DNA of 64,000 bases from Anoxynatronum buryatiense. GTDB taxonomy: Bacteria > Bacillota > Clostridia > Peptostreptococcales > Tindalliaceae. The notes below the pieces were generated by a model that saw nothing but the letters and a program-made list of their open reading frames with translations, had not been told where the DNA came from and searched no databases. This document shows positions 1-64,000 of the stretch, one piece after another. The position numbers were made by a program, and so were the translations under genes. The DNA lies in contig NZ_FXUF01000001.1 in assembly GCF_900182905.1 (NCBI RefSeq), positions 1 through 64,000 of the forward strand. Reading direction: 5' to 3'. Position 1 is the stretch's first letter. Every line of letters begins with the position of its first letter.

Positions 1-55
<55 letters not shown>

Positions 56-123
56 ATTTTTTTCCCAAACCCAGTCTCTTTTCAGATTCTGGCTTTTTTT
101 GGTTCTCTTCGCTTCTTCCTGCT

Positions 124-142
124 GTTCAGTTTTCAAAGAACG
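124..142 (-). promoter_or_regulatory. boxA antitermination element of the rRNA leader
   Basis: On the minus strand this reads GTTCTTTGAAAACTGAAC, the usual Firmicute rRNA leader boxA bound by the NusB-S10 complex. It lies between the promoters and the 16S gene, about 70 bases before the 16S 5' end, as expected. The rest of 56-197 is leader RNA with T-rich stretches; I see no gene in it. Confidence 0.8.
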
Positions 143-197
143 TGTTCGCCGCATCCCTTGTCTCGCCTTGCGTTGTCTCGATCCGTGCGACTTTTAT

Positions 198-226
198 ACT
201 TTACCATCTTTCATCTTGCCTGTCAA
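198..226 (-). promoter_or_regulatory. rRNA operon promoter, proximal
   Basis: Minus strand: -35 TTGACA (226-221), a 17-base spacer and -10 TAAAGT (203-198). A perfect -35 at ideal spacing upstream of boxA and 16S fits a housekeeping-sigma rRNA promoter. Transcription should start near 190. Confidence 0.75.
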
Positions 227-304
227 CCGTTTTGTGAAGATTTTGTAAAGTTTTTTCTGGCAAACCATCGCTTACATCACCACTTAAACAAAAGGGCAAC
301 ACCT

Positions 305-333
305 AATATAGCATAATTGACAGATGGCGTCAA
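305..333 (-). promoter_or_regulatory. rRNA operon promoter, distal
   Basis: Minus strand: -35 TTGACG (333-328), a 17-base spacer and -10 TATATT (310-305). With the site at 198-226 it forms a tandem promoter pair about 107 bases apart, the common arrangement in front of Firmicute rRNA operons. Confidence 0.7.
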
Positions 334-344
334 TCCACTTTGCC

Positions 345-378
345 AAAAAGAAAAGGTGCCGATGTAATATCCCGCACC
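345..378 (-). terminator. intrinsic terminator after ptb
   Basis: Read on the minus strand, AGGTGC (378-373) pairs with GGCACCT (360-354), followed by TTTTCTTTTT. It lies 40 bases past the ptb stop and just upstream of the distal rRNA promoter, so it would separate ptb transcription from the rRNA operon. Confidence 0.65.
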
Positions 379-420
379 TCTTACTTAAAATATCCATATA
401 CAACTACTTTGGACGGAAAT

Positions 421-1332
421 TTATCTCATTTTAGCTGCAATGACACTACCCAGTGCGATGGAATAGAGTTTTGACTCTGCAGAATCTGCCCTTGACACCA
501 GGACCACTGGAACTTTTGCACCCATAATAATACCTGCGGATGGTGCTTGCGCCATATAAGTCAATGTCTTTCCAATTCCATTCCCCACTTCAATGGTGGG
601 TACCAACAGGATATCGGCATCGCCCCCAACCGGACTCTCAAAACCCTTTATTCTGCAAGCTTCCTTGGAAACAGCCAAGTCCAATGCAATCGGCCCTTCA
701 ATCACCACGCCGTCTCCGAACACTCCCTGTTTCTGCATTTCTTTCAGCGCAGCTGCATCAACAGTAGCAGTCATTTTTTCAGACACCTTTTCTTTTGCTG
801 TTACGCAGGCAACCTTGACAGGGCTTATTTCAAGCGCTTTCGCAACTTCAACAGCATTCGTAATAATCATTTGTTTTTGATCAAGAGAAGGGGTGATGTT
901 CATTCCGCCATCTGTCAATAAAAGGAACTTATGATATGCAGCAGGTTCGTAGATCATCACATGACTTAACAGCCTGTCCGTGCGCAATCCAAAGTCTTTA
1001 TCCAGCACTTCTTTTAAAAGAATTGATGTGTCAAGCAGTCCTTTCATTAAAAAATCTGCCCTTCTATCACTGACTGCTTGTACTGCTTTTCTGGCTGATA
1101 TGGAAAAATCATCACAGGGAATAATTGATATTTGCTGAAGATCCAGCTCGATTTCGGCAGCAATACGCCTGATAGCAGTCTCATCCCCAAAAAGCTGTGC
1201 TGAAATAAGATCACTTTTTATGGCAGCTTTCACAGCTAGCAGGACATCCTTATCTTCCGCAGCAGCAACAGCCAGTGACATTCTCTTCCCTTTAGCGGCA
1301 TTCTCGATTAAGCTTTTCATATGACGAATCAT
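421..1332 (-). CDS. ptb: phosphate butyryltransferase (Ptb family)
   Basis: The 303-residue product matches the phosphate acetyl/butyryltransferase family in length and motifs: a central MKGLLDTSILLKEVLD segment, then LTDGGMN, VIEGPIALDLAVSKEA and a C-terminal VPVVLVSRADSAESKLYSIAL. These enzymes exchange phosphate and CoA on butyryl or branched acyl groups, feeding a kinase that makes ATP in fermentation. The ATG at 1332 follows GAGGTG at a good distance. No butyrate kinase gene is adjacent, which is unusual because ptb and buk are normally paired; the kinase may lie elsewhere. The exact acyl specificity cannot be told from sequence. Confidence 0.85.
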   Translation of the reverse strand: MIRHMKSLIENAAKGKRMSLAVAAAEDKDVLLAVKAAIKSDLISAQLFGDETAIRRIAAEIELDLQQISIIPCDDFSISARKAVQAVSDRRADFLMKGLLDTSILLKEVLDKDFGLRTDRLLSHVMIYEPAAYHKFLLLTDGGMNITPSLDQKQMIITNAVEVAKALEISPVKVACVTAKEKVSEKMTATVDAAALKEMQKQGVFGDGVVIEGPIALDLAVSKEACRIKGFESPVGGDADILLVPTIEVGNGIGKTLTYMAQAPSAGIIMGAKVPVVLVSRADSAESKLYSIALGSVIAAKMR

Positions 1333-1366
1333 TCTTTCACCTCAATTGTTTATTCGTTTTACAATA

Positions 1367-1375
1367 AGTATAACA
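1367..1375 (-). promoter_or_regulatory. possible ptb promoter (extended -10)
   Basis: Minus strand TGTTATACT: a -10 TATACT preceded by the TGn extension. No good -35 is visible. It sits 35 bases before the ptb start. Weak evidence, position only. Confidence 0.35.
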
Positions 1376-1436
1376 TAGCCCACAATTTGTGTCTTCGTTA
1401 TAATCGTCTAAACCAGCAAAGCAAAAACCGAAATGA

Positions 1437-2555
1437 TCAGGGAATAAGCAGTTCAGCTTTGGCCAGAAGATGAGGGTCAGCGCCATTTTTTCGTGCTTTT
1501 TCAATCCACTCGCGAGCTTCTGGATAACGCCCAGCCTCCGTGGTCAAAACAGCCATGCGACACATAAGATCTGGTTGATCGGGATGCTGCAAAAGCGTTT
1601 CTTCCATCCAGAGTATTGCTTTTTCTAATTCACCTTTGACATAAAAAATCTCAGAAAGCTCAATGGCAGTTTGTTGGTGAAAGCCCCGGATATTGATCAC
1701 TTTGCCATAATACATGATTGCATCATCCAGCGCTCCAATCTGACGGTATCCAAGCGCTATGAAGAAAAACAGGTTCCACCAGTCATCTTTTATTGTCTCT
1801 AATGTTTTCAATAATTTAATTCCTTCATGCGAATGTCCCTGCAATATAAAATTGTACCCCTTCTCGTATGTAACTAAAGGCGCCATCTGACTCAACTTCT
1901 GGTTGATGTGCTTCTTCTGCTTTGAGATCGTTGTCAACGACAACGCCGTTTCCCAGGCTTCTTGTGCTTTCATATATGATTTTTGCCAGTAATAGTAAAT
2001 TCCGAGGTAATAATGCAATAACATTTCATGTTGACACGCTTCAGAACATTTTTCCAATAATTGATAAGCTTCATGCATTAGTGCTTTTTCAAGAAGGGGT
2101 TCTACTTCTTGGTCTGAACCGGCAATGCGTACATAACATCCACCCAGCATCATCGCTGCTTTTTTCTCAACGTTTTCACATCTTAAATAGCCTCTCAAAA
2201 TAACAGCTGCCTCATTAAGTTTTTTCTGTTTTTCTAATTGCTTTACAGACTCAAAGACCACTGTTTTCAAATCTTCCTGAAATCCTCTTAGAAACATCCG
2301 ATAGGTCTCAATATATTGAAAGGTTGGGTCGGCTCCCAACAGCAGAAGCATACCTCTAATGATCGCTGGAATACTGATGATCTGATTTTCATCATTCATT
2401 TGAATACGTATCGCCAGCTCATCTGTCAATAGCGGAACGTAGAGTCCTTCTGGCGGAACTTTAAATTGTTCGTTTCCCATCACCAACCCAGGTCTTAATT
2501 GTATAAAAGTTAACTGTTCAGTTGTTTTGAGAGCCCAATCATCAATAATTCCCAT
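1437..2555 (-). CDS. TPR-repeat protein of unknown function
   Basis: The 372-residue soluble protein has an N-terminal region of about 100 residues of mixed composition, then a series of ~34-residue helix pairs with tetratricopeptide signatures, for example LLHYYLGIYYYWQKSYMKAQ, a repeat around FIALGYRQIGALDDAIMYYG, and GELEKAILWMEETLLQHPDQ. TPR proteins act as protein-binding scaffolds; the partner is unknown. No signal peptide or membrane segment is seen. The ATG at 2555 follows GGGAGGATGAA. It lies downstream of the GNAT gene on the same strand (96-base gap) and upstream of ptb (104-base gap), so a shared transcript is possible but not shown. Confidence 0.7.
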   Translation of the reverse strand: MGIIDDWALKTTEQLTFIQLRPGLVMGNEQFKVPPEGLYVPLLTDELAIRIQMNDENQIISIPAIIRGMLLLLGADPTFQYIETYRMFLRGFQEDLKTVVFESVKQLEKQKKLNEAAVILRGYLRCENVEKKAAMMLGGCYVRIAGSDQEVEPLLEKALMHEAYQLLEKCSEACQHEMLLHYYLGIYYYWQKSYMKAQEAWETALSLTTISKQKKHINQKLSQMAPLVTYEKGYNFILQGHSHEGIKLLKTLETIKDDWWNLFFFIALGYRQIGALDDAIMYYGKVINIRGFHQQTAIELSEIFYVKGELEKAILWMEETLLQHPDQPDLMCRMAVLTTEAGRYPEAREWIEKARKNGADPHLLAKAELLIP

Positions 2556-2651
2556 TTCATCCTCCCTACTTTTCTTGCTTTTAATTCTTTAATCTATTAC
2601 TGTTTCCAAGTGTTTGGTTTCACATCAAATGCATACCAGATTGCAGCCACG

Positions 2652-3137
2652 CTATAATTCTTTAAAAAGAATAACATCATCAATATAGGTGTTGCGCTGA
2701 TGATGATAATGATGTTTAACAATGGATCCGGATATACTGAATCCAGCTGCCATTAATGTGTTGAGAGATGCTTTGTTATCACTGAAAATCAATGCTCTTG
2801 CTATCTTCACTCCCGCGGTTTTCAGATCAGAGAGACCGAATAAAACAAGTGATTTTGCAATACCCTGCTGACGATAGTCCGACGAGACAGCTATCGTCAC
2901 ATGACATGCATGCTGCTGTTCACACGTCCCTCTTGTCGCGCGCAATACACCAATGACTTGCTGATTTGTGCGAGCGACGTAGAAGTAATTCCCTTCTGTG
3001 TTCATCCATGTGATGATATCTTCAGTATTTGTTGCATCAGTGAAGGAAACTTCTTGTTGTTCTTGTTTTAATTGCTGAAATAGTGTAAACATATCAGGTG
3101 CATCCTGAAGCGAGGACTGATGATACTGGATTTTCAA
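2652..3137 (-). CDS. GNAT-family N-acetyltransferase
   Basis: A 161-residue protein with the GNAT fold: an acetyl-CoA-binding loop at VSSDYRQQGIAKSLVLFGLS (the Q/RxxGxG/A type) after a beta strand CHVTIAV, then ALIFSDNKASLNTLMAAGFS, the typical motif B end. The substrate is unknown. I place the start at a TTG (3137-3135) preceded by GGAAGGAGGGAACGAT; an ATG further upstream would extend into the upstream gene and has no ribosome site. The TTG shares bases with the TGA stop of the radical SAM gene (TTGA), so the two genes are translationally coupled. Confidence 0.75.
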   Translation of the reverse strand: MKIQYHQSSLQDAPDMFTLFQQLKQEQQEVSFTDATNTEDIITWMNTEGNYFYVARTNQQVIGVLRATRGTCEQQHACHVTIAVSSDYRQQGIAKSLVLFGLSDLKTAGVKIARALIFSDNKASLNTLMAAGFSISGSIVKHHYHHQRNTYIDDVILFKEL

Positions 3138-4945
3138 ATCGTTCCCTCCTTCCAGACTCCACAAACCTCCAGTTCTTCTTCCACATTAACAACTGGTATG
3201 TGCTGGTTTCTGGATGTTCTGTTGCGTGGATATATCATTAACCAGTCTTTTTTTGTTTCCACCATCGTAGAATTATCATAGACAGCAATTTTTAGATGGC
3301 CGTTTTCTATTATCAGATGTGCAGGGAGACTGAACAATTTAACAAAAGGTAAGTATTTTTTTGAAGGCATCTGTTTCATATCTGGAAAATACTTCTCACG
3401 AAAGCAAACATGATGAAGAAGTTCATGTATCAGTTCTTTGTTAATTGGCGCCATCGTTTCATGTATTTCATCAGGCAATTTCCCGCGGTATCCCGCAAGC
3501 GCACAGTCGTAAAGAAGTGCGTGATCAATAAACTTGTAATCATCATCAATGGTTTGGTGCAAATACCGACGTAGTATATCAAATTGTTCGGCCTGACCGA
3601 TTTGACGATGCCACCCACCCGCTTTTTTCCATTCGAGTGCCAGCCCACCGAAATAAGAAAATGGTGATTTCTTTGAAATATCCAGTGTTAACCGTATTGT
3701 TTCGCGGTAATGTCCATGATTCCAATAACGTTCCAAAACTTCTTCCACTTGCTTAAGTTGAATGATTTCACCATAGCTGACGACGTGCGATTCGAGAACC
3801 TCATAAGGCGGATGGCTTTGATAGACATAGCCATAATCTAAAATCTTATTCCGCAGGCCAGATCCTTTAATAAGCTTGAGGAACCCCAGCTGCAACATAT
3901 CGGCCTGGAGGTGAAACACTTGGTCAAAAGACTCGCGAAACCGAAAAAAATCTTCATATGGTAGTCCGGCTATTAAATCAACGTGTATATGAATGTTGCT
4001 TGATCGGATGAGCCGCTGAATCACACTGAATTCTCGTTCTTGTTCCTGTGATCTTCCGATTGCTTTGAGGCTTTGCTTGCAGGTGGTTTGAATGCCAATT
4101 TCAAATTGAAACAATCCCGGTGGAACAGTTTCAAGAAACACCAACATCTCTTCGGTCAATAATCTCGAACTGATTTCAAAATGAAAATTCGTAACGCCAT
4201 TATCATGTTCTTTCAAAAATTGCCATAATTTCATTGCTCTATTAGGATCCGCATTAAAAGTGCGATCAACCAGCTTCACCTGCTTCACTTGTGCCTCGAG
4301 GAAAATGTTGAGTTCCTTAAAAACCTTCTCCAATGGAAAAAAAACAACCCCTGAATCGTTTCCTGACAGGCAAAATTGACATGAAAACGGGCACCCTCGT
4401 GATGTTTCGCAATAATAGATTTTATCATGCTCCATATTTGGCTCATACTCGTAGGCCGATAGTTCCAGTAATGCAGAGGTCGAACACTGTTCATGAGGAT
4501 TTGAATGTACTCGGCCGCGTATTCGATAGTTAATTCCTGGAATGTTCGTATAATCTTTATCATTCGCCAACGCATCTGCCAGTTCAAAAATCTCTTCAAC
4601 ACCTTCTCCTGTAATAATAAAGTCAATTGCATCACAGGATTTCATGATTTGCTGCGCATCATATGTAACCTCAGGTCCTCCCAGAATAATCTGCATCTCT
4701 GGTTTAATCTTTTTTAAAGAGTTCACTATCTTAATGACAATTTCTATATTCCAGATATAACAAGAAAAGGCAACAACATCCGCTCCTGACAGATAAAGTT
4801 CCCGAAGAATTTCCTGATAATCATGATTGATTGTATACTCGACAACAGAAACTTCAAAAGAATTTTTCAATCGGGTATTGAGGTATCGAACCGCCAGATT
4901 TGTATGAACATATCGAGCATTTATAGCTGTCAAAGTAATATTCAA
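3134..4945 (-). CDS. B12-binding-domain radical SAM protein (DUF4080 type)
   Basis: The 603-residue product has an N-terminal Rossmann-like cobalamin-binding region (residues ~1-145, with ADVVAFSCYIWN, ILGGPEVTYDA and FIITGEGVEEIFEL), then a radical SAM domain whose 4Fe-4S site is CPFSCQFC, followed by FEIGIQT and VDLIAGLPYEDFFRF motifs typical of MiaB/HemN-like barrels. A ~200-residue C-terminal part matches the DUF4080 architecture I recall in Clostridia. The substrate is unknown. Translation starts at TTG (4945) after GGGAGG; there is no better ATG. The stop overlaps the GNAT start, which suggests that both act in one modification pathway. Confidence 0.8.
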   Translation of the reverse strand: MNITLTAINARYVHTNLAVRYLNTRLKNSFEVSVVEYTINHDYQEILRELYLSGADVVAFSCYIWNIEIVIKIVNSLKKIKPEMQIILGGPEVTYDAQQIMKSCDAIDFIITGEGVEEIFELADALANDKDYTNIPGINYRIRGRVHSNPHEQCSTSALLELSAYEYEPNMEHDKIYYCETSRGCPFSCQFCLSGNDSGVVFFPLEKVFKELNIFLEAQVKQVKLVDRTFNADPNRAMKLWQFLKEHDNGVTNFHFEISSRLLTEEMLVFLETVPPGLFQFEIGIQTTCKQSLKAIGRSQEQEREFSVIQRLIRSSNIHIHVDLIAGLPYEDFFRFRESFDQVFHLQADMLQLGFLKLIKGSGLRNKILDYGYVYQSHPPYEVLESHVVSYGEIIQLKQVEEVLERYWNHGHYRETIRLTLDISKKSPFSYFGGLALEWKKAGGWHRQIGQAEQFDILRRYLHQTIDDDYKFIDHALLYDCALAGYRGKLPDEIHETMAPINKELIHELLHHVCFREKYFPDMKQMPSKKYLPFVKLFSLPAHLIIENGHLKIAVYDNSTMVETKKDWLMIYPRNRTSRNQHIPVVNVEEELEVCGVWKEGTI

Positions 4946-5007
4946 CGATCAACTGCCTCCCGTAGGTACGTCCCTTTTTGTTTATTGTTTTGCACCTCAT
5001 GTCTTAT

Positions 5008-5035
5008 ATTATAGCATGGCCAGCCTTCAAAACAA
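5008..5035 (-). promoter_or_regulatory. promoter of the radical SAM/GNAT genes
   Basis: Minus strand: -35 TTGTTT (5035-5030), 16-base spacer, -10 TATAAT (5013-5008). It lies about 65 bases before the TTG start at 4945 and points leftward. The -10 is perfect, the -35 partial. Confidence 0.55.
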
Positions 5036-5126
5036 ATATTATCCATTATAAGAGCTTAAGTACGCCCATTATCATCCACGCGCACACCTAAATTAAAGAA
5101 TCAGGCAAATATTTTATGTAAACCTA

Positions 5127-5155
5127 TTGCGATTTGATTCCACATTGTTTATAAT
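5127..5155 (+). promoter_or_regulatory. promoter of the phospholipase C-like gene
   Basis: Plus strand: -35 TTGCGA (5127-5132), 17-base spacer, -10 TATAAT (5150-5155), 38 bases before the start at 5193. Ideal spacing and a perfect -10. Confidence 0.6.
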
Positions 5156-5192
5156 GGAAGGCAGTTGATTATACAGGAAAGGTGGCCGTTAT

Positions 5193-5786
5193 TTGTTTCC
5201 CCAAAGTCATGCAATCATTGCTAGTCTCATCTATGACGATGTTTTTAGGCACCATCGTATAAAGCTGAATAAAACTCAATTGATCTATGGAAGCATTAAA
5301 CCTGATTTGTATTCAGGTTTGCCTAAGCTTAAACACTTTAAACAGCAGTCTTTTCCAACTATCTGCCAAGAAATTACTGCGCTGTCGCAGAAGCACACCC
5401 CCGACAACAAGGCAGCCATCGCCATCTTGTCACAAAAGATTGGTATCGTAACACATTACATTGCTGATTACTTCTGCGTTCCTCACAACGACCGTAAGAC
5501 TTATCAACACCATTTCATTAATCACTGTCAATATGAAGCTAAACTTCACCAAATGTTTAAGCACACAATTCATATTCCTAAAGCTATTCGAAGTAACCAG
5601 TGGATTGATTTTTCGCAATTTGATCAAGTCACAGGTTATCTTGATGATCTTCATAGTGTTTACCAATCAAGAAGCGAGAGTTACTTGAATGATTTGAACA
5701 GTTCTGTTCATGCTTCACGCTCTGTTGGGCTTATGGTTGTGCAACAGTCCATGTGCCGCACTGAAGCCCTTCACGCAACCGCATAA
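5193..5786 (+). CDS. zinc-dependent phospholipase C-like protein
   Basis: The 197-residue protein is rich in histidines spaced as in the bacterial zinc-dependent phospholipase C / S1-P1 nuclease fold: an N-terminal HAII, then GSIKPDL, a central GIVTHYIADYFCVPHND segment, and HHFINHCQYEAKLH. Those His and Asp positions are the expected metal ligands. It lacks an obvious signal peptide, so a housekeeping intracellular role is more likely than secretion as a toxin; the substrate is unknown. The start is TTG at 5193, preceded by AGGAAAGGTGG; no ATG lies near the ribosome site. A promoter lies at 5127 and a terminator at 5804, so the gene appears to be transcribed alone. Confidence 0.7.
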   Translation: MFPQSHAIIASLIYDDVFRHHRIKLNKTQLIYGSIKPDLYSGLPKLKHFKQQSFPTICQEITALSQKHTPDNKAAIAILSQKIGIVTHYIADYFCVPHNDRKTYQHHFINHCQYEAKLHQMFKHTIHIPKAIRSNQWIDFSQFDQVTGYLDDLHSVYQSRSESYLNDLNSSVHASRSVGLMVVQQSMCRTEALHATA

Positions 5787-5803
5787 CGGCCTCAACATAT
5801 GTG

Positions 5804-5833
5804 AAAGCGGGTATCATGTGCCCGCTTTTATTG
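5804..5833 (+). terminator. intrinsic terminator
   Basis: AAAGCGGG (5804-5811), a nine-base loop and CCCGCTTT (5821-5828), then TTATT. It lies 18 bases after the stop of the phospholipase C-like gene. Confidence 0.75.
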
Positions 5834-5887
5834 TGCACTCACATATGATAGGCATTATTCCGCCTTGTTGGTTGATTTGATTTAGGG

Positions 5888-5916
5888 TTGCATCTGCGAA
5901 CTGGTTGGGATAAAAT
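5888..5916 (+). promoter_or_regulatory. promoter of the small gene at 5953
   Basis: Plus strand: -35 TTGCAT (5888-5893), 17-base spacer, -10 TAAAAT (5911-5916), 36 bases before the ATG at 5953. Confidence 0.55.
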
Positions 5917-5952
5917 AGTTTCAGTAAAACCTTGAAGAAAGAGAGGCTTCCC

Positions 5953-6147
5953 ATGGAAAATTTTAACCATATTTCTATCGAAAACATTTCCAAGAAAGAC
6001 TTTTTAATGATTCTGCAGGCCCTGGAATATACCGGTGAACACATGCATATTCAGGCCTTTATTGATTTAAAAGACGATTTAATCCAACAATTAACAGCGT
6101 TGTCAGATGTCACAGAGGCAGAATTATTGTCTTTAATGCAAAGCTAG
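5953..6147 (+). CDS. small protein of unknown function, 64 residues
   Basis: I do not recognise this protein. It starts at an ATG (5953) preceded by GAAAGAGAGG; a TTG upstream at 5932 lacks a ribosome site. The product is soluble, acidic and probably all alpha-helical (KKDFLMILQALEYTGEHM, then a helix around FIDLKDDLIQQLTAL). No Cys pair, signal or membrane segment is present. It has its own promoter (5888) and a strong terminator (6164), so it is a stand-alone transcript, which supports a real gene despite its size. Confidence 0.6.
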   Translation: MENFNHISIENISKKDFLMILQALEYTGEHMHIQAFIDLKDDLIQQLTALSDVTEAELLSLMQS

Positions 6148-6163
6148 TACCGGAGCAATACAC

Positions 6164-6211
6164 AAAACCGGAACCATCGGATTATTCCCGATAAATGGTT
6201 CCGGTTTTTTT
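6164..6211 (+). terminator. strong hairpin terminator, possibly bidirectional
   Basis: AAAACCGGAACCAT (6164-6177) pairs with ATGGTTCCGGTTTT, followed by a run of seven T on the plus strand. On the minus strand the same hairpin follows the argS stop (6231) and ends in TTTTGTG, so it may serve both convergent genes. Confidence 0.85.
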
Positions 6212-6230
6212 GTGGTTTTCTTTACTGATT

Positions 6231-7940
6231 CTACATTTTTTCTGGAGCCTGAATACCAAGCAGGGATAGTCCCGTACTCAGTGTTTCTTTCACTGCTGCT
6301 ACCAGTGCCAACCTGGCATTTCGCTGTTCCGGCTCTGCGTTCAATACCGGATGATCATGATAAAATCGATTGAATGCTTGTGCCAAATCAATGACATGAC
6401 GTGTCAGGATAGAAGGTTCATTTTTATTTTTAGCATCAGCAATGCTGTCACTGAATTGTTCAATCTTCCGAATCACTTCATAGCTGATGTCGTCAGTTAA
6501 ATACTGTCCTTCCATATGATTTGCTTGGCTGATAGCGGCTTCTGAGGCTTTTCTCAGAACACTGCAAGCACGTGCATGTGTATATTGTACGTAAGGGCCA
6601 GTTTCACCTTCAAAACTAAATGCGGTTTCCCATGAGAAAGAGATATCTTTAATGCGGTTATTACTTAGGTCATTGAAAATAACGGCACCAACACCCACAG
6701 CTACCGCCGTTTCCAGTTTATTCTCCAGATTCGGGTTTTTCTCTTCAATAATTTCTTTGACTCGATCAATCGCACCGTTGAGCACTTCTTCCAACAAAAC
6801 AACGGTTCCTTTCCGTGTTTGAATCCTTCTCCCTTCATGGGTTACGCGGCCAAAAGGCAGATGCAGCAGATCCAAATGCCATTCGTATCCCATGAGTTCA
6901 ATTACTTTGAACCACTGGGCAAAATGAAGTTTTTGTGAGTAGTCAGTGAGATAAAGACATTTGAAGAAATCATATGTGTTTTTTCGATAAATTGCAGCGG
7001 TAATATCGCGCGTTGCGTATAAGGTACTGCCATCACTTTTTTGGACCAGACATGGCGGCATTCCAAAGGCTTCTAGATCAATCATAGTGGCACCCTGACT
7101 TTCCGTCAGGAGATTTTTATCGGCTAAATCACGAAGAACCGGCTCCATTTTGTCATTGTAAAAACTTTCACCGGTATAATAATCAAACTTCACGCCTAAT
7201 AAGGCATAGATTTTCTCCAATTCTTTAATCGTCTCAGTGCTGAACCACTTCCAAAGAGAAAGCGCTTCTTCATCTCCTTTTTCCATTCTGGTGAACCATT
7301 CTCTGGCTTCATCTTCCAGCGAAGGATTTTTCTCTGCTTCTTCGTGAAACTTCACATATAAATCCAGCAGCGACTGTATCGGTTCTTTTTCAATGGCTTT
7401 TGCATCTCCCCAGTTTCGATACGCAACAATCACTTTTCCAAACTGTGTTCCCCAATCACCCAAATGATTAATTCCGATACATGTGTATCCCAAATGAGAG
7501 TATATTTTATAGAGTGCATTGCCTATGACTGTCGAACGCAAATGTCCGACATGAAAAGGTTTGGCAATATTGGGAGCAGAATAGTCTATGCAAATGATCT
7601 TCCCATTGCCTTCCTTAGAGCTTCCAAAAGATTCTTTCTCCGCCAATACTTGGCCTATCATTTCTTCTGCCAGTTTTTTTCTGTTGAAGAAAAAATTAAC
7701 ATAAGCTCCTTCATTCATGCATTTTTCAAAGATATCAGGGCAGATAATTTTATTGGAAATATCCTCAGCAATGAGCTGCGGAGACTTGCGCATGGTTTTT
7801 GCAAGCCGAAAACAAGGGAATGCGTAATCACCCATATGCGCTTCGGGGGGAGTTTCAATCATAGTTGATATTTCACGCATATCAAGCTCGGGCACGTGGG
7901 CAGCGATGGCCGCTGCCACCATTTTTTTGTATTGATTCAT
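6231..7940 (-). CDS. argS: arginine--tRNA ligase
   Basis: A class I aminoacyl-tRNA synthetase of 569 residues that charges tRNA-Arg. The HIGH signature appears as HVGH at residues 130-133 inside PFHVGHLRSTVIG, preceded by SAPNIAKP, which is diagnostic of ArgRS. The usual KMSKS loop is replaced by RRIQTRKGT, as is common in this family. The C-terminal anticodon-binding domain has YVQYTHARACSVLRKA and FNRFYHDHPVLN. I use the ATG at 7940, preceded by GGAAGGAGAAAAAACA; a further ATG 18 bases upstream overlaps the ribosome site and is unlikely. No T-box leader is visible upstream. Confidence 0.95.
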   Translation of the reverse strand: MNQYKKMVAAAIAAHVPELDMREISTMIETPPEAHMGDYAFPCFRLAKTMRKSPQLIAEDISNKIICPDIFEKCMNEGAYVNFFFNRKKLAEEMIGQVLAEKESFGSSKEGNGKIICIDYSAPNIAKPFHVGHLRSTVIGNALYKIYSHLGYTCIGINHLGDWGTQFGKVIVAYRNWGDAKAIEKEPIQSLLDLYVKFHEEAEKNPSLEDEAREWFTRMEKGDEEALSLWKWFSTETIKELEKIYALLGVKFDYYTGESFYNDKMEPVLRDLADKNLLTESQGATMIDLEAFGMPPCLVQKSDGSTLYATRDITAAIYRKNTYDFFKCLYLTDYSQKLHFAQWFKVIELMGYEWHLDLLHLPFGRVTHEGRRIQTRKGTVVLLEEVLNGAIDRVKEIIEEKNPNLENKLETAVAVGVGAVIFNDLSNNRIKDISFSWETAFSFEGETGPYVQYTHARACSVLRKASEAAISQANHMEGQYLTDDISYEVIRKIEQFSDSIADAKNKNEPSILTRHVIDLAQAFNRFYHDHPVLNAEPEQRNARLALVAAVKETLSTGLSLLGIQAPEKM

Positions 7941-8009
7941 TGTTTTTTCTCCTTCCATTCAAGTAGTCCAACTTAAATCCAGCTGATAATCCTTAGGCTC
8001 TCTTGAGGA

Positions 8010-8627
8010 TTATTTGTCTGGATAATAATCCGTCACAAACTCGTATACACCACGAATAGCCAAACCGTTTATTTCTGAAGGGATTTCACCATCAATTTGC
8101 AATATCACCCTGTCAATACCCGGTAGCGTGATAAGTGAGTTCACCACCATCGCAATGGTTGCTTCCGTATCTTCAATTGATCCCGTCATATTATCAGAAA
8201 AATCACTGGAAAGATTAACTGTTGTTGATCGGCCATCCTGCAGAATGGAGAGAAGTTGTGTTTCTGGGGGAATTGGATTAACCAGCTCACCAACGCCCTG
8301 TTGGTTGATCAATTGTTCAACAACAAAAGCAGCCAATGAACTATTCTCCAACTCCGGTGCGTCTTCGCGAATACTGTATGTATCTGAAAAAATAAAAGGT
8401 TGATCTCGATGTTTTAAGTACAAAACATAGTATACCCTGTCTACTGACTCTTCTTCCATCGAATCTGGCTCAACTTCTTCTGATACATCATTCTCAACTG
8501 TCTGCGGAGGTCCCGCAGGGGATTCTTCAGGCAATGCCCGGCGACACGCTGTCGAAAAAACCAATGCCAGTCCCAACAAAACCAGTAATATATTATTTTT
8601 CAATAAGTTGCTTTGGAGAGAAATCAA
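8010..8627 (-). CDS. GerM-domain lipoprotein
   Basis: The 205-residue product has a lipoprotein signal: a hydrophobic stretch ending in FSTAC, with the Cys as the lipidation site near residue 28. A Glu/Pro-rich linker follows, then a GerM domain (~residues 65-200) with VEQLINQQGVGELVNPIPP, TTVNLSSDF and AIRGVYEFV. GerM domains occur in spore germination and cell-wall proteins, and many non-sporulation lipoproteins carry one too. It probably sits on the outer face of the cytoplasmic membrane. Translation starts at TTG (8627) after GAGGTG. It lies between argS and the DUF523 gene on the same strand. Confidence 0.8.
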   Translation of the reverse strand: MISLQSNLLKNNILLVLLGLALVFSTACRRALPEESPAGPPQTVENDVSEEVEPDSMEEESVDRVYYVLYLKHRDQPFIFSDTYSIREDAPELENSSLAAFVVEQLINQQGVGELVNPIPPETQLLSILQDGRSTTVNLSSDFSDNMTGSIEDTEATIAMVVNSLITLPGIDRVILQIDGEIPSEINGLAIRGVYEFVTDYYPDK

Positions 8628-8681
8628 AAAATCACCTCACTAAGTTGTTATTTGACAGTTTCAGCAAATCATTTTTGCAGA

Positions 8682-9150
8682 CTACTCATCCAAGTGGGAA
8701 ACTTCATCGATCTGATGTTCATTGAACAACTTGAAATCATGATTTTTAAGAAGTTGTGCACAGACACCGCTGCCCTCTACCAACCGACCTCTAAACTCTC
8801 CGTCGTGAATATAACACAAGCCGCAGCTTGGACTGTTCTCTTTCAGGATCACCACCTGAACATTATGACTTTCTAACATGGCAAGTACCTTTTGTGCACC
8901 AGATAAATATAACTGCGTGACATCAATGCCTTTTGAGTTTTTAATCAATGCCTGACCTGACAATACATCCGCACCTGTTCCTTTTTGAATTTCAGCCGGT
9001 TCACGGGGAATAGGCAGCCCCCCCCATCACCTCCGGACAAAATACCAAAAGGGGATGATCTATGCTTAAAAATTGCAGCCCCGAGCAGTTTGCCGCTGTT
9101 GCATTATAGCGACAGGGAATTCCCATTAGGCATGCACTGATTGCAATCAT
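8682..9150 (-). pseudogene. DUF523-family protein, frameshifted in a G8 tract
   Basis: The first part (from the ATG at 9150, after GGAGGGGAATC) encodes ISACLMGIPCRY and CPEVMGG, and the second part encodes GADVLSGQA, LKENSPSCG and the family C-terminus. They lie in different frames. The break is in a run of eight C on the plus strand (G8 in the gene, 9018-9025). With seven G the reading continues as MGGLPIPREPAEIQKG, exactly the conserved CPExxGGLPxPRxPAEI block of DUF523, giving a normal 155-residue protein. As sequenced, translation stops at 9001. This is either a recent mutation, phase variation, or a homopolymer read error. The function of the family is unknown. Confidence 0.85.
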
Positions 9151-9181
9151 GATTCCCCTCCATTTCCAATGCTTCCACCAA

Positions 9182-11572
9182 TCAACTCTTTTTGAAAGTT
9201 GCAATCGTTACACCAGCGCCACCTTCACCATATTGACCATCACGATATTTTGATACCAACCGATGACCGGACAACATCGTCTGAATGCCCCGTTTCAATA
9301 CTCCCGTTCCAACACCATGAATAATGGTTACTTGTTCTCTCCCGCTTAGATACGCATCGTCCAGAAACTTATCAGCCAGATATAGTGCTTCTTCCAAATC
9401 AGTCCCACGAACATCAATATCCGCCTTGCTTGTTTCTGCTTTACTCTTTATGATTCTCTGGACTCCTTTTTGAATGTGTTGCTGTTTACGGTTTTCTTTC
9501 ACAAGATTGCTTATCGGGAGCGTCATTTTCATCATTCCCATTAAAACCAATGCATTTTCATTGTTACTATCAATAGAAATAATGCTTCCTGTTTGGTTTA
9601 GGGATGGGATTCGCACTTCATCACCTTTTTTAAACGACTTCTCACGACTTTGACTTCTATCATCAGATTCATTTGATAGCAGGAAATCAGGTTCTCCTCC
9701 CTGCACCTCATCCAATTGTTCCCGAATGCGATTTCTGATTTTTTCTGTTTCGCGGCCCAGACTCTGTTGGTGCGCTGCATCTTGTGCTTTTCTCAGTTCA
9801 AGTATCGTCTGATCAACCTCTGCTTTTGTTTTTTTGAGGAGCTGTTGTGCCTCTCTTCGTGCTGCCGCCAGAATCGCCTCTCGCTGTTCTTCCAGTTTGA
9901 ATTTTTGAGCCTTCGCTTGCCCTAAGATTTTTTCAGCATCAATGCGGGCATCAGAAGCCATCTTTAATTCTTTTTCTATTTCTACACGGTTCGTTTCAAT
10001 GGTTTGAAGCACATCTTCAAAGGCAACATTCTCTGTCGTCAATAATTTTCTTGCATTTTCAACGATATGTTCATTTATTCCAAGTTTTTTAGAAATTTCA
10101 AAAGCATTGGATTTTCCCGGTATACCGATTAATAGCCGGTAAGTCGGACTCAGTGTGGCTATATCAAATTCTACACAAGCATTTTCAACACGTTCATTTG
10201 TTAATGCATATTGCTTAAGTTCACTATAGTGAGTGGTCGCAACCACTGTTGCAGAAGCACGTATTAGATGATCAAGAATGGCCATGGCAAGGGCCGCTCC
10301 TTCGTCGGGGTCAGTGCCCGCTCCCAGTTCATCCAATAACACAAGTGATCTTCCTGTAAAATGCTGCAGAATCTCAACAATATTCGTCATATGAGAAGAA
10401 AAAGTGCTTAGACTCTGTTCGATGCTTTGTTCGTCTCCTATGTCGGCAAAAACTTCGTGAAATACTCCCACAGTCGTTCCATAGTCAGCTGGTAAATGCA
10501 GACCACTCTGAGCCATAAGAATGAACAAACCTGCCGTTTTTAAAGCTACGGTTTTACCGCCTGTGTTCGGACCTGTAATAACCAGTGCATTATACTTTTC
10601 ACCAATCAAGATGTTGTTTGGAACCACCTGTTTTAGATCTATCAATGGATGACGTGCGTTTCGAAGATGAATGACTTGATTATCCACCACAGAAGGTTCA
10701 ACGGCTTTCATTTTAACTGAAAGGAGTCCCTTTGCCATCCAGTAGTCCAGAAACTGCAGTTTTTCCTGATTATCGCTCAGTGCCAATGCATGCGAAGCTA
10801 CTTCATCAGTTAGCTCCATTAAAATTCGCTCAACTTCCAGCTCTTCTTTAAGCTTGAGTTCCTTTAGCTGATTGTTTAATTCGACAACCGCCATCGGTTC
10901 AATAAATAATGTTGCTCCACTGGAAGACTGGTCATGCACCAGTCCTGGCACCATATTTCGATACTCGTGCCGAACTGGAATGACATATCTTCCCTGTCGG
11001 ATCGTGACGATAGGATCCTGCAAATATTTTTGTGTTTTGACTGACTGTATCATTTGATTAAGTTTTGATTTAACCGCTTCATTTTTTTGCTGTATTTGTT
11101 TCCTGATTTGGCGCAATAGCAAACTGGCTTGATCAGAAACTTCAGAATCACTTATAATGCATGATGTGATTCGTTCCTCAAGTGCTTTAACTGATTGAAC
11201 TTGAGATACCAGACTATGAATCCTGGACAATTTTTCACGCTGGTCGATGGACTGCATATGTGAACGACATTTTCGTGCCAAAGACAGCTGCCGCGCCACC
11301 ACAAGTAGTTGTCCCGGGTCAAGAGCAGCGCCTATATCAGCTCTGCGTAAAAGCACACTGATATCCTGGAGTCCCGATAAAGGTATGGGGCCTTTCTGCA
11401 TAATCAGTGATTCGGCTTCACTAGTTTCTTGCTGCAATTCTCGAATCCGCAACAGCTCTGTTTCAGGGGTAGTTGATTCTGCAAGCTGCTGTCCTAACGG
11501 AGACTGACATTCCAGTCCAAGCATTTCAATAATTTTATCATACTCGAGCACTCTCAATGTTCGTTGATTCAT
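9182..11572 (-). CDS. mutS2: endonuclease MutS2 (Smr-domain MutS paralogue)
   Basis: A 796-residue MutS2: N-terminal core and clamp regions, an ATPase domain with Walker A GPNTGGKT and Walker B LVLLDELGAGTDPDEG, a coiled coil at ~510-620 rich in Glu/Lys/Arg, and a C-terminal Smr nuclease domain with DVRGTDLEEAL and IIHGVGTGVLKRGIQ. MutS2 lacks the mismatch-recognition domain and acts in recombination suppression and, in Bacillus, in rescue of collided ribosomes. The start is the ATG at 11572 after GGAAAGGACATTCATT; an upstream ATG 42 bases away has no ribosome site. It follows a terminator at 11701, so it has its own transcription unit, possibly including the DUF523 gene. Confidence 0.95.
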   Translation of the reverse strand: MNQRTLRVLEYDKIIEMLGLECQSPLGQQLAESTTPETELLRIRELQQETSEAESLIMQKGPIPLSGLQDISVLLRRADIGAALDPGQLLVVARQLSLARKCRSHMQSIDQREKLSRIHSLVSQVQSVKALEERITSCIISDSEVSDQASLLLRQIRKQIQQKNEAVKSKLNQMIQSVKTQKYLQDPIVTIRQGRYVIPVRHEYRNMVPGLVHDQSSSGATLFIEPMAVVELNNQLKELKLKEELEVERILMELTDEVASHALALSDNQEKLQFLDYWMAKGLLSVKMKAVEPSVVDNQVIHLRNARHPLIDLKQVVPNNILIGEKYNALVITGPNTGGKTVALKTAGLFILMAQSGLHLPADYGTTVGVFHEVFADIGDEQSIEQSLSTFSSHMTNIVEILQHFTGRSLVLLDELGAGTDPDEGAALAMAILDHLIRASATVVATTHYSELKQYALTNERVENACVEFDIATLSPTYRLLIGIPGKSNAFEISKKLGINEHIVENARKLLTTENVAFEDVLQTIETNRVEIEKELKMASDARIDAEKILGQAKAQKFKLEEQREAILAAARREAQQLLKKTKAEVDQTILELRKAQDAAHQQSLGRETEKIRNRIREQLDEVQGGEPDFLLSNESDDRSQSREKSFKKGDEVRIPSLNQTGSIISIDSNNENALVLMGMMKMTLPISNLVKENRKQQHIQKGVQRIIKSKAETSKADIDVRGTDLEEALYLADKFLDDAYLSGREQVTIIHGVGTGVLKRGIQTMLSGHRLVSKYRDGQYGEGGAGVTIATFKKS

Positions 11573-11700
11573 AATGAATGTCCTTTCCTGCATGTCTGTA
11601 TTGCCACTCACCATTTACCGACATTATTGTAGCACAGTTCATCATCATAAGCCAGCGTTGATGGCTGGCACACGAGAAGAAACAGCAGCATCACCCATTG

Positions 11701-11737
11701 AAAAAAGGGCCTCTCCCCATCATGAGGAAAGAGACCC
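11701..11737 (-). terminator. intrinsic terminator of the aminotransferase operon
   Basis: Minus strand: GGGTCTC...GAGGCCC hairpin with an imperfect extension, then TTTTTT (11706-11701). It lies 16 bases after the aminotransferase stop and isolates that operon from mutS2. Confidence 0.7.
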
Positions 11738-11753
11738 AGTAAAACTGAAAGCT

Positions 11754-13079
11754 TTAAATCATGTTGTCAGCGGAATCCAGCACGCGATCGAGAATAGCCA
11801 GTGCTTCCCGCAATTCAGCTTCAGTGATGCACAATGGTGGTGCAACAATGAGAATATTTTCGTGGCTGTAAGTTGCAAAACCCTCATTTTGAAGCATCCC
11901 CAAGATTTTTTTCATGATTTTTTCAGGATCTTTACCGTAAGGGACAATGGGCTCTTTTGTTTCTTTATCTTTCACCAGTTCCACCGCTGAGAAAAGTCCG
12001 ATATAGCGCACATCACCCACGCATGGATGTTTCGCTTTCAAATCTTCCAGCAGGCTCCCCAATACCTTGCCCAGGTTTTTGGAGTTTTCAATAAGCTTTT
12101 CATCCCGATAAACGTCAATGGTGGCGCAGGCTGTTGCACAACCCATGGGGTGACCATTGTAGGTGAGACCGCAGTACATCACATTGTCATCAAAATAAGC
12201 TGCAATTTCTTTACTGACAATGGTGCCACCCAACGGCAGATATCCGCAGGTGGATCCTTTGGCGAAAGTAATAATATCAGGTTTCACATCCCAGTGATTT
12301 ACCGCAAACCACTCACCGGTACGACCCCAGCCAGCCATGACTTCGTCGCAAACCATTACGATGCCAAATTCGTCGCAAAGATCCCTTACGCCTTTAAGGT
12401 AACCCTCTGGCGGTATAATAATCCCATTGCTGCCTGTAACTGTTTCCAGGAAGATGGCAGCAACATGCTGAGGGCCTTCGTATAAAATTTGCTCCCGAAG
12501 TTGTCCAATGTAGTATTTGGTAGCATCGGCGTCATCCTTGAAGGGGAATGGAGCCCGATAGACATAAGGATCGAAGAACTTCACAAAACCGGCAATACCG
12601 GGTTCGCTGGCAAACCGGCGGGGTTCTCCGGTGAGGTTAGCGGCCCCATAAGTGGCTCCATGGTAGGAGCGATAGCGGGAAAATATTTTGTGCCGACCTG
12701 TGAACATGCGGGCGATCTTGATGGCATTTTCATTTGCCTCTGCACCTGCATTTGTAAAGAAGACCTTGCCCATGTTGTCAGGAGCAACTTCAATAATTTT
12801 TCGGGCAGCTTCAGACTTGGCTTCAAAGGCATATGCAGGTCCCATGAATGCCATTTTATCTGCCTGATCTTTGATGGCTTGAATTACTTTTTTGTGACCA
12901 TGTCCGATATTCATGTTGACCAATTGTGATGACATATCAAAGTACTTTTTACCATCAGCATCCCAAAAATAAATGCCTTCTGCCTTGGTAACAACCAGCG
13001 GGTTTAATGCTCCTTGAGCACTCCAGGAATGAAGGTTGTACGCCAAGTCATCTTTTTTGACCTTTGCCGCATCTTGCAT
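11754..13079 (-). CDS. class III PLP aminotransferase, taurine aminotransferase-like
   Basis: A 441-residue fold-type I aminotransferase of class III. Motifs: TNAGAEANENAIKIAR (phosphate-binding), RSYHGATYGA, the cofactor Asp in VMVCDEVMAGWGRTGEW, and the PLP lysine in ITFAKGSTCGYLPLG. The N-terminal HSWSAQ start resembles taurine:2-oxoglutarate aminotransferases and related omega-amino acid enzymes. It would convert taurine (or a similar omega-amino acid such as beta-alanine) to the aldehyde. The gene follows the acylating aldehyde dehydrogenase by 14 bases, behind the same sigma-54 promoter, so the aldehyde is likely passed to that enzyme. The class is certain, the substrate is inference. 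Confidence 0.7.
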   Translation of the reverse strand: MQDAAKVKKDDLAYNLHSWSAQGALNPLVVTKAEGIYFWDADGKKYFDMSSQLVNMNIGHGHKKVIQAIKDQADKMAFMGPAYAFEAKSEAARKIIEVAPDNMGKVFFTNAGAEANENAIKIARMFTGRHKIFSRYRSYHGATYGAANLTGEPRRFASEPGIAGFVKFFDPYVYRAPFPFKDDADATKYYIGQLREQILYEGPQHVAAIFLETVTGSNGIIIPPEGYLKGVRDLCDEFGIVMVCDEVMAGWGRTGEWFAVNHWDVKPDIITFAKGSTCGYLPLGGTIVSKEIAAYFDDNVMYCGLTYNGHPMGCATACATIDVYRDEKLIENSKNLGKVLGSLLEDLKAKHPCVGDVRYIGLFSAVELVKDKETKEPIVPYGKDPEKIMKKILGMLQNEGFATYSHENILIVAPPLCITEAELREALAILDRVLDSADNMI

Positions 13080-13093
13080 GTTGTCGCCTCCCT

Positions 13094-14488
13094 TTATTTG
13101 TTCATCACATTTCCAAAAAGTTCTTCATCAGTGGGAACTACAGGAGCAAATGGTCTGGACACCCAAGTTGTATTAATCATGTGTTTCCATGTGATATTTT
13201 CTGAAACACTGTTACCTCCCCAGCTTCCACAACCCAGACTTGTGGTGAATGGCATTCCATTGAACCAGTTTCCTGTATTGGCAGGCGCCATTCCTTGCCG
13301 GATGTTCATGCGGCTGACTTTCGTTTTTAATGCAAGTTCCATGATATGTTCTTCATTAAATGAGTGGATGCCGCAGGAGTGACCCATACCCTGAAACTTG
13401 GTAATCGTATTGACAAGGTCAACAGCATCGCTAAACTGATCATACTTGAAAGCAGTTGTCACCACTGACAGCTTTTCTCCTGAGAAAGGATAGTCGGCTC
13501 CAATTCCAGTTTCTGGCACAACATAAAACTTAACATCATCCGGAATTGAAAGGTCGGCCACTTCTGCAATGGTCTGAGGTGATTGAGCAATGATTTTAGG
13601 ATTCAAATGGCCATCAACCCACATTGCCGCCTGAAGCTTTGCTTTTTCTTCAGGATTTACGACGTAGCCACCTTCTTTTCTCAATGCATCTAAAAACTCA
13701 TCATAGATATCTTTTTGAATAATGAGTGAGTTTTCTGCAGAACAACTGGTTGCAAAATCAAAAGTTTTACTGATTCTGATTTTTTCTGCTGCATCTTTAA
13801 TATCAGCAGTTTCATCAATGACTACAACAGCATTTCCAGCGCCCACACCATATGCAGGTGTTCCCGAAGAATAAGCAGCATGCACCAAGCCAGCGCCACC
13901 TGTGGCAACCACCAGGTCGCATTGTTTCATTAACTCGTTGCTGATTTCCAGTGTCGGATCTTCAATGCCAATGACCAGATCTTCAGGAGCTCCAAAACGC
14001 TTCAAGGTTTCTCTCATTAAACCCACAATGTATGTGTTGGTTTTTTTTGTTCTGGGATGGGGTGACATAACAATCGCATTGCGACCTTTGATGGCATGTG
14101 CTGCTTTAACTGTCGGTGTAGCTTCAGGATTTGTGCATGGAATCAGTGCCCCGATCACTCCAATAGGTTTTGCAATTTTTGTGATTTGCTTTTCCTCATC
14201 AATTTCAATAACACCAACAGATTTTTTGCCTTTCATATCGCGGACAGCGCCTTTTGCTTTTGCCATTAATTTGTTGTATTTTCCTTCATAGTTCCCCATG
14301 CGCGATTCTTCAACCGCCATTTTGGAGATTTCCTGCGCAGGTCCATCTTTTACGATATTCCATACAAGCGCCTCAACCAACTCATCCACTTGCTCCTGCG
14401 TATAATACTCAATGGCTTCCTGAGCTTTTCGAGCTCGTTCAATTAACCCGGCAACATACTTAACAGCTTCTTGATTCATTTGATCCAT
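13094..14488 (-). CDS. sauS: CoA-acylating aldehyde dehydrogenase, sulfoacetaldehyde dehydrogenase-like
   Basis: A 464-residue aldehyde dehydrogenase of the acylating branch: IGALIPCTNPEATPTVKAA at ~105-125, ATGGAGLVHAAYSSG for NAD binding, and the catalytic Cys in FATSCSAENS. The C-terminal GMPFTTSLGCGSWGGNSVSE matches the SauS family (sulfoacetaldehyde + CoA + NAD+ to sulfoacetyl-CoA) better than AdhE or EutE as I remember them. Such enzymes can run in either direction. It is the first gene after the sigma-54 promoter at 14579, with a GGAGG ribosome site and the ATG at 14488. No sulfo-lyase, sulfoacetate-CoA ligase or sulfonate transporter is in the window, so the pathway is incomplete here and other aldehydes (malonate semialdehyde, succinate semialdehyde) remain possible. 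Confidence 0.65.
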   Translation of the reverse strand: MDQMNQEAVKYVAGLIERARKAQEAIEYYTQEQVDELVEALVWNIVKDGPAQEISKMAVEESRMGNYEGKYNKLMAKAKGAVRDMKGKKSVGVIEIDEEKQITKIAKPIGVIGALIPCTNPEATPTVKAAHAIKGRNAIVMSPHPRTKKTNTYIVGLMRETLKRFGAPEDLVIGIEDPTLEISNELMKQCDLVVATGGAGLVHAAYSSGTPAYGVGAGNAVVVIDETADIKDAAEKIRISKTFDFATSCSAENSLIIQKDIYDEFLDALRKEGGYVVNPEEKAKLQAAMWVDGHLNPKIIAQSPQTIAEVADLSIPDDVKFYVVPETGIGADYPFSGEKLSVVTTAFKYDQFSDAVDLVNTITKFQGMGHSCGIHSFNEEHIMELALKTKVSRMNIRQGMAPANTGNWFNGMPFTTSLGCGSWGGNSVSENITWKHMINTTWVSRPFAPVVPTDEELFGNVMNK

Positions 14489-14578
14489 CTGAACGCCTCC
14501 TAAAATTTAATTATGATCCGGCAAATGCCGGGACAATAAATGATGAATAGCCATGTTTGTTCCATCATAGCGATTAAT

Positions 14579-14595
14579 ATGCAAGTACCGTGCCA
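14579..14595 (-). promoter_or_regulatory. sigma-54 (-24/-12) promoter
   Basis: Minus strand TGGCACGGTACTTGCAT (14595-14579) matches the sigma-54 consensus TGGCACG-N4-TTGCW at every position, including the GG and GC elements ten bases apart. It points at the aldehyde dehydrogenase start about 90 bases downstream. The upstream neighbour encodes a sigma-54 activator. The remaining 360-base gap (14489-14848) has an 18-base palindrome at 14722 and no gene that I can see. Confidence 0.9.
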
Positions 14596-14721
14596 CATTT
14601 CGCGATGGCAAGCAGAAACCGCAACGAAATAAGGTTTATTCGTTAAAGTATGGTGGTTCCTATGATAAATCACTCTTTTGTCCGGTTGTTTGCAGCAATG
14701 GCATCATCAAGCACCTCCTTG

Positions 14722-14739
14722 CGATTCATTAATGACTCG
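14722..14739. promoter_or_regulatory. candidate upstream activator site
   Basis: CGATTCATTAATGACTCG is an inverted repeat with one mismatched pair: CGA-N-TCATTAATGA-N-TCG. It lies about 140 bases upstream of the sigma-54 promoter, the usual enhancer distance for a sigma-54 activator dimer. Only one copy is seen, so binding by the adjacent regulator is inference. Confidence 0.4.
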
Positions 14740-14848
14740 TCCAATTGTAACGGGCTTGAAAATGTTTAAATGATCTCAATAATGTCAATGTCTACTTCTT
14801 TGAGCAGTCTTTGAATCATGTGATTCTAATGTGAATCAACGTTGAACC

Positions 14849-16519
14849 TTAACTGCTTTGGTATTTGATATGATACTTGTTCATTTTTCGAACGATGGTG
14901 GGTTGACTCACATCCAGCACTTTCGCAATTTCACGGGTTGTTCTATGTTTTTGAGCAGCCGCTGCAATCACCTGTTTTTCGACTTCCTCCACCGTCTGTT
15001 TCAGTGTGCTTTTCACAGAAAGTCTCATATCTTTTTGGCGATGGTCTTCTCCCAAAATAAATCCCGGCAAATTCTCGGGCAAAATCTCCTGTCCTTTTGT
15101 TGTAATAACGATTCTTTCAATTATATTTTCCAGCTCCCGAACATTTCCCGGCCAGCTATAACGCAGAAGCACATCAATTGTGTTCGAATCAAGGCGTTTT
15201 TCAACAGCAAACTTCTCATTATACTTTTTTAAAAAATAGGTTACCAATGGAAAAATATCTTCTTTTCTCTCTCTTAGCGGCGATAGATGTATCGGGACAA
15301 CATTTAGCCGATAATACAAATCTTCACGAAACTGATGCATTCTCACCATCTCATTTAAATCTTGATTTGTGGCTGTGATAATACGAACGTTCACGGGTAT
15401 TGGTTTGATTCCTCCAACACGCTGAATTTCTTTATCTTGAATTGCGTGCAGTAACTTAACCTGTAAGTTAAGCGGCAACTCTGAGATTTCATCAAGAAAA
15501 ATAGTACCATTTTGTGCAACTTCAAACAGACCCGGCTTGCCTTGCTTTTTAGAACCTGTGAAAGCACCTGCTTCATATCCAAAAAGTTCTGACTCCAAGA
15601 GGGATTCTGGAATTGCCCCACAATTAACTTTAACAAAGGGCCTGTCCTGATTTTCGCCGAAAAGATGAATGAATTTGGCAATTTCTCCCTTTCCGACGCC
15701 CGACTCTCCCGTTATAAGAACCGTCGAATCGATTTGTGCCAAACGTTTTGAGAGTTGTATAACATCTTTCATTTTTTTACTTTTGATAATCAATGTACCG
15801 ATACGTTCCTGTTGTTCTTCTTTCAGTTCTTCCAGCGTGTTATGAACATCTTCAAGCTGGTTTTTAAGGGATATGAGTTCTGTCATATCTCTGGATGTGG
15901 TAATAATTTTTTGTATATTGCCCCGTTTATCAAAAATGGGAGTTCCTGTTGTCATTAGTTTTTTTCCATGTCGATTGTTATGAAGAATGGTTACTTCTTC
16001 TTTTTTTGTAAAAGCCATTTTGGCAACAGATGGATAAAACAGCCCTGATTTTTCCTGTTCGTCAATATTTTTGCCAATAACATTCTCTTTCGATACCTGA
16101 TACAGTTGGCTGGCTGCTTTATTCATCCATTGGGTGACACCGTCTTTATTGTCGATGAAAATAGCGTCCTGGGCAGAATCAAAAATCATTTTAAACTCTT
16201 CTGTGCTTGCATTTGATATAACGTTTGCCATATTTTCAATATCAAAAAACATAGCTCCAAAGATACATCCATCCTGATCTTCTGCCATTAGATAAGTCTG
16301 CACAAGGACATCATTATCTTCCAGCACTTTCCAGTTTTCCTGTCGGTTCTGTTGTAAGTCTGCAATAAATGCGGCGATTTGTTGTTCGTTTCCAATTTTT
16401 ATGCGATATAAATCCAGAAAAAAAGAAGCTCTTTTGTTTTGATACAGGATCTCACCGTTTTCTCGAATAATCACCATACCCGCCGGAATCATGTCTAATA
16501 ATTGATTCACAAATTCCAT
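14849..16519 (-). CDS. PAS-containing sigma-54-dependent transcriptional activator
   Basis: A 556-residue enhancer-binding protein: two PAS-like sensor regions (~5-110 and ~115-230), a coiled linker, an AAA+ domain with Walker A TGESGVGKGEIAKF, the sigma-54 contact loop GAFTGS (a variant of GAFTGA), Walker B TIFLDEISELPLNLQ and RERKEDIFPL, then a C-terminal helix-turn-helix TTREIAKVLDVSQPTIVRK of the TyrR/PrdR type. No receiver domain is present, so it likely senses a ligand directly. I use the ATG at 16519 after GGGAGGAATGCG. It is transcribed toward the sigma-54 promoter at 14579 and almost surely controls the downstream dehydrogenase and aminotransferase genes. Confidence 0.85.
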   Translation of the reverse strand: MEFVNQLLDMIPAGMVIIRENGEILYQNKRASFFLDLYRIKIGNEQQIAAFIADLQQNRQENWKVLEDNDVLVQTYLMAEDQDGCIFGAMFFDIENMANVISNASTEEFKMIFDSAQDAIFIDNKDGVTQWMNKAASQLYQVSKENVIGKNIDEQEKSGLFYPSVAKMAFTKKEEVTILHNNRHGKKLMTTGTPIFDKRGNIQKIITTSRDMTELISLKNQLEDVHNTLEELKEEQQERIGTLIIKSKKMKDVIQLSKRLAQIDSTVLITGESGVGKGEIAKFIHLFGENQDRPFVKVNCGAIPESLLESELFGYEAGAFTGSKKQGKPGLFEVAQNGTIFLDEISELPLNLQVKLLHAIQDKEIQRVGGIKPIPVNVRIITATNQDLNEMVRMHQFREDLYYRLNVVPIHLSPLRERKEDIFPLVTYFLKKYNEKFAVEKRLDSNTIDVLLRYSWPGNVRELENIIERIVITTKGQEILPENLPGFILGEDHRQKDMRLSVKSTLKQTVEEVEKQVIAAAAQKHRTTREIAKVLDVSQPTIVRKMNKYHIKYQSS

Positions 16520-16866
16520 TCGCATTCCTCCCAATCTATTGCAGCATGTCTTAAAAAACTGGTTGCACGTCATTTTCCAGTTAAACCGATTGCAATTTGG
16601 CTGATTCACAAATAGATCATAGTTTCCAATTCAAAATTGTATCACAAAATACAGGTATATTCAAATATCAACACATCCCTTTCTACAGTCATAGCCAAAT
16701 CTTTATGTTTCGCCGAATCCTCCAAGAGATATAAATGTATATAAGTAATCGCGCTGATACAGCAGAATTTCATTCGCCAGAACCGCTACCATCAAGTATA
16801 ATAATCAGTGACAGTTCTAAAATATTGTAACACCATCATAGAGACGATCAATAGGGGGTTTCAACG
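16520..16866. other. divergent intergenic region, no gene
   Basis: 347 bases between the leftward sigma-54 activator and the rightward giant gene. It is AT-rich. A TATAAT at 16797-16802 with a poor -35 (TTCGCC, 18 bases upstream) is the best rightward promoter candidate, 65 bases before the start. I find no palindrome, RNA structure or small reading frame that I would support. Confidence 0.4.
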
Positions 16867-19800
16867 ATGAAAACCAGCCATGATTTTTACCAGCTCATTA
16901 AACAGCATTGGACTCAACCCGACTTGCTTCAGCAAACAGATTCATCAATTGATCTGATCTTTTCATTCTTGGAAAATGAGACATTTTCAGGGAAACTGGA
17001 AGCAATGATTTCGAAGAATCATTTCACATGCCGCGATGTGCAGAAATTATGTGAACCTATGCTCCAAACAATGTGGGCTGAAGCTTTCCCCGAAGACCCC
17101 TTGTATTACATTTATCAATTTGCTTTATCCAAATCTTTCCCTGATGCAGTTGAAACCAAACTGGATTCCCGACTAGACTCAGGCTGCCTGTTTTATTTGG
17201 AAGCCTTGCGTGCTACATTGTCCATTCAGCAAGAACATGACAGTGCGTCTTTTCAGGCCCGCTATCCCCTTCAGCTTGAATTTCAGAGCGATGACAATCA
17301 AAACGAATATTCGCGTGAGTATCGCAGGTTTATTCGCGCCTTTAAAAATGAGTATGTTATCGAGATGATGAAATTAAATTTTGAAGTTACCCAGCACAAC
17401 ACGATGGACCATGTTAGCGGCGTCCATTTTTTAGCGATGCGTATTGCTAAGCAACTGCATGAATTTGGTATCCCGGTGGATTTAGGGAAGATTTCCGGTG
17501 CTGCTGCCGGTCATGATTTGGGAAAATATGGATGCCGTAGCTTTGAAAACAAGCGTGTTGCATACCTCCATTATTACTACACCGAACTATGGTTTAAATC
17601 GCGGGACATCTTTAATATCGGTCATATTGCCCTGAACCACTCAGTTTGGGATCTGGAACTGGAAAACTTACCTCTCGAGTCATTAATTCTAATCTATAGT
17701 GATTTCAGGGTTAAGAACTCTAAAAACAAAAAGAATCAGTATGAAATGTCGTATTTTAGCTTATCCGACTCATTTTCTGTCATTCTGAGCAAACTTGATA
17801 ATGTTGATGCCGAAAAGGAAAAGCGTTACATCCGTGTCTATGCCAAGTTAAAAGATTTCGAAGACTATATGATTGACCTTGGTGTCCAAGTGGACCCAGA
17901 AAAACCCATTGGAATTTCTGCCAGAAGTCGAAAAAAATATTTTTCTTTGATGCAGGGTCATGAAATCACCCAGAATTTGAAATATTTAGCTATTCAGCAT
18001 AATATTCATTTGCTCTATAAGTTTCGTGATGAGGATTCTCTGAGCGAGATCATTGAAATTGTTCGAAATGAGAAAAATGACAAGATTTTCAGAGAATATC
18101 TCGGGCTGTTTGAAGAATACACTGCTTATTTGACCCAGAAGCAAAAAATTGTTACATTGAGATTTTTATATGAAAAACTGACACATCCTGAAGAAGACAT
18201 TCGGAGACAATGCGCTGAGCTGATTGGTCAAATCATCAGTTGCTTTGATGAAAACTATCGCAAAGAAGTGCCTGAAGACGTAAAACTCCCTATGCCAGAT
18301 ATCACCAGTTTTGACCTATTGCGGGAATACATGAAACTCTTTTTATATCCAGACCATAAGATCACCGACCTTCATGCTTATTGGATTCGATATAGCCTTA
18401 AGCATATGCTTATAAAACTTCTGAGCCGTTGCGAGCAGAAATTTATCAGCCTCTATAAAGAAATTCTTCTGGAGTTCTTTGAAGAATCAAAAAATATACA
18501 CGAACAGCCCGATATTCATTTGTTAAATACAATTAAAGGGATTCCTGTGTTTCCTGGCGACCCTTCATTGGCCGTCTTCTTTGACTACGTTATCTTCTCT
18601 CTTTCCAATCATCGATTGGAAGATCTGGAAAACGTTGACCTTCGTATGTCCATCCTCGAATCAATCTATTATCTGGTCGATTTTTTTGCCGACGACAGCG
18701 ACGCTGTCCAAAAAATTCGACACCTATTTACTGATAAACCCAATAAATCTCAGGTGCCTGCAGAAAACTATCTGATGTTTAAACTCGCTAAAAAATTGTT
18801 CACAGAAGAAAAGATGATTACACCGTATCATGAGTTTTATGAACTGGATATCCATAAGGTTCCGGATATCCACCTGACGAATCTTAAATCTGCAACAAAT
18901 TGGGTTACCAAGAGAATTCATGTTGAGTTATTGCAGGAATATTTGGAACAGAACCCTACATTAAACAAACTATACACAGCTATGCATTATTGCAATCTCT
19001 TAAAAGTCAGCTCTGTTGAAAGTGTTCGAATTCAGGCTGGCGAATCATTGGTGAAGCTCTTTCCACACCTGCCTCTCGAACAACGAAATGACGTAGCCAT
19101 TGAGCTTCTTCGTGCTCTTGAGATTGACGGTGCTCAGCATACAAAGTACATTCCTGATTATCTCGGTCAGATAATCATATATCTGCAGCCCGTTGAACTT
19201 GATGAAATGATTACTGATCTAAATGAAAAACTGAAACAAAGCAATACAGAAATTAACTCACTACTGATGAAGACCATTGGCATTTTCATCGAAAACTACC
19301 CCCGCTATCGGGAGTTTTTTCAAGAAACTGATGAAGGATATGAGTATCGGCTTCAAAAGATGCTCGGGATCCTTCTTAATGGGTTGGTTCATCACCAACT
19401 TCAAATTCAGCAAATCTCTTTTAGCGTTCTTGGCAAGGATGTATTTGGTTCCAACAAACTTTCATTGCCGGAAAAATATCAGTTGTTCCTGATGACTGCC
19501 AAAAAAATACTAACGCTCTCCAAAGAGACAGAAGATCATGAACTTCTATTTCTTACCAATTCTTCCGGATTAAACCATCTGTACCGATTTATTTCTGATT
19601 ATGCCTTTTTTCATAAAACCATCGAAATTCCAACGCCAGAAAGAGTCGCTTTTTTCCCTGGCTCTTTTGACCCCTTTACACTGGGACACAAAGCCATCAC
19701 AAAGGCCATTCGCAACCTTGGTTATGAAGTCTACTTAGCTGTTGATGAGTTTTCATGGTCCAAAAGAACACAACCAAACTTAATCCGCAAAAATATTATC

Positions 19801-21771
19801 AACATGTCTATCGCTGATGAGTTGGATATTTATCTCTATCCCGAAGAACTGCCTGTGAATCTGGCCAATCCCAAAGACTTGCGTCATTTGAACAATAATT
19901 TCCCCAATTCCAGCGTCCACCTTGTTGCAGGCAGTGATGTGCTCATTAACGCCTCCGCGTACAGCGATCCTGCCAACGAATATATTTTCAGCTTTCCCCA
20001 CATCGTTTTTGAAAGGCGCAATGCTTCTTATTCGCCAGATAGTCACGCTCGCCTAAACAAGGTGTTGGAAGCACTTCATCACCCTTCAGTTCGCTTGAAT
20101 CTACCGACACAGTATGAAGAAATCAGCTCTACTCAAATTCGGAACTATATTGATGAAAACCGGGATATTTCCCGAATGATCGATCCCTTGGCGCAGCACT
20201 TGATCTACAAAAGAAACCTGTATCGAAATGAACCCCAATATAAGTCAATGATTCAGACTATTTCACTCGATGTGGATATTCGCGATCATGTCACCTATGA
20301 GCTGATCAACAATATCGTTTCCACATTCCATCAAAATTACACCTATTCATTCAAAAATATCGAACAGGTGTTTTCAAAACCCAATGGTCGATTAATACTA
20401 ATCAGGGATGTCAATCAAAATGGACGTATTCTGGCTTATGCAGCCCTTCATTGGATCCCCTCAGAACAAATATTTCAGGAGTTTAGAGACCGCAACATCT
20501 CTCAACATATTCGCGAACATTACAGTGGACGCATTATCCTTATAGACGGAATTTTTTCTGTAAAGGATCATCCTTTTGAAAATCTAAATCAGGTTATACT
20601 GACAGAAACCCTCACTTATTGCCTGAAAAACGACTACGGTTATGCGATTTATCAAAATAAAATAGATGAACATACGCCGGATGAAGTCGATGAAATTCTC
20701 AAGCTTCACGGTTTTTCCGAACTATCTTTCACACCAACAGCGCAACCTGTTTATACGGTTGATATGTCAAATCCATGCACCCTGAATCTGGATATTATGA
20801 CAATCATCAAAGAACCCTTCAAAAGCAATCAGCATGTTCAAAATGTGATTAATCGAACGCGGCATCGTATGCAACAAGTACTCACCGAACTTTATCCCGG
20901 CCATTTATTACTATCCTTTGATCGCAGCATTATTGACGAAACGCTCATCAAAAAAATCTGCCATGAAAATGAGATTCCACCGGTGCCATTATCACCCAGG
21001 CGCATGGGTGAATCGATGTGTGTGCCTTTTGGCAATGTGTTGAATCGCAGTATCGTTCCCAACACAATCACCAAATCACTGCATACCGAGAAAATGTTTG
21101 ATCCCGACATGAAGCACTTCACCATTCGCTCCTTTCCTTACTACCTTGATCTCAAACATCAAATCCGAATGATTAAGTCATTTAATCGTCCTGTGATTCT
21201 TGTGGATGACTTGCTCAATAAAGGCTATCGAATTCGTGCGCTGGATCCGTTACTCAACGAGGAAAAACTGGAGGTTAAAAAAATCATTGTGGGAATTTTG
21301 TCGGGCAGGGGAAAAGAATTGATGGAAATTCAAAACCGGGCTGTTGACAGTGCCTATTTTATACCCAAGCTACGGTTATGGTTTAATGAAGCGCTTCTTT
21401 ACCCTTATATTGGAGGTGATTATTTATGGAGAGGCGAATACCCTAAAAGCAATCTGCTGCCTTCCATAAATTTGATTTTACCCTATACGTCACCTGCCTT
21501 TATCAAAGGAGTCACCAACCGTCAGTTGTATAACATGTCTGAAGTATCCATTCTCAACGCGATTGAAATTCTAACCGTTCTGGAAAAAGAATATCAAAAG
21601 TTATATGAACGAAAACTGACATTGGCACTTCTTGGAGAGGTCTTTATTTATCCGCGTTATCCCGACAACGGGCCATATATGGAATATGATTTCAGCATCT
21701 CTGCTTCAGAGCATCTGAAAAAAGATCTCGAATTACTGAAAAGACTTGAGTTAATGGTAATCACATCTTAA
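16867..21771 (+). CDS. giant multidomain protein: HD, HEAT-like, NadD-like, GNAT-like and phosphoribosyltransferase-like regions
   Basis: The 1634-residue protein starts at an ATG after AATAGGGGG. An HD phosphohydrolase-like domain lies at ~175-310 (H182, HD at 216-217 in GHDLGK, later IYSDFR). Residues ~380-910 are alpha-helical with HEAT-like repeats (DIRRQCAELIGQIIS; SVRIQAGESLVKLF). A nucleotidyltransferase domain of the NadD/CoaD type spans ~926-1125, with FPGSFDPFTLGH (930-941) and ISSTQIR (1086-1092). Residues ~1130-1290 look like a GNAT fold. The last third has PVILVDDLLNKGYRIRALD (1442-1460), a PRPP-loop-like motif. No membrane segment is seen. HD and NadD domains are also linked in YqeK-NadD gene pairs, so dinucleotide or NAD-type chemistry is plausible. 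The true function is unknown. Confidence 0.75.
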   Translation: MKTSHDFYQLIKQHWTQPDLLQQTDSSIDLIFSFLENETFSGKLEAMISKNHFTCRDVQKLCEPMLQTMWAEAFPEDPLYYIYQFALSKSFPDAVETKLDSRLDSGCLFYLEALRATLSIQQEHDSASFQARYPLQLEFQSDDNQNEYSREYRRFIRAFKNEYVIEMMKLNFEVTQHNTMDHVSGVHFLAMRIAKQLHEFGIPVDLGKISGAAAGHDLGKYGCRSFENKRVAYLHYYYTELWFKSRDIFNIGHIALNHSVWDLELENLPLESLILIYSDFRVKNSKNKKNQYEMSYFSLSDSFSVILSKLDNVDAEKEKRYIRVYAKLKDFEDYMIDLGVQVDPEKPIGISARSRKKYFSLMQGHEITQNLKYLAIQHNIHLLYKFRDEDSLSEIIEIVRNEKNDKIFREYLGLFEEYTAYLTQKQKIVTLRFLYEKLTHPEEDIRRQCAELIGQIISCFDENYRKEVPEDVKLPMPDITSFDLLREYMKLFLYPDHKITDLHAYWIRYSLKHMLIKLLSRCEQKFISLYKEILLEFFEESKNIHEQPDIHLLNTIKGIPVFPGDPSLAVFFDYVIFSLSNHRLEDLENVDLRMSILESIYYLVDFFADDSDAVQKIRHLFTDKPNKSQVPAENYLMFKLAKKLFTEEKMITPYHEFYELDIHKVPDIHLTNLKSATNWVTKRIHVELLQEYLEQNPTLNKLYTAMHYCNLLKVSSVESVRIQAGESLVKLFPHLPLEQRNDVAIELLRALEIDGAQHTKYIPDYLGQIIIYLQPVELDEMITDLNEKLKQSNTEINSLLMKTIGIFIENYPRYREFFQETDEGYEYRLQKMLGILLNGLVHHQLQIQQISFSVLGKDVFGSNKLSLPEKYQLFLMTAKKILTLSKETEDHELLFLTNSSGLNHLYRFISDYAFFHKTIEIPTPERVAFFPGSFDPFTLGHKAITKAIRNLGYEVYLAVDEFSWSKRTQPNLIRKNIINMSIADELDIYLYPEELPVNLANPKDLRHLNNNFPNSSVHLVAGSDVLINASAYSDPANEYIFSFPHIVFERRNASYSPDSHARLNKVLEALHHPSVRLNLPTQYEEISSTQIRNYIDENRDISRMIDPLAQHLIYKRNLYRNEPQYKSMIQTISLDVDIRDHVTYELINNIVSTFHQNYTYSFKNIEQVFSKPNGRLILIRDVNQNGRILAYAALHWIPSEQIFQEFRDRNISQHIREHYSGRIILIDGIFSVKDHPFENLNQVILTETLTYCLKNDYGYAIYQNKIDEHTPDEVDEILKLHGFSELSFTPTAQPVYTVDMSNPCTLNLDIMTIIKEPFKSNQHVQNVINRTRHRMQQVLTELYPGHLLLSFDRSIIDETLIKKICHENEIPPVPLSPRRMGESMCVPFGNVLNRSIVPNTITKSLHTEKMFDPDMKHFTIRSFPYYLDLKHQIRMIKSFNRPVILVDDLLNKGYRIRALDPLLNEEKLEVKKIIVGILSGRGKELMEIQNRAVDSAYFIPKLRLWFNEALLYPYIGGDYLWRGEYPKSNLLPSINLILPYTSPAFIKGVTNRQLYNMSEVSILNAIEILTVLEKEYQKLYERKLTLALLGEVFIYPRYPDNGPYMEYDFSISASEHLKKDLELLKRLELMVITS

Positions 21772-21803
21772 TGGTTTATCGATTTTCTAAAGGCGGTGAT
21801 TCA

Positions 21804-23075
21804 ATGATATATTTTTACCAATTGTCTCAGGGTGTGGCCGTATCTTTCCTGTTCTTCTCTGATTTGCCAAAGGCAGATCCCGATACAGCGCTCCACCGGT
21901 CACCCCTCTTTTTCTTAATAAACCGATCGGCCGCAAACAGTCAGGTGTGTACTTTATTACATGAGCCTCATCATCTTTTTTTGGATCAGGAGTCTTTGGC
22001 ATTTCTTTCTCGAAAGACAGATATGGACAGTGAAAATACAGTCAATGAATCTGTTGGTCAACTTCCAGAGTGGCTGGTTCAAAAAATCAGAAATCAGCAG
22101 GTTTTCCTCGTGAATACCGCTCATTCCCGTTGGCAAGAGCGACTCACATTTTCATTTCCCCGAAAAAAGAGAGTTCATTTAGCAGGCTTGGGAGATGTGG
22201 GCAGTACATTGCTCACCGGGCTTCGATTACTGGGGAAAGATGATATTGATTCCATTGGCATTTTTGACTTATCAGAAAGCAAACTGCAACGATGGACTAA
22301 TGAAATCAACCAAATTGCAGACTTGAACTATCCTGACTACCCCCCTGTTTTGTCGTTGACCGAATCACAACTATTCAACTGTGATTTATTTATTTTCTGC
22401 ATAGCCCGTCAGGTTCCTGGCCTTGATGTCAAGAACGTGGATGTTCGCATGGCTCAGTTTGATGCAAATCGAATCATTATTGAGGAATATGCCCTCAAAG
22501 CAAGAGCCGCAAAATATCGGGGAATTTTTGCAGTTGTGTCAGATCCGGTTGATCAGCTTTGTATCACCGCTTACCGTAAAAGTAATGAGGATGCCTACGG
22601 TAATTACGATGGTGAAGGATTAATGCCTGAACAGGTGAAAGGCTTTGGACTGGGAGTCATGAACGCCCGGGCGCATTATTATGCAAAGCAACATCCGGAC
22701 ACAAGACACTTTAGCCAGGAAGGCCGCGTTTTTGGACCACATGGTCAAGGCTTAATTGTCGCCAATAGTATTGCCCACTTTGATCCAACCCTCTCAGATC
22801 TGCTTACTCGTCAAACACTGAGTGCCAATTTGGTTATACGTGAAATTGGCTTTAAGCCTTTTGTCGCTCCGGCACTTTCGTCCGGTTGCCTGCCGCTGTT
22901 GGCAACCCTGCGGGGAGAGTGGCACTACAGTACTGTTTTCATCGGTGGTGTCTATTTTGGGTGCCGCAATCGTTGGCTGGCTTATGGCCAGGAATGGGAG
23001 ACACTCACATTTCCAGACGCACTTTATCAACGACTGCAAGATACTTATACCCGATTGGAGCAATTTCAATGTTAG
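21804..23075 (+). CDS. lactate/malate dehydrogenase-like protein
   Basis: The 423-residue product has an unusual ~110-residue N-terminal extension, then a Rossmann domain HLAGLGDVGSTLLTGLRLLG (GxGxVG) with IFDLSESKLQRW, the LDH/MDH-like segments CIARQVPGLD and VVSDPVDQL, and FGPHGQG where the catalytic His loop (GEHGD) lies in the family. It is likely an NAD-dependent 2-hydroxyacid dehydrogenase relative, with the substrate unknown. I use the ATG at 21804 after AAGGCGGTGATTCA. Another ATG at 21771 overlaps the stop of the giant gene (TAATG) but has no ribosome site. The close spacing indicates one operon with the genes on both sides. Confidence 0.65.
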   Translation: MIYFYQLSQGVAVSFLFFSDLPKADPDTALHRSPLFFLINRSAANSQVCTLLHEPHHLFLDQESLAFLSRKTDMDSENTVNESVGQLPEWLVQKIRNQQVFLVNTAHSRWQERLTFSFPRKKRVHLAGLGDVGSTLLTGLRLLGKDDIDSIGIFDLSESKLQRWTNEINQIADLNYPDYPPVLSLTESQLFNCDLFIFCIARQVPGLDVKNVDVRMAQFDANRIIIEEYALKARAAKYRGIFAVVSDPVDQLCITAYRKSNEDAYGNYDGEGLMPEQVKGFGLGVMNARAHYYAKQHPDTRHFSQEGRVFGPHGQGLIVANSIAHFDPTLSDLLTRQTLSANLVIREIGFKPFVAPALSSGCLPLLATLRGEWHYSTVFIGGVYFGCRNRWLAYGQEWETLTFPDALYQRLQDTYTRLEQFQC

Positions 23076-24178
23076 TGCTTATTCGACCGAAGGCTACGGA
23101 GAACTTCATTGGATTGGTTAATGAGTTAATCCCTTATTCACCCGATCTGGTGATCGATGAAGCTTCAAAAGTAGTCCCCATGCCCACATTTTTTAAGGAA
23201 ACCACGTCCGCTTTATCTATCATTCTTGCCGTTGAACTTGATGATATCGGCAGTAACGGCGACTTATTACCAATTCTTTATGCCATGAAGCGTCACTGGT
23301 CAGCAATACTGGAACATTCGGTGGCCATGCTAATGGTAAAAAGTCCTAATGAGTGGCATACAAAAACCTTTTCCTCCTGGCTCATATTTAATCTAAATCA
23401 GTGGGGATGTCGTTTTATTGGTCACCCTTTGGTAGAAATGATCCCCAACCTCGAAAATCTTAGCCAATGGGAAAAAACGACAAATATTGCGAAAATCCAG
23501 TTGCTTCATGACTTCAGTCAAAATGCAGTCGAAAGATTAATGTCATTTAGCCATTGTTCATCACCCAGACCAAAGCTCGCCGTGCTTCATGCCAGTTCAA
23601 GAAATACTTCCAACACATTTATGCTATGGCACTTGGTTAAGGAGCATTTAAACCAAGTCGATATAGATGAATTTCATGTGGCCAATGGCACCATCATTGA
23701 TTGCATCGGATGCCCATACCAAACTTGTGTTTACTTTGGCCGCCAGAAAAGCTGTTTTTATGGCGGTGATATGATTCGGGAGCTAATACCTGCTATTGAA
23801 CAGGCTGATGCCCTCCTTTGGCTGTGCCCCAACTATAACGATGCCGTTTCAGCCAATTTGATGGCTGTTATCAATCGTTTAACTGCTCTCTATCGCACGC
23901 ATTCATTTAATGGAAAACAACTGTTTTCAATTATCGTATCAGGGAACTCCGGCGCAGATGCCGTCGCCAGGCAGCTTATTGATGCCCTCTGCATTAATAA
24001 AGGTTTTCAACTACCGCCAAAATTTTGTTTAACCGCACTTGCCTATGATCCGGGGAGCATTCTTGAAGCCAACGATATAAAAAAAAGAGCGGCAAGTTAC
24101 GCCGCTCAAATAACAGAATCATTGTTTATCAGTCAATCAGTTGAGCCATCCTGTCAAAAAGGGGAGCCGCACCTTTAA
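23069..24178 (+). CDS. flavodoxin-like NAD(P)H-dependent FMN reductase-like protein
   Basis: 369 residues. The first ~180 residues are of unknown type (LIRPKATENFIGLVNEL; VPMPTFFKETTSALSIIL). The C-terminal half is a flavodoxin fold: LAVLHASSRNTSNTFMLWHL (the FMN phosphate loop), a Cys cluster DCIGCPYQTCVYFG, and LLWLCPNYNDAVSANLMAVI, as in iron-sulfur-flavoprotein/NADPH:FMN reductases. The start is an ATG at 23069 with GGAG eight bases upstream, overlapping the previous gene's stop by seven bases. The 3' end overlaps the convergent M16C peptidase gene by 50 bases, and a terminator for that gene lies inside this coding region. Confidence 0.65.
   Translation: MLVLIRPKATENFIGLVNELIPYSPDLVIDEASKVVPMPTFFKETTSALSIILAVELDDIGSNGDLLPILYAMKRHWSAILEHSVAMLMVKSPNEWHTKTFSSWLIFNLNQWGCRFIGHPLVEMIPNLENLSQWEKTTNIAKIQLLHDFSQNAVERLMSFSHCSSPRPKLAVLHASSRNTSNTFMLWHLVKEHLNQVDIDEFHVANGTIIDCIGCPYQTCVYFGRQKSCFYGGDMIRELIPAIEQADALLWLCPNYNDAVSANLMAVINRLTALYRTHSFNGKQLFSIIVSGNSGADAVARQLIDALCINKGFQLPPKFCLTALAYDPGSILEANDIKKRAASYAAQITESLFISQSVEPSCQKGEPHL
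24079..24107 (-). terminator. intrinsic terminator of the M16C gene, inside the opposite coding sequence
   Basis: Minus strand: GAGCGGC (24107-24101), seven-base loop, GCCGCTC (24093-24087), then eight T (24086-24079). The stem is perfect. It lies 22 bases after the M16C stop at 24129 and within the reading frame of the rightward FMN reductase-like gene. Confidence 0.85.
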
Positions 24179-27059
24179 TGCGATTCTCATTGCCGATGAT
24201 ACAATATTGGTTTTCGGCTATCATTTGCCGTATCAAATGACTGTAGCTGCGAATGGTGTCTGCGCCAGTTTCGATGATTTCCAGCCGTTCGCGATGCTCA
24301 TCTGTCACAGTTAGACCTGCCAGGTAACGGGCATCTGCCTTTTCCCCTTTCATCGAGGGGGTTAAGGGGGCATCTAACCGGCTCATCGTTCCAATGATGT
24401 ACTTTGTCATTTCCCGATGACTGGCATCAAATCTTTCAAGGTATTCCGCCAGGTCATGATACACTCTTAATGTTTCCTCCAAATTCGGATCCCTGTATGA
24501 AACAAAGTAAGCATCACCATTTCGGAATAAGCCAGTCATCGCACCATATGCGCCGCCGGCAACCCTTATTCGCTTCCACAGGTAATCCAGGCTGCAAATA
24601 GTTTTAAGCACTTGCATGCTTCCAGAGTAAACATGACCAAATTTTTTAAAGTTTGATGCCTGAGCAACATACTGTACCTTACTTGACAGATAGAGGCCTT
24701 CACGTTGATAGTTGACACATTTTAAAGCCAAGGGTTTAACGGTTTCCGATGAATTCGGCAGTTGCGAAAAGAATTTTTCCATTTCATATGAAAAAGCTTC
24801 AAAATCCTTTTTTTCTCCTGTAAAGCTGGTCATGCTGCCCTTCTGTACCAAGATCCGCTTAAGAACTGACTGTATTGTTGCAATCACAGCATCTATCTGC
24901 TCATTATAATCCCTTTCAAGGGAGGCTATAAAGTGGTAGAACAGCAGGCCGCTGGTGGCTTCCTGAAAAGCAGCTTCTGGAGAAAAGTATGCCAGCGCTC
25001 TTTTTGATGCCACTAAATGTCCCTCGTGAAGAAGGTTCATCTCCAGTCGGGATTTAATTTCCCGTATCACTTCCAGAATCCGTTGACGATCATCCCAACG
25101 TGTGCGCAGCAACACTTCCTGAAGCAAATGCCAAAACAACTCATTCTTTTCAGTCAATGATTTTCCTCTTATGATGAAACGATGAACACCATCATCTTTA
25201 CCCGAATAATTTGGATAAACATCCGGCTTGAAATAGAATCCGCCCGTATGAAGGTTGAGTTCGTTGGACAGTGCTTCGTATGAATAGTTTTCTGTGCTGA
25301 TTCGCCCAAGCAGGGCTGCAAGAAGGCCCACATACGGCAACTCTTCCTGTTTTAGCGGCGCCATATCAAAATAGATTCCTGCATATTGGATACGATTCGT
25401 AAAGAGATCGTGAATAAGTACTTCTGATGAATATCCGGGAATGACATTGGTTGGAATTACTTCCGGTTCCGCCTGAAGATCCTCACGGGTCAGCAAAGGC
25501 ATCACCGTCAACTCCTCTTCAGTATGCGCCGTTTCCTGCCATTTTTCCAGTTGCTGATTCTTCAGAATCAAATCATCCAACATCTCCGATGACATTTGCT
25601 TTTTCATTTCTTCCAACTGATTTGACAGTATGGTCTCCCTTGCTTCATTCATCCCCGGGCTTGGTGTCAAGATTAGTGTACTGTAATGTTTGCTTTCCAA
25701 CAACATGGCTCTAATCAAGTTTTCAAAGTAGGGTGTGGTAAGCGCTTCTTTGACGCGTTGCAATGGACCTTCGTAAGCTAAGTGAATGGAAGGCACCTCA
25801 TCATACAGCCAGCTCTCCATTATTTTCATGCCATAGATAAGCCCTTTGGGATAGCGCCCATAATCGGCTTCTCTCAACTTGAACTCGTGAATGTTAATGA
25901 CGGCTTCAATCAACTTTTTGTCAATGCCATTGTCAATGAGCTCCTGTAACGTTTTTCGAACCAACTTGGTAAAGTTTTCCAATTTGTCAGCTTCGCTGTT
26001 TTTGATAATCACGCTAAAGACCGGCTGTTGAATACTGCTGTCATATGAGCCAAATACATCTTTACCTAATCCCTCTTTAATAAGAGATTTCTTCAACGGA
26101 GCAGCGGGAGTTCCCAATAATAGATAATTCAACATCTCCATTGCCAATTGATGTTCCGAGTCGGTGGCAATCCCGGTGACGAAGTTCATGCTCAGATATG
26201 TTTTTTCTATCACTGATTCTTCTGAAGCTACCGGATATTCTATTAACAGATTTTTTTCTGGAACAAATGGCTGTTGAAGGGGAATTGCAGAGTCAACAAA
26301 AATTCTATCAAAATGACTGAGGTACTCTTCGTTAATCAATGCCAGATGGTTTTCAATTGGCCCATTCCCATAAAGATACAGGTATGAGTTTGATGGGTGA
26401 TAATAGGTTTGGTGAAACTGGGTAAACATCTCTTGTGTCAGTTGGGGAATGATCTCAGGGTCTCCACCCGATTCAAAACCATATGGTGTGTCTGGAAAAA
26501 GTGTTTCCTGAATTTTGCGAAATAGTATTTGCTCAGGAGACGAAAACGCCCCTTTCATTTCATTATAGACAACCCCTTTAATTGTCAGAGGTTCTTCTTT
26601 TGATTTTATTTCATAGTGCCAACCTTCCTGTTGCAAAATTTCTGGCTGATCATGGAGATTTGGAAAGAAAACAGCATCTAAATAGACATCCATTAAGTTC
26701 ATGAAGTCTTTCTCATTTCGACTGGCAATAGGGTACATTGTCTTATCGGAGAATGTCATTGCATTCAAAAAGGTATTCATCGAACCTTTCGCCAACTCGA
26801 CAAAGGGATCTTTCAATGGGTATTTTCGAGAGCCACAGAGTACTGAATGTTCCAGAATATGAGGCAAGCCCGTACTGTCCCCGGGCGGCGTTCGAAAACT
26901 AATGGAGAAGACTTTATTATCATCTTCCGATTGAAGGTAGTAAAGACGGGCACCGCTTTTTTGATGCACCATCTCATATGCAGTCCCCTCCACCTCATTC
27001 ACTTTCGTGATTGCAACAATACGAAATCCATGTAATTCTTGTCCTTCAGAATAATTCAT
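24129..27059 (-). CDS. M16C-family (presequence protease-like) zinc metallopeptidase
   Basis: The 976-residue protein has the inverted zinc motif HxxEH as HILEH (H67, E70, H71) within STGLPHILEHSVLCGSRKYP, then VVYNEMKGAFSSPEQ carrying the third ligand Glu. The later GGAYGAMTGLFRNGDAYFVSYRDPNL matches the inactive C-terminal half of the PreP/HypA type M16C peptidases. Length (970-1000) is normal. It likely degrades peptides in the cytoplasm; no signal peptide is present. The ATG at 27059 is preceded by GAGGAG about 12 bases away. Gene order and 114-base spacing suggest it could be co-transcribed with the upstream deaminase, recJ and sirtuin genes. Confidence 0.85.
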   Translation of the reverse strand: MNYSEGQELHGFRIVAITKVNEVEGTAYEMVHQKSGARLYYLQSEDDNKVFSISFRTPPGDSTGLPHILEHSVLCGSRKYPLKDPFVELAKGSMNTFLNAMTFSDKTMYPIASRNEKDFMNLMDVYLDAVFFPNLHDQPEILQQEGWHYEIKSKEEPLTIKGVVYNEMKGAFSSPEQILFRKIQETLFPDTPYGFESGGDPEIIPQLTQEMFTQFHQTYYHPSNSYLYLYGNGPIENHLALINEEYLSHFDRIFVDSAIPLQQPFVPEKNLLIEYPVASEESVIEKTYLSMNFVTGIATDSEHQLAMEMLNYLLLGTPAAPLKKSLIKEGLGKDVFGSYDSSIQQPVFSVIIKNSEADKLENFTKLVRKTLQELIDNGIDKKLIEAVINIHEFKLREADYGRYPKGLIYGMKIMESWLYDEVPSIHLAYEGPLQRVKEALTTPYFENLIRAMLLESKHYSTLILTPSPGMNEARETILSNQLEEMKKQMSSEMLDDLILKNQQLEKWQETAHTEEELTVMPLLTREDLQAEPEVIPTNVIPGYSSEVLIHDLFTNRIQYAGIYFDMAPLKQEELPYVGLLAALLGRISTENYSYEALSNELNLHTGGFYFKPDVYPNYSGKDDGVHRFIIRGKSLTEKNELFWHLLQEVLLRTRWDDRQRILEVIREIKSRLEMNLLHEGHLVASKRALAYFSPEAAFQEATSGLLFYHFIASLERDYNEQIDAVIATIQSVLKRILVQKGSMTSFTGEKKDFEAFSYEMEKFFSQLPNSSETVKPLALKCVNYQREGLYLSSKVQYVAQASNFKKFGHVYSGSMQVLKTICSLDYLWKRIRVAGGAYGAMTGLFRNGDAYFVSYRDPNLEETLRVYHDLAEYLERFDASHREMTKYIIGTMSRLDAPLTPSMKGEKADARYLAGLTVTDEHRERLEIIETGADTIRSYSHLIRQMIAENQYCIIGNENRIKGAAPLFDRMAQLID

Positions 27060-27173
27060 TGATGTGACAACTCCTCATCTATACTCATTCCCAGTAACAG
27101 CTGTCTTTTAAAACAGCCATATCATTCATGCAGCCATTACTCTTACAAATGCAATCCCGAAGCGAAGCATTCG

Positions 27174-28490
27174 CTATAACGGTGCATTGGTCTGGCTTGG
27201 GTCAATGGGTTTCCCCAATAGAGATTCGGTAATTTGATTGATTTCAAAGTAGATGCGCTCAAGATCCAACGTTTTCATTTCCTTCTTTTCCATAATGATT
27301 TTACCATTAATAATAACTGTATCGACATCTGAAGCCTGGGCCGAATAAACCATAGAAGCTTCCAGGTTCAAACGAGGATACAAGTGTGGTTTGTTTAGAT
27401 CTATTAAAATCATGTCCGCCTTCATCCCCGGCTTTAAATCACCAATTTTCTGCTGTAGATTTAATGCCTGCGCTCCTTGGGTAGTAGCCATTTTTAATAC
27501 GGTCCAAGCCGGTGCCGCCGTCGGTTCGCTTGTTGAACCTTTTGCAAGCAATGCTGCCAGATTCATTTCTTCAAACAGGTTCAGATTGTTGTTGCTTGAA
27601 GAGCCATCAGTACCAAGGGATACAGGTACACCTGCCGCCAAGAGCTGAGAAAGAGGAGCAATCCCATTGCCCAGTTTAAGATTGCTGGCTGGATTATGCA
27701 CAACATTAACCTGTTTTTCATTGAGGATCTCAAAGTCAGCAGGATGAAGGTGCACGCAATGAGCTGCCAAGGTGTGGTGCCTGAAAATACCCAAATCATC
27801 CATATGCTGAATTGGAGTACGTCCGTGTTTTGAAAGGCTTTCTTCCACTTCTTTCACACTCTCTGATAAATGGATGTGAACTGGAATTTGTAAATCATCA
27901 CACAGGTTTGCTACTTTTCGAAGAAATGCATCATCGCAGGTGTATGGTGCATGGGGTCCTGCCATGACTGTAATTAATCCATTTTCTGCCTGATGCCAGT
28001 TTTTGACCAACATTCTTGTATCAGACAAGCGTTCAGCATCATTTTCAGAAGAACCTACCAAGCCCTTGGCAATGGAGGCGCGAATCCCACTTTGGGCTGC
28101 TGCTTTGGCGGTTTCTTCCGACAAAAAGTACATATCTGCAAAAGCAGTCACCCCTGATCTTATCATTTCAGCAATGCTCAGCATTGATCCCCAATACACC
28201 TCTGAAGCACCCATTTGATTTTCAACCGGCCACACTTTTTCTGTCAGCCATTCCCAGAACGGAATATCATCTGCATAGTTTCGCAACAGTGACATGGCAC
28301 TATGTGTGTGTGCGTTGACCAGCCCCGGCATCACCAGATACCCGGCCCCTTCAATGACTCTATCTGCCTGAAAATCTTCAGGAACTTCGCCGACAAAAGC
28401 AATCATATCATCAATAATGCCAATTGACTTTTGTGCCAGTGTTTGATCCCAAATTGTCATTACCTGCGCCTTACTAATTAGTGTTTTCAA
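27174..28490 (-). CDS. mtaD: 5-methylthioadenosine/S-adenosylhomocysteine deaminase (amidohydrolase)
   Basis: A 438-residue amidohydrolase with MtaD/SsnA-type motifs: metal-binding VNAHTHSAMSLLRNYADD, IHLSES, LAAHCVHLHPAD and the catalytic SLGTDGSSSNNNLNLFEEM. These enzymes deaminate S-adenosylhomocysteine and methylthioadenosine to the inosyl forms, recycling by-products of SAM use. Translation starts at TTG (28490) with GGAG upstream; the next Met (residue 11) has no ribosome site. It lies 42 bases after recJ. Guanine deaminase is a less likely alternative, since the SSNNNLN block and length fit MtaD. Confidence 0.8.
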   Translation of the reverse strand: MKTLISKAQVMTIWDQTLAQKSIGIIDDMIAFVGEVPEDFQADRVIEGAGYLVMPGLVNAHTHSAMSLLRNYADDIPFWEWLTEKVWPVENQMGASEVYWGSMLSIAEMIRSGVTAFADMYFLSEETAKAAAQSGIRASIAKGLVGSSENDAERLSDTRMLVKNWHQAENGLITVMAGPHAPYTCDDAFLRKVANLCDDLQIPVHIHLSESVKEVEESLSKHGRTPIQHMDDLGIFRHHTLAAHCVHLHPADFEILNEKQVNVVHNPASNLKLGNGIAPLSQLLAAGVPVSLGTDGSSSNNNLNLFEEMNLAALLAKGSTSEPTAAPAWTVLKMATTQGAQALNLQQKIGDLKPGMKADMILIDLNKPHLYPRLNLEASMVYSAQASDVDTVIINGKIIMEKKEMKTLDLERIYFEINQITESLLGKPIDPSQTNAPL

Positions 28491-28532
28491 GTCGAATCCA
28501 CTCCTTCATGTTTTATGTCGATCATCTCAAGC

Positions 28533-30284
28533 TTAATCAGGGTGTTTTGCCGCTTGCTTCACGTCCAGCATCAACATTTGAATACGTCGATTCCCCCTGA
28601 ATTCATTTACCTGCGGGAAGAAAACCAGATCATATGGTGCATCTGGCTGCGAACACAGCTTCCGATGTTCATCTGAGATCCCAAAGCTAATGATTTCGAT
28701 GTTCGAAACATCTTTTTCTCCTGCTTGCATGAACTGTGATATTTTAAGATGTTGCCCTTCTTCTCCCATGAATTTAATGTGACTATTCACGCCTACCTGG
28801 ATGTGTTTCATCAAAAAATATGGCTTTTCATTGCCCATACCGTAAGGTTCCAACCGTTTTATAGTTTCAACAAACTCTTCCGAAAGATCTTCTGGCAAGA
28901 TATGATCTGCCACATGAATTTTCTTCATCAATAAGTCCGGTATCTGCTCCTGAACCTTTAATACCCTTTGCTGCAGGTAATCTCTCAGCTGATGGATATT
29001 TTCCTCCCTTATTTTTAGGCCACAGGCATTGGCATGCCCTCCAAAGCGTTCCATTAAATGGGATGCCGGCTTTAGTTCATTGAACAAATGAAAGCCTTCA
29101 ACACTTCTTCCGCTTCCAGTATATATTCCCTTTTCTTTAGCCGGTGTTAAAACCAGCGTTGGCCGATAATAAGCATCCCGCAGACGGCCGGCAATAATTC
29201 CGATGACCCCTTCATGGAGTTCCTCGCTATCAACCACAAGAAACGAATGCTCATGAAACTTTTCGACAACCAGCTGGTGACACCTATCAAGTCCTATCTC
29301 CTGGATTTTTCTGCGTTTATCATTTAAACACCGCAGCCGCTCTGCCAACATCAACGCAGTTTGGCGCTTTCTCGTAACCAGCAACTGTACTCCCATTCTG
29401 GCATCATCAATACGTCCAGAAGCATTGAAATGTGGTCCGATACGAAATCCCAGTTCACGTACACCGACTTGCTCTTTTGGAATGGACAACACTTCCAGCA
29501 GAGCTTGAAAGCCGGGTCTCTGTGTGGTACGCATCTTTTGAATTCCATATTTTACCATGGTTCGGTTTTCATCCCGAAGCGGCACAACATCACATACTGT
29601 GGCCAACGCAACCAAATCAAGGAGGTTTGTCAGCCGTGTTTTGGGTATCTGTAATTTTTTCTGCAGCGCCTGCGCCAGCTTAAAGGCAACTCCACAGCCC
29701 GAGAGTTCTTTGAAGGGGTAATCACAGTCAGGCTGCTTCGGATTAACAACCACCGTATCTGGCAGCTGATCACCCGGCATGTGATGATCGGTAATAATGA
29801 GTTTCAGACCTATTTTCTTGGCATATTCTGTTTCTTCCACCGCACTAATACCACAATCCACCGTCACCACTAAATCAGCTTGATAGTCTTCTTTTATCTC
29901 CAGCAAGGCTTCCCGGTTTAGCCCATACCCTTCTTCTTCTCGCAAAGGAATGTAAAATTCAATGTTGGATGTCATTGGATAAAAAAAATCCAGCAACAGT
30001 GCAACCGATGTCATCCCATCAACGTCGTAATCTCCATAAAAAACAATTTTTTGTTTTTTATTCAGGGCATCAATAATTAACGTAACCGCTTTGTCCATTC
30101 CTTTCATTTGAAAGGGATCATGAGTGAGTTGTGGGCACTCCGACAAAAATTCTTCCATTTGAGCGGTTTCTTTCACACCTCTATTCACGAGTATTTTTTC
30201 TACCACCGGATGAAACCGACCAGGCAGTTCACCAAGTGCGTGATGATTGGGTGATATCCATTTTGTTTCATAACACGCCTTCAT
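28533..30284 (-). CDS. recJ: single-stranded-DNA-specific exonuclease RecJ
   Basis: A 583-residue RecJ of the DHH superfamily. Catalytic motifs: VFYGDYDVDGMTS (motif I), VTVDCGIS (II), IITDHHMPGDQLPD (III, the DHH), and a DHHA1 domain with GSGRSVEGFHLF and RFGGHANACGLKI. A C-terminal OB-like region follows. It digests 5' single-stranded DNA in recombinational and excision repair. The ATG at 30284 follows GGAGGGAGTTC and overlaps the sirtuin stop as ATGA, so the two are translationally coupled. Confidence 0.95.
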   Translation of the reverse strand: MKACYETKWISPNHHALGELPGRFHPVVEKILVNRGVKETAQMEEFLSECPQLTHDPFQMKGMDKAVTLIIDALNKKQKIVFYGDYDVDGMTSVALLLDFFYPMTSNIEFYIPLREEEGYGLNREALLEIKEDYQADLVVTVDCGISAVEETEYAKKIGLKLIITDHHMPGDQLPDTVVVNPKQPDCDYPFKELSGCGVAFKLAQALQKKLQIPKTRLTNLLDLVALATVCDVVPLRDENRTMVKYGIQKMRTTQRPGFQALLEVLSIPKEQVGVRELGFRIGPHFNASGRIDDARMGVQLLVTRKRQTALMLAERLRCLNDKRRKIQEIGLDRCHQLVVEKFHEHSFLVVDSEELHEGVIGIIAGRLRDAYYRPTLVLTPAKEKGIYTGSGRSVEGFHLFNELKPASHLMERFGGHANACGLKIREENIHQLRDYLQQRVLKVQEQIPDLLMKKIHVADHILPEDLSEEFVETIKRLEPYGMGNEKPYFLMKHIQVGVNSHIKFMGEEGQHLKISQFMQAGEKDVSNIEIISFGISDEHRKLCSQPDAPYDLVFFPQVNEFRGNRRIQMLMLDVKQAAKHPD

Positions 30285-31015
30285 GAACTCCCTCCACAAA
30301 GCAAATCGTTTAAGTGACAGATCATATCGCCAGCTTTTCCCTTAATCACAAGGTCATACCCCGAAGCGGCTGGCACCATTTCCTGATTGATGAAAATAGT
30401 CTTTCCGGCTGTCATTAAAGGCAACTGATTCACAGGCGATACCTGCAAACTTGTACCGATGACCAATAGAACGCTTGCTTGCTGAATCACTTCAATAGCC
30501 TTCTCCCATGCATCTTGTGGTAACATCTCTCCAAAAAGAACCACGCCTGGACGCAACCTGCTGCCACACACGCATCGGTTTCCTATGATGAAATCATCAG
30601 GTGTGGCTTGATGTCCATTGTCAATGCAACACACTTTTTTTAATGCACCGTGAAGCTCATATACCTTTTGACTGCCTGCCTGCTGATGAAAACCATCCAC
30701 ATTCTGAGTGGCAATAGCATCAACCAGTCCTCTGCGTTCCCATTCCGCCAGTATTTCATGCCCCATATGTGGATGACAGCGTTCAAGGGTTTTAAACCGC
30801 AGTGTATAAAATTCATGAAAAAGGTCGTATTGTTCATTCATAGCTTCTGTTGAAGCTACCTCCATCGGATCAGTTTTAGTCCACAAACCTTTTTTTGAGC
30901 GAAAATCCGGAATACCACTTTCTGTAGACATGCCGGCTCCTGTGAAAACAACCGTCGAAGCCGATTCCTTGATCCAAGCTGCTGCCTGTTCTACAGGTGT
31001 ATGCTCATGGTTCAT
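30281..31015 (-). CDS. cobB: NAD-dependent protein deacylase, Sir2 family
   Basis: A 244-residue sirtuin: FTGAGMSTESGIPDFRSK (NAD-binding), TQNVDGFHQQAG with the catalytic His in YELHGALK, and a zinc-site region with Cys in VCCIDNG and RCVCGSRLRPGVVLFGE. SLQVSPVNQLP is near the C-terminus. It would remove acyl groups from lysines using NAD. The ATG at 31015 follows AAAGGAGCGGCGCCA. Upstream lies a 261-base region with a divergent rightward promoter. Its partner gene recJ overlaps the stop. Confidence 0.9.
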   Translation of the reverse strand: MNHEHTPVEQAAAWIKESASTVVFTGAGMSTESGIPDFRSKKGLWTKTDPMEVASTEAMNEQYDLFHEFYTLRFKTLERCHPHMGHEILAEWERRGLVDAIATQNVDGFHQQAGSQKVYELHGALKKVCCIDNGHQATPDDFIIGNRCVCGSRLRPGVVLFGEMLPQDAWEKAIEVIQQASVLLVIGTSLQVSPVNQLPLMTAGKTIFINQEMVPAASGYDLVIKGKAGDMICHLNDLLCGGSS

Positions 31016-31207
31016 TGGCGCCGCTCCTTTCCATGTCAGCCGCAAAATTTTATTGCGCTGATTTTGCTATTAATGGTTTCTGTAAAACATGAAACATGGT
31101 ACAGTTTATCATATTTTCAGTTGCAATAGAAATTCCCCGTTCAAATTCACTCATATGAATCAAACGTGTGAAAGGTTTTTCAAAACTATTCCATTGTGTT
31201 ATCCTTA

Positions 31208-31216
31208 TGTTATAAT
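31208..31216 (+). promoter_or_regulatory. promoter of the MotA-like/OmpA-like pair (extended -10)
   Basis: TGTTATAAT, a perfect -10 with the TGn extension, 61 bases before the ATG at 31277. No clear -35 is seen, which is usual for extended -10 promoters. The region 31016-31207 upstream holds no gene that I can support. Confidence 0.55.
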
Positions 31217-31276
31217 GAAAATCTGTTTGATGCTCGCTTACCAACCATTTATCACTATTTCAGGAGGGATCCCTCA

Positions 31277-32227
31277 ATGAATATTTTGTCACAATTGAAC
31301 CCATTCGCCATTATTATCATCCTTTTTATTTTAGCAGTTTTTTTCAGTTCGCTTGTCATATCCATCACGATTCGGAGCAAATACCGACAACTGGGGGAAA
31401 GTCTTCAACAGTTAAAGGAAGGCCGAGCCGGTCACCCCGTACTGCAGGGAATTCTTGATAGCTATTGTACTGCTGCCAAAGGAAATCACCATGAAGTGAA
31501 CACCCAAGCCATCATTGAACGTCACTTTAACCATGATTTTCGTTCACTGAACCTGGGAGAACGCTTCGTCAAAACATCTGTTTCTCTTATGATTATTTTA
31601 GGATTGCTGGGAACTTTTTACGGGCTGACTCTCTCTATTGGCAATCTTGTTGAATTATTGAGTGCAGGCCAGCACACTGAAATGCTCACCAGCATGGATT
31701 CCATCATTGGTGGCTTGATTGACTCAGTGAGGGGCATGTCTGTTGCTTTTGTGACTTCTCTTTTTGCCATCGCCTGCGCCATTTTGCTGACGCTCTTTTC
31801 TGTCTTTAGTCATATCGAGACAGCTCGGGAAAAACTCTTTGTTGATGTAGAAGAATACCTTGACAATGTGGTTGCTCTTCAAATTTCCAAAGAAGTAGAC
31901 AGTGAGTACGAATTGTTAAACCAGGCCCTGAAAAGCACATTGGATGATTTTTCCCACAATATGGAAAAGAGTTTTGCATATGTGGTGGAGAGCTTCCAAG
32001 GGCCGTTGACAGCTGCGACTGCAGAAATTGGCAATGCTTCTGACCAGCTATTGAAAAGCATTGCATTATTTGATCGCTCTCTTTCAAACTTCCGAGAGAA
32101 TACCCGGGATTTTTCGGAGTTTAATCATCACCTTCGAACAAATATCGACCGTATGAATGTTGGCTTTGCTGATCTGACGGATACACTGAAAGAAACGACC
32201 CGCCGAAACAGCGACAGTTCGGTTTAG
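31277..32227 (+). CDS. MotA/TolQ/ExbB-family proton channel-like membrane protein
   Basis: 316 residues. One membrane helix lies at ~9-32 (FAIIIILFILAVFFSSLVIS), and two at ~102-127 (LMIILGLLGTFYGLTLSI) and ~150-175 (VAFVTSLFAIACAILLTLFS), in the MotA/TolQ arrangement; the middle segment has the family GLxGTxxGL motif. A ~130-residue helical cytoplasmic tail with no recognised domain follows. It should form an ion-driven motor with the OmpA-like partner encoded 42 bases downstream. The ATG follows GGAGGGATCCCTCA. It resembles ZorA, but is shorter, and no ZorC/D/E genes are adjacent. Confidence 0.75.
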   Translation: MNILSQLNPFAIIIILFILAVFFSSLVISITIRSKYRQLGESLQQLKEGRAGHPVLQGILDSYCTAAKGNHHEVNTQAIIERHFNHDFRSLNLGERFVKTSVSLMIILGLLGTFYGLTLSIGNLVELLSAGQHTEMLTSMDSIIGGLIDSVRGMSVAFVTSLFAIACAILLTLFSVFSHIETAREKLFVDVEEYLDNVVALQISKEVDSEYELLNQALKSTLDDFSHNMEKSFAYVVESFQGPLTAATAEIGNASDQLLKSIALFDRSLSNFRENTRDFSEFNHHLRTNIDRMNVGFADLTDTLKETTRRNSDSSV

Positions 32228-32269
32228 CCATTGATGTAAATGCAAAAAATGTTAGAAAGGCGGTTTACC

Positions 32270-33223
32270 ATGAAGATCAGACGCAGAAATTTTAAAAACG
32301 GGATGGAAACCGAAAATTTCTGGCCCTCTTTTACCGATTTAATTTCCACAATTGCGTTGGTGCTCTTTTTTCTCATGCTCTTGGCCTATCTTCAGAACAT
32401 TATTTCTGGTAAAAACCTGGAATTTGCTCAACGTCAGGTGATTGATACCCAACGCCGGCTTGAAGAAGCAAATGCTGAAATCAGCCAGGCTGAAAAGAAC
32501 TTGCGTCTCCTCATGGATCGAATTGAAGAAGTGAAGGCTGAAGTTGAAGAAGGAGAGATTGCACTGACTCTTTCTGAACGGCAAATTGATGAACAACGCC
32601 AGATTATTGCAGAAAGCAACCGGGAACTGGGTGAACTTCGTACCCGGCTTACCGGAATTGCATTGTTGCGACTGGAAGTACTTGAGCGGGTAAAAGACAG
32701 TATCGAAAGTGAACTGGGCCGCACCAATGAAGCCGGTCAGGAGCTGGTGACAATTGCCGATAACGGTAATATTGTCATTAATGAGGGGTTGGTTTTTGCT
32801 TACAACTCCTATGCAATAAAGCCTGAAGGACGAGCACTTCTCAACCAGCTTGCTGCTGCCTTTGAACGCGTATTGGATGACACCGCCACCCGTGCAAACA
32901 TTGATGCCATCAGCATTCAAGGGCACACTGATTCCACAGGAAGTGCCGCCTATAACCGGGATCTGTCAACCAAAAGAGCTACCGCTGTCGTGACACACAT
33001 GATGGACAATAATCCCAATCTTGAACGAAAATACGGAGATTACTTTGCAGCCAGTGGATATTCTGAATTTCGTCCCATTGCCTCTAACCAGACTGAAACA
33101 GGTCGAGCCAGAAACCGACGAATTGAAATTGCCATCATTCTTAAGGATGATCAACTCAGAAACATTATCGACGACTATTTGGAAGACTCTCTTGATGTGT
33201 TTTCTCGCCGCATTATGCCCTGA
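32270..33223 (+). CDS. OmpA/MotB-family peptidoglycan-binding membrane protein
   Basis: 317 residues. A short cytoplasmic start leads into one membrane helix (~17-42) with a buried Asp, FWPSFTDLISTIALVLFFLM, as in MotB/ZorB/TolR. A long coiled coil at ~55-150 follows, then an OmpA domain with QGHTDSTGSAAYNRDLSTKR that binds cell-wall peptidoglycan. The start is the ATG at 32270 after AGAAAGGCGG; an in-frame upstream ATG lacks a ribosome site. It probably works as the stator partner of the MotA-like protein. Its stop is directly adjacent to the convergent regulator gene at 33224. Confidence 0.8.
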   Translation: MKIRRRNFKNGMETENFWPSFTDLISTIALVLFFLMLLAYLQNIISGKNLEFAQRQVIDTQRRLEEANAEISQAEKNLRLLMDRIEEVKAEVEEGEIALTLSERQIDEQRQIIAESNRELGELRTRLTGIALLRLEVLERVKDSIESELGRTNEAGQELVTIADNGNIVINEGLVFAYNSYAIKPEGRALLNQLAAAFERVLDDTATRANIDAISIQGHTDSTGSAAYNRDLSTKRATAVVTHMMDNNPNLERKYGDYFAASGYSEFRPIASNQTETGRARNRRIEIAIILKDDQLRNIIDDYLEDSLDVFSRRIMP

Positions 33224-34489
33224 TCAACAGCTTACTGACGAACACACCCGATTCCTACCCCTATGTTTAGCATGATACAGCCTGTCGTCTACCCGTTTGA
33301 TCAGGTCGTCAGGCTGATCATTTTTTTTGTTTGATGAAACTCCAAAGCTGCAGGTTAGTCTTTCGCCATGACTAAATTCGGCCTCTTCCACTGCCTTACG
33401 TAACTTTTCAGCAAGTGTAGCTGCTCCCTCCAGATCTGTTTCCGGTGCAAGAATAATAAATTCTTCTCCTCCGAATCGGGCAAAGATATCAACTTCACGG
33501 ATGTTATCGCGAATTGTATTTGTTAACTCCACCAGTATTTTATCTCCCAATTGATGTCCATAAGTGTCATTTATTTTTTTAAAGTGATCAATGTCAAACA
33601 TCACCAGGGCAAACTGAGAGTGAAAACGACGCGCCTTCTGAATCTCTTCTGTCAATGAACGGTTGAATTGAACGCGGTTGTATATCTGCGTCAGCGGATC
33701 AATGATTGCTAACCGTTTATAATACTGTCGTTCATGTTCCAACTCAGTTACATCCGTTAAAGAAATAATTTTTTTGTTTTCAATGCCTGGAAATAACGCT
33801 ACTTTCAAGTTGAAATATTTGTTTTCTGCTTCTTCATGATCAAAAATAACTACTTTTTTCACCAGTTCTGTGGCCCGTTGCCAGTCTTCTTCATTGTATC
33901 GAGAAAAATCCGGCGCGTCTGGTATTTCCCTCAAAACTCGTTCCAAAATATTTCCTTGATCAGGAAGTTCATTCATTTTAAAAAAATTCATAAATCTTTG
34001 ATTTGCATCAAAGATGACTTTGCCATCTGTTACCATCACAAGACTATCCTGAAAATCTAATACGGTTCGTGTATAATGACGCTGTCTTTCGATTTCCTGT
34101 TCCATCATATATTCCTTGTGAATCTTCTCCAGCGCACGATCCAATTTCTCAATGCTAAGAGGTTTAATGAGGAAATGAGAGACTCCCAGTTCAATAGCCT
34201 CTAGCAAGTACTCCGTCTCATTGTAAGCGGTAATAATCAAAACTGCGGTTTTCGTATTGATTTCCCTTATTCGGTTAATCAACTCAAGACCGGAAATGTC
34301 GGGTAAATTCAAATCTGTCAACACTACCTGTGGCTGATGTTCAAGGAAAATATCGAATCCCTGCAGTGCACTTTCTGCCGCAAATACATGACTGGCCCTT
34401 CTGAGAAGCAATCCTGTAACACGTTCCCTTGTTCCTTTTTCATCTTCAACAAACAAAATATTTAGAGGATCATATTTTTTCTCTTTCAT
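33224..34489 (-). CDS. response regulator with PAS and GGDEF domains (diguanylate cyclase)
   Basis: 421 residues: a receiver domain at ~10-125 with the phospho-acceptor Asp in VVLTDLNLPDISG, a short helix, a PAS-like domain at ~135-250 (SLVMVTDGKVIFDANQRF), and a GGDEF domain at ~265-415 with IDPLTQIYNRVQF, MFDIDHFKKINDTYGHQLGD and the active signature GGEEF. It likely makes cyclic di-GMP when phosphorylated by the kinase encoded upstream. The ATG at 34489 overlaps the kinase stop (ATGA) and follows GGAGGTG. The 3' end is flush with the opposite OmpA-like gene. Confidence 0.9.
   Translation of the reverse strand: MKEKKYDPLNILFVEDEKGTRERVTGLLLRRASHVFAAESALQGFDIFLEHQPQVVLTDLNLPDISGLELINRIREINTKTAVLIITAYNETEYLLEAIELGVSHFLIKPLSIEKLDRALEKIHKEYMMEQEIERQRHYTRTVLDFQDSLVMVTDGKVIFDANQRFMNFFKMNELPDQGNILERVLREIPDAPDFSRYNEEDWQRATELVKKVVIFDHEEAENKYFNLKVALFPGIENKKIISLTDVTELEHERQYYKRLAIIDPLTQIYNRVQFNRSLTEEIQKARRFHSQFALVMFDIDHFKKINDTYGHQLGDKILVELTNTIRDNIREVDIFARFGGEEFIILAPETDLEGAATLAEKLRKAVEEAEFSHGERLTCSFGVSSNKKNDQPDDLIKRVDDRLYHAKHRGRNRVCSSVSC
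33298..33328 (+). terminator. intrinsic terminator of the MotA/OmpA pair, inside the opposite coding sequence
   Basis: TGATCAG (33298-33304), nine-base loop, CTGATCA (33314-33320), then eight T (33321-33328). It lies 75 bases past the OmpA-like stop and inside the leftward response-regulator gene. The stem is perfect but only seven pairs. Confidence 0.75.
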
Positions 34490-36426
34490 AACGGCACCTC
34501 CACTCTAAAGGATGCACCTTCAGATATGTTTTTGGCTGATATCTTGCCGCCCATCCCATTTTCAATTATCATGCGGCTGATATATAAACCCAGTCCAGCA
34601 CCCTGATAATCTTTTTTTGTTGTGTAATACTGTTCAAAAACACGGTCCATCAGGTTTTCTGGAATTCCTCCGCCATTGTCTTCAATAGTCATTATAGCCA
34701 AAGATCCTTCTTTCTTTATAAAAATGCTAATCTGTGGATGCGATGGTTGCTGTCTTAACAATGCATCCCGTGAGTTGTTCAAAAGATTGATCACCACTTG
34801 TGCATATTCTCTTGAGTAACCAAATAGACGAATCTCATCAAGTTCCTGAAGTTCCACCTTTATTGATAACTTGTTTAGATGAGGCTGTACCAACGCAAGG
34901 CTTTGACGAATGACTTCTGACAGTAAAAATGATTCTTTGCGCTGACTGCCAGTAAAAAAGCGCCGAAGATCGTCAATGGTGGCCGACATTTGATGTAATA
35001 GTTCCATGCCCGATTCAGTGCTCTGACACACATATGCCTCATTTAATTCTTCATAATGATAGGCTTCTCTTAAATCCTGGAGAATCAGACCCAGCTCGTT
35101 AATTGGTTGACGCCACTGATGGGCCATATTACCGATTAATTCACCCAATGCCGCCTGGCGTGCATGATAAAACATTAACTGGTCCATCTTTTGATACTCT
35201 ATGGCATTACTGACCGTCATCATTAAGTCTTCCATCATCGCCACTTCTTCTTCCATAAAACCATGATCATAATGTGAATATATCACCAGCTGACCCATAA
35301 GCTTTTCTTTTTTCACCATTTGCTTCATGGGTATCACCAGACAATATCCAAGGTTGCGATGCCGGCTGTGAAGTTGCGTCGTTAAATGAGGCTGTGTCAT
35401 AATTATGCTTTGAATATTTTCGTGATATTGCTTTTTTTTATCAACAGAAATGGCGGGTTGCCCCAAAGAATAGGATTTGGATATTTCTCCATTTCCCATC
35501 AGCCCAACCCAAATATACTGATAATGCTTATTTTCCATTAGTTTTTGACATAGATTATGGAACAAAAATGACTCATTTTTTGCTGTCCCGATCATTTTAT
35601 TTAAGTCAGCGATAATACCAAGGATTGTTCGAAGATACTTTTCTCTTTCATAATATGTTTTCAATTTTTGCTGCAAGCGATGCTTTTCTGTCACATCATA
35701 CTGCACCCCGATGTAGTGAGTCACTTCTCCCAGCATATTTTTAACAGGAGAAATGTAAATATGATTGTAGAAAAGATCACCATTTTTTTTATAATTTCGA
35801 AGCACCACATTCGCTTTTTTTTGATCGCGAACTGCACGTCTGATTTTCTCTATTCCGTCCTGCTGACGGTCACTTCCCTGCAACAACCTGCAGTTTTTCC
35901 CGCAAACCTCGTCACGTTCATAGCCTGTCAATTCTTCAAATGCCCGATTGGTAAAAATGATTGGCATTTCTTTTTTGCGAGCATCGACGATGATCATTCC
36001 ATTGTTGGCACTCTCAACAGCCGAGCGGACCAAATGCAGTTCAGTCTCTGTTTCTTTATGTCGTGTGACGTCCCTAATACTGCCATCGACCCGCACTATT
36101 TTTTTGTTTTCATCAAGAACAGCTTTTGCTGAATCCGAAAACCATTTCACCGTACCGTCTGCACACTGAAACCGATATTCAACTGTTGTCGTCTCCCCGT
36201 TGTGAAGTTCCTGCCATTGTTGAGTGAGCTGAACCCGATCTTCAGAGAGAATGCATTCCAACCACGAATGATGATTTTGAAAGAAAATGTCAGATGAATA
36301 ACCGGTGTATTGTTCACATTGATCGCTGAAATAGAACCAGTTATTATTCCCATCCCGAGAATATATCAATACATTCAGATTTGATAGAATATGGCGCAAC
36401 AAACCATTTTCAACAAACTGGTTCAT
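34486..36426 (-). CDS. PAS-PAS-GAF sensor histidine kinase
   Basis: 646 residues, soluble, with no membrane helix. Two PAS domains lie at ~10-125 and ~135-250 (YEREKY linker after; the second has TNRAFEELTGYERDEVCGKN and a PAC FYNHIYISPV, similar to LOV/PAS sensors). A GAF-like region spans ~275-410. The histidine site is GNMAHQWRQPINELGLILQD, the HQWRQP type common in sensor kinases of anaerobes. HATPase motifs are NLLNNSRDAL, TIEDNGGGIP and GAGLGLYIS. It starts at an ATG (36426) after GGGGGAATC and sits 13 bases after the photolyase, with the cognate regulator overlapping its end. Confidence 0.9.
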   Translation of the reverse strand: MNQFVENGLLRHILSNLNVLIYSRDGNNNWFYFSDQCEQYTGYSSDIFFQNHHSWLECILSEDRVQLTQQWQELHNGETTTVEYRFQCADGTVKWFSDSAKAVLDENKKIVRVDGSIRDVTRHKETETELHLVRSAVESANNGMIIVDARKKEMPIIFTNRAFEELTGYERDEVCGKNCRLLQGSDRQQDGIEKIRRAVRDQKKANVVLRNYKKNGDLFYNHIYISPVKNMLGEVTHYIGVQYDVTEKHRLQQKLKTYYEREKYLRTILGIIADLNKMIGTAKNESFLFHNLCQKLMENKHYQYIWVGLMGNGEISKSYSLGQPAISVDKKKQYHENIQSIIMTQPHLTTQLHSRHRNLGYCLVIPMKQMVKKEKLMGQLVIYSHYDHGFMEEEVAMMEDLMMTVSNAIEYQKMDQLMFYHARQAALGELIGNMAHQWRQPINELGLILQDLREAYHYEELNEAYVCQSTESGMELLHQMSATIDDLRRFFTGSQRKESFLLSEVIRQSLALVQPHLNKLSIKVELQELDEIRLFGYSREYAQVVINLLNNSRDALLRQQPSHPQISIFIKKEGSLAIMTIEDNGGGIPENLMDRVFEQYYTTKKDYQGAGLGLYISRMIIENGMGGKISAKNISEGASFRVEVPL

Positions 36427-36439
36427 GATGATTCCCCCG

Positions 36440-37804
36440 TTACTTTACTTTCGCTTCTTCTATTCCCTTCAAAACACCGGTGATGTAAGCCTCTATATCA
36501 AATTTCCGACGACAACCCTGGCTGTTCATATATCGAATTTTACCAAAAACTGATCTTTCTGCCCATGCACGATCATGCACTCCGCCAATGCTCCATGCAA
36601 TACCCGCGTAGCCATTAGGGTCTCTTCCGTCCAACAAGTAGGTATCATTCAAGTATATCGCCACTTGCTGAGCCGTCGCTGCATCAGGTGACCATTCCAA
36701 TATTTTTTTAGCCCAGTACATTCTCAAGTACCCATGGAGATAACCGGTCCATTTCATTTCAAGTTGTGCTGCATTCCAGAGCATATCATGAGTAGCAGCC
36801 GACTCCAGTTCCTCTCTCGTGTAAAGATACTCACGTTGATCATTTTCATGTTGGCTGAGTGTTTCTCTGGCCCATCGGGGAAAAGCTGCTGGCTGGTCGT
36901 ATAAAGGCTGATAAAAACAGAAATTATCTGATAGTTCCCGGCGGACTATCAACTGTTCAAGAAAAGCCTCCTGATGAATGCCCTCAACTTCACTTTTGAT
37001 AATTTCAAGTGCAATTCTTTGAGTGGAAATTTGCCCAAAATGAATACTTGGAGACAATCGCGACACTGCATCACTCAAAGGCTGATTACTTTCTTTACCG
37101 TACTGATGAATACCCCGCTCGAGAAATCGCTTTAATTGAGCGAAAGCCGCTTTTTTGCCTGATTGGAAATGAAATGTCTTTTTTTCCGGGTTCCTCGCTT
37201 CTATCATCCACTCCCAGTTCTGTTTAACAAACCACTCACCAGATACTTTTTGAGAAGCAACCGGCGGATAGTCCGTCATGTACTCTTTTAGTTTTTTCAT
37301 GATGCGTGGTCGAAATGTATAGGCCGCATATTCCAATTTATCTGACGCTTTCCAGCAGGGGACAATATTATGGCTGTCAACCTGATGTACTGCGCAATCA
37401 ACTGCTTCAGTAATCTGATTTTCCCAGTCTCGCTTAATCCTCAGAGGATTAAAATCCATCACCAGCATGGAGGCATCCCACTCGGAAATCAGTTTCGGCA
37501 TGCAAACCTGTGGCTTACCCTGAATGACATGGAAAGGAATCCCTTTGTTCTCAAGATCAACTGCTACTTCTTTTAACCCCTGAATCATAAAATGATAATG
37601 GGACTGTTTCGCCAGAAGATAGTTTGGCGCTATACAGAAAACAACTACTAAGAAGGTGCGTAAAATTTCTGCCTGCCCACGGGCATAAATGAGTCCCCAA
37701 TGATCTTCAGCCCTCTGATCTCTGCTCATCCAGAAAACCACCGGCCCACGGCGGCTCTTCTTAATATCCTGATCCGCTTGCAGTACTCTAATTCGTTCTT
37801 TCAT
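36440..37804 (-). CDS. class II deoxyribodipyrimidine photolyase
   Basis: 454 residues. The N-terminal VVFWMSRDQRAEDHWGLIYA is typical of class II CPD photolyases, and the FAD-binding domain has VRRELSDNFCFY and WNAAQLEMKWTGYLHGYLRM followed by MYWAKKILEWSPD and DGRDPNGYAGIAWS. It repairs UV-induced pyrimidine dimers with light. I prefer the ATG at 37804 because class II enzymes begin a few residues before the RIRVL segment. A GTG at 37834 would overlap the DUF368 stop. A light-using enzyme in an apparent strict anaerobe is not rare in this class. It is embedded in a long leftward cluster. Confidence 0.85.
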   Translation of the reverse strand: MKERIRVLQADQDIKKSRRGPVVFWMSRDQRAEDHWGLIYARGQAEILRTFLVVVFCIAPNYLLAKQSHYHFMIQGLKEVAVDLENKGIPFHVIQGKPQVCMPKLISEWDASMLVMDFNPLRIKRDWENQITEAVDCAVHQVDSHNIVPCWKASDKLEYAAYTFRPRIMKKLKEYMTDYPPVASQKVSGEWFVKQNWEWMIEARNPEKKTFHFQSGKKAAFAQLKRFLERGIHQYGKESNQPLSDAVSRLSPSIHFGQISTQRIALEIIKSEVEGIHQEAFLEQLIVRRELSDNFCFYQPLYDQPAAFPRWARETLSQHENDQREYLYTREELESAATHDMLWNAAQLEMKWTGYLHGYLRMYWAKKILEWSPDAATAQQVAIYLNDTYLLDGRDPNGYAGIAWSIGGVHDRAWAERSVFGKIRYMNSQGCRRKFDIEAYITGVLKGIEEAKVK

Positions 37805-37820
37805 CCACCTCACCCACTTG

Positions 37821-38567
37821 TCAAGATTTGCCACTCCAAACCCATACGCTCACAAAACCCGACAAAAACAGAGGAAGTATAAGCCAGTTAAATTCATTTG
37901 GAATCAAAGCTCTGGAAGACCCTAGTATTAATCCGGCAAAAAAGTATGAAATGATCGCACGGTGACGGGCATAAAAAGTTTCCAGCATATTGACCAATAA
38001 AAACATGCCCGCAAGGCTCCCAGCGCCAAATACCAACAATCGTCCCCATATCAGCTCGCTCAAATAAATCAGTACAGTATCATAAATGCCCATCAAAATG
38101 AGCACTGAACTTCCGGGAAGCCCAGGCAAAACCATTGTTGCACTTGCCAAAGCGCCTGCAATAAACAGGTAGATAATTCCAACTTCTTCAACCGATGTGG
38201 CATACCCGATGGGATCTGCTCCAAGGGCAAAACCGGCAATGACTCCAAACCCCATGGAGATGATGCGCCTCTCGGTTACAATAGGACAACAGCGCAGTAC
38301 TGCCCGAATGGAGGCCAGCAAACAACCCAGCAAAAAAGCAGCTGTTTCGTTTCTGAAAATCTCAAAAAAGTAAGAGAACAGTGAGCCACTAATGAAAATC
38401 CCTGCGATAACACCACCTAATAATGGCAGATAGGGCTTCAACTTTAGATGTACCAAATCATGAACAAGTTGCTCGTATATCCCAAAAATAACAAAGACGG
38501 TACCGCCACTCATCCCAGGCAGTACCATGATAAAACCAAGCAACACACCTTTCAACCAAGAAATCAT
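37821..38567 (-). CDS. DUF368 family membrane protein (polyprenyl-phosphate transporter type)
   Basis: 248 residues with about eight membrane segments. The N-terminal LKGVLLGFIMVLPGMSGGT and the internal ALASATMVLPGLPGSSVLILMG are the two inverted-repeat PGxxGxT/S signatures of DUF368. Members of this family have been reported to recycle undecaprenyl phosphate across the membrane (PopT). The ATG at 38567 follows GGGGTGACGA. It sits 17 bases after the AMMECR1/Memo gene and overlaps or abuts the photolyase start, so it is in the same operon. Confidence 0.85.
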   Translation of the reverse strand: MISWLKGVLLGFIMVLPGMSGGTVFVIFGIYEQLVHDLVHLKLKPYLPLLGGVIAGIFISGSLFSYFFEIFRNETAAFLLGCLLASIRAVLRCCPIVTERRIISMGFGVIAGFALGADPIGYATSVEEVGIIYLFIAGALASATMVLPGLPGSSVLILMGIYDTVLIYLSELIWGRLLVFGAGSLAGMFLLVNMLETFYARHRAIISYFFAGLILGSSRALIPNEFNWLILPLFLSGFVSVWVWSGKS

Positions 38568-38584
38568 TTCGTCACCCCGTGGTG

Positions 38585-39940
38585 TTATTGATATCGTGAC
38601 ACGATAAAGCGCTTCAAAACATAAGACTCTCCCTGAAGAATACCCGCTTTTTCAAGCACTATGGATAGTTGTTGTTCAACCGAGTTGATTCCTTCAAGAG
38701 CTGGTAGCAGTACGCCACGTTTATAGCCTGATTCTACCATGATACCATATTTTTGTACATTCAACTCCATATCATCTGTTACCAGTTCCATATCTCCCAG
38801 AACATCCACTTTTACTTCCAACCCCTCCAATTCTTCCAGTGATAATGGAGAAAACCGGGGATCCGATGTGGCTGATTGAATAGCATTCATAATAATTTCT
38901 TCCCCAATGCAGCCGGTAGTCGCCTGTATGGTTCCAATGCATCCTCTCAGAATTCCCTCGTGATGAAGCGATACAAAAACGCCAGCCTGACGTTGCCTTG
39001 CTTCCATCCAGAACTCACTCTTCTGCAAAGATTTTTCAGCCTTCAATGCCCGGTTTATATCAAGCTTGACTTTCTTTGTCAGCCAGTGTTTGACGGCTTC
39101 AGTGGCAAGCCAAACAGCAGGGTGTACCAGTTGTGCTTTAACTACTGCCATTCCACACAAATAACCAACTCCAAAAGGAGCTTCATAGGAAAAAAGGGTC
39201 GTTTCAATTTCAAGGTGATTCATCATACCTGTTGCCATGATAAAAGGTCCAAGTCCACACTGTCCTGCCAGTTGCATTAAATCACCAGGTATGCTCGATA
39301 AGTCATCCAGCCGATTGTTCTTAAATGATTCTGCCACTTTCTGATCAAAAACAGGCCCCGCCGGATGATACCCATAAGGACCTGTTTCCTTGAGTCTGTG
39401 TGACAAATCGCCGCTTGCTAAAATCAGCACCTTTAAAGCATGAGAATGGAGCACCGCTCCCATTATTTTTCCCATGCAAAACACTTCATTATAGTCGATG
39501 CTGTTTACTGCCATATGAATCAGCCTTATGTTGTAAATATTAACTGCCGGTTGCTGTCCAATAAAAAAGAGCGGTACAACTGCACCGTGATCGAGTGGCA
39601 TGATTGTTTTTTCGAGATAAAACCCTTCATTTTGAAGGGCGGATACCAACACTTGTACTAGTTCAAGATTGTTCTGATAATGCAGCTCCACCTCAGCATG
39701 ACCAAAAGTGCCAAGGTTTCCAGAGAGCGGTTGTCCTCCATTGACAGTGACCGGCTGTTGATTTGTAGTTCCATGAGGTGTCAGCACAACTATGGTGTCA
39801 ATTTCCAAATCAGATATAATACTTGCAATCTGCTCGATCCCTTTCAAAGTTTTATGTGCTAATATTTCTTCGCCTTTTCCAATGGCAGGTATAATAATGG
39901 GAGGATGTGGTAAAAAGGCTGTCCCAATAATTGGAGGCAT
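38585..39940 (-). CDS. AmmeMemoRadiSam system fusion: Memo-like (B) plus AMMECR1 (A) domains
   Basis: A 451-residue fusion. Residues ~1-265 form a LigB/Memo-type domain (LPHPPIIIPAIG; VVLTPHG; LASGDLSHR with metal-type His residues), and ~285-450 an AMMECR1 domain with the family signature LRGCIGT followed by DPRFSPLSLEELEGLEVKVDVL. The biochemical role of AMMECR1/Memo proteins in bacteria is unknown; they co-occur with the radical SAM gene just upstream. Of two close ATGs, the one at 39940 has better spacing from AAAGGAG than the one at 39946. The gap to the radical SAM gene is 44 bases. Confidence 0.85.
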   Translation of the reverse strand: MPPIIGTAFLPHPPIIIPAIGKGEEILAHKTLKGIEQIASIISDLEIDTIVVLTPHGTTNQQPVTVNGGQPLSGNLGTFGHAEVELHYQNNLELVQVLVSALQNEGFYLEKTIMPLDHGAVVPLFFIGQQPAVNIYNIRLIHMAVNSIDYNEVFCMGKIMGAVLHSHALKVLILASGDLSHRLKETGPYGYHPAGPVFDQKVAESFKNNRLDDLSSIPGDLMQLAGQCGLGPFIMATGMMNHLEIETTLFSYEAPFGVGYLCGMAVVKAQLVHPAVWLATEAVKHWLTKKVKLDINRALKAEKSLQKSEFWMEARQRQAGVFVSLHHEGILRGCIGTIQATTGCIGEEIIMNAIQSATSDPRFSPLSLEELEGLEVKVDVLGDMELVTDDMELNVQKYGIMVESGYKRGVLLPALEGINSVEQQLSIVLEKAGILQGESYVLKRFIVSRYQ

Positions 39941-39984
39941 CTCCATGCTCCTTTCAGCTCATCGAATCATTATCAACAATTATA

Positions 39985-40824
39985 TCAACAATTGCCTGCA
40001 TAGACGTGAGTCAGTTTTCTTTTTGCCATCTCAACAACCTGGTACACCCAGTTCAGATTTGTCGGGGGCTCATGCCATCGATAGCGGGGAAAGTAACGGC
40101 TCACATGCAGTGGAATATCAGTAGATATATGAGCAATCCAATCCACGAGCTCTTCCAATTCCTCCAGTGTATGCATCTTCGTTACAAGTAATGTGGTAAC
40201 TTCAACATGGCAGCTTTTGTTTGCCGTTTTAACTGTCTCCAGTACTGGTTTCAGCATGCCGCCACACATTTGCCGGTAGGTTCGATCCCGAAAAGACTTG
40301 ATGTCTATGTTCATAGCATCAATTGTTGGTAATAATAGCTTGAGCGGTTCTGGATTAATATACCCATTTGTGACAAGTATGTTGCATAAGCCTGCTTCTT
40401 TGGCAAGAGTGGCAGTTTCTTTGACAAATTCGTAGTTGATAAGCGGTTCGTTATATGTGTAGGAGATACTGGGAGTTCCAGCCTGCAAAGCTTGTTCAAT
40501 GACGGTTTGCGGGGTGATTTTCCAAAGCTTTGGTATTTCCACGGCTAAATGATAGTTCTGACAATATGGGCATCGAAGCTGACATCCATAACTACCAATC
40601 GAATAAGTTTCAGTTCCACTCATAAAATGTGCAAGAGGCTTTTTTTCAATTGGATCAATTTGAATGCTGCTTATTTTGCCATAACTCAGACTCACCAACC
40701 CTTCAGGTTCGTGACGCCTCACACGACATAGTCCTGTTTCACCCAGAACTAAACGGCAGTGATGGGGGCAAAGCATGCACATGACATCCCCGGAAATAAA
40801 CCTGGAAAATTCGGCGGGTTTCAT
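39985..40824 (-). CDS. amrS: AmmeMemoRadiSam system radical SAM enzyme
   Basis: 279 residues. An N-terminal Cys cluster (MCMLCPHHCRLVLGETGLC) precedes a radical SAM 4Fe-4S site CQLRCPYC inside SYGCQLRCPYCQNYHLA, followed by SYTYNEPLINYEFVKETATL, the pyruvate-formate-lyase-activase-like family block. The partner of the Memo/AMMECR1 fusion immediately downstream. Substrate unknown; possibly a glycyl-radical-like or peptide modification. The ATG at 40824 follows GGGGAGGG. It is the first gene of the long leftward cluster that ends at 33224. Confidence 0.9.
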   Translation of the reverse strand: MKPAEFSRFISGDVMCMLCPHHCRLVLGETGLCRVRRHEPEGLVSLSYGKISSIQIDPIEKKPLAHFMSGTETYSIGSYGCQLRCPYCQNYHLAVEIPKLWKITPQTVIEQALQAGTPSISYTYNEPLINYEFVKETATLAKEAGLCNILVTNGYINPEPLKLLLPTIDAMNIDIKSFRDRTYRQMCGGMLKPVLETVKTANKSCHVEVTTLLVTKMHTLEELEELVDWIAHISTDIPLHVSRYFPRYRWHEPPTNLNWVYQVVEMAKRKLTHVYAGNC

Positions 40825-40962
40825 TTTTACCCTCCCCTTTTACCATATTCATTCCCTTTCACTGCCTTTTCATTCAGATGAATTGTGATTGAGTTGCAAA
40901 TACTCACAAATGATCACCACTTAATCGTGATGGGCTGATCATCTGCTGATTGAAGCAGGTAT

Positions 40963-43569
40963 CTATCCTTCCAATCCCCTTTTGCTTTCGATCACCAGCC
41001 GATTTTCCTTTTCACGAATCAATATCTGATCTTTGTAAATAATTGTTCCGTCAAGCAGAGCACGTCCAATACCCGTCTCCAATTGTTTCTGAATATATCG
41101 TTTGATGGGGCGCGCACCATATGTGGGAGAATATGCATTCTCCATAATGTGTTTCCTGGCAGAGTCTTCAAGATGAATCGTTAAATGGTGTTCCTTCAGC
41201 CTGTGCTCAATTTCATTCATTGACATATCGATAATTGCATCAATTTCATTTTGGGTAAGGGCTTTGAAGATAACTGTTTCGTCGATACGATTCAACAGCT
41301 CTGGCCGAAAATATTGCTGCAGCTCTCGATGGATCGCTTCCCGAGTGGCATCTGTGAGATTGCCATTCATTTCCAAATCCCGAAGAATTAGCTGGCTTCC
41401 AATGTTGGATGTCATAATCAGAATCGTATTTTTAAAATCTACAGTGTGCCCCTGACTATCAGTCAATCGACCGTCATCCAACAGCTGTAACAGCATATGA
41501 AACACTTCAGGATGTGCTTTTTCAATTTCATCAAAAAGAATGACACTATACGGTTTGCGCCTCACTGCTTCTGTTAGTTGTCCACCTTCTTCATAGCCTA
41601 CATACCCAGGAGGAGCTCCAATCAGTCTAGAGACTGCAAATTTTTCCATGTACTCACTCATGTCGATTCGAATTAAATTATTTTCAGTATCAAAAAGTGC
41701 AGCTGCAAGGGCTTTGGCTAATTCAGTTTTCCCCACACCTGTAGGACCAAGAAATAAAAATGAGCCAATGGGCCGTTTGGGATCTTTTAAACCGGCTCGT
41801 GCCCGAATCACTGCATCTCTGACTGCTTCCACAGCCTCATTCTGGCCTATCACTCTTTGGTGCAGTACTTGATCCAGAGATAATATTTTCTCCCGTTCAC
41901 TTTCCATCAAACGCGTCACAGGAATTCCTGTCCAGCGGGAAACGATCTGACTGATTTCTTCTGCTGTTACTTCTTCTTTAATCATCCTCTGATTATCGTA
42001 ATGTTCCAATTTTAGCTGCTGTGCTTCCAATTTTTTCTCGAGCTCAGGCAGTTCGCCGTATTTAAGTCGAGCAAGTGTTTCCAGATCATATTTCCGTTCA
42101 GCTGCTTCGACAGCCATTCGGGTTGCTTCTATTATTTCCTTTAACTGCTTTTCCTGCTGCAGCACTTCTTTTTCCTGTTTCCATCGAAGATCCAACTGCT
42201 CACCCTGCTCTTTCACTTGTACGATCTCTGTTTCCAGTTCCCTTAACCGTTCACGGGAGTTTGTGTCTTTTTCTTTTAGTAACGCCTCCCGTTCTATTTC
42301 CAGCTGCATGGTGCGCCGCTGTAACTCATCCAGCTCAGAAGGCATGCTGTCGATTTCTGTTCTAATCATGGCAGCCGCCTCATCCATTAAGTCAATGGCT
42401 TTATCCGGAAGAAACCTGTCTGAAATATATCGGTCTGAAAGCAAGGCGCAGGCAACAATGGCCTGGTCGGTGATGCGCACACCGTGGTGTATTTCAAATC
42501 GTTCTTTTAATCCTCTCAGAATGGAAATTGTATCTTCTACAGTCGGTGGATCAACCAATACCTTTTGAAATCTTCTTTCCAGTGCAGCATCTTTTTCGAT
42601 GTGCTGTCGATATTCGTCCAATGTTGTTGCTCCTATACAATGGAGCTCTCCCCGGGCCAGCATTGGCTTTAGAATATTGCCAGCGTCCATTGCTCCTTCT
42701 GCTTTGCCGGCACCAACAATGTTATGGATTTCATCAACAAAAAGAATGATGCGTCCATCTGATTCAGAAATTTCTTTTAATACAGCCTTCAGCCGCTCCT
42801 CAAACTCACCTCTATATTTGGCTCCTGCAATAAGAGCACCTAAATCAAGGGAAAAAATCGTCCTATTCTTCAGACCTTCCGGTACATCCCCCTTGACAAT
42901 TCGTTGAGCTAGACCTTCTGCAATGGCTGTTTTCCCCACCCCTGGTTCGCCAATTAACACAGGATTATTTTTTGTTCGCCGCGATAGGATGCGTATCACT
43001 CTTCGAATTTCTCCATCGCGTCCAATAACCGGGTCGAGTTTTCCCCGTCGAGCCAGTTCATTTAAGTCGCGACCATATTTTTCCAGCGCCTGATAGTTTT
43101 CTTCAGGATTTTCACTTGTGACGCGTTGACCTCCCCGCATATTTTGCAATCCTTTAAGAAAACCATCTCTGGTAATGCCAGCCCGAGAAATCATTTGGGC
43201 AGACGGTGTATCTGTTTCATCAAGAAGAGCCAGATACAAGTGCTCCACCGCCACATATTCATCCTGATATCTGCGGGCCTGGTCCTGGGCCTTAACAAGT
43301 AGCGTGTTTAATCTGCGAGACGCATAGAGCTGTGCATCGCCCCCATGAACTGAAGGCAGCTTATCAAGCTCTTGCTGAAGTTCGCCAATTAGTTGGTGGC
43401 AGTTGATATTCATTTCTTTCAGAATAGTAACAATCAAACCATGTTCCTGGGTTAACAGAGCCATATGCAAATGTTCACCATCGATTTGCGGATGAGCATG
43501 CCGCAATGCAATCTCCTGAGCAAGACCAAGAGCTTCTCTGGATTTTTGTGTCAATTTTTCAACTTGCAT
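40963..43569 (-). CDS. clpB: ATP-dependent chaperone ClpB
   Basis: An 868-residue Hsp100 disaggregase. N-domain repeat ~1-145, first AAA+ with [13 protein letters not shown] and [14 protein letters not shown], a long middle-domain coiled coil at ~400-530 that marks ClpB rather than ClpA/C, second AAA+ with [14 protein letters not shown] and [15 protein letters not shown], and the C-terminal sensor-2 region [13 protein letters not shown]. It extracts proteins from aggregates with DnaK/DnaJ. The ATG follows GGAGGAGGTTTTACG. It is 65 bases after the DnaJ-type gene and should share its CtsR-regulated promoter. Confidence 0.95.
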
Positions 43570-43634
43570 CGTAAAACCTCCTCCGGGTTTAATGATTTCA
43601 AATGGTTAGTTCGCTGAGTTTCGTCGTTCACCTT

Positions 43635-44609
43635 CTACGAGCGGGGGTTAAATGTCGAAAGATCTTTCAGTGCAGCAAAGTGATCTTTTTCTTTTAAAGA
43701 AAAAGTCGTAGGTAATTTGATTTCCACTGCCAGCAATAAATCTCCTGTCTCCCCTTTGCGGTTTTTGAATCCTTTTCCCTTTACCCGAAATGTTTTCCCA
43801 CTTGAAGTGGATGGAGGGAGCGTAAAACGCAGAGGACCAGAAAGTGTATTGATTTTTATACTGCCGCCTAGCGCAGCCTCCCAAACGGTTACCGGAAGTT
43901 TTTGAATTATATTTAATCCATCGAGCTTTTCGGCATCATTTTCCTTTATTTCAATCTGCAGGTACAGATCGCCCTGTTGAAGAGACTCCTCAGCGTGACC
44001 TCCCTCTCCCTCAAGCTTCAGTTTTTCTCCAGATAGAACCCCGGCAGGAACCTTAACCTGCAACGTTTTTTCATCTGCCCCATTGCGAAGAATAATATTC
44101 TTTTTGACGCCATGAAAGGCTTCGGCCAATGTCAGCTGAAGGACTGCTGTCGTATCTGTTGCAGCACCAGCAAATTGTTTTGTATTATTTCCATCCGCTG
44201 TCCTATAGGATTGAAACGGTGCTGACGAATAGAAACTATCGAAACGATATCCGCCATTCATCTCACTGCCAAAAAACGCATCAAAAAAATCACTAAATCC
44301 TGAATCATTTCCATCGTTTTGCTTTTTTCGTTTTTTTGAAAACTGATATCCGAACTGAGATGGATCAAATGCCGTCCCATGTGTTCCGGAGGATTGGTTT
44401 CTAATATAATCATATTTTTGCCTTTTCTCAGAGTTTCCCAACACTTCATAGGCTTCATTTATTTCCTTGAATTTATTTGCCATGAGTTGATCTCCATGAT
44501 GCCCATCCGGATGGTATTTTTTAGCCAAACTACGATATGCTTGTTTGATCGTATTCTGATCTGCTGTTTCTTGAACCTGAAGAGTTTTATAATAATCTTT
44601 ATATTGCAA
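43635..44609 (-). CDS. DnaJ/CbpA-type co-chaperone (no zinc finger)
   Basis: 324 residues: a J-domain at ~1-65 with the HPD motif in YHPDGHHG, a linker rich in Ser/Gly/Phe (FDAFFGSEMNGG), then the C-terminal substrate-binding domains (LTLAEAFHGVKKNI; PPSTSSGKTFRVKGKGF). The Cys-rich zinc domain of DnaJ is absent, so it is of the CbpA/type II group and would stimulate DnaK. Translation begins at TTG (44609) directly after AAGGAGGTGGGTCAA; upstream in-frame ATGs have no ribosome site. It is the first gene of the chaperone operon with clpB. Confidence 0.85.
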   Translation of the reverse strand: MQYKDYYKTLQVQETADQNTIKQAYRSLAKKYHPDGHHGDQLMANKFKEINEAYEVLGNSEKRQKYDYIRNQSSGTHGTAFDPSQFGYQFSKKRKKQNDGNDSGFSDFFDAFFGSEMNGGYRFDSFYSSAPFQSYRTADGNNTKQFAGAATDTTAVLQLTLAEAFHGVKKNIILRNGADEKTLQVKVPAGVLSGEKLKLEGEGGHAEESLQQGDLYLQIEIKENDAEKLDGLNIIQKLPVTVWEAALGGSIKINTLSGPLRFTLPPSTSSGKTFRVKGKGFKNRKGETGDLLLAVEIKLPTTFSLKEKDHFAALKDLSTFNPRS

Positions 44610-44641
44610 TTGACCCACCTCCTTATTAAGCCGAGATATCA

Positions 44642-44658
44642 TTTGACTATCTTTGACC
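44642..44658 (-). promoter_or_regulatory. CtsR operator
   Basis: Minus strand GGTCAAA-GAT-AGTCAAA, a perfect match to the CtsR heptad repeat (R)GTCAAANAN(R)GTCAAA. It sits just downstream of the -10 at 44668, 33 bases before the TTG start, where bound repressor would block transcription. CtsR is a heat-shock repressor of clp genes in Gram-positive bacteria. Confidence 0.85.
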
Positions 44659-44667
44659 TTTTGTTTT

Positions 44668-44695
44668 ATTATACCATTTTTTTCAGTGAAATCAA
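44668..44695 (-). promoter_or_regulatory. promoter of dnaJ-type gene and clpB
   Basis: Minus strand: -35 TTGATT (44695-44690), 16-base spacer, -10 TATAAT (44673-44668). The CtsR operator begins ten bases downstream of the -10. Confidence 0.75.
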
Positions 44696-44795
44696 TAGAT
44701 AATCCATCGCCTGTTTAACGTTTTAATTTTGAGGTAGTATTCAGATATGACATGTTTTTCCGCGAAACAAGAATCATCCATTAGGAGGGATATTA

Positions 44796-45791
44796 ATGAG
44801 TCAGCTTCAAAGCAATTTGTATGGCATTCCCCTCAAAAATCCCCTGGTAGCTGGGGCCTGCTCGTTGACCGCTCGGTCAGAAAAGGTGAAAGAACTGGAA
44901 AACGCAGGTATTGCTGCCATCGTCATCAAGTCCTTATTTGAGGAAGCCATCCAACTTGAAAAATTCCAGTTGGATGAATCGCTTGAACGTTATAATGATT
45001 TGCATGCCGAAATGCTAACTCATTACCCACACTTGGAACACGCCGGAGATAAAGAACATTTAATGATGATCGAAAAAATAAAAAAAAGTGTCAGCGTTCC
45101 TGTAATTGCCAGTCTTAATGCGGTTACAACTGAAGGATGGGTGCAGTATGCAAAGGATATTGCCGCCACTGGTGTAGACGGTTTGGAACTTAACTTCTAC
45201 TCTCTCCCAGTACACAGTGAAGTCTCTGCTGAAGAGTTGGAAACTGGTCAACTCAATGCTCTTAAAGCTGTCAAGGACGCTGTTTCCATTCCAGTAGGCG
45301 TCAAACTCAGCCCTTACTACACACATCTGACAAATTTCGTCACCGCTCTGGAAGAGGCCGGAGCAGATGGAGTAACATTATTTAATCGCTTCTTTCAGCC
45401 TGAAATTGATATTATATCAGAACAAGAATCTGCGACTTTTTCCTTCAGTCAACCAGGCGATCATTTGCTTTCTCTTCGCTGGACAGCACTTCTTAGTGAT
45501 CGAATTAAGTGTCCTGTCACAATGAGTAAAGGTGTGCTCGATGATGAGGACGTCATTGAGGCACTTCTTGCAGGCGCATCTTCTGTCCAAATTGTTAGCA
45601 CACTGTATAAAAATGGTATTCCTTATGTTCAGGAGATGGTGGCTGGTCTTGAAAAGTGGATGGAGTTGAAGGGTTATCAAACTATTAACGATTTTCGTGG
45701 TAAAATGAGTAAGAAAAAGCAACAGGATCCATGGGCTTACGAACGTGTTCAATATATCGAAATGTTGTTGAAAAAAGGTACCCTCTTTTAA
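44796..45791 (+). CDS. dihydroorotate dehydrogenase-like FMN protein
   Basis: 331 residues of the TIM-barrel DHOD family: LYGIPLKNPLVAGACSLTAR at the start, VIKSLFEEAIQLE, PVIASLNAVTTEGWVQYAK, and the FMN phosphate loop around AGASSVQIVSTLYKNG. At the place where PyrD enzymes have the active-site NxSCPN motif, this one has LNFYSLP, so the usual catalytic Cys/Ser is missing, as in the DHOD-like subgroup of unknown function. It starts at an ATG (44796) after TAGGAGGGATATTA. It is divergent from the chaperone operon and followed by the FliL-like gene 26 bases on. Confidence 0.75.
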   Translation: MSQLQSNLYGIPLKNPLVAGACSLTARSEKVKELENAGIAAIVIKSLFEEAIQLEKFQLDESLERYNDLHAEMLTHYPHLEHAGDKEHLMMIEKIKKSVSVPVIASLNAVTTEGWVQYAKDIAATGVDGLELNFYSLPVHSEVSAEELETGQLNALKAVKDAVSIPVGVKLSPYYTHLTNFVTALEEAGADGVTLFNRFFQPEIDIISEQESATFSFSQPGDHLLSLRWTALLSDRIKCPVTMSKGVLDDEDVIEALLAGASSVQIVSTLYKNGIPYVQEMVAGLEKWMELKGYQTINDFRGKMSKKKQQDPWAYERVQYIEMLLKKGTLF

Positions 45792-45816
45792 AGTACTCTA
45801 AAGGGAAGATAAACCT

Positions 45817-46266
45817 ATGGGATCTGATCATCTTAAAAGAAAACAAGAATCGATAGTGGTGCTGGTGATCGCGCTCCTGATAATACTTATGGCTGGCATT
45901 ATTGTTTTTTTAACAGGAGCATCCACTAATGACCGATCTATCACGGGCAGTGACCCATCAGTTAAATATTACAGCCAGCCCATCACCATCTTGACACAAA
46001 CTGCTCCCGACAGCGGCGGAAGGGCTGCTTATGTGAAAATGACATTCGTGTTGTCTTTTAATCAACGACGCCACCTTCAAGCCTCCGAAGCCAATGATGC
46101 GCAGATCCGTTCTCTGATATCCAGTGAGATGAATCGTTATTCTCCTGATGCCTTACTGGAGCCATTGATGTTAGATCAAATGCAGGCTTCTATTCAATCA
46201 ATTTTGACAGAAGACATGGGATTAGAGTCCAACGGCGTTTTTCTTGACCGGATCACAGTGCAATGA
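45817..46266 (+). CDS. FliL-like single-pass membrane protein
   Basis: 149 residues: a short basic N-terminus, one membrane helix (~13-35, VVLVIALLIILMAGIIVFLT), and an extracytoplasmic domain with YVKMTFVLSFNQRRHLQASEAND, resembling flagellar FliL (a stator-associated protein). No flagellar genes are near, so an FliL role is uncertain; stand-alone FliL-like proteins of unknown function are known. It starts at ATG after AAGGGAAGATAAACCT and could be in an operon with the DHOD-like gene upstream and the ferritin-like gene 41 bases on. Confidence 0.55.
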   Translation: MGSDHLKRKQESIVVLVIALLIILMAGIIVFLTGASTNDRSITGSDPSVKYYSQPITILTQTAPDSGGRAAYVKMTFVLSFNQRRHLQASEANDAQIRSLISSEMNRYSPDALLEPLMLDQMQASIQSILTEDMGLESNGVFLDRITVQ

Positions 46267-46307
46267 TTTAAACATCAATTTGTTCGATACTGACAGGAGG
46301 TCTGTTT

Positions 46308-46814
46308 ATGAAGAATTCAAAAGAAATCATAGCCTTTGCAATGAACATGGAAAAACAGGGGCAGAAGTTCTACGAAAGCTTTGCGGATCAGGTGGATCAT
46401 CCCGAAGCCAAAAAATGGTTTGAAGTATTAGCCGAAACAGAAAGAGAACATTACGAAATTCTTGAGAAACAGTATCAACAACTTGACAAGGATGGCACTT
46501 GGTTGCCTATCGAAAGCCTTACCGCTGATATGGATCCCGGTCTTTTCGAGAATAGAAGCCAACGCGAAAAAATCGCGCCAGGTGATACCAAGCACAGTTT
46601 ATCAGACTTATCTGTCTTGAGAATGGCCTATCTTATTGAAAATGATTTTGCTGAGTTCTATAAAAAGGCCATGGATCAGGTGTCTGACGAAGTTGGAAAA
46701 CAGACACTCCAAGCGCTTTTTGAATGGGAGAATGAACATCGAAGAGTGTTTTACAACGAGTACCGAAAGGCTATGGAAGCGAATTGGTTTGAACAAGGAT
46801 TTTCTCCATTCTAA
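46308..46814 (+). CDS. rubrerythrin/ferritin-like di-iron protein
   Basis: 168 residues, a four-helix bundle with two ExxH-type iron-binding helices: NMEKQGQKFYESF, ETEREHYEIL, LIENDFAEFYKKAM and WENEHRRVF. No rubredoxin domain is attached, so it is of the YhjR/ferritin-like subgroup rather than full rubrerythrin. It likely detoxifies peroxide or stores iron in this anaerobe. It starts at ATG after GACAGGAGGTCTG. Confidence 0.75.
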   Translation: MKNSKEIIAFAMNMEKQGQKFYESFADQVDHPEAKKWFEVLAETEREHYEILEKQYQQLDKDGTWLPIESLTADMDPGLFENRSQREKIAPGDTKHSLSDLSVLRMAYLIENDFAEFYKKAMDQVSDEVGKQTLQALFEWENEHRRVFYNEYRKAMEANWFEQGFSPF

Positions 46815-46862
46815 TCACATAAGACACCCAGTCGTTGGTATATCTAAAGGAGGTGTTAGCTG

Positions 46863-47195
46863 GTGCCTGAACTTGCTGACCTCAAATGTTTACCTTGCAG
46901 CTTAGGGACTCCTCCCCTTGCCGGTGATGAGCTGAAAACTTTTCTCGAACAGCTTGACTCTCAATGGATTCTGGTAAATAATCATCATTTGGAACGAGCC
47001 TTTACGTTTAAAAACTTTCAGCAGGCTTTGGATTTCACCAATAAAATCGGCCAGCTGGCTGAAGACGAAGGTCATCATCCCAATATCGCATTGTCATGGG
47101 GCAAGGTGGTTCTGACTCTTTATACACATAAGATTGATGGTTTAAGCGATGCGGATTTCGTTTTTGCAGCTAAAATTGACCGCATGCTTTCTTAA
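46863..47195 (+). CDS. 4a-hydroxytetrahydrobiopterin dehydratase (pterin-4a-carbinolamine dehydratase)
   Basis: 110 residues of the PCD/DCoH fold. The active site is in EDEGHHPNIALSWGKVVLTLYTH, with the characteristic H-H-P after an acidic residue, and FKNFQQALDFTNKIGQLAE precedes it. The enzyme regenerates pterin for aromatic hydroxylases or has an RNA/molybdopterin-linked role in organisms without such hydroxylases. The GTG start at 46863 follows AAAGGAGGTG. The next gene is convergent, separated by a perfect hairpin terminator. Confidence 0.85.
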   Translation: MPELADLKCLPCSLGTPPLAGDELKTFLEQLDSQWILVNNHHLERAFTFKNFQQALDFTNKIGQLAEDEGHHPNIALSWGKVVLTLYTHKIDGLSDADFVFAAKIDRMLS

Positions 47196-47214
47196 AAGCT
47201 TTCCACTAATAGCG

Positions 47215-47264
47215 AATGCCTCTGATAATGAGCGGTTGTCACTTTGCTCATAATCAGAGGCATT
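47215..47264. terminator. bidirectional hairpin terminator
   Basis: AATGCCTCTGAT-A-ATGAGC pairs with GCTCAT-A-ATCAGAGGCATT over 19 pairs, and is followed by TGTTTTA on the plus strand. It separates the convergent pterin dehydratase and serine hydrolase genes. Confidence 0.85.
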
Positions 47265-47267
47265 GTT

Positions 47268-48308
47268 TTAAGAGATAATATCATAGATTCCTCTCATGAT
47301 TTTACGGGTTGACGCTGTTTGCAGATTTGCCAGCACTATAATCGCCAACCCTTTCGATGGAATCATCGCAAAAGTGGTGCGAAAGCCAATATCATTACCT
47401 TCATGCCCATAGAATGTTTGCTGATCATACTGACTAATAAACCATCCCAGACCAATCTGTTCCTCTTCTTTTATTTTCGCCTCAGGTGTTAACATTGTCA
47501 TTAATGTATTGTATTTCAGCACTGGTGAGTGTTTGCGCTGCCATAAAGTCATCATGGAACAAGCGAATCGGCTCAGCTCTTCAACTGTGGAGTAAAGAGT
47601 AGAACTGGGCCCATGAGCCCTGTTGTAAGGAAAAACAGGGCTCACCCTGATCTTGTTATCGTCATCCTTGATATGCGGACTTACCAGGCGTTGCTGATCC
47701 ACCATTTTCATGATAAAGTGACTGGATTTCATCTCCAGTGGATTCAATAGGTATTGCCAGCAATAATCATCAAATGAGATGCCTGACTGGTACCTGACAA
47801 TATCACCAAGTATTTCATAGGCGATATTGCTGTAATTAAAGCGCTCGCCTGGTTGTGACACCAAGGAAATATCAGTCTGACTCATCACATATTCATGGAG
47901 AGCAGCTTCATCCTCTCGGGCAAGTTCCCATTCGTAATCATCGCAATCGGGCATGCCTGAAGTGTGACTCAACATTTGCTTCAGTGTAATTTCGTTTACC
48001 ATGGGCTGTTCTGGTTTGAAATCTGGAAGATACCTGATGAAGGGTTTGTTGAGATCCAGCACTCTTTGCTCCACAAGCTGCATGACCGCAGTTGCAGTAA
48101 AAAGCTTGGATATCGATGCCATATGAAATATTGCATCCGCCGACATTTCTTTGTTCAATGCATAATCAGCCCAGCCGTAACCTTTTTGCAGTTTTAGTTC
48201 GTGATTCAATACAATTCCAATAGACAGGCCAGGAATATCGCGATAATACATCTGATCTTTGATCATCTGGTCTATCTCTTTGACGATGTTATCCTGCATG
48301 GTTTTCAT
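47268..48308 (-). CDS. serine hydrolase of the beta-lactamase class C/D-alanine carboxypeptidase family
   Basis: 346 residues. Nucleophile motif SxxK is SISK in HMASISKLFTATAVMQL, the YxN motif is YSN in FNYSNIAYEILGD, and the third (KTG-like) motif is HEGN in YGHEGNDIGFRTTF. No signal peptide is seen, so it is likely cytoplasmic, like the EstB/penicillin-binding-related esterases of this fold. It starts at ATG 48308 after GAGGGAGGGATTCA and overlaps the nnr stop by 20 bases, the last gene of a long leftward cluster. Confidence 0.8.
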   Translation of the reverse strand: MKTMQDNIVKEIDQMIKDQMYYRDIPGLSIGIVLNHELKLQKGYGWADYALNKEMSADAIFHMASISKLFTATAVMQLVEQRVLDLNKPFIRYLPDFKPEQPMVNEITLKQMLSHTSGMPDCDDYEWELAREDEAALHEYVMSQTDISLVSQPGERFNYSNIAYEILGDIVRYQSGISFDDYCWQYLLNPLEMKSSHFIMKMVDQQRLVSPHIKDDDNKIRVSPVFPYNRAHGPSSTLYSTVEELSRFACSMMTLWQRKHSPVLKYNTLMTMLTPEAKIKEEEQIGLGWFISQYDQQTFYGHEGNDIGFRTTFAMIPSKGLAIIVLANLQTASTRKIMRGIYDIIS

Positions 48309-49872
48309 TGAATCCCTCCCTCGTCTCCAGCCGGCGATAGACCTCCGGTAAAGCGTTTATGATATCAACTGCAGTTATTGAGCGCTTTCCAATGACATCT
48401 GCCGCCACATCACCAGCTTTTCCATGAATCCAGCAGGCCACTGCCGCTGCCTGAAAAGCTTGCATTCCCTGTGCCAGTAAAGAACCCACTATCCCGGCAA
48501 GCACATCTCCACTTCCTGCTTTTGCCATTCCTTCATTTCCCGTTGAGTTGATCACAGCTTTGCCGTCGGGTGAGGCAATGATGGTACCCGCTCCTTTTAA
48601 AACCACATGAACGCCCCATTGTTTTGCGGCTTCCAGGGCAGTCTTCAACCGGTTATTATTGACAGCTTCAATACTCATACCTGTCAACCGTGCCATTTCA
48701 CCAGGGTGCGGCGTGATGATCACCGGCGATTTTAACTCTTTTAGCCAATGCAGACGGCCCACCAGTAAATTAAGTGCATCTGCATCCAGCACCATTGGAC
48801 AATCTGCCTGTGACAACAGACCTTCAAGCACTTCAGACCACCCTTTGCCGCTTCCCCAGCCAGGTCCTGCAACCACTGCTTGAGACCTGGATTTTTGCTC
48901 ATGCATCCGTTTGATCCCTTCAGCGGAAAACCCACCGTCCTCCCCTTCTTTCAGTGGAGTTGTGATGGCCTCCCACAACGTCTGTTCAAAAATGTGATTC
49001 AGAGATTCCTTCACCGCAATATTAATAAGTCCAGTACCACTGAGAAGTGCTCCACGAACAGCCATGATAGCAGCGCCAGTATAGCCGGTGCTGCCAGCGA
49101 TGACAAGCAGGCTGCCAAAAGTTCCTTTATGTGCGTTTCGGGGTCTGTCCGGTAATAAATCTATAATGTCTGCCACTGAAAGACGACGGGCAACACAGGG
49201 TGCTTTTATCAGCAGCTCGGGCGGCAACCCTATATCTGCCACTGAAAGACTGCCATTGTACTCAGCTCCCGGAAAACACACATTTCCCACTTTCGGCAAT
49301 CCAAAAGAAACGGTTTTAGTGGCATCTACTGCTATTGCCATCACCTTCCCCGTATCTCCATGTATCCCCGAGGGAATATCCACCGCAAGAACAGGTGAGG
49401 GGTGCCGATTGATCCATTGAATGAGGTTATAGGCCCTCCCTGAAACCTGACGGGATAAGCCAGTGCCCAAAATGGCATCAACAATTAAAAACTGGCCCGA
49501 CTGCCAGTTTTCCAGCGCTTCCAACTGATCCTTTCGATCCTCATAGAACTCAGTCTCCAATCCCCACTTCAAGGCCATGTGATAGTTTGCCAGGGTATCA
49601 TGAGTAAACGTTTCTGGAGCTGCCAACAATAAGATTCGAACAGGAATACCCATCTCATGAAAGTGTCGGGCTGCAGCCAATCCATCACCGCCATTGTTGC
49701 CTGGCCCACAACATATGAGCACGCCTGAAAGTCCTTCAAATGTCAACATTTTTTTACCTGCAACCGCTATTGCCATTGCTGCCCTCTCCATGAGCAGTAC
49801 GCTGGGCATCATATATTCTCTGATGGCCGTATCATCAACTTGTTTCATTTGTTGACTCGTCAGTATTTTCAT
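48289..49872 (-). CDS. nnr: bifunctional NAD(P)H-hydrate epimerase/dehydratase
   Basis: A 527-residue fusion. N-terminal YjeF_N epimerase domain (~1-215) with CGPGNNGGDGLAAARHF and DAILGTGLSRQVSG, C-terminal ADP-dependent dehydratase (~235-515) with the nucleotide-binding GNEGMAKAGSGDVLAGIVGS and AGPGWGSG. It repairs damaged, hydrated NAD(P)H. The start is the ATG at 49872 after GGAGGTGATTGCC. It lies 48 bases downstream of the antiporter gene and overlaps the next gene. Confidence 0.95.
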   Translation of the reverse strand: MKILTSQQMKQVDDTAIREYMMPSVLLMERAAMAIAVAGKKMLTFEGLSGVLICCGPGNNGGDGLAAARHFHEMGIPVRILLLAAPETFTHDTLANYHMALKWGLETEFYEDRKDQLEALENWQSGQFLIVDAILGTGLSRQVSGRAYNLIQWINRHPSPVLAVDIPSGIHGDTGKVMAIAVDATKTVSFGLPKVGNVCFPGAEYNGSLSVADIGLPPELLIKAPCVARRLSVADIIDLLPDRPRNAHKGTFGSLLVIAGSTGYTGAAIMAVRGALLSGTGLINIAVKESLNHIFEQTLWEAITTPLKEGEDGGFSAEGIKRMHEQKSRSQAVVAGPGWGSGKGWSEVLEGLLSQADCPMVLDADALNLLVGRLHWLKELKSPVIITPHPGEMARLTGMSIEAVNNNRLKTALEAAKQWGVHVVLKGAGTIIASPDGKAVINSTGNEGMAKAGSGDVLAGIVGSLLAQGMQAFQAAAVACWIHGKAGDVAADVIGKRSITAVDIINALPEVYRRLETREGFNENHAG

Positions 49873-49920
49873 GGCAATCACCTCCGCAATCACTGGCATT
49901 GTAGCGCTTGCTCAGTTCAA

Positions 49921-50982
49921 TTATTTTACAGATATCTTGAACAGCGCAAACATCATGGTAACATATCCGATCAGAATTGCGACTGTATCCCATCCCAAGG
50001 TAAGGATTGTTCGCTTGGAGCGATAAAAGAGTCCGATTACTGCAATACTGCTCAAAATCATCGCAGTACCAGCAGTTAAAATGTGTTGCATACTGACAAC
50101 TTGATACACGGATCCAGACATATATGCCATATCTGTCACAACTAAAATAAGAATATTAAAGATATTGCTCCCCAAAACATTTCCCACTGCCATGTCATAG
50201 GCCCCGATGCGGATGGCTGCAATGGCAGCCACCAATTCTGGCAGAGAGGTTGCTCCTGCCACCAGCAAGGTGCCCACAAAAGTTTGCCCTAATCCTGTAT
50301 TTCTTGCAATAACATCTGCATTGACAGATAATAATATTCCTGCTGCCACAATGACAATCCCCGAGAAAATAAAGCCTTTCACCGCTTTTTTAAAAGCATT
50401 TTTCCCTTGAACAGCCTGATGTTTATCAGAAGTGAAGTCAGGAAGCTCCAGATCCTGGTCTTTTTCTGTCTCGATCTTTGGTTCTTCAGGTAATCGCACT
50501 CTTGTCTTTTCTTCATAGCGAACCATTAAAAACGCAGAGAAAAGATAAAGAAGCATTATCAAAATGCTATAACCGCTTACCCATCCAATGGTGATATTAA
50601 AAACTTCATAAGGTGTGATCCATATGGCAAGCATGCTGATTCCTGTAAGCAATATACCAAACATTGCCGTTAGAATATGACTATCTCTGACAATTTGAAG
50701 TAAACTGCCTTTTCCTTGAAACAAATCAACGATGGCAAGTATCATCAGGTTAAAGGCATTGCTGCCATACACATTACCAAAAGCAATATCTGGAGCGCCA
50801 ATCATGGCTGCTGAAATGCTGCTGGCTAGTTCTGGCAGACTGGTGACACTCGCTATTAGAATACCACCCACTAAGCCATGCCCGAGCTTTGTGTGCGCCG
50901 CCAGGGAGTCACCATGGGCAGAAAGGCGGTTTCCTGCCAAAATAACCAGTATTGCACTTACCATAAACCAAATATATTCCAT
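49921..50982 (-). CDS. calcium/sodium antiporter (CaCA family, YrbG type)
   Basis: 353 residues with about ten membrane segments and the two inverted alpha repeats: SVTSLPELASSISAAMIGAPDI and GATSLPELVAAIAAIRIGAYDM, both with SNAFNLMIL/SNIFNILIL. This arrangement is diagnostic of K+-independent Ca2+/Na+ exchangers. A charged loop (~145-190) lies between the halves. The start is the ATG at 50982 after GGGGAGACTTA. It follows the FMN-binding gene by 10 bases. Confidence 0.9.
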   Translation of the reverse strand: MEYIWFMVSAILVILAGNRLSAHGDSLAAHTKLGHGLVGGILIASVTSLPELASSISAAMIGAPDIAFGNVYGSNAFNLMILAIVDLFQGKGSLLQIVRDSHILTAMFGILLTGISMLAIWITPYEVFNITIGWVSGYSILIMLLYLFSAFLMVRYEEKTRVRLPEEPKIETEKDQDLELPDFTSDKHQAVQGKNAFKKAVKGFIFSGIVIVAAGILLSVNADVIARNTGLGQTFVGTLLVAGATSLPELVAAIAAIRIGAYDMAVGNVLGSNIFNILILVVTDMAYMSGSVYQVVSMQHILTAGTAMILSSIAVIGLFYRSKRTILTLGWDTVAILIGYVTMMFALFKISVK

Positions 50983-50992
50983 TAAGTCTCCC

Positions 50993-51379
50993 CTATTCCG
51001 ATAAAGCCACTTCTATGGCTTTCAAAATAACCCGACTGCTGTCAGTAGCTCCTGTTACCATGTCTACTTTAAGACTTTGAGCATGTAAAACATCATTAAT
51101 GATTCTTTCAGCACGTTGACCACGATCATGTTCATGAATGAGTTGTATATCATGGATAGCTTCATCGATGATCACCACAGTCACTTCTGCATGAATCAAC
51201 CCTACATCATATGTACCTGCATAGACCCCATCTTTCAGTTTTGAAAGATCAATGTCCTGTATTGATATTGCTTCTATTTGTTGTTGATACTGGTAATATC
51301 GAATCCCCCGGTTGACAAAGGGAAGAATAACTGCTGCCAGTACTGCTAAAATGAGTAGTATTTTAATCCAGCCTTTCAC
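50993..51379 (-). CDS. membrane-anchored FMN-binding domain protein
   Basis: 128 residues: a membrane anchor (~5-26, ILLILAVLAAVILPFVN) and an extracytoplasmic FMN-binding domain similar to the C-domain of NqrC/RnfG. The flavin-attachment site is VTGATDSSR, where the Thr of the S/T-GAT motif is normally linked covalently to FMN by ApbE. Gene location near Kor and Ca2+ antiporter genes suggests a redox or membrane role. It starts at GTG (51379) after AGGAGGTGAAATT. Confidence 0.75.
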   Translation of the reverse strand: MKGWIKILLILAVLAAVILPFVNRGIRYYQYQQQIEAISIQDIDLSKLKDGVYAGTYDVGLIHAEVTVVIIDEAIHDIQLIHEHDRGQRAERIINDVLHAQSLKVDMVTGATDSSRVILKAIEVALSE

Positions 51380-51417
51380 AATTTCACCTCCTGAAAAACC
51401 ATTCAATCAATGCTTCA

Positions 51418-53142
51418 CTAAAAGATACGATCCCATTCTTGTCGTGCATGGGCCCATGCCACATAATCGTCCATTTCCTTTAAATTATGGGCCAACACTC
51501 CCCAAATTTCCTGAGACTCAAATCCCCGACGCCACGAAGCAGTCCCGGCCAGTTGATGCCGGTGAACGAGTGAAGATTTTAAATCGATGGAGCGTGCATC
51601 TTCAACCCAGATTCTAAATCGGCTGCCTCCTTCAGTGTACTCTGTATAGTACTGGCCGCTTTCTTCCTCCCACACAACTTCAAGATTTCGGCCAGTAATG
51701 ATCTGCTGAACCTGATTCATTGACAAAGCCTGAGAAGATACCGTGATTTGACCATCGACTTCCTTTTCTTCCCACATTCTCGTATAAAAGGGCAAACCCA
51801 ATAATACCTTTTCGGCAGGCACCTGTTCCAAAATCCCTTTGATACCATTTTCCACCCATTGATATTGAGCCACTGAACCAGCAACAGGACTTGATCCCCA
51901 GTGTTGATCATATGTCATCACAACTATATAATCTACTATTTCACCCAAGGCTTCCCTGTCATAAAACATGGACCACATTTCACTGGTTGAGCGAATGGTA
52001 ACATCCATAGAGACTACCAATCCGGCTTCTCGAAACAAAGGGGTTAACTCTCTGACAAACTGTGTGACGTGGTCACGATCATCTAAATAGACATTTTCAA
52101 AATCAATGTTTAATCCATGCATGCCATGTTGCAACACCGATTCCAGCAATTGATCAATAATAGTTTCACGAATGGATGTACTTGCTAAAAATGCACTGGT
52201 ACGATCCGGGTTAAACCCATTTGAAACCAGCGGCCATACTTCATAACCGTGTGTTAATGCCCAGTTCAGATAAGCCTGGCTTATATTGCTTGAAACAGCA
52301 CCTGACTCATCTGCAATTTCATACCATGTTGGTGACACAACATCTACCCCTGGCAAAGGTACCAGTCCGGCAGTACTGGGATTGACTTGATGAACATGCT
52401 CCCACACCAGACTTATTTTGCCTTTTGTATCTTGCCGCGGGGAGCGATTGGCTAATGAGCGTGTTGATATTTCAGCACATTCTTCATAACGCCTAACATC
52501 TTTCTTTTGAATGTATCCGATAAGGCCTGCTTCATTTCTTACCTTCAACCATTTTTCGTAGGTTTCATAAACCATTAAACGGTCTCCTGGTACGAGAGTT
52601 TCTTCAAACATCGGAGCTTTAACTGCGGGAGCCTGCCGCATCACAGGAGCCTCTGTGATCACCTCCGCCCACATTCGACATGGTCTTTTTTCTTCAATGA
52701 CAAGCACCTGATCTTCTTGGCGTAACTGCCATTCCATCGAAAGATGGTTGTTCAAAAATGCTACCGGTAGATAAGGAACATTTCCTTCGACAGTCATCGG
52801 AATTGGAAGATCAACAGGCCGTCCATTTTCCATCAAAAAATCGCGCCCCGGCTGAAAACGATACACATAATCGTATGTGGTTGCCACCAGTGTCTCTTCA
52901 GTTCTATCCCAGTAATAATGAACATTCGTCATGATTTCTGCCAACTCAAGTGACACCAACACTTCATTTCCCACCATCCGGTAAGGTTCTGACAAGTCAA
53001 GTTGATGCCCCTCATAATACACCTGCGGGATACCTGTGGCATTATACAGTGCAGTTTCACTTGAAGGCCAAAAATGCATATATCCATAAAATGCACTGGC
53101 TGCCATTGCCAGCAACAAGAAAAAAATCCCCAATTTTTTCAT
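51418..53142 (-). CDS. secreted GH18 glycoside hydrolase with N-terminal copper amine oxidase-like and SH3 domains
   Basis: 574 residues. A signal/anchor helix (~1-22, LGIFFLLLAMAASAFYGY), an N-terminal copper-amine-oxidase-like domain (~30-150), an SH3-like domain (~165-225, VRNEAGLIGYIQKKDVRRYE), then a GH18 barrel (~240-560) with GLNIDFENVYLDDRDHVTQF carrying the catalytic DxxDxDxE-type Glu, and YIVVMTYDQHWG. Such proteins act on peptidoglycan or chitin, often in spore or wall metabolism. It starts at ATG (53142) after GGGGCAGGCGATC. Confidence 0.85.
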   Translation of the reverse strand: MKKLGIFFLLLAMAASAFYGYMHFWPSSETALYNATGIPQVYYEGHQLDLSEPYRMVGNEVLVSLELAEIMTNVHYYWDRTEETLVATTYDYVYRFQPGRDFLMENGRPVDLPIPMTVEGNVPYLPVAFLNNHLSMEWQLRQEDQVLVIEEKRPCRMWAEVITEAPVMRQAPAVKAPMFEETLVPGDRLMVYETYEKWLKVRNEAGLIGYIQKKDVRRYEECAEISTRSLANRSPRQDTKGKISLVWEHVHQVNPSTAGLVPLPGVDVVSPTWYEIADESGAVSSNISQAYLNWALTHGYEVWPLVSNGFNPDRTSAFLASTSIRETIIDQLLESVLQHGMHGLNIDFENVYLDDRDHVTQFVRELTPLFREAGLVVSMDVTIRSTSEMWSMFYDREALGEIVDYIVVMTYDQHWGSSPVAGSVAQYQWVENGIKGILEQVPAEKVLLGLPFYTRMWEEKEVDGQITVSSQALSMNQVQQIITGRNLEVVWEEESGQYYTEYTEGGSRFRIWVEDARSIDLKSSLVHRHQLAGTASWRRGFESQEIWGVLAHNLKEMDDYVAWAHARQEWDRIF

Positions 53143-53229
53143 GATCGCCTGCCCCTTTCCAGGATGGTGCTGCATGGTCTATTTTCTCATAAAAATAAAA
53201 GGGGTACAACCGTGATTTAAGCAGTTCAA

Positions 53230-54096
53230 TTAAATGAAAAATCGTTTAGTCCAGCGCGAAAACTGTTCTTCTGTTGATTCTGTCATTTTACTTGTCAGCG
53301 GATCATGTTGGTTTAATCCGTGCCTGTCTTCAAAAGTGGGTTGATCTGGTTGATGATAGATTAACCCTGTTATCAGTCCATCTGTCTCCCTCAGTATTCG
53401 AAGTGCTGAATCCACATTATCTGTTTGATGCGCCGGTACTTCTGATACGTTCGTTAAGTTCTCACGAAACCAGCTATATGTGTTTGTTTTGTTGTAAGTG
53501 ATACAGGGACTGAATACCTGTACCAGCGAGAATCCTTTATGTTTAATAGCTTCAGCGATCAGCGATACCAGTTCTTCTTGCTGTGCCGAAAACCCTTGTG
53601 CATAATAAGTGACACCCGCACCCACAGCCAATAATCCTGGTTGTATTGGTTGATCCACTGACCCCGCGGGAGTTGTTTTCGTTTTGAGTCCTGGCAGACT
53701 CACAGGAGATACATGCCCTTTCGTAAGTCCGTATACCTGATTATTCATCACCACATATGTCAAATCAACATTACGGCGAATGGCATGTAATGTGTGTCCG
53801 GCTCCAATGGCAAAGCCATCACCGTCGCCCCCCGCTGCCAAAACTGTCAACTCTCGATTTGCCAGTTTAATGCCTTGAGCAAGTGGCAGGCTGCGACCAT
53901 GAACACTGTGAAACCCATAGGTATTCATATAGCCAGATAAACGTCCTGAACATCCGATACCACTGACAACGACCATCCGCTCTTGAGGGATTTCCAAACT
54001 GGCTGCAGCCAGTTGAATCGCCCGAAGAACTGAAAAGTCGCCACACCCAGGGCACCAGTTCGGCTTAATTCCATTACTATAGTCTTTCATTTCCAT
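53230..54096 (-). CDS. korB: 2-oxoacid:ferredoxin oxidoreductase, beta subunit
   Basis: 288 residues. It has the TPP-binding beta-subunit motifs: NWCPGCGDFSVLRAIQLAA, VSGIGCSGR, AAGGDGDGFAIGAGHTLHAI and NNQVYGLTKGHVSPVS. With KorA it oxidatively decarboxylates 2-oxoglutarate or another 2-oxoacid to the acyl-CoA, reducing ferredoxin. The preferred start is the ATG at 54096 after AAGGATGGTGTTCAG. It overlaps the korA stop by 10 bases. No separate gamma or delta subunit gene is seen here; the gamma part is fused in KorA. Confidence 0.9.
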   Translation of the reverse strand: MEMKDYSNGIKPNWCPGCGDFSVLRAIQLAAASLEIPQERMVVVSGIGCSGRLSGYMNTYGFHSVHGRSLPLAQGIKLANRELTVLAAGGDGDGFAIGAGHTLHAIRRNVDLTYVVMNNQVYGLTKGHVSPVSLPGLKTKTTPAGSVDQPIQPGLLAVGAGVTYYAQGFSAQQEELVSLIAEAIKHKGFSLVQVFSPCITYNKTNTYSWFRENLTNVSEVPAHQTDNVDSALRILRETDGLITGLIYHQPDQPTFEDRHGLNQHDPLTSKMTESTEEQFSRWTKRFFI

Positions 54097-55823
54097 TCTG
54101 AACACCATCCTTCCAGTAAATGGCGCACTTCTTGAACTTGAAATGATTCACCATCATAGCGCGTCATGCTGACAATGTTATTCTGATGATTCAGCTCCTG
54201 ACGCAAAATCAAAGCCAATTGTCCTTGCTGGTTTTGCTCCATCACAATGATCTTTTCGTAATTTGCCAATAATTGTTGGAGCTGCCGTTTCGGTAACGGA
54301 CGTATACGAGAGATTCGGCCAATATCAACAGATAAGTAGGTGTCTTTTACCGCTTGCTGCAACACACCCCATGAAGATCCGCAGGTCAGGCATAACATCT
54401 TTCCATCACGTTGTTCCAAATGAACTGCAGACTGATCTTTAAGAGGTTCCAGTTTCCGCAGGCGTTTATCCATCATTTTCTGACGATTAGCAGGCTGGTC
54501 GGAAGGTCTTCCCCACTTGTTATGTTCAAGACCGGTAACCTGATGAATACCACCAGGCATTCCAGGAAAACTTCGGGGAGAAAGGCCATTTTCAGTCAAG
54601 GCATATCTGGCAAATGGTTCGGTTATCTTGGCAGCTGACAGCTCATCTTCTAACGACATAAGTACACCGCGGTTAATGGCCGCCGGGACGTAATCGAAAG
54701 CCGGAATCGTTTGGGGAGATAAGCTTAAATTCAAATCAGTCATGACGACTACCGGGCATTGAAAAATGTCTGCCAGATTAAATGCTTCTTTGGTAAGTTC
54801 GTAACACTCTTCGATTGTGGAAGGTGTTAAAAGAATCAAGGGGAATTCTCCATGACCAGCATGATAGAGTGCACTGAAATCACTTTGCTCTGTTCGCGTG
54901 GGAAGACCAGTGCTTGGTCCTCCTCTTTGAGCATCAACCACAACAATTGGTGTTTCAGTCATGCCGGCCAGACCAAGTCCTTCCATCATCAACGTCAGAC
55001 CGGGCCCTGAAGTGGCCGTCATGCTTCGCACACCAGCATAGCCCGCACCAATACACATGGTGATTGCAGCTACTTCATCCTCCGTCTGAACCATTAATCC
55101 CCCTTCATCTGGAAACACCCTGCTCATCGTCTCCATTACATCTGAGGCCGGTGTGATGGGATAGGCTGCCATAAAACGACAACCTGCCATCAGTGCACCC
55201 AAGGCGATCGCATCATTCCCCATGAGAATCATCATACTTTCCTGCCTGTGTGGCGCATCTGGCAACGGATCTATTTTTTCCAGTTCCGGGCATGGATCAT
55301 CATAAGCAGCTAACAGTACCTGGAGGTTTTGTTGTATGACTTCATCGCCTTTGGAAAGATATGTTTTTGCAATTGATGACTCCAGTACTTGACGCTGAAT
55401 ACCCAACAATTTTCCCAGATATCCGATGGCGCTTGTATTTTTCATCAGTAACGATCCATGTTTTTTGGCCATCAGTGTCAGCGGAAGTGCAACAGTGTTA
55501 ATATTCTGCGTTAAAGATGCTTCTGGAGTCAATGTTTCATCCATCAGAATAATGCCATTATCCCTCAGTTTGATTTGATTAAAGCTGATCGACTCTTCAT
55601 CAAAAGCAAGTATTATATCGATGACAGACTCCACACATGTCACATGATCATCGCCAATGGTAATGATCATATGGGTATTACCACCTTTAATGCGTGAAGA
55701 GAACTTACGCTCTCCATAAACGTGATACCCGAGACCTGCAAGTGCTCTCATAAGGTTAATGCCTGTACTGGCAACCCCCTCACCTTGAACACCGCCAATT
55801 AGGATGGTTCTTCTCCAACTCAA
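54087..55823 (-). CDS. korA: 2-oxoacid:ferredoxin oxidoreductase, alpha subunit with fused gamma domain
   Basis: 578 residues. The N-terminal gamma domain (~1-185) has GGVQGEGVASTGINLMRALAG, the alpha domain (~205-575) has the YPITPASDVMETMSRV motif, VQTEDEVAAITMCIGAGYAG, SGPGLTLMMEGLGLAGMTE and GGPSTGLPTRTEQSDF, all diagnostic of the PorA/KorA family. It starts at TTG (55823) after GGAAGGAGGAAATGGA. The gene leads a leftward cluster that continues to 47268. A separate ferredoxin-type delta subunit is not in the window. Confidence 0.9.
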   Translation of the reverse strand: MSWRRTILIGGVQGEGVASTGINLMRALAGLGYHVYGERKFSSRIKGGNTHMIITIGDDHVTCVESVIDIILAFDEESISFNQIKLRDNGIILMDETLTPEASLTQNINTVALPLTLMAKKHGSLLMKNTSAIGYLGKLLGIQRQVLESSIAKTYLSKGDEVIQQNLQVLLAAYDDPCPELEKIDPLPDAPHRQESMMILMGNDAIALGALMAGCRFMAAYPITPASDVMETMSRVFPDEGGLMVQTEDEVAAITMCIGAGYAGVRSMTATSGPGLTLMMEGLGLAGMTETPIVVVDAQRGGPSTGLPTRTEQSDFSALYHAGHGEFPLILLTPSTIEECYELTKEAFNLADIFQCPVVVMTDLNLSLSPQTIPAFDYVPAAINRGVLMSLEDELSAAKITEPFARYALTENGLSPRSFPGMPGGIHQVTGLEHNKWGRPSDQPANRQKMMDKRLRKLEPLKDQSAVHLEQRDGKMLCLTCGSSWGVLQQAVKDTYLSVDIGRISRIRPLPKRQLQQLLANYEKIIVMEQNQQGQLALILRQELNHQNNIVSMTRYDGESFQVQEVRHLLEGWCSEWK

Positions 55824-55913
55824 TCCATTTCCTCCTTCCATTTTCATCACGTATTATTCATAGCCAATGGGCAGCAACTCAAACGGATTATCTCTATCTT
55901 AATCATTACAGGC

Positions 55914-55941
55914 TTGTTTTTTTACAGAGAAAGCGTACAAT
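55914..55941 (+). promoter_or_regulatory. promoter of the hemerythrin gene
   Basis: Plus strand: -35 TTGTTT (55914-55919), 16-base spacer, -10 TACAAT (55936-55941), 75 bases before the ATG at 56016. Confidence 0.5.
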
Positions 55942-56015
55942 AAGTAGATAAGTATATCAATCATCAAGCAGTGTTTGCAGATCATGCAGACCAGACAATC
56001 TTAGGAGGTATTTAT

Positions 56016-56429
56016 ATGTTTCGATGGGACGAAGTTTTCAGCTGTAAAATTGCAAGGTTTGATGAACAGCACCGCCAGTTATTCTTATTGGCCAACACGC
56101 TTCTTGACATCATAAAAAGTGATCAGAATGCCGATCATTACGATGAGATTGTTGCAGCTCTGAATGCGTTAAAGGATTACACAGTTCACCACTTTCATGC
56201 TGAAGAATCACTCATGGAACAATACGGCTATCCGAAACTGATGTCACATCGAATGCAACATAAACGATTTCTTGCCAAAGTACAGGAAATGCTTGATCAA
56301 GACGTAGACCAAAACCAGGCTGAAGTATCCATGGAGTTGCTTACATTTTTGGCCGACTGGATTCAAAAGCACATAATGGAAGTCGATAGCCAGTATGGCG
56401 CATATCTAAATGACAAGGGTATCTACTAA
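56016..56429 (+). CDS. bacteriohemerythrin
   Basis: 137 residues of the hemerythrin fold with all di-iron ligands: FDEQHRQLF, HFHAEESLMEQYGYPKLMSH, MQHKRFL and the final HIMEVDSQYGAYL (H-x4-D). It binds oxygen reversibly, and in anaerobes serves in oxygen sensing or delivery to detoxifying enzymes. It starts at ATG after TTAGGAGG. The next gene on the same strand is a Cache-domain kinase at 56933, with the probable selenoprotein gene between them on the opposite strand. Confidence 0.9.
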   Translation: MFRWDEVFSCKIARFDEQHRQLFLLANTLLDIIKSDQNADHYDEIVAALNALKDYTVHHFHAEESLMEQYGYPKLMSHRMQHKRFLAKVQEMLDQDVDQNQAEVSMELLTFLADWIQKHIMEVDSQYGAYLNDKGIY

Positions 56430-56529
56430 GTTTCATAAATTGCAATGAGAGCTTCTTTAATACGCTTCCGAGATACCACTTATTCAACAGCGAATTTCAG
56501 ATTTCTGCATCATTTTCCTGCGGCTGTCA

Positions 56530-56814
56530 TCAACGTGACTGCAGTTCGTATATGGAATGGAAAAACAGAAAATGACTGACCGTAAGAACCATCTCCGGTT
56601 TCTTTCCCACCAGCCCCTGGTGAAGGTACACTTGAACGCCGCTTTCTGTATCCATTATGACATAATTTGCTTTTTCATTTGGTTCTGACATCATCACCGA
56701 TGATGTATTGGGAACACCTCAACAACCACTTGCTTTTGGAAGTTGAACGGTCAGCACATTAACCCTGCGCTTCTTAAGGAACTTAATCAGTTTGTCAGTA
56801 AGTACTATTTTCAC
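56530..56814 (-). CDS. probable selenoprotein with a Cys-Sec pair, 94 residues
   Basis: The minus-strand frame from a GTG at 56814 (AAAGGA ten bases upstream) to TGA at 56530 is open for 94 codons except one in-frame TGA (56721-56719), which follows a Cys codon: KASGCU-GVPNTSS. The reading frame continues for 62 codons after it with no stop, and the sequence stays protein-like (NYVIMDTESGVQVYLHQGLV). A perfect hairpin with a GGT loop lies 12 bases after the TGA, where a bacterial SECIS should be. It resembles, from memory, a small CC/C-Sec motif family of unknown function. If the TGA is a stop, only a 31-residue peptide would be made. It has not been annotated by the usual stop-to-stop approach. 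Confidence 0.75.
56688..56706 (-). promoter_or_regulatory. SECIS-like hairpin after the in-frame TGA
   Basis: Minus strand: ACATCATC-GGT-GATGATGT, an eight-pair stem with a GGU loop, starting 12 bases after the TGA codon. The loop is 20 bases from the TGA, within the 16-37 range I recall for bacterial SECIS apical loops, and GGU is the loop sequence seen in the formate dehydrogenase SECIS of Escherichia coli. It would recruit SelB to insert selenocysteine. Confidence 0.75.
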
Positions 56815-56932
56815 TATTAACCAGTCCTTTCCAAAACCACTCAATCGTTCTAATATACTGAACAGAATGGCATCACTCGATTATATCAGCTATAATAAGT
56901 GCATCGGAAGCAACAGTCAAGGAGTGATGGTC

Positions 56933-58618
56933 ATGTCAAGTTACCTCCGATTAAACAGCTTTTCTAAGCAATTGCTGGTTGTCACCCTCACAATTTCATT
57001 TTTTTCTTTATTGCTTATCAGTGGCGCCTCTATTTATCGCAGTATTGATCTTAATGAAAGAGCTTTAATTGAACTTGAAAAGTCTCTGTACCAGGAAGTT
57101 GATAAGCAAACGAAAGCACAAGTCACAACTGTGATTACCATGCTTGAAGAGATTAACCGCAAAATAATCAGTGGCGAACTGACCAGCCCTGAGGGGCAAC
57201 AACTGGCCGCAGATTTAATCCGCGAAATGCGCTATGCGGATGCCTCTAACCAATATGATGGCTATTTTTGGGTTGATACCACAGAAGGTGTTAATGTGGT
57301 GCTTTATGGAAGTCCCTCCGAAGGCCGCTACCGATTGGATTTTCAAGACCAAAGCGGCCGGTTTATCGTGCGGGATATGATTGAAACTGCAATACATGGC
57401 AATGGCTATGAAGAATACTATTTTCCCCGTCTTGGCGGAGAGGAACCTCTCCCCAAGCGAAGTTATGCCGGTTACTTCGAGCCTTTCAACTGGGTCATTG
57501 GTACCGGAGCCTATGTTGACGACATCGAATATCTAATTGCCGAAAAAAGAGATCTCTTTCAAAAGGAACTTATGAATGATGTCATGCATTCGGTCTTGTT
57601 TCTTACGGCTATTTTGATTTTGGTAACCTTTGTCTCATTAAAGGCCACTCGGCGCATCACGCGCCCTGTGATGCATATTTCCCGGGAATTAGGGAAAGTG
57701 GCGTCTGGCGATTATGCCAATGTCAACATCCCAAGCCATTTTCTGGAACGCCATGATGAAATTGGAAAGCTGAGTGATTCTGTTATGCAGATGACTCGCC
57801 AGCGAGAACAGGAAGAATATGAACTGAAGCGTCTCAACCTCGAATTATCAGGCAAAAATGATGAGTTGGAGCAGATTATATATGTCGCTTCTCATGACCT
57901 TCGGTCACCTTTAGTGAATGTGCAAGGCTTCAGTCAAGAACTGGGTTTTGCCTTTAGTGAACTTCGCGAGCACCTCTCTTCTCCGGCAAACTCTGATGAA
58001 GGCCAACATGCTTCACCCCAGCTTGAAACGCTGCTTCATGAAGAAATTCCCGAATGTTTGACCTTTATCAACAGTAGTACCCAGAAAATGGATCTACTCC
58101 TCAAAGGGTTGCTGAAGTATTCCCGTACAGGCAGACAAGGTATTCAAATGGCAGAGGTTGATATGGCCGAACTGATTCAGGAACAACTCAGCTCACAAGA
58201 GTATATTATTTCCCAACATCAAATCAAGGTCACTACCGGCGAACTGCCCAACGTTTACGGTGATAGAATGCTTGTAGGACAATTATTCTTTAACCTTATT
58301 GATAACGCCATTAAATACCGCCACTCAGACAGATCTTCATATGTTCACATCGCTGGCCATCGATCAGAACACGCTGTTGAGTATTTGATTGAAGACAATG
58401 GCATCGGATTCTCTTCGCACTATTACCAAAAAGTTTTTGACATTTTCCACCGGTTGCATCCAAACCATGCAGAAGGAGAGGGTCTGGGCCTCTCAATCGT
58501 CAAAAAAATTCTTTCCATTCATCAGGGGCAAATCCATGTTTCCTCCACTCCGGGAGAAGGAAGCCAATTTCGTATTATTCTTCCCCTTCCTAAAAATCCA
58601 AACATTGATTCTGTTTAA
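56933..58618 (+). CDS. Cache-domain sensor histidine kinase
   Basis: 561 residues. Membrane helix ~11-33 (LLVVTLTISFFSLLLIS), an extracytoplasmic single Cache domain (~38-210, with YDGYFWVDTTEGVNVVLY and FNWVIGTGAYVDDIE), a second helix (~222-242), a HAMP domain (TRRITRPVMHISRELGKVASG), a coiled linker, the His site ELEQIIYVASHDLRSPLVNV, and ATPase motifs NLIDNAIKYRHSD, EDNGIGF and GEGLGLSIVKKIL. No regulator gene is adjacent, so it is an orphan kinase. I use the ATG at 56933 after AAGGAGTGATGGTC; a TATAAT lies at 56891-56896 with a weak -35. Earlier in-frame starts would overlap the selenoprotein gene. Confidence 0.85.
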   Translation: MSSYLRLNSFSKQLLVVTLTISFFSLLLISGASIYRSIDLNERALIELEKSLYQEVDKQTKAQVTTVITMLEEINRKIISGELTSPEGQQLAADLIREMRYADASNQYDGYFWVDTTEGVNVVLYGSPSEGRYRLDFQDQSGRFIVRDMIETAIHGNGYEEYYFPRLGGEEPLPKRSYAGYFEPFNWVIGTGAYVDDIEYLIAEKRDLFQKELMNDVMHSVLFLTAILILVTFVSLKATRRITRPVMHISRELGKVASGDYANVNIPSHFLERHDEIGKLSDSVMQMTRQREQEEYELKRLNLELSGKNDELEQIIYVASHDLRSPLVNVQGFSQELGFAFSELREHLSSPANSDEGQHASPQLETLLHEEIPECLTFINSSTQKMDLLLKGLLKYSRTGRQGIQMAEVDMAELIQEQLSSQEYIISQHQIKVTTGELPNVYGDRMLVGQLFFNLIDNAIKYRHSDRSSYVHIAGHRSEHAVEYLIEDNGIGFSSHYYQKVFDIFHRLHPNHAEGEGLGLSIVKKILSIHQGQIHVSSTPGEGSQFRIILPLPKNPNIDSV

Positions 58619-58622
58619 GTGA

Positions 58623-58656
58623 AAGCCGCCATCACATATATCAATGGCGGCTTATT
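58623..58656. terminator. bidirectional hairpin terminator
   Basis: AAGCCGCCAT (58623-58632) pairs with ATGGCGGCTT (58644-58653), followed by ATT on the plus strand. It lies between the convergent kinase and MFS transporter genes. Confidence 0.7.
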
Positions 58657-58662
58657 AACATC

Positions 58663-59805
58663 TTAACCCTCTCTTCTGGCATGATAACGCAGGTAACAGA
58701 GAATTAGGAAGCCAATAATTGTTGAGACACCAAAAAAGAAATAAACAGCTAAAATATTGTATAAATCCAGTAAGATTCCTCCGGTAAACTGGCAAAATAT
58801 ACCACCCATTCCAATTCCAGCCGACGCATACAGAGTCATTGCTGTCGTTTTCAAATGAGGTAACGCATTTTCTGAAACAAACTGTGCACCGCTGACAATA
58901 TACAGACCCACTGACAAACCCTGAATAACAAAAAATATAAGCATCCATTTTGGCTCAGGCCCGGTGCTATACCAAAACCAGCGAACGGCAGAAATACTAG
59001 TGGCCATCATCATCGTGTTAATTAAACCCAAACGAGCAATCATTTTGCCTGATAATTTCATGAAAGGCGCTTCACTGCCGGAGAACAATAAAAATGCCAG
59101 TCCTATACCGGCAATTGTGCCTCCTGTAAACTCAAAAAGAAGTCCGTAATAATTATTATTCGCCACCACTGGTCCAAAAATAAAAAAGGTAGCTGCCAGA
59201 ATCAGACGATATCGCGGTAAAATAATAAGCTGTTTTAATCCCGGAATCAACGGTACATGCATATCTGTTATTTCAGGTTCTTCTTGACGGAATAAAATGG
59301 CCGCAACAAGATATGCGAGAAAATAAAAGGGGAAAATGATCCATAATCCCACTACTTCACTAATATTGCTAACCGTGAAGACGGCAATGGCAAATCCAAT
59401 GGCCCCATATTGCCGGAAGTCACCAAAAGTTAGTCCCAGACGATTTGCCGCAGTTATTCCAAGTGTATCAGAAATGGGAGCATTCGCCCCCTGAAAAAAA
59501 TGAACCGCAGCATACAAAATCAGAAAAAGTAGATACCCTCTGACAAAGGGCAGTGATAATGCCAGAACACCGGCTGCTATCAGTGAAACCTTCAAAACCA
59601 GTACAGTTTTCCTTGTTTTGTCACAAACAATTCCCCAAAACGGCTGTGAGAAAATTAACATTAGAGACCCAGATGACATGATTAAGCCTATTTGTGTTCC
59701 GCTAAAGCCAATTCTCTCCAAATAGAGAGCCAATAATGAATACAATGCTCCAATGGCAAAATAAATTGATCCAAATAAGAAACGGTATTGAAGTAGAATT
59801 TCCAT
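58663..59805 (-). CDS. MFS transporter (LacY/PPP-like, 12 helices)
   Basis: 380 residues with about twelve membrane helices. N-terminal LLQYRFLFGSIYFAIGALYSLLALYL and the motif A-like loop SQPFWGIVCDKTRKTVLVL match the MFS_1-like/phenylpropionate transporter subgroup. The substrate is unknown. GTG (59808) and ATG (59805) are adjacent starts after TGGAAG; I use ATG. The downstream neighbour is the convergent kinase. Confidence 0.75.
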   Translation of the reverse strand: MEILLQYRFLFGSIYFAIGALYSLLALYLERIGFSGTQIGLIMSSGSLMLIFSQPFWGIVCDKTRKTVLVLKVSLIAAGVLALSLPFVRGYLLFLILYAAVHFFQGANAPISDTLGITAANRLGLTFGDFRQYGAIGFAIAVFTVSNISEVVGLWIIFPFYFLAYLVAAILFRQEEPEITDMHVPLIPGLKQLIILPRYRLILAATFFIFGPVVANNNYYGLLFEFTGGTIAGIGLAFLLFSGSEAPFMKLSGKMIARLGLINTMMMATSISAVRWFWYSTGPEPKWMLIFFVIQGLSVGLYIVSGAQFVSENALPHLKTTAMTLYASAGIGMGGIFCQFTGGILLDLYNILAVYFFFGVSTIIGFLILCYLRYHARREG

Positions 59806-59884
59806 CACTTCCAGTCGTTAGAATCAGTACCTTGCTTGCAAATCACACGAATCTCAAAAAGGGTGAAATTCTTAAAGCATGAAG

Positions 59885-60301
59885 TTATTCACCAATGATT
59901 TTAACCAATACGCGTTTTTCCCGTTTTCCATCAAACTCACCATAAAATATTTGCTCCCATGGACCAAAGTCCAGTTTACCCTTGGTAATCGCAACAACTA
60001 CTTCTCTTCCCATTATCGTTCGTTTTAAATGCGCATCTGCATTATCCTCATATCCGTTATGCTGATATTGAGAATATGGTTTTTCGGGAGCCAATTTTTC
60101 AAGCCACAAGTCAAAATCTTGATGTAATCCACTTTCGTTATCATTAATAAAAACACTGGAAGTAATATGCATCGCATTGCACAGTAAAAGCCCTTCCTGA
60201 ATGCCACTCTCCCGGAGACAAGATTCGACTTCTGATGTTATGTTGATAAATTCACGTCTGTTTGAAGTACTGAACCAAAGTTCTTTCCGATATGATACCA
60301 T
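59885..60301 (-). CDS. YjbQ-family protein (UPF0047), thiamin-phosphate-synthase-like
   Basis: 138 residues matching the secondary thiamine-phosphate synthase/YjbQ family: [64 protein letters not shown] and [24 protein letters not shown] with conserved His and Asp. The biochemical role is not well established. It starts at an ATG (60301) after GAGGGGGAATAACTG and has its own promoter at 60366. Confidence 0.85.
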
Positions 60302-60365
60302 CAGTTATTCCCCCTCTTCTTCAACTGTAATGATCACGCTTTCGTTGTGATGTGCCTATGCTCTC

Positions 60366-60393
60366 ATTTTATCCAATCATGCTGGATTGTCAA
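60366..60393 (-). promoter_or_regulatory. promoter of the YjbQ gene
   Basis: Minus strand: -35 TTGACA (60393-60388), 16-base spacer, -10 TAAAAT (60371-60366). The -35 is perfect. Confidence 0.7.
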
Positions 60394-60436
60394 TCAAGGT
60401 TGTTGAGCCGGTCACTCAGCCAAGAGGCTGTTTTCC

Positions 60437-60466
60437 TTGACAATGCAACATTCATCAGTTTATGAT
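60437..60466 (+). promoter_or_regulatory. promoter of the membrane coiled-coil/deacetylase pair
   Basis: Plus strand: -35 TTGACA (60437-60442), 18-base spacer, -10 TATGAT (60461-60466). It lies 33 bases before the ATG at 60499. Confidence 0.65.
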
Positions 60467-60498
60467 GGTTAGTAGATGTTTAAAAAGGAGACGATTTC

Positions 60499-60870
60499 AT
60501 GAACCATCATGATGCTATGGATAAATCGAATAAATCAGATGCGCCTCTCTCACAGTCGGAACCAACTACCTCGAAATCCAAGTTTTATCCCCTTCTTGCC
60601 GGTGTGTTGATTGCATTGATGATTATTAACAGCATCGCCGTCATCCTGCTACACCGCCAGCAACAGCAGCAAGTTCTCTGGTTTCAACAGTTTATGCTGG
60701 ATGCCGAAGCAGCAAGTATTCGTCAATATGAAGAACTGGAGATCCTGCAGGAGACTGTTGCCGACTTAAATACTCAATTAACGGGTCAGCGACAACTTTT
60801 ACAGGAGGCTGACGGTTGGCTTAACGAGTTGGCCACTGAAAATGAACTTCTAAAAAAAAAATTGCAATGA
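60499..60870 (+). CDS. single-pass membrane coiled-coil protein, likely N-terminal half of a deacetylase
   Basis: 123 residues: a polar N-terminus, one membrane helix (~30-50, FYPLLAGVLIALMIINSIAV), and a coiled coil (~55-120) with EELEILQETVADLNTQL. It starts at ATG after AAAAGGAG. The C-terminus ends just after an A10 run (60852-60861). Adding one A would join this frame to the polysaccharide deacetylase immediately downstream and give a 358-residue membrane-anchored enzyme, the normal layout for Firmicute peptidoglycan deacetylases. Confidence 0.75.
   Translation: MNHHDAMDKSNKSDAPLSQSEPTTSKSKFYPLLAGVLIALMIINSIAVILLHRQQQQQVLWFQQFMLDAEAASIRQYEELEILQETVADLNTQLTGQRQLLQEADGWLNELATENELLKKKLQ
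60852..60861 (+). other. A10 run, candidate slippage site joining two reading frames
   Basis: Ten A in the last codons of the membrane coiled-coil gene (CTA AAA AAA AAA TTG). RNA polymerase or ribosome slippage that adds one A (net -1 frame) would continue as LKKKIAMRHGRNMVSGN into the deacetylase frame. Runs of 9-10 A are known slippage sites. Alternatives: a true mutation or a homopolymer read error. Confidence 0.6.
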
Positions 60871-61574
60871 GGCACGGGAGAAATATGGTTTCAGGTAATC
60901 GAAATGATGAACGCACTGTCTATCTCACTTTCGATGATGGACCAAGTGCCAATACAGCACGTATTCTGGATCTGCTGAAACAGCATCAGATACCGGCAAC
61001 TTTTTTTGTGGTTGGCAGCGACAGTGAGTTTGCGCAACGTATGTATCATCGAATCGTTGACGAAGGCCATGCTCTCGGAAATCACACCTATACCCATGAT
61101 TACCAACAAATCTACAGTTCTGTCGATGGTTTTATGAACGACGTATTGCGTTTGCAAGATCATCTGGAAACCATTACCGGCGTAAGGCCAGAAGTGTTTC
61201 GGTTTCCCGCAGGCTCAAATAATCGGTTTTATCAACAGTTTCAATCATCTGATAACCCCTTTTTCATGATAGAAATCATGCAGGCGCTGGAGAATAAAGG
61301 ATTAGCTTATTTTGACTGGAATGTCAGTTCAACTGATGCGGCAGCCTCAACTCTTGATACAGATATTATTATATCGAATACATTGAATAACCTGGCCGGA
61401 CATCAAAATGCCATAATTCTCTTTCATGATTCTTCCCCGAAAACGACAACCGTTGAAGCACTCCCACAAATTATTGCCCATCTTAAGTCGCGGGGATATA
61501 CCTTCAAGAAGTTAACTTCTGATTCATTTTATGTGAAATTTCACCATTTGGGAATGAATGACTCCATTGAGTAA
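60867..61574 (+). CDS. polysaccharide (peptidoglycan) deacetylase, catalytic half
   Basis: 235 residues of the NodB homology domain: TFDDGPSANTARILDLL (the metal-binding Asp pair), GNHTYTHD (HxxxH), RFPAGSNN, DWNVSSTDA and ILFHDSSPKT. It removes acetyl groups from a cell-wall polymer. On its own it has no signal peptide or anchor; the anchor is in the preceding gene. The ATG at 60867 overlaps the previous stop (ATGA); an ATG at 60885 has a GGGAG site four bases upstream and is an alternative. Confidence 0.8.
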   Translation: MRHGRNMVSGNRNDERTVYLTFDDGPSANTARILDLLKQHQIPATFFVVGSDSEFAQRMYHRIVDEGHALGNHTYTHDYQQIYSSVDGFMNDVLRLQDHLETITGVRPEVFRFPAGSNNRFYQQFQSSDNPFFMIEIMQALENKGLAYFDWNVSSTDAAASTLDTDIIISNTLNNLAGHQNAIILFHDSSPKTTTVEALPQIIAHLKSRGYTFKKLTSDSFYVKFHHLGMNDSIE

Positions 61575-61619
61575 AACAATCTCAACCATTTGAAGCAGTT
61601 GTCACGCAGGAGGGATAAC

Positions 61620-62480
61620 ATGTCCATACAGGTCATCACCGACAGCACCGCCTATCTGCCCGAAACTCTGGTCAAAAAGTATGCGATTCAGGTGATTCCA
61701 CTAAGTGTCCATTTTGGAGAAACGGTTTTTCAGGAGGATGTGATCAGTCATCATGATTTCTATCAGCGAATGAAAGCCGACCCGATCTGGCCCACTTCTT
61801 CACAACCACCTGTCGAGGGCTTTGTGAAATCTTTTGAAGCTTGTATCCAAAAGGGATGGGCCGTTTTAGGCATTTTTATTTCTTCAGACATGAGTGGAAC
61901 GTATCAGTCAGCCCTACTTGCCAGCCGAATCGTTAGAGAAAAGTATCCTCAGGCTCAGATTAAATTGATTGACTCAAGAACCAACTGTATGCAGATGGGT
62001 TTTGCAGCATTAGAGGCGGCCAGAGGAATTGCCGATGGTCTGAGTCTTGATACAGTGCATCATCAGGCAGCAGGTTTTATTCGAAAAAGTCGTTTCATTT
62101 TTGCACCCAAAACCCTTGACCACTTAAAAAAAGGAGGGCGTATTGGTGCTGCTTCTGCCTTCTTAGGCTCTATGCTTCGTATCGTGCCTCTATTAACTGT
62201 TGAGAATGGAAAGACAGCTGTGCTTCATAAAGTCCGCACGCAGAAAAAAGCCTTGCAGGCAATGACCCATTTATTGCTGGATGATTTTTCCAAATTTGGA
62301 AAAGGGAATGTGGCGGTTCACCATATTAATGATGAAACTGCCGGTACTGAACTGGCTTCAGTTCTTGAAAAAGAAATCAATCAAGAAGTTCCCGTTGTTC
62401 CCATTGGCCCAGTGATTGGTCTCCATGTTGGACCAGGCACAGTGGGCATCGCCTACCATACATTAAAAGACCGGCTGTAG
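61620..62480 (+). CDS. DegV family fatty-acid-binding protein
   Basis: 286 residues of the DegV/FakB fold: VITDSTAYLPETLVKKY at the start, VEGFVKSFEACIQKG, SSDMSGTYQSALLASRIV (the fatty acid/phosphate-binding loop), LIDSRTNCMQMGF and GPVIGLHVGPGTVGI. It binds fatty acids, as the FakB partners of FakA kinase. It starts at ATG after CAGGAGGGATAAC. The gene ends inside a terminator hairpin. Confidence 0.9.
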   Translation: MSIQVITDSTAYLPETLVKKYAIQVIPLSVHFGETVFQEDVISHHDFYQRMKADPIWPTSSQPPVEGFVKSFEACIQKGWAVLGIFISSDMSGTYQSALLASRIVREKYPQAQIKLIDSRTNCMQMGFAALEAARGIADGLSLDTVHHQAAGFIRKSRFIFAPKTLDHLKKGGRIGAASAFLGSMLRIVPLLTVENGKTAVLHKVRTQKKALQAMTHLLLDDFSKFGKGNVAVHHINDETAGTELASVLEKEINQEVPVVPIGPVIGLHVGPGTVGIAYHTLKDRL

Positions 62481-62499
62481 AGGCCGGCCTTTTCTTTTC
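62469..62499 (+). terminator. intrinsic terminator overlapping the degV stop
   Basis: GACCGGC pairs with GCCGGCC around the degV stop codon, followed by TTTTCTTTT. It ends the rightward unit that begins at 60499. Confidence 0.75.
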
Positions 62500-62530
62500 A
62501 AGAAAGGTCTGTGCAGATATCTTTCACATT

Positions 62531-63061
62531 TTATTCTCCAACTCCATAGCGATTAACAAAAACACGATTTTCAGGCAAGTCATCCTCTGAATAAGGCTGC
62601 TTGGTTTCTGCAGGGTATCCCATGGCGATAAAACTTGCCACGTGAAGGTGCTGGGGGATTTTTAGCATTTCATGAATAACAGCTTCTGTTGATCGCACTT
62701 CATCGCACGATCGGTTACGCACCTGAATCCAACAGGAACCCAGCCCAAGTATCTCTGCTTCCAATTGAATCAATGTGGCGGCAATGGCGGCATCTTCCAC
62801 CCACACATTGCTTTTAGCCGGGTCTGCCAGAATGACGATGGCAAGTGGCGCTTCTTTGACAAAAGCGGCTCCCATTTCCCTGGATTGGGATAGCTTTTTC
62901 AGTAGTTCGGGTTCTGTCACAACGACAAACTCCCAGGGCTGTGACTTCTTTGACGAGGGTGCCAACAGTGCCGCTTTCATGATTTGCTCTATCTTTTCAG
63001 GCTCCACTGCTCTTTTTTCATATTTTCGTATACTGCGCCTTTTCATCAGTAAGTCAAGCAT
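62531..63061 (-). CDS. nitroreductase-family FMN oxidoreductase
   Basis: 176 residues: LMKRRSIRKYEKRAVEPEKI (FMN-phosphate contact RRSIR), LLAPSSKKSQPWEFVVV, IAATLIQLEAEILGLGSCW and AMGYPAETK. It is a small dimeric flavoenzyme that reduces nitro compounds or quinones with NAD(P)H, with no assigned substrate. It starts at ATG (63061) after GGGGGAAAACAAAAC. Confidence 0.85.
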   Translation of the reverse strand: MLDLLMKRRSIRKYEKRAVEPEKIEQIMKAALLAPSSKKSQPWEFVVVTEPELLKKLSQSREMGAAFVKEAPLAIVILADPAKSNVWVEDAAIAATLIQLEAEILGLGSCWIQVRNRSCDEVRSTEAVIHEMLKIPQHLHVASFIAMGYPAETKQPYSEDDLPENRVFVNRYGVGE

Positions 63062-63234
63062 GTTTTGTTTTCCCCCTTATTCATCTTCTGTGGAATTTGA
63101 ATTATGCTCTAATCTTATAGCATCTGTGACAAGACCACAAGAGCGTTCTATGATATTGAAATCATCCCAATAGTCTGTTATTATTCTCTTTTTTGCTGCT
63201 GATCATGATTTGTTGCACACATCGAATCAGTTTC

Positions 63235-63264
63235 TTGATTAATGGAGCTGATTGATGGTATGAT
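63235..63264 (+). promoter_or_regulatory. possible promoter of the flavodiiron gene
   Basis: Plus strand: TTGATT (63235-63240), 18-base spacer, TATGAT (63259-63264), 75 bases before the start at 63339. Both hexamers are partial matches. Confidence 0.35.
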
Positions 63265-63338
63265 TCTATCAGAAACTGCTGTGCCGCCATCATGATATAT
63301 TCAATATTATTATCAAATTAATATGAAGGAGTGTTACT

Positions 63339-64000
63339 ATGCTCACCACCGTCAGTATAACCGAACATGTCCATTATGTGGGTGTCAACGATCGAGAAAC
63401 TTATCTTTTTGAAAATCTATGGCCTCTGGACCAAGGAGTTTCGTATAATTCTTACCTTATCAACGACGAACAGACAGCTGTGTTTGACACTGTCAAAAAT
63501 ACTAAAATGAACGATTTTATCGAAAAAATAAGTTCGATTCTGAAAGATCGTCCGCTTGATTATCTGGTGATTAATCACATGGAACCCGATCACTCCGGAT
63601 CAATCAAAGCATTACAAGACAGATACCCACAGCTGAAACTCGTTGGCAACGCCAAAACTTTTGAAATACTTGAGAACTTTTATGGTCCAATGGAAAACTA
63701 CCATATTGTGAAAGATGGTGATACTCTTTCTCTCGGCAGCCATGAACTGGTATTTTATATGACACCCATGGTCCATTGGCCTGAAACCATGATGACTTAC
63801 GAGAAGAAAACTGGGATTCTTTTTTCCATGGATGCTTTTGGAGGTTTCGGTTCATTGGATGGCGGTGTTTTTGACGATGAAGTGAATCTGGAATTTTATA
63901 TGGATGAGATCCGCCGCTATTATTCCAACATCGTTGGCAAGTATGGTGCCATGGTTCAAAAGGCACTGACCAAACTTAAAAATGCCGGTATTCCCATTAA
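63339..64000 (+). CDS. fprA: flavodiiron protein (A-type flavoprotein), 5' part
   Basis: The gene starts at an ATG (63339) after GAAGGAGTGTTACT and runs off the window's right edge, with 220 codons present. The metallo-beta-lactamase-like di-iron domain has the FDP ligands in INHMEPDHSGSI (H-x-E-x-D-H), MVHWPETM (H) and FSMDAFGGFG (D). The C-terminal flavodoxin domain is outside the window. It reduces oxygen to water or nitric oxide to N2O, protecting the anaerobe. Confidence 0.9.
   Translation, partial: MLTTVSITEHVHYVGVNDRETYLFENLWPLDQGVSYNSYLINDEQTAVFDTVKNTKMNDFIEKISSILKDRPLDYLVINHMEPDHSGSIKALQDRYPQLKLVGNAKTFEILENFYGPMENYHIVKDGDTLSLGSHELVFYMTPMVHWPETMMTYEKKTGILFSMDAFGGFGSLDGGVFDDEVNLEFYMDEIRRYYSNIVGKYGAMVQKALTKLKNAGIPI

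Follow-up and report, generated by a model that had tools for sequence, protein, structure and literature searches.

The window, by which we mean the whole stretch of 64,000 nucleotides from Anoxynatronum buryatiense analysed here, carries on its minus strand (56533..56814) a frame of 94 codons with a GTG start (56814..56812), a lone in-frame TGA at codon 32 (56721..56719) directly after the cysteine codon TGT and, after a further 62 codons, a terminal TGA (56530..56532). This frame had been described in the original prediction and all of its coordinates were confirmed. Read with selenocysteine (Sec, U) at codon 32, the predicted translation (minus strand, 56814..56533) is VKIVLTDKLIKFLKKRRVNVLTVQLPKASGCUGVPNTSSVMMSEPNEKANYVIMDTESGVQVYLHQGLVGKKPEMVLTVSHFLFFHSIYELQSR, in which Cys31 and Sec32, encoded at 56719..56724, form a vicinal pair and are the sole Cys or Sec residues of the entire protein. 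We assign the frame to a selenoprotein gene on the basis of its orthologues in two same-genus genomes (L058 and L059) and its match to the family NF041239, and judging from these sequence comparisons the gene is almost certainly real, with the UGA of codon 32 read as Sec. The ribosome site predicted ahead of the GTG is found as a Shine–Dalgarno-like AAAGGA at a distance of 10 nt (56825..56830, minus strand), which is a resemblance to the consensus only, and at 56892..56920 on the same strand lies a weak promoter-like pattern, TTGACT-17-TATTAT, that is matched at chance frequency. In the alignment both same-genus orthologues show an ATG start at the position of the GTG. The gene would be missed by ordinary annotation, and gene callers truncate members of its subgroup at the UGA.

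Convergent to the selenoprotein gene is a gene for a bacteriohemerythrin (PF01814; 55971..56429, plus strand), and on its 5′ side an MFS transporter is encoded (PF12832; 58663..59808, minus strand), with a histidine kinase gene on the plus strand between the two. In both same-genus genomes the MFS gene is located immediately 5′ of the selenoprotein gene; the order at the G028 locus is bacteriohemerythrin, selenoprotein and MFS transporter, and the MFS gene is also upstream in G056. Two genes for a 2-oxoacid:ferredoxin oxidoreductase (54087-55850 and 53230-54108, both on the minus strand) adjoin the bacteriohemerythrin gene in the window, an order that is kept in G028. The gene context of the window subgroup gives no clear functional pointer, and the neighbours are not suggestive of Fe–S assembly.

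Starting 12 nt after the TGA is the hairpin ACATCATC-GGT-GATGATGT (56688..56706, minus strand), with an 8-bp stem and a GGU loop 20 nt past the TGA, exactly where a bacterial SECIS (bSECIS) element had been predicted. The published model describes such elements by a loop of 3–9 nt with a G at loop position 1 or 2, a stem of 4–16 bp, a UGA-to-loop distance of 16–37 nt and an MFE of at most −7.5 kcal/mol (PMC13188914). All of these limits hold for the hairpin, although its stem energy of −7.5 kcal/mol is barely at the MFE limit (local fold −9.2 kcal/mol). The window contains 3,223 TGA triplets when both strands are counted, and that of codon 32 is the only one followed at a spacing of 20 by an 8-bp stem with a 3-nt loop beginning with G. 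Among the 24 read-through frames in the window (at least 25 codons before and at least 50 after a TGA) the selenoprotein frame alone shows a SECIS-like hairpin with an energy of −6 kcal/mol or lower. The stability of the hairpin compared with shuffled sequences was unremarkable (z −0.75 and −1.08) and is not used as evidence; the case for a selenoprotein therefore rests on the geometry, on covariation and on the conservation of the protein on both sides of the TGA.

The covariation becomes visible in an alignment of 17 homologues, which contains 19 double-change cells versus 7.5 ± 2.1 in shuffles (0 of 500 shuffles reached this number) and in which 78.9% of the cells are paired. The score of 0.41 in the actual register compares with 0.11–0.27 in slid registers, and the signal is gone on sliding by 1–3 columns. 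Throughout the CU subgroups the hairpin is found at the identical spacing of 20 nt with a loop of GGU or close to it, and the stem sequence is variable (ACATCATC/GATGATGT in the window, GTCGTC/GACGAC in L058, CTTCCTTC/GAAGGAAG in L061 and TTCCATC/GATGGAA in L077), the hairpins of the same-genus orthologues having changed by compensatory substitutions. A search of Rfam gave nothing relevant.

The genes of the selenocysteine machinery are all present in the genome and are clustered on contig C3 within about 6.5 kb, with scores of 600 bits for selA, 390 bits for selB, 73.4 bits for tRNA-Sec (selC) and 390 bits for selD. The selD gene (L054, C3:350937-351857) has an in-frame TGA itself, and SelD is therefore probably a selenoprotein in this organism. 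UGA is read as Sec elsewhere in the genome too, as a HesB-like protein and an MsrA show in-frame TGAs at known Sec positions. The MsrA gene (contig C12, L088:10200-10900, minus strand), which callers would start late, encodes the motif GUFWG and probably represents a Sec-type methionine sulfoxide reductase. The HesB-like selenoprotein with the motif GUAGP (C8:55380, L085:1501-1797, plus strand) is the sole Fe-S_biosyn match in the genome at E values up to 1.

A search of the window protein against NCBIfam gave one meaningful match, NF041239 (‘CC/Se motif family (seleno)protein’), in which residues 1–88 align to positions 1–86 of the 91 of the profile with E 4.5e-9, spanning both sides of the TGA and with the motif in place. 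The score of 36.3 bits (with a Met start; 35.1 and 30.0 in other runs) is below the cut-off of 40. This family is already named and is listed as a predicted selenoprotein family of unknown function, being referred to as ‘hypothetical protein predicted in Moorella thermoacetica’ (PMC13188914, PMC9312934). The genome contains five NF041239 relatives, two with a TGA and two with Cys-Cys above the cut-off and the window protein with its TGA below it, and the four others show the matching CU/UC/CC variation. The window protein shares with the family the full-length profile match across the TGA, the size and the adjacent or near-adjacent Cys/Sec residues at the same place and differs from it in the lower score and in forming its own long-branched clade; we take it as a genuine, though divergent, relative, and its subgroup would be missed by the current NCBI model.

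All 40 aligned relatives match NF041239. The search for homologues with an aligned CC or CU, as had been suggested, revealed CU, UC or CC at this site, and none of the 55 homologous frames that were read out ends at the TGA. The orthologues L058 and L059 are 47–48% identical to the window protein over the full length and keep the TGA as well as the GCUG motif. In the phylogenetic tree the three sequences form a separate, long-branched clade (support 100/99) next to other CU subgroups, and this clade is grouped with members above the NF041239 cut-off (support 96/75). Between L058 and L059 the part after the TGA shows a dN of 0.18 and a dS of 0.50 (comparisons with the window sequence are saturated), and at the sequence level the frame downstream of the TGA is under constraint. 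Scanning genome contigs turned up no relative with the protein alone as query and just the two same-genus MAG records when the alignment of three sequences was used. In a set of 391 genomes from the class, a sample that does not include the two same-genus genomes, the subgroup profile detected beyond the own genome only more distant relatives.

The original prediction had named homologues ending at the TGA, a lack of conserved sequence behind it and a genome devoid of Sec machinery as grounds for giving it up, and what we found was the reverse in each case: the machinery is encoded, homologues carry CU, UC or CC at the site, the sequence after the TGA is conserved among them and the hairpin covaries, all of which supports a selenoprotein with a Cys–Sec pair.

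Of 297 genomes sampled across the order, 92 encode members of the NF041239 family, and many of these members contain one TGA. selA is present in 85 of these 92 genomes versus 122 of the 205 genomes without a member, for which the Fisher p value of 1.7e-9 is optimistic as related genomes are not independent. From the seven member-bearing genomes without selA the near-complete G008 and G133 list, as expected, only stop-free members; members with a TGA occur in G049, G058 and G087, whose assemblies are incomplete, and G138 and G292 have weak, unlisted family matches. A Cys-Cys paralogue in the own genome (L013, C2:243955-244218, plus strand), in which Cys-Cys is found at the position of the Cys–Sec pair of the window protein, has a C-terminal CLC resembling the CxC of the A-type carriers discussed below. 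In L013 a SECIS-like hairpin, CTGCCTTC-TGT-CAAGGCGG, persists in worn form with the customary spacing. The UGA has been kept in L084, the counterpart from the same genus, together with the hairpin CTGCCTTC-GGT-GAAGACAG, and the two sequences make a change from Sec to Cys probable.

The gene contexts of other subgroups include sulfur, selenium, arsenic and heavy-metal genes at single loci, none of which is found beside the window subgroup. At L101 two tandem Cys-Cys members (7971-8270 and 9112-9414, minus strand) are located near genes for a VTT-domain protein and a methyltransferase whose DAGCC N-terminus makes it similar to the arsenite methyltransferase ArsM. At L093 (263-4529) a UC-type member directly follows an mtnA homologue and precedes a gene for an ArsR/SmtB regulator; yedF, a gene of selenium metabolism, is located nearby.

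As the family profile gave no IscA match among PDB sequences and only weak unrelated matches, a comparison on the level of the fold was needed. The AF2 model calculated from 40 relatives has a mean pLDDT of 89.3 and a pTM of 0.79, and within the core the Cys–Sec loop is modelled with the lowest confidence (block pLDDT 73). Using Foldseek against solved structures, the best ten matches were of the IscA/SufA/HesB type (top hit 1r94, E 5.9e-4), and the eleventh, which had a Foldseek probability of 0.13, was unrelated. A second structural aligner likewise placed IscA-fold entries in the top ten, including E. coli IscA (1s98) with a Z of 8.9 and 3.2 Å over 88 residues, followed by an unrelated entry with a Z of 2.6. 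Independently of the model, 10 of the 40 family members weakly match Pfam Fe-S_biosyn or IscA_HesB_Se (best E 5.6e-5 and 9.6e-5), and the family profile aligns over its full length to a HesB-like profile of the same order with 96.5% probability and E 8.9e-10. From the model and the profile evidence the window protein very probably has the fold of A-type carriers of the IscA/SufA/HesB type. The link of NF041239 to this fold is new here, as no paper making it was found in an incomplete literature search. For the window protein itself Pfam gave no Fe-S_biosyn match, and DNAJ_related and CCG were rejected as its identity since these are weak chance matches.

In the profile alignment Cys31 of the window protein corresponds to the Sec of the HesB-like proteins, which in turn corresponds to the Cys of the GCSG loop in solved A-type carriers, so that the window Sec follows the classical ligand by one residue. 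Other subgroups (KGUCHSG, SGUAG) have their Sec at the first position instead. With its three conserved cysteines, IscA is an iron-binding protein that is also able to host a cluster (PMC4788688). With the A-type carriers IscA, SufA and ErpA (PF01521) the window protein shares the fold and one conserved Cys position, but it lacks the C-terminal CxC and a direct Pfam match, is only about 10% identical in the structural alignment and has its Sec one residue after the first Cys. The carrier set of three cysteines, made up of the GCSG-loop Cys and the C-terminal pair, is not found, and as only Cys31 and Sec32 are present we do not file the protein as an A-type carrier. The HesB-like selenoproteins (TIGR01911/IscA_HesB_Se NF038090) have the same predicted fold with Sec in the same loop and are represented in the own genome by L085. 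In these, however, Sec replaces the conserved carrier Cys (GUAGP/GUGGP) and one Cys is found near the C-terminus, whereas in the window protein Cys is kept at the carrier position, Sec follows and a C-terminal Cys is absent. The TIGR01911 profile does not match the window protein, which shows CUGVP, with Sec one residue later, in place of UxGP.

From the sequence comparisons, SelB and tRNA-Sec almost certainly decode the UGA of codon 32 as selenocysteine, guided by the hairpin just 3′ of it, giving the 94-residue protein. According to the alignments Cys31 occupies the position of the conserved first cysteine of the fold with Sec32 next to it, and as the C-terminal CxC of the carriers is absent, Cys31–Sec32 is the sole thiol/selenol pair. 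In the mechanism that we propose, this pair would be displayed on the loop where A-type carriers take iron or a cluster, and a dimer would probably double it to two thiolates and two selenolates. Such a pair would hold a soft metal ion or a small Fe–S cluster and may close to a selenylsulfide, thereby releasing the metal or cluster; with the three-cysteine ligand set missing, classical cluster carriage is unlikely. As a whole, an IscA-fold selenoprotein with a Cys–Sec pair that binds a soft metal or cluster, or serves as a redox switch, is the best explanation and a likely one. The metal or cluster mechanism of Cys31–Sec32 taken by itself is an inferred function that we put forward tentatively, and it is rather doubtful that in this IscA-fold lineage, with its Sec beside the carrier Cys, the dimer is a natural selenolate-bound metal or Fe–S site.

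The same selenoprotein could instead act purely in thiol/selenol redox chemistry, with Cys31–Sec32 changing between selenol and selenylsulfide and handing electrons to a partner without any metal. Mammalian thioredoxin reductase ends in the redox motif GCUG, and the same tetrapeptide Gly-Cys-Sec-Gly is present in the window protein and both orthologues; genes for a TrxB-like protein and PDO near L095 and for CoA-disulfide reductase, rhodanese and TusA near L097 point in the same direction. However, the resemblance to thioredoxin reductase covers four residues only, GCUG is internal instead of C-terminal, the flavin domain is absent, the fold is that of a metal or cluster carrier and not of a redoxin, and the neighbours in the window are not redox partners, making this reading somewhat unlikely. 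Vicinal cysteines are also used in known detoxification proteins in order to trap metals and metalloids, and a defence in which the pair would bind Hg(II), As(III) or similar is consistent with the Cys-Cys relatives of G130 (L101) beside the ArsM-like methyltransferase, with the UC relative L093 by the ArsR/SmtB regulator, with a Cd-type P-ATPase in the vicinity of L091, which is a Cys-Cys relative, and with the metal binding suspected for other CU selenoproteins (PMC13188914). These contexts belong to other subgroups and were seen case by case, whereas the window subgroup is located between bacteriohemerythrin and MFS genes, and the assignment of ArsM comes from a look at the N-terminus only, Pfam stating a methyltransferase; we regard such a role as improbable.

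Finally, the TGA might be an ordinary stop in a decayed gene for an ancestral Cys-Cys protein, leaving a peptide of only 31 residues, as the existence of the Cys-Cys relatives L012 and L013 would allow. Yet the TGA and the sequence behind it are kept in two orthologues that have diverged by about 50%, nearly all members of the clade possess the TGA, and the constraint between L058 and L059, the covarying hairpin and the Sec machinery all argue against decay, which is thus extremely improbable. A chance or decayed frame was rejected by the conservation, the covariation and a geometry that is unique in the window.

In summary, an uncharacterised family of predicted selenoproteins probably has the fold of iron–sulfur carriers. 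Across its members Sec is found at either of two adjacent positions of one loop, with the Cys-Cys forms representing natural controls. The fold together with this two-position pattern turns ‘function unknown’ into specific tests, namely for metal or cluster binding and for the formation of a selenylsulfide.
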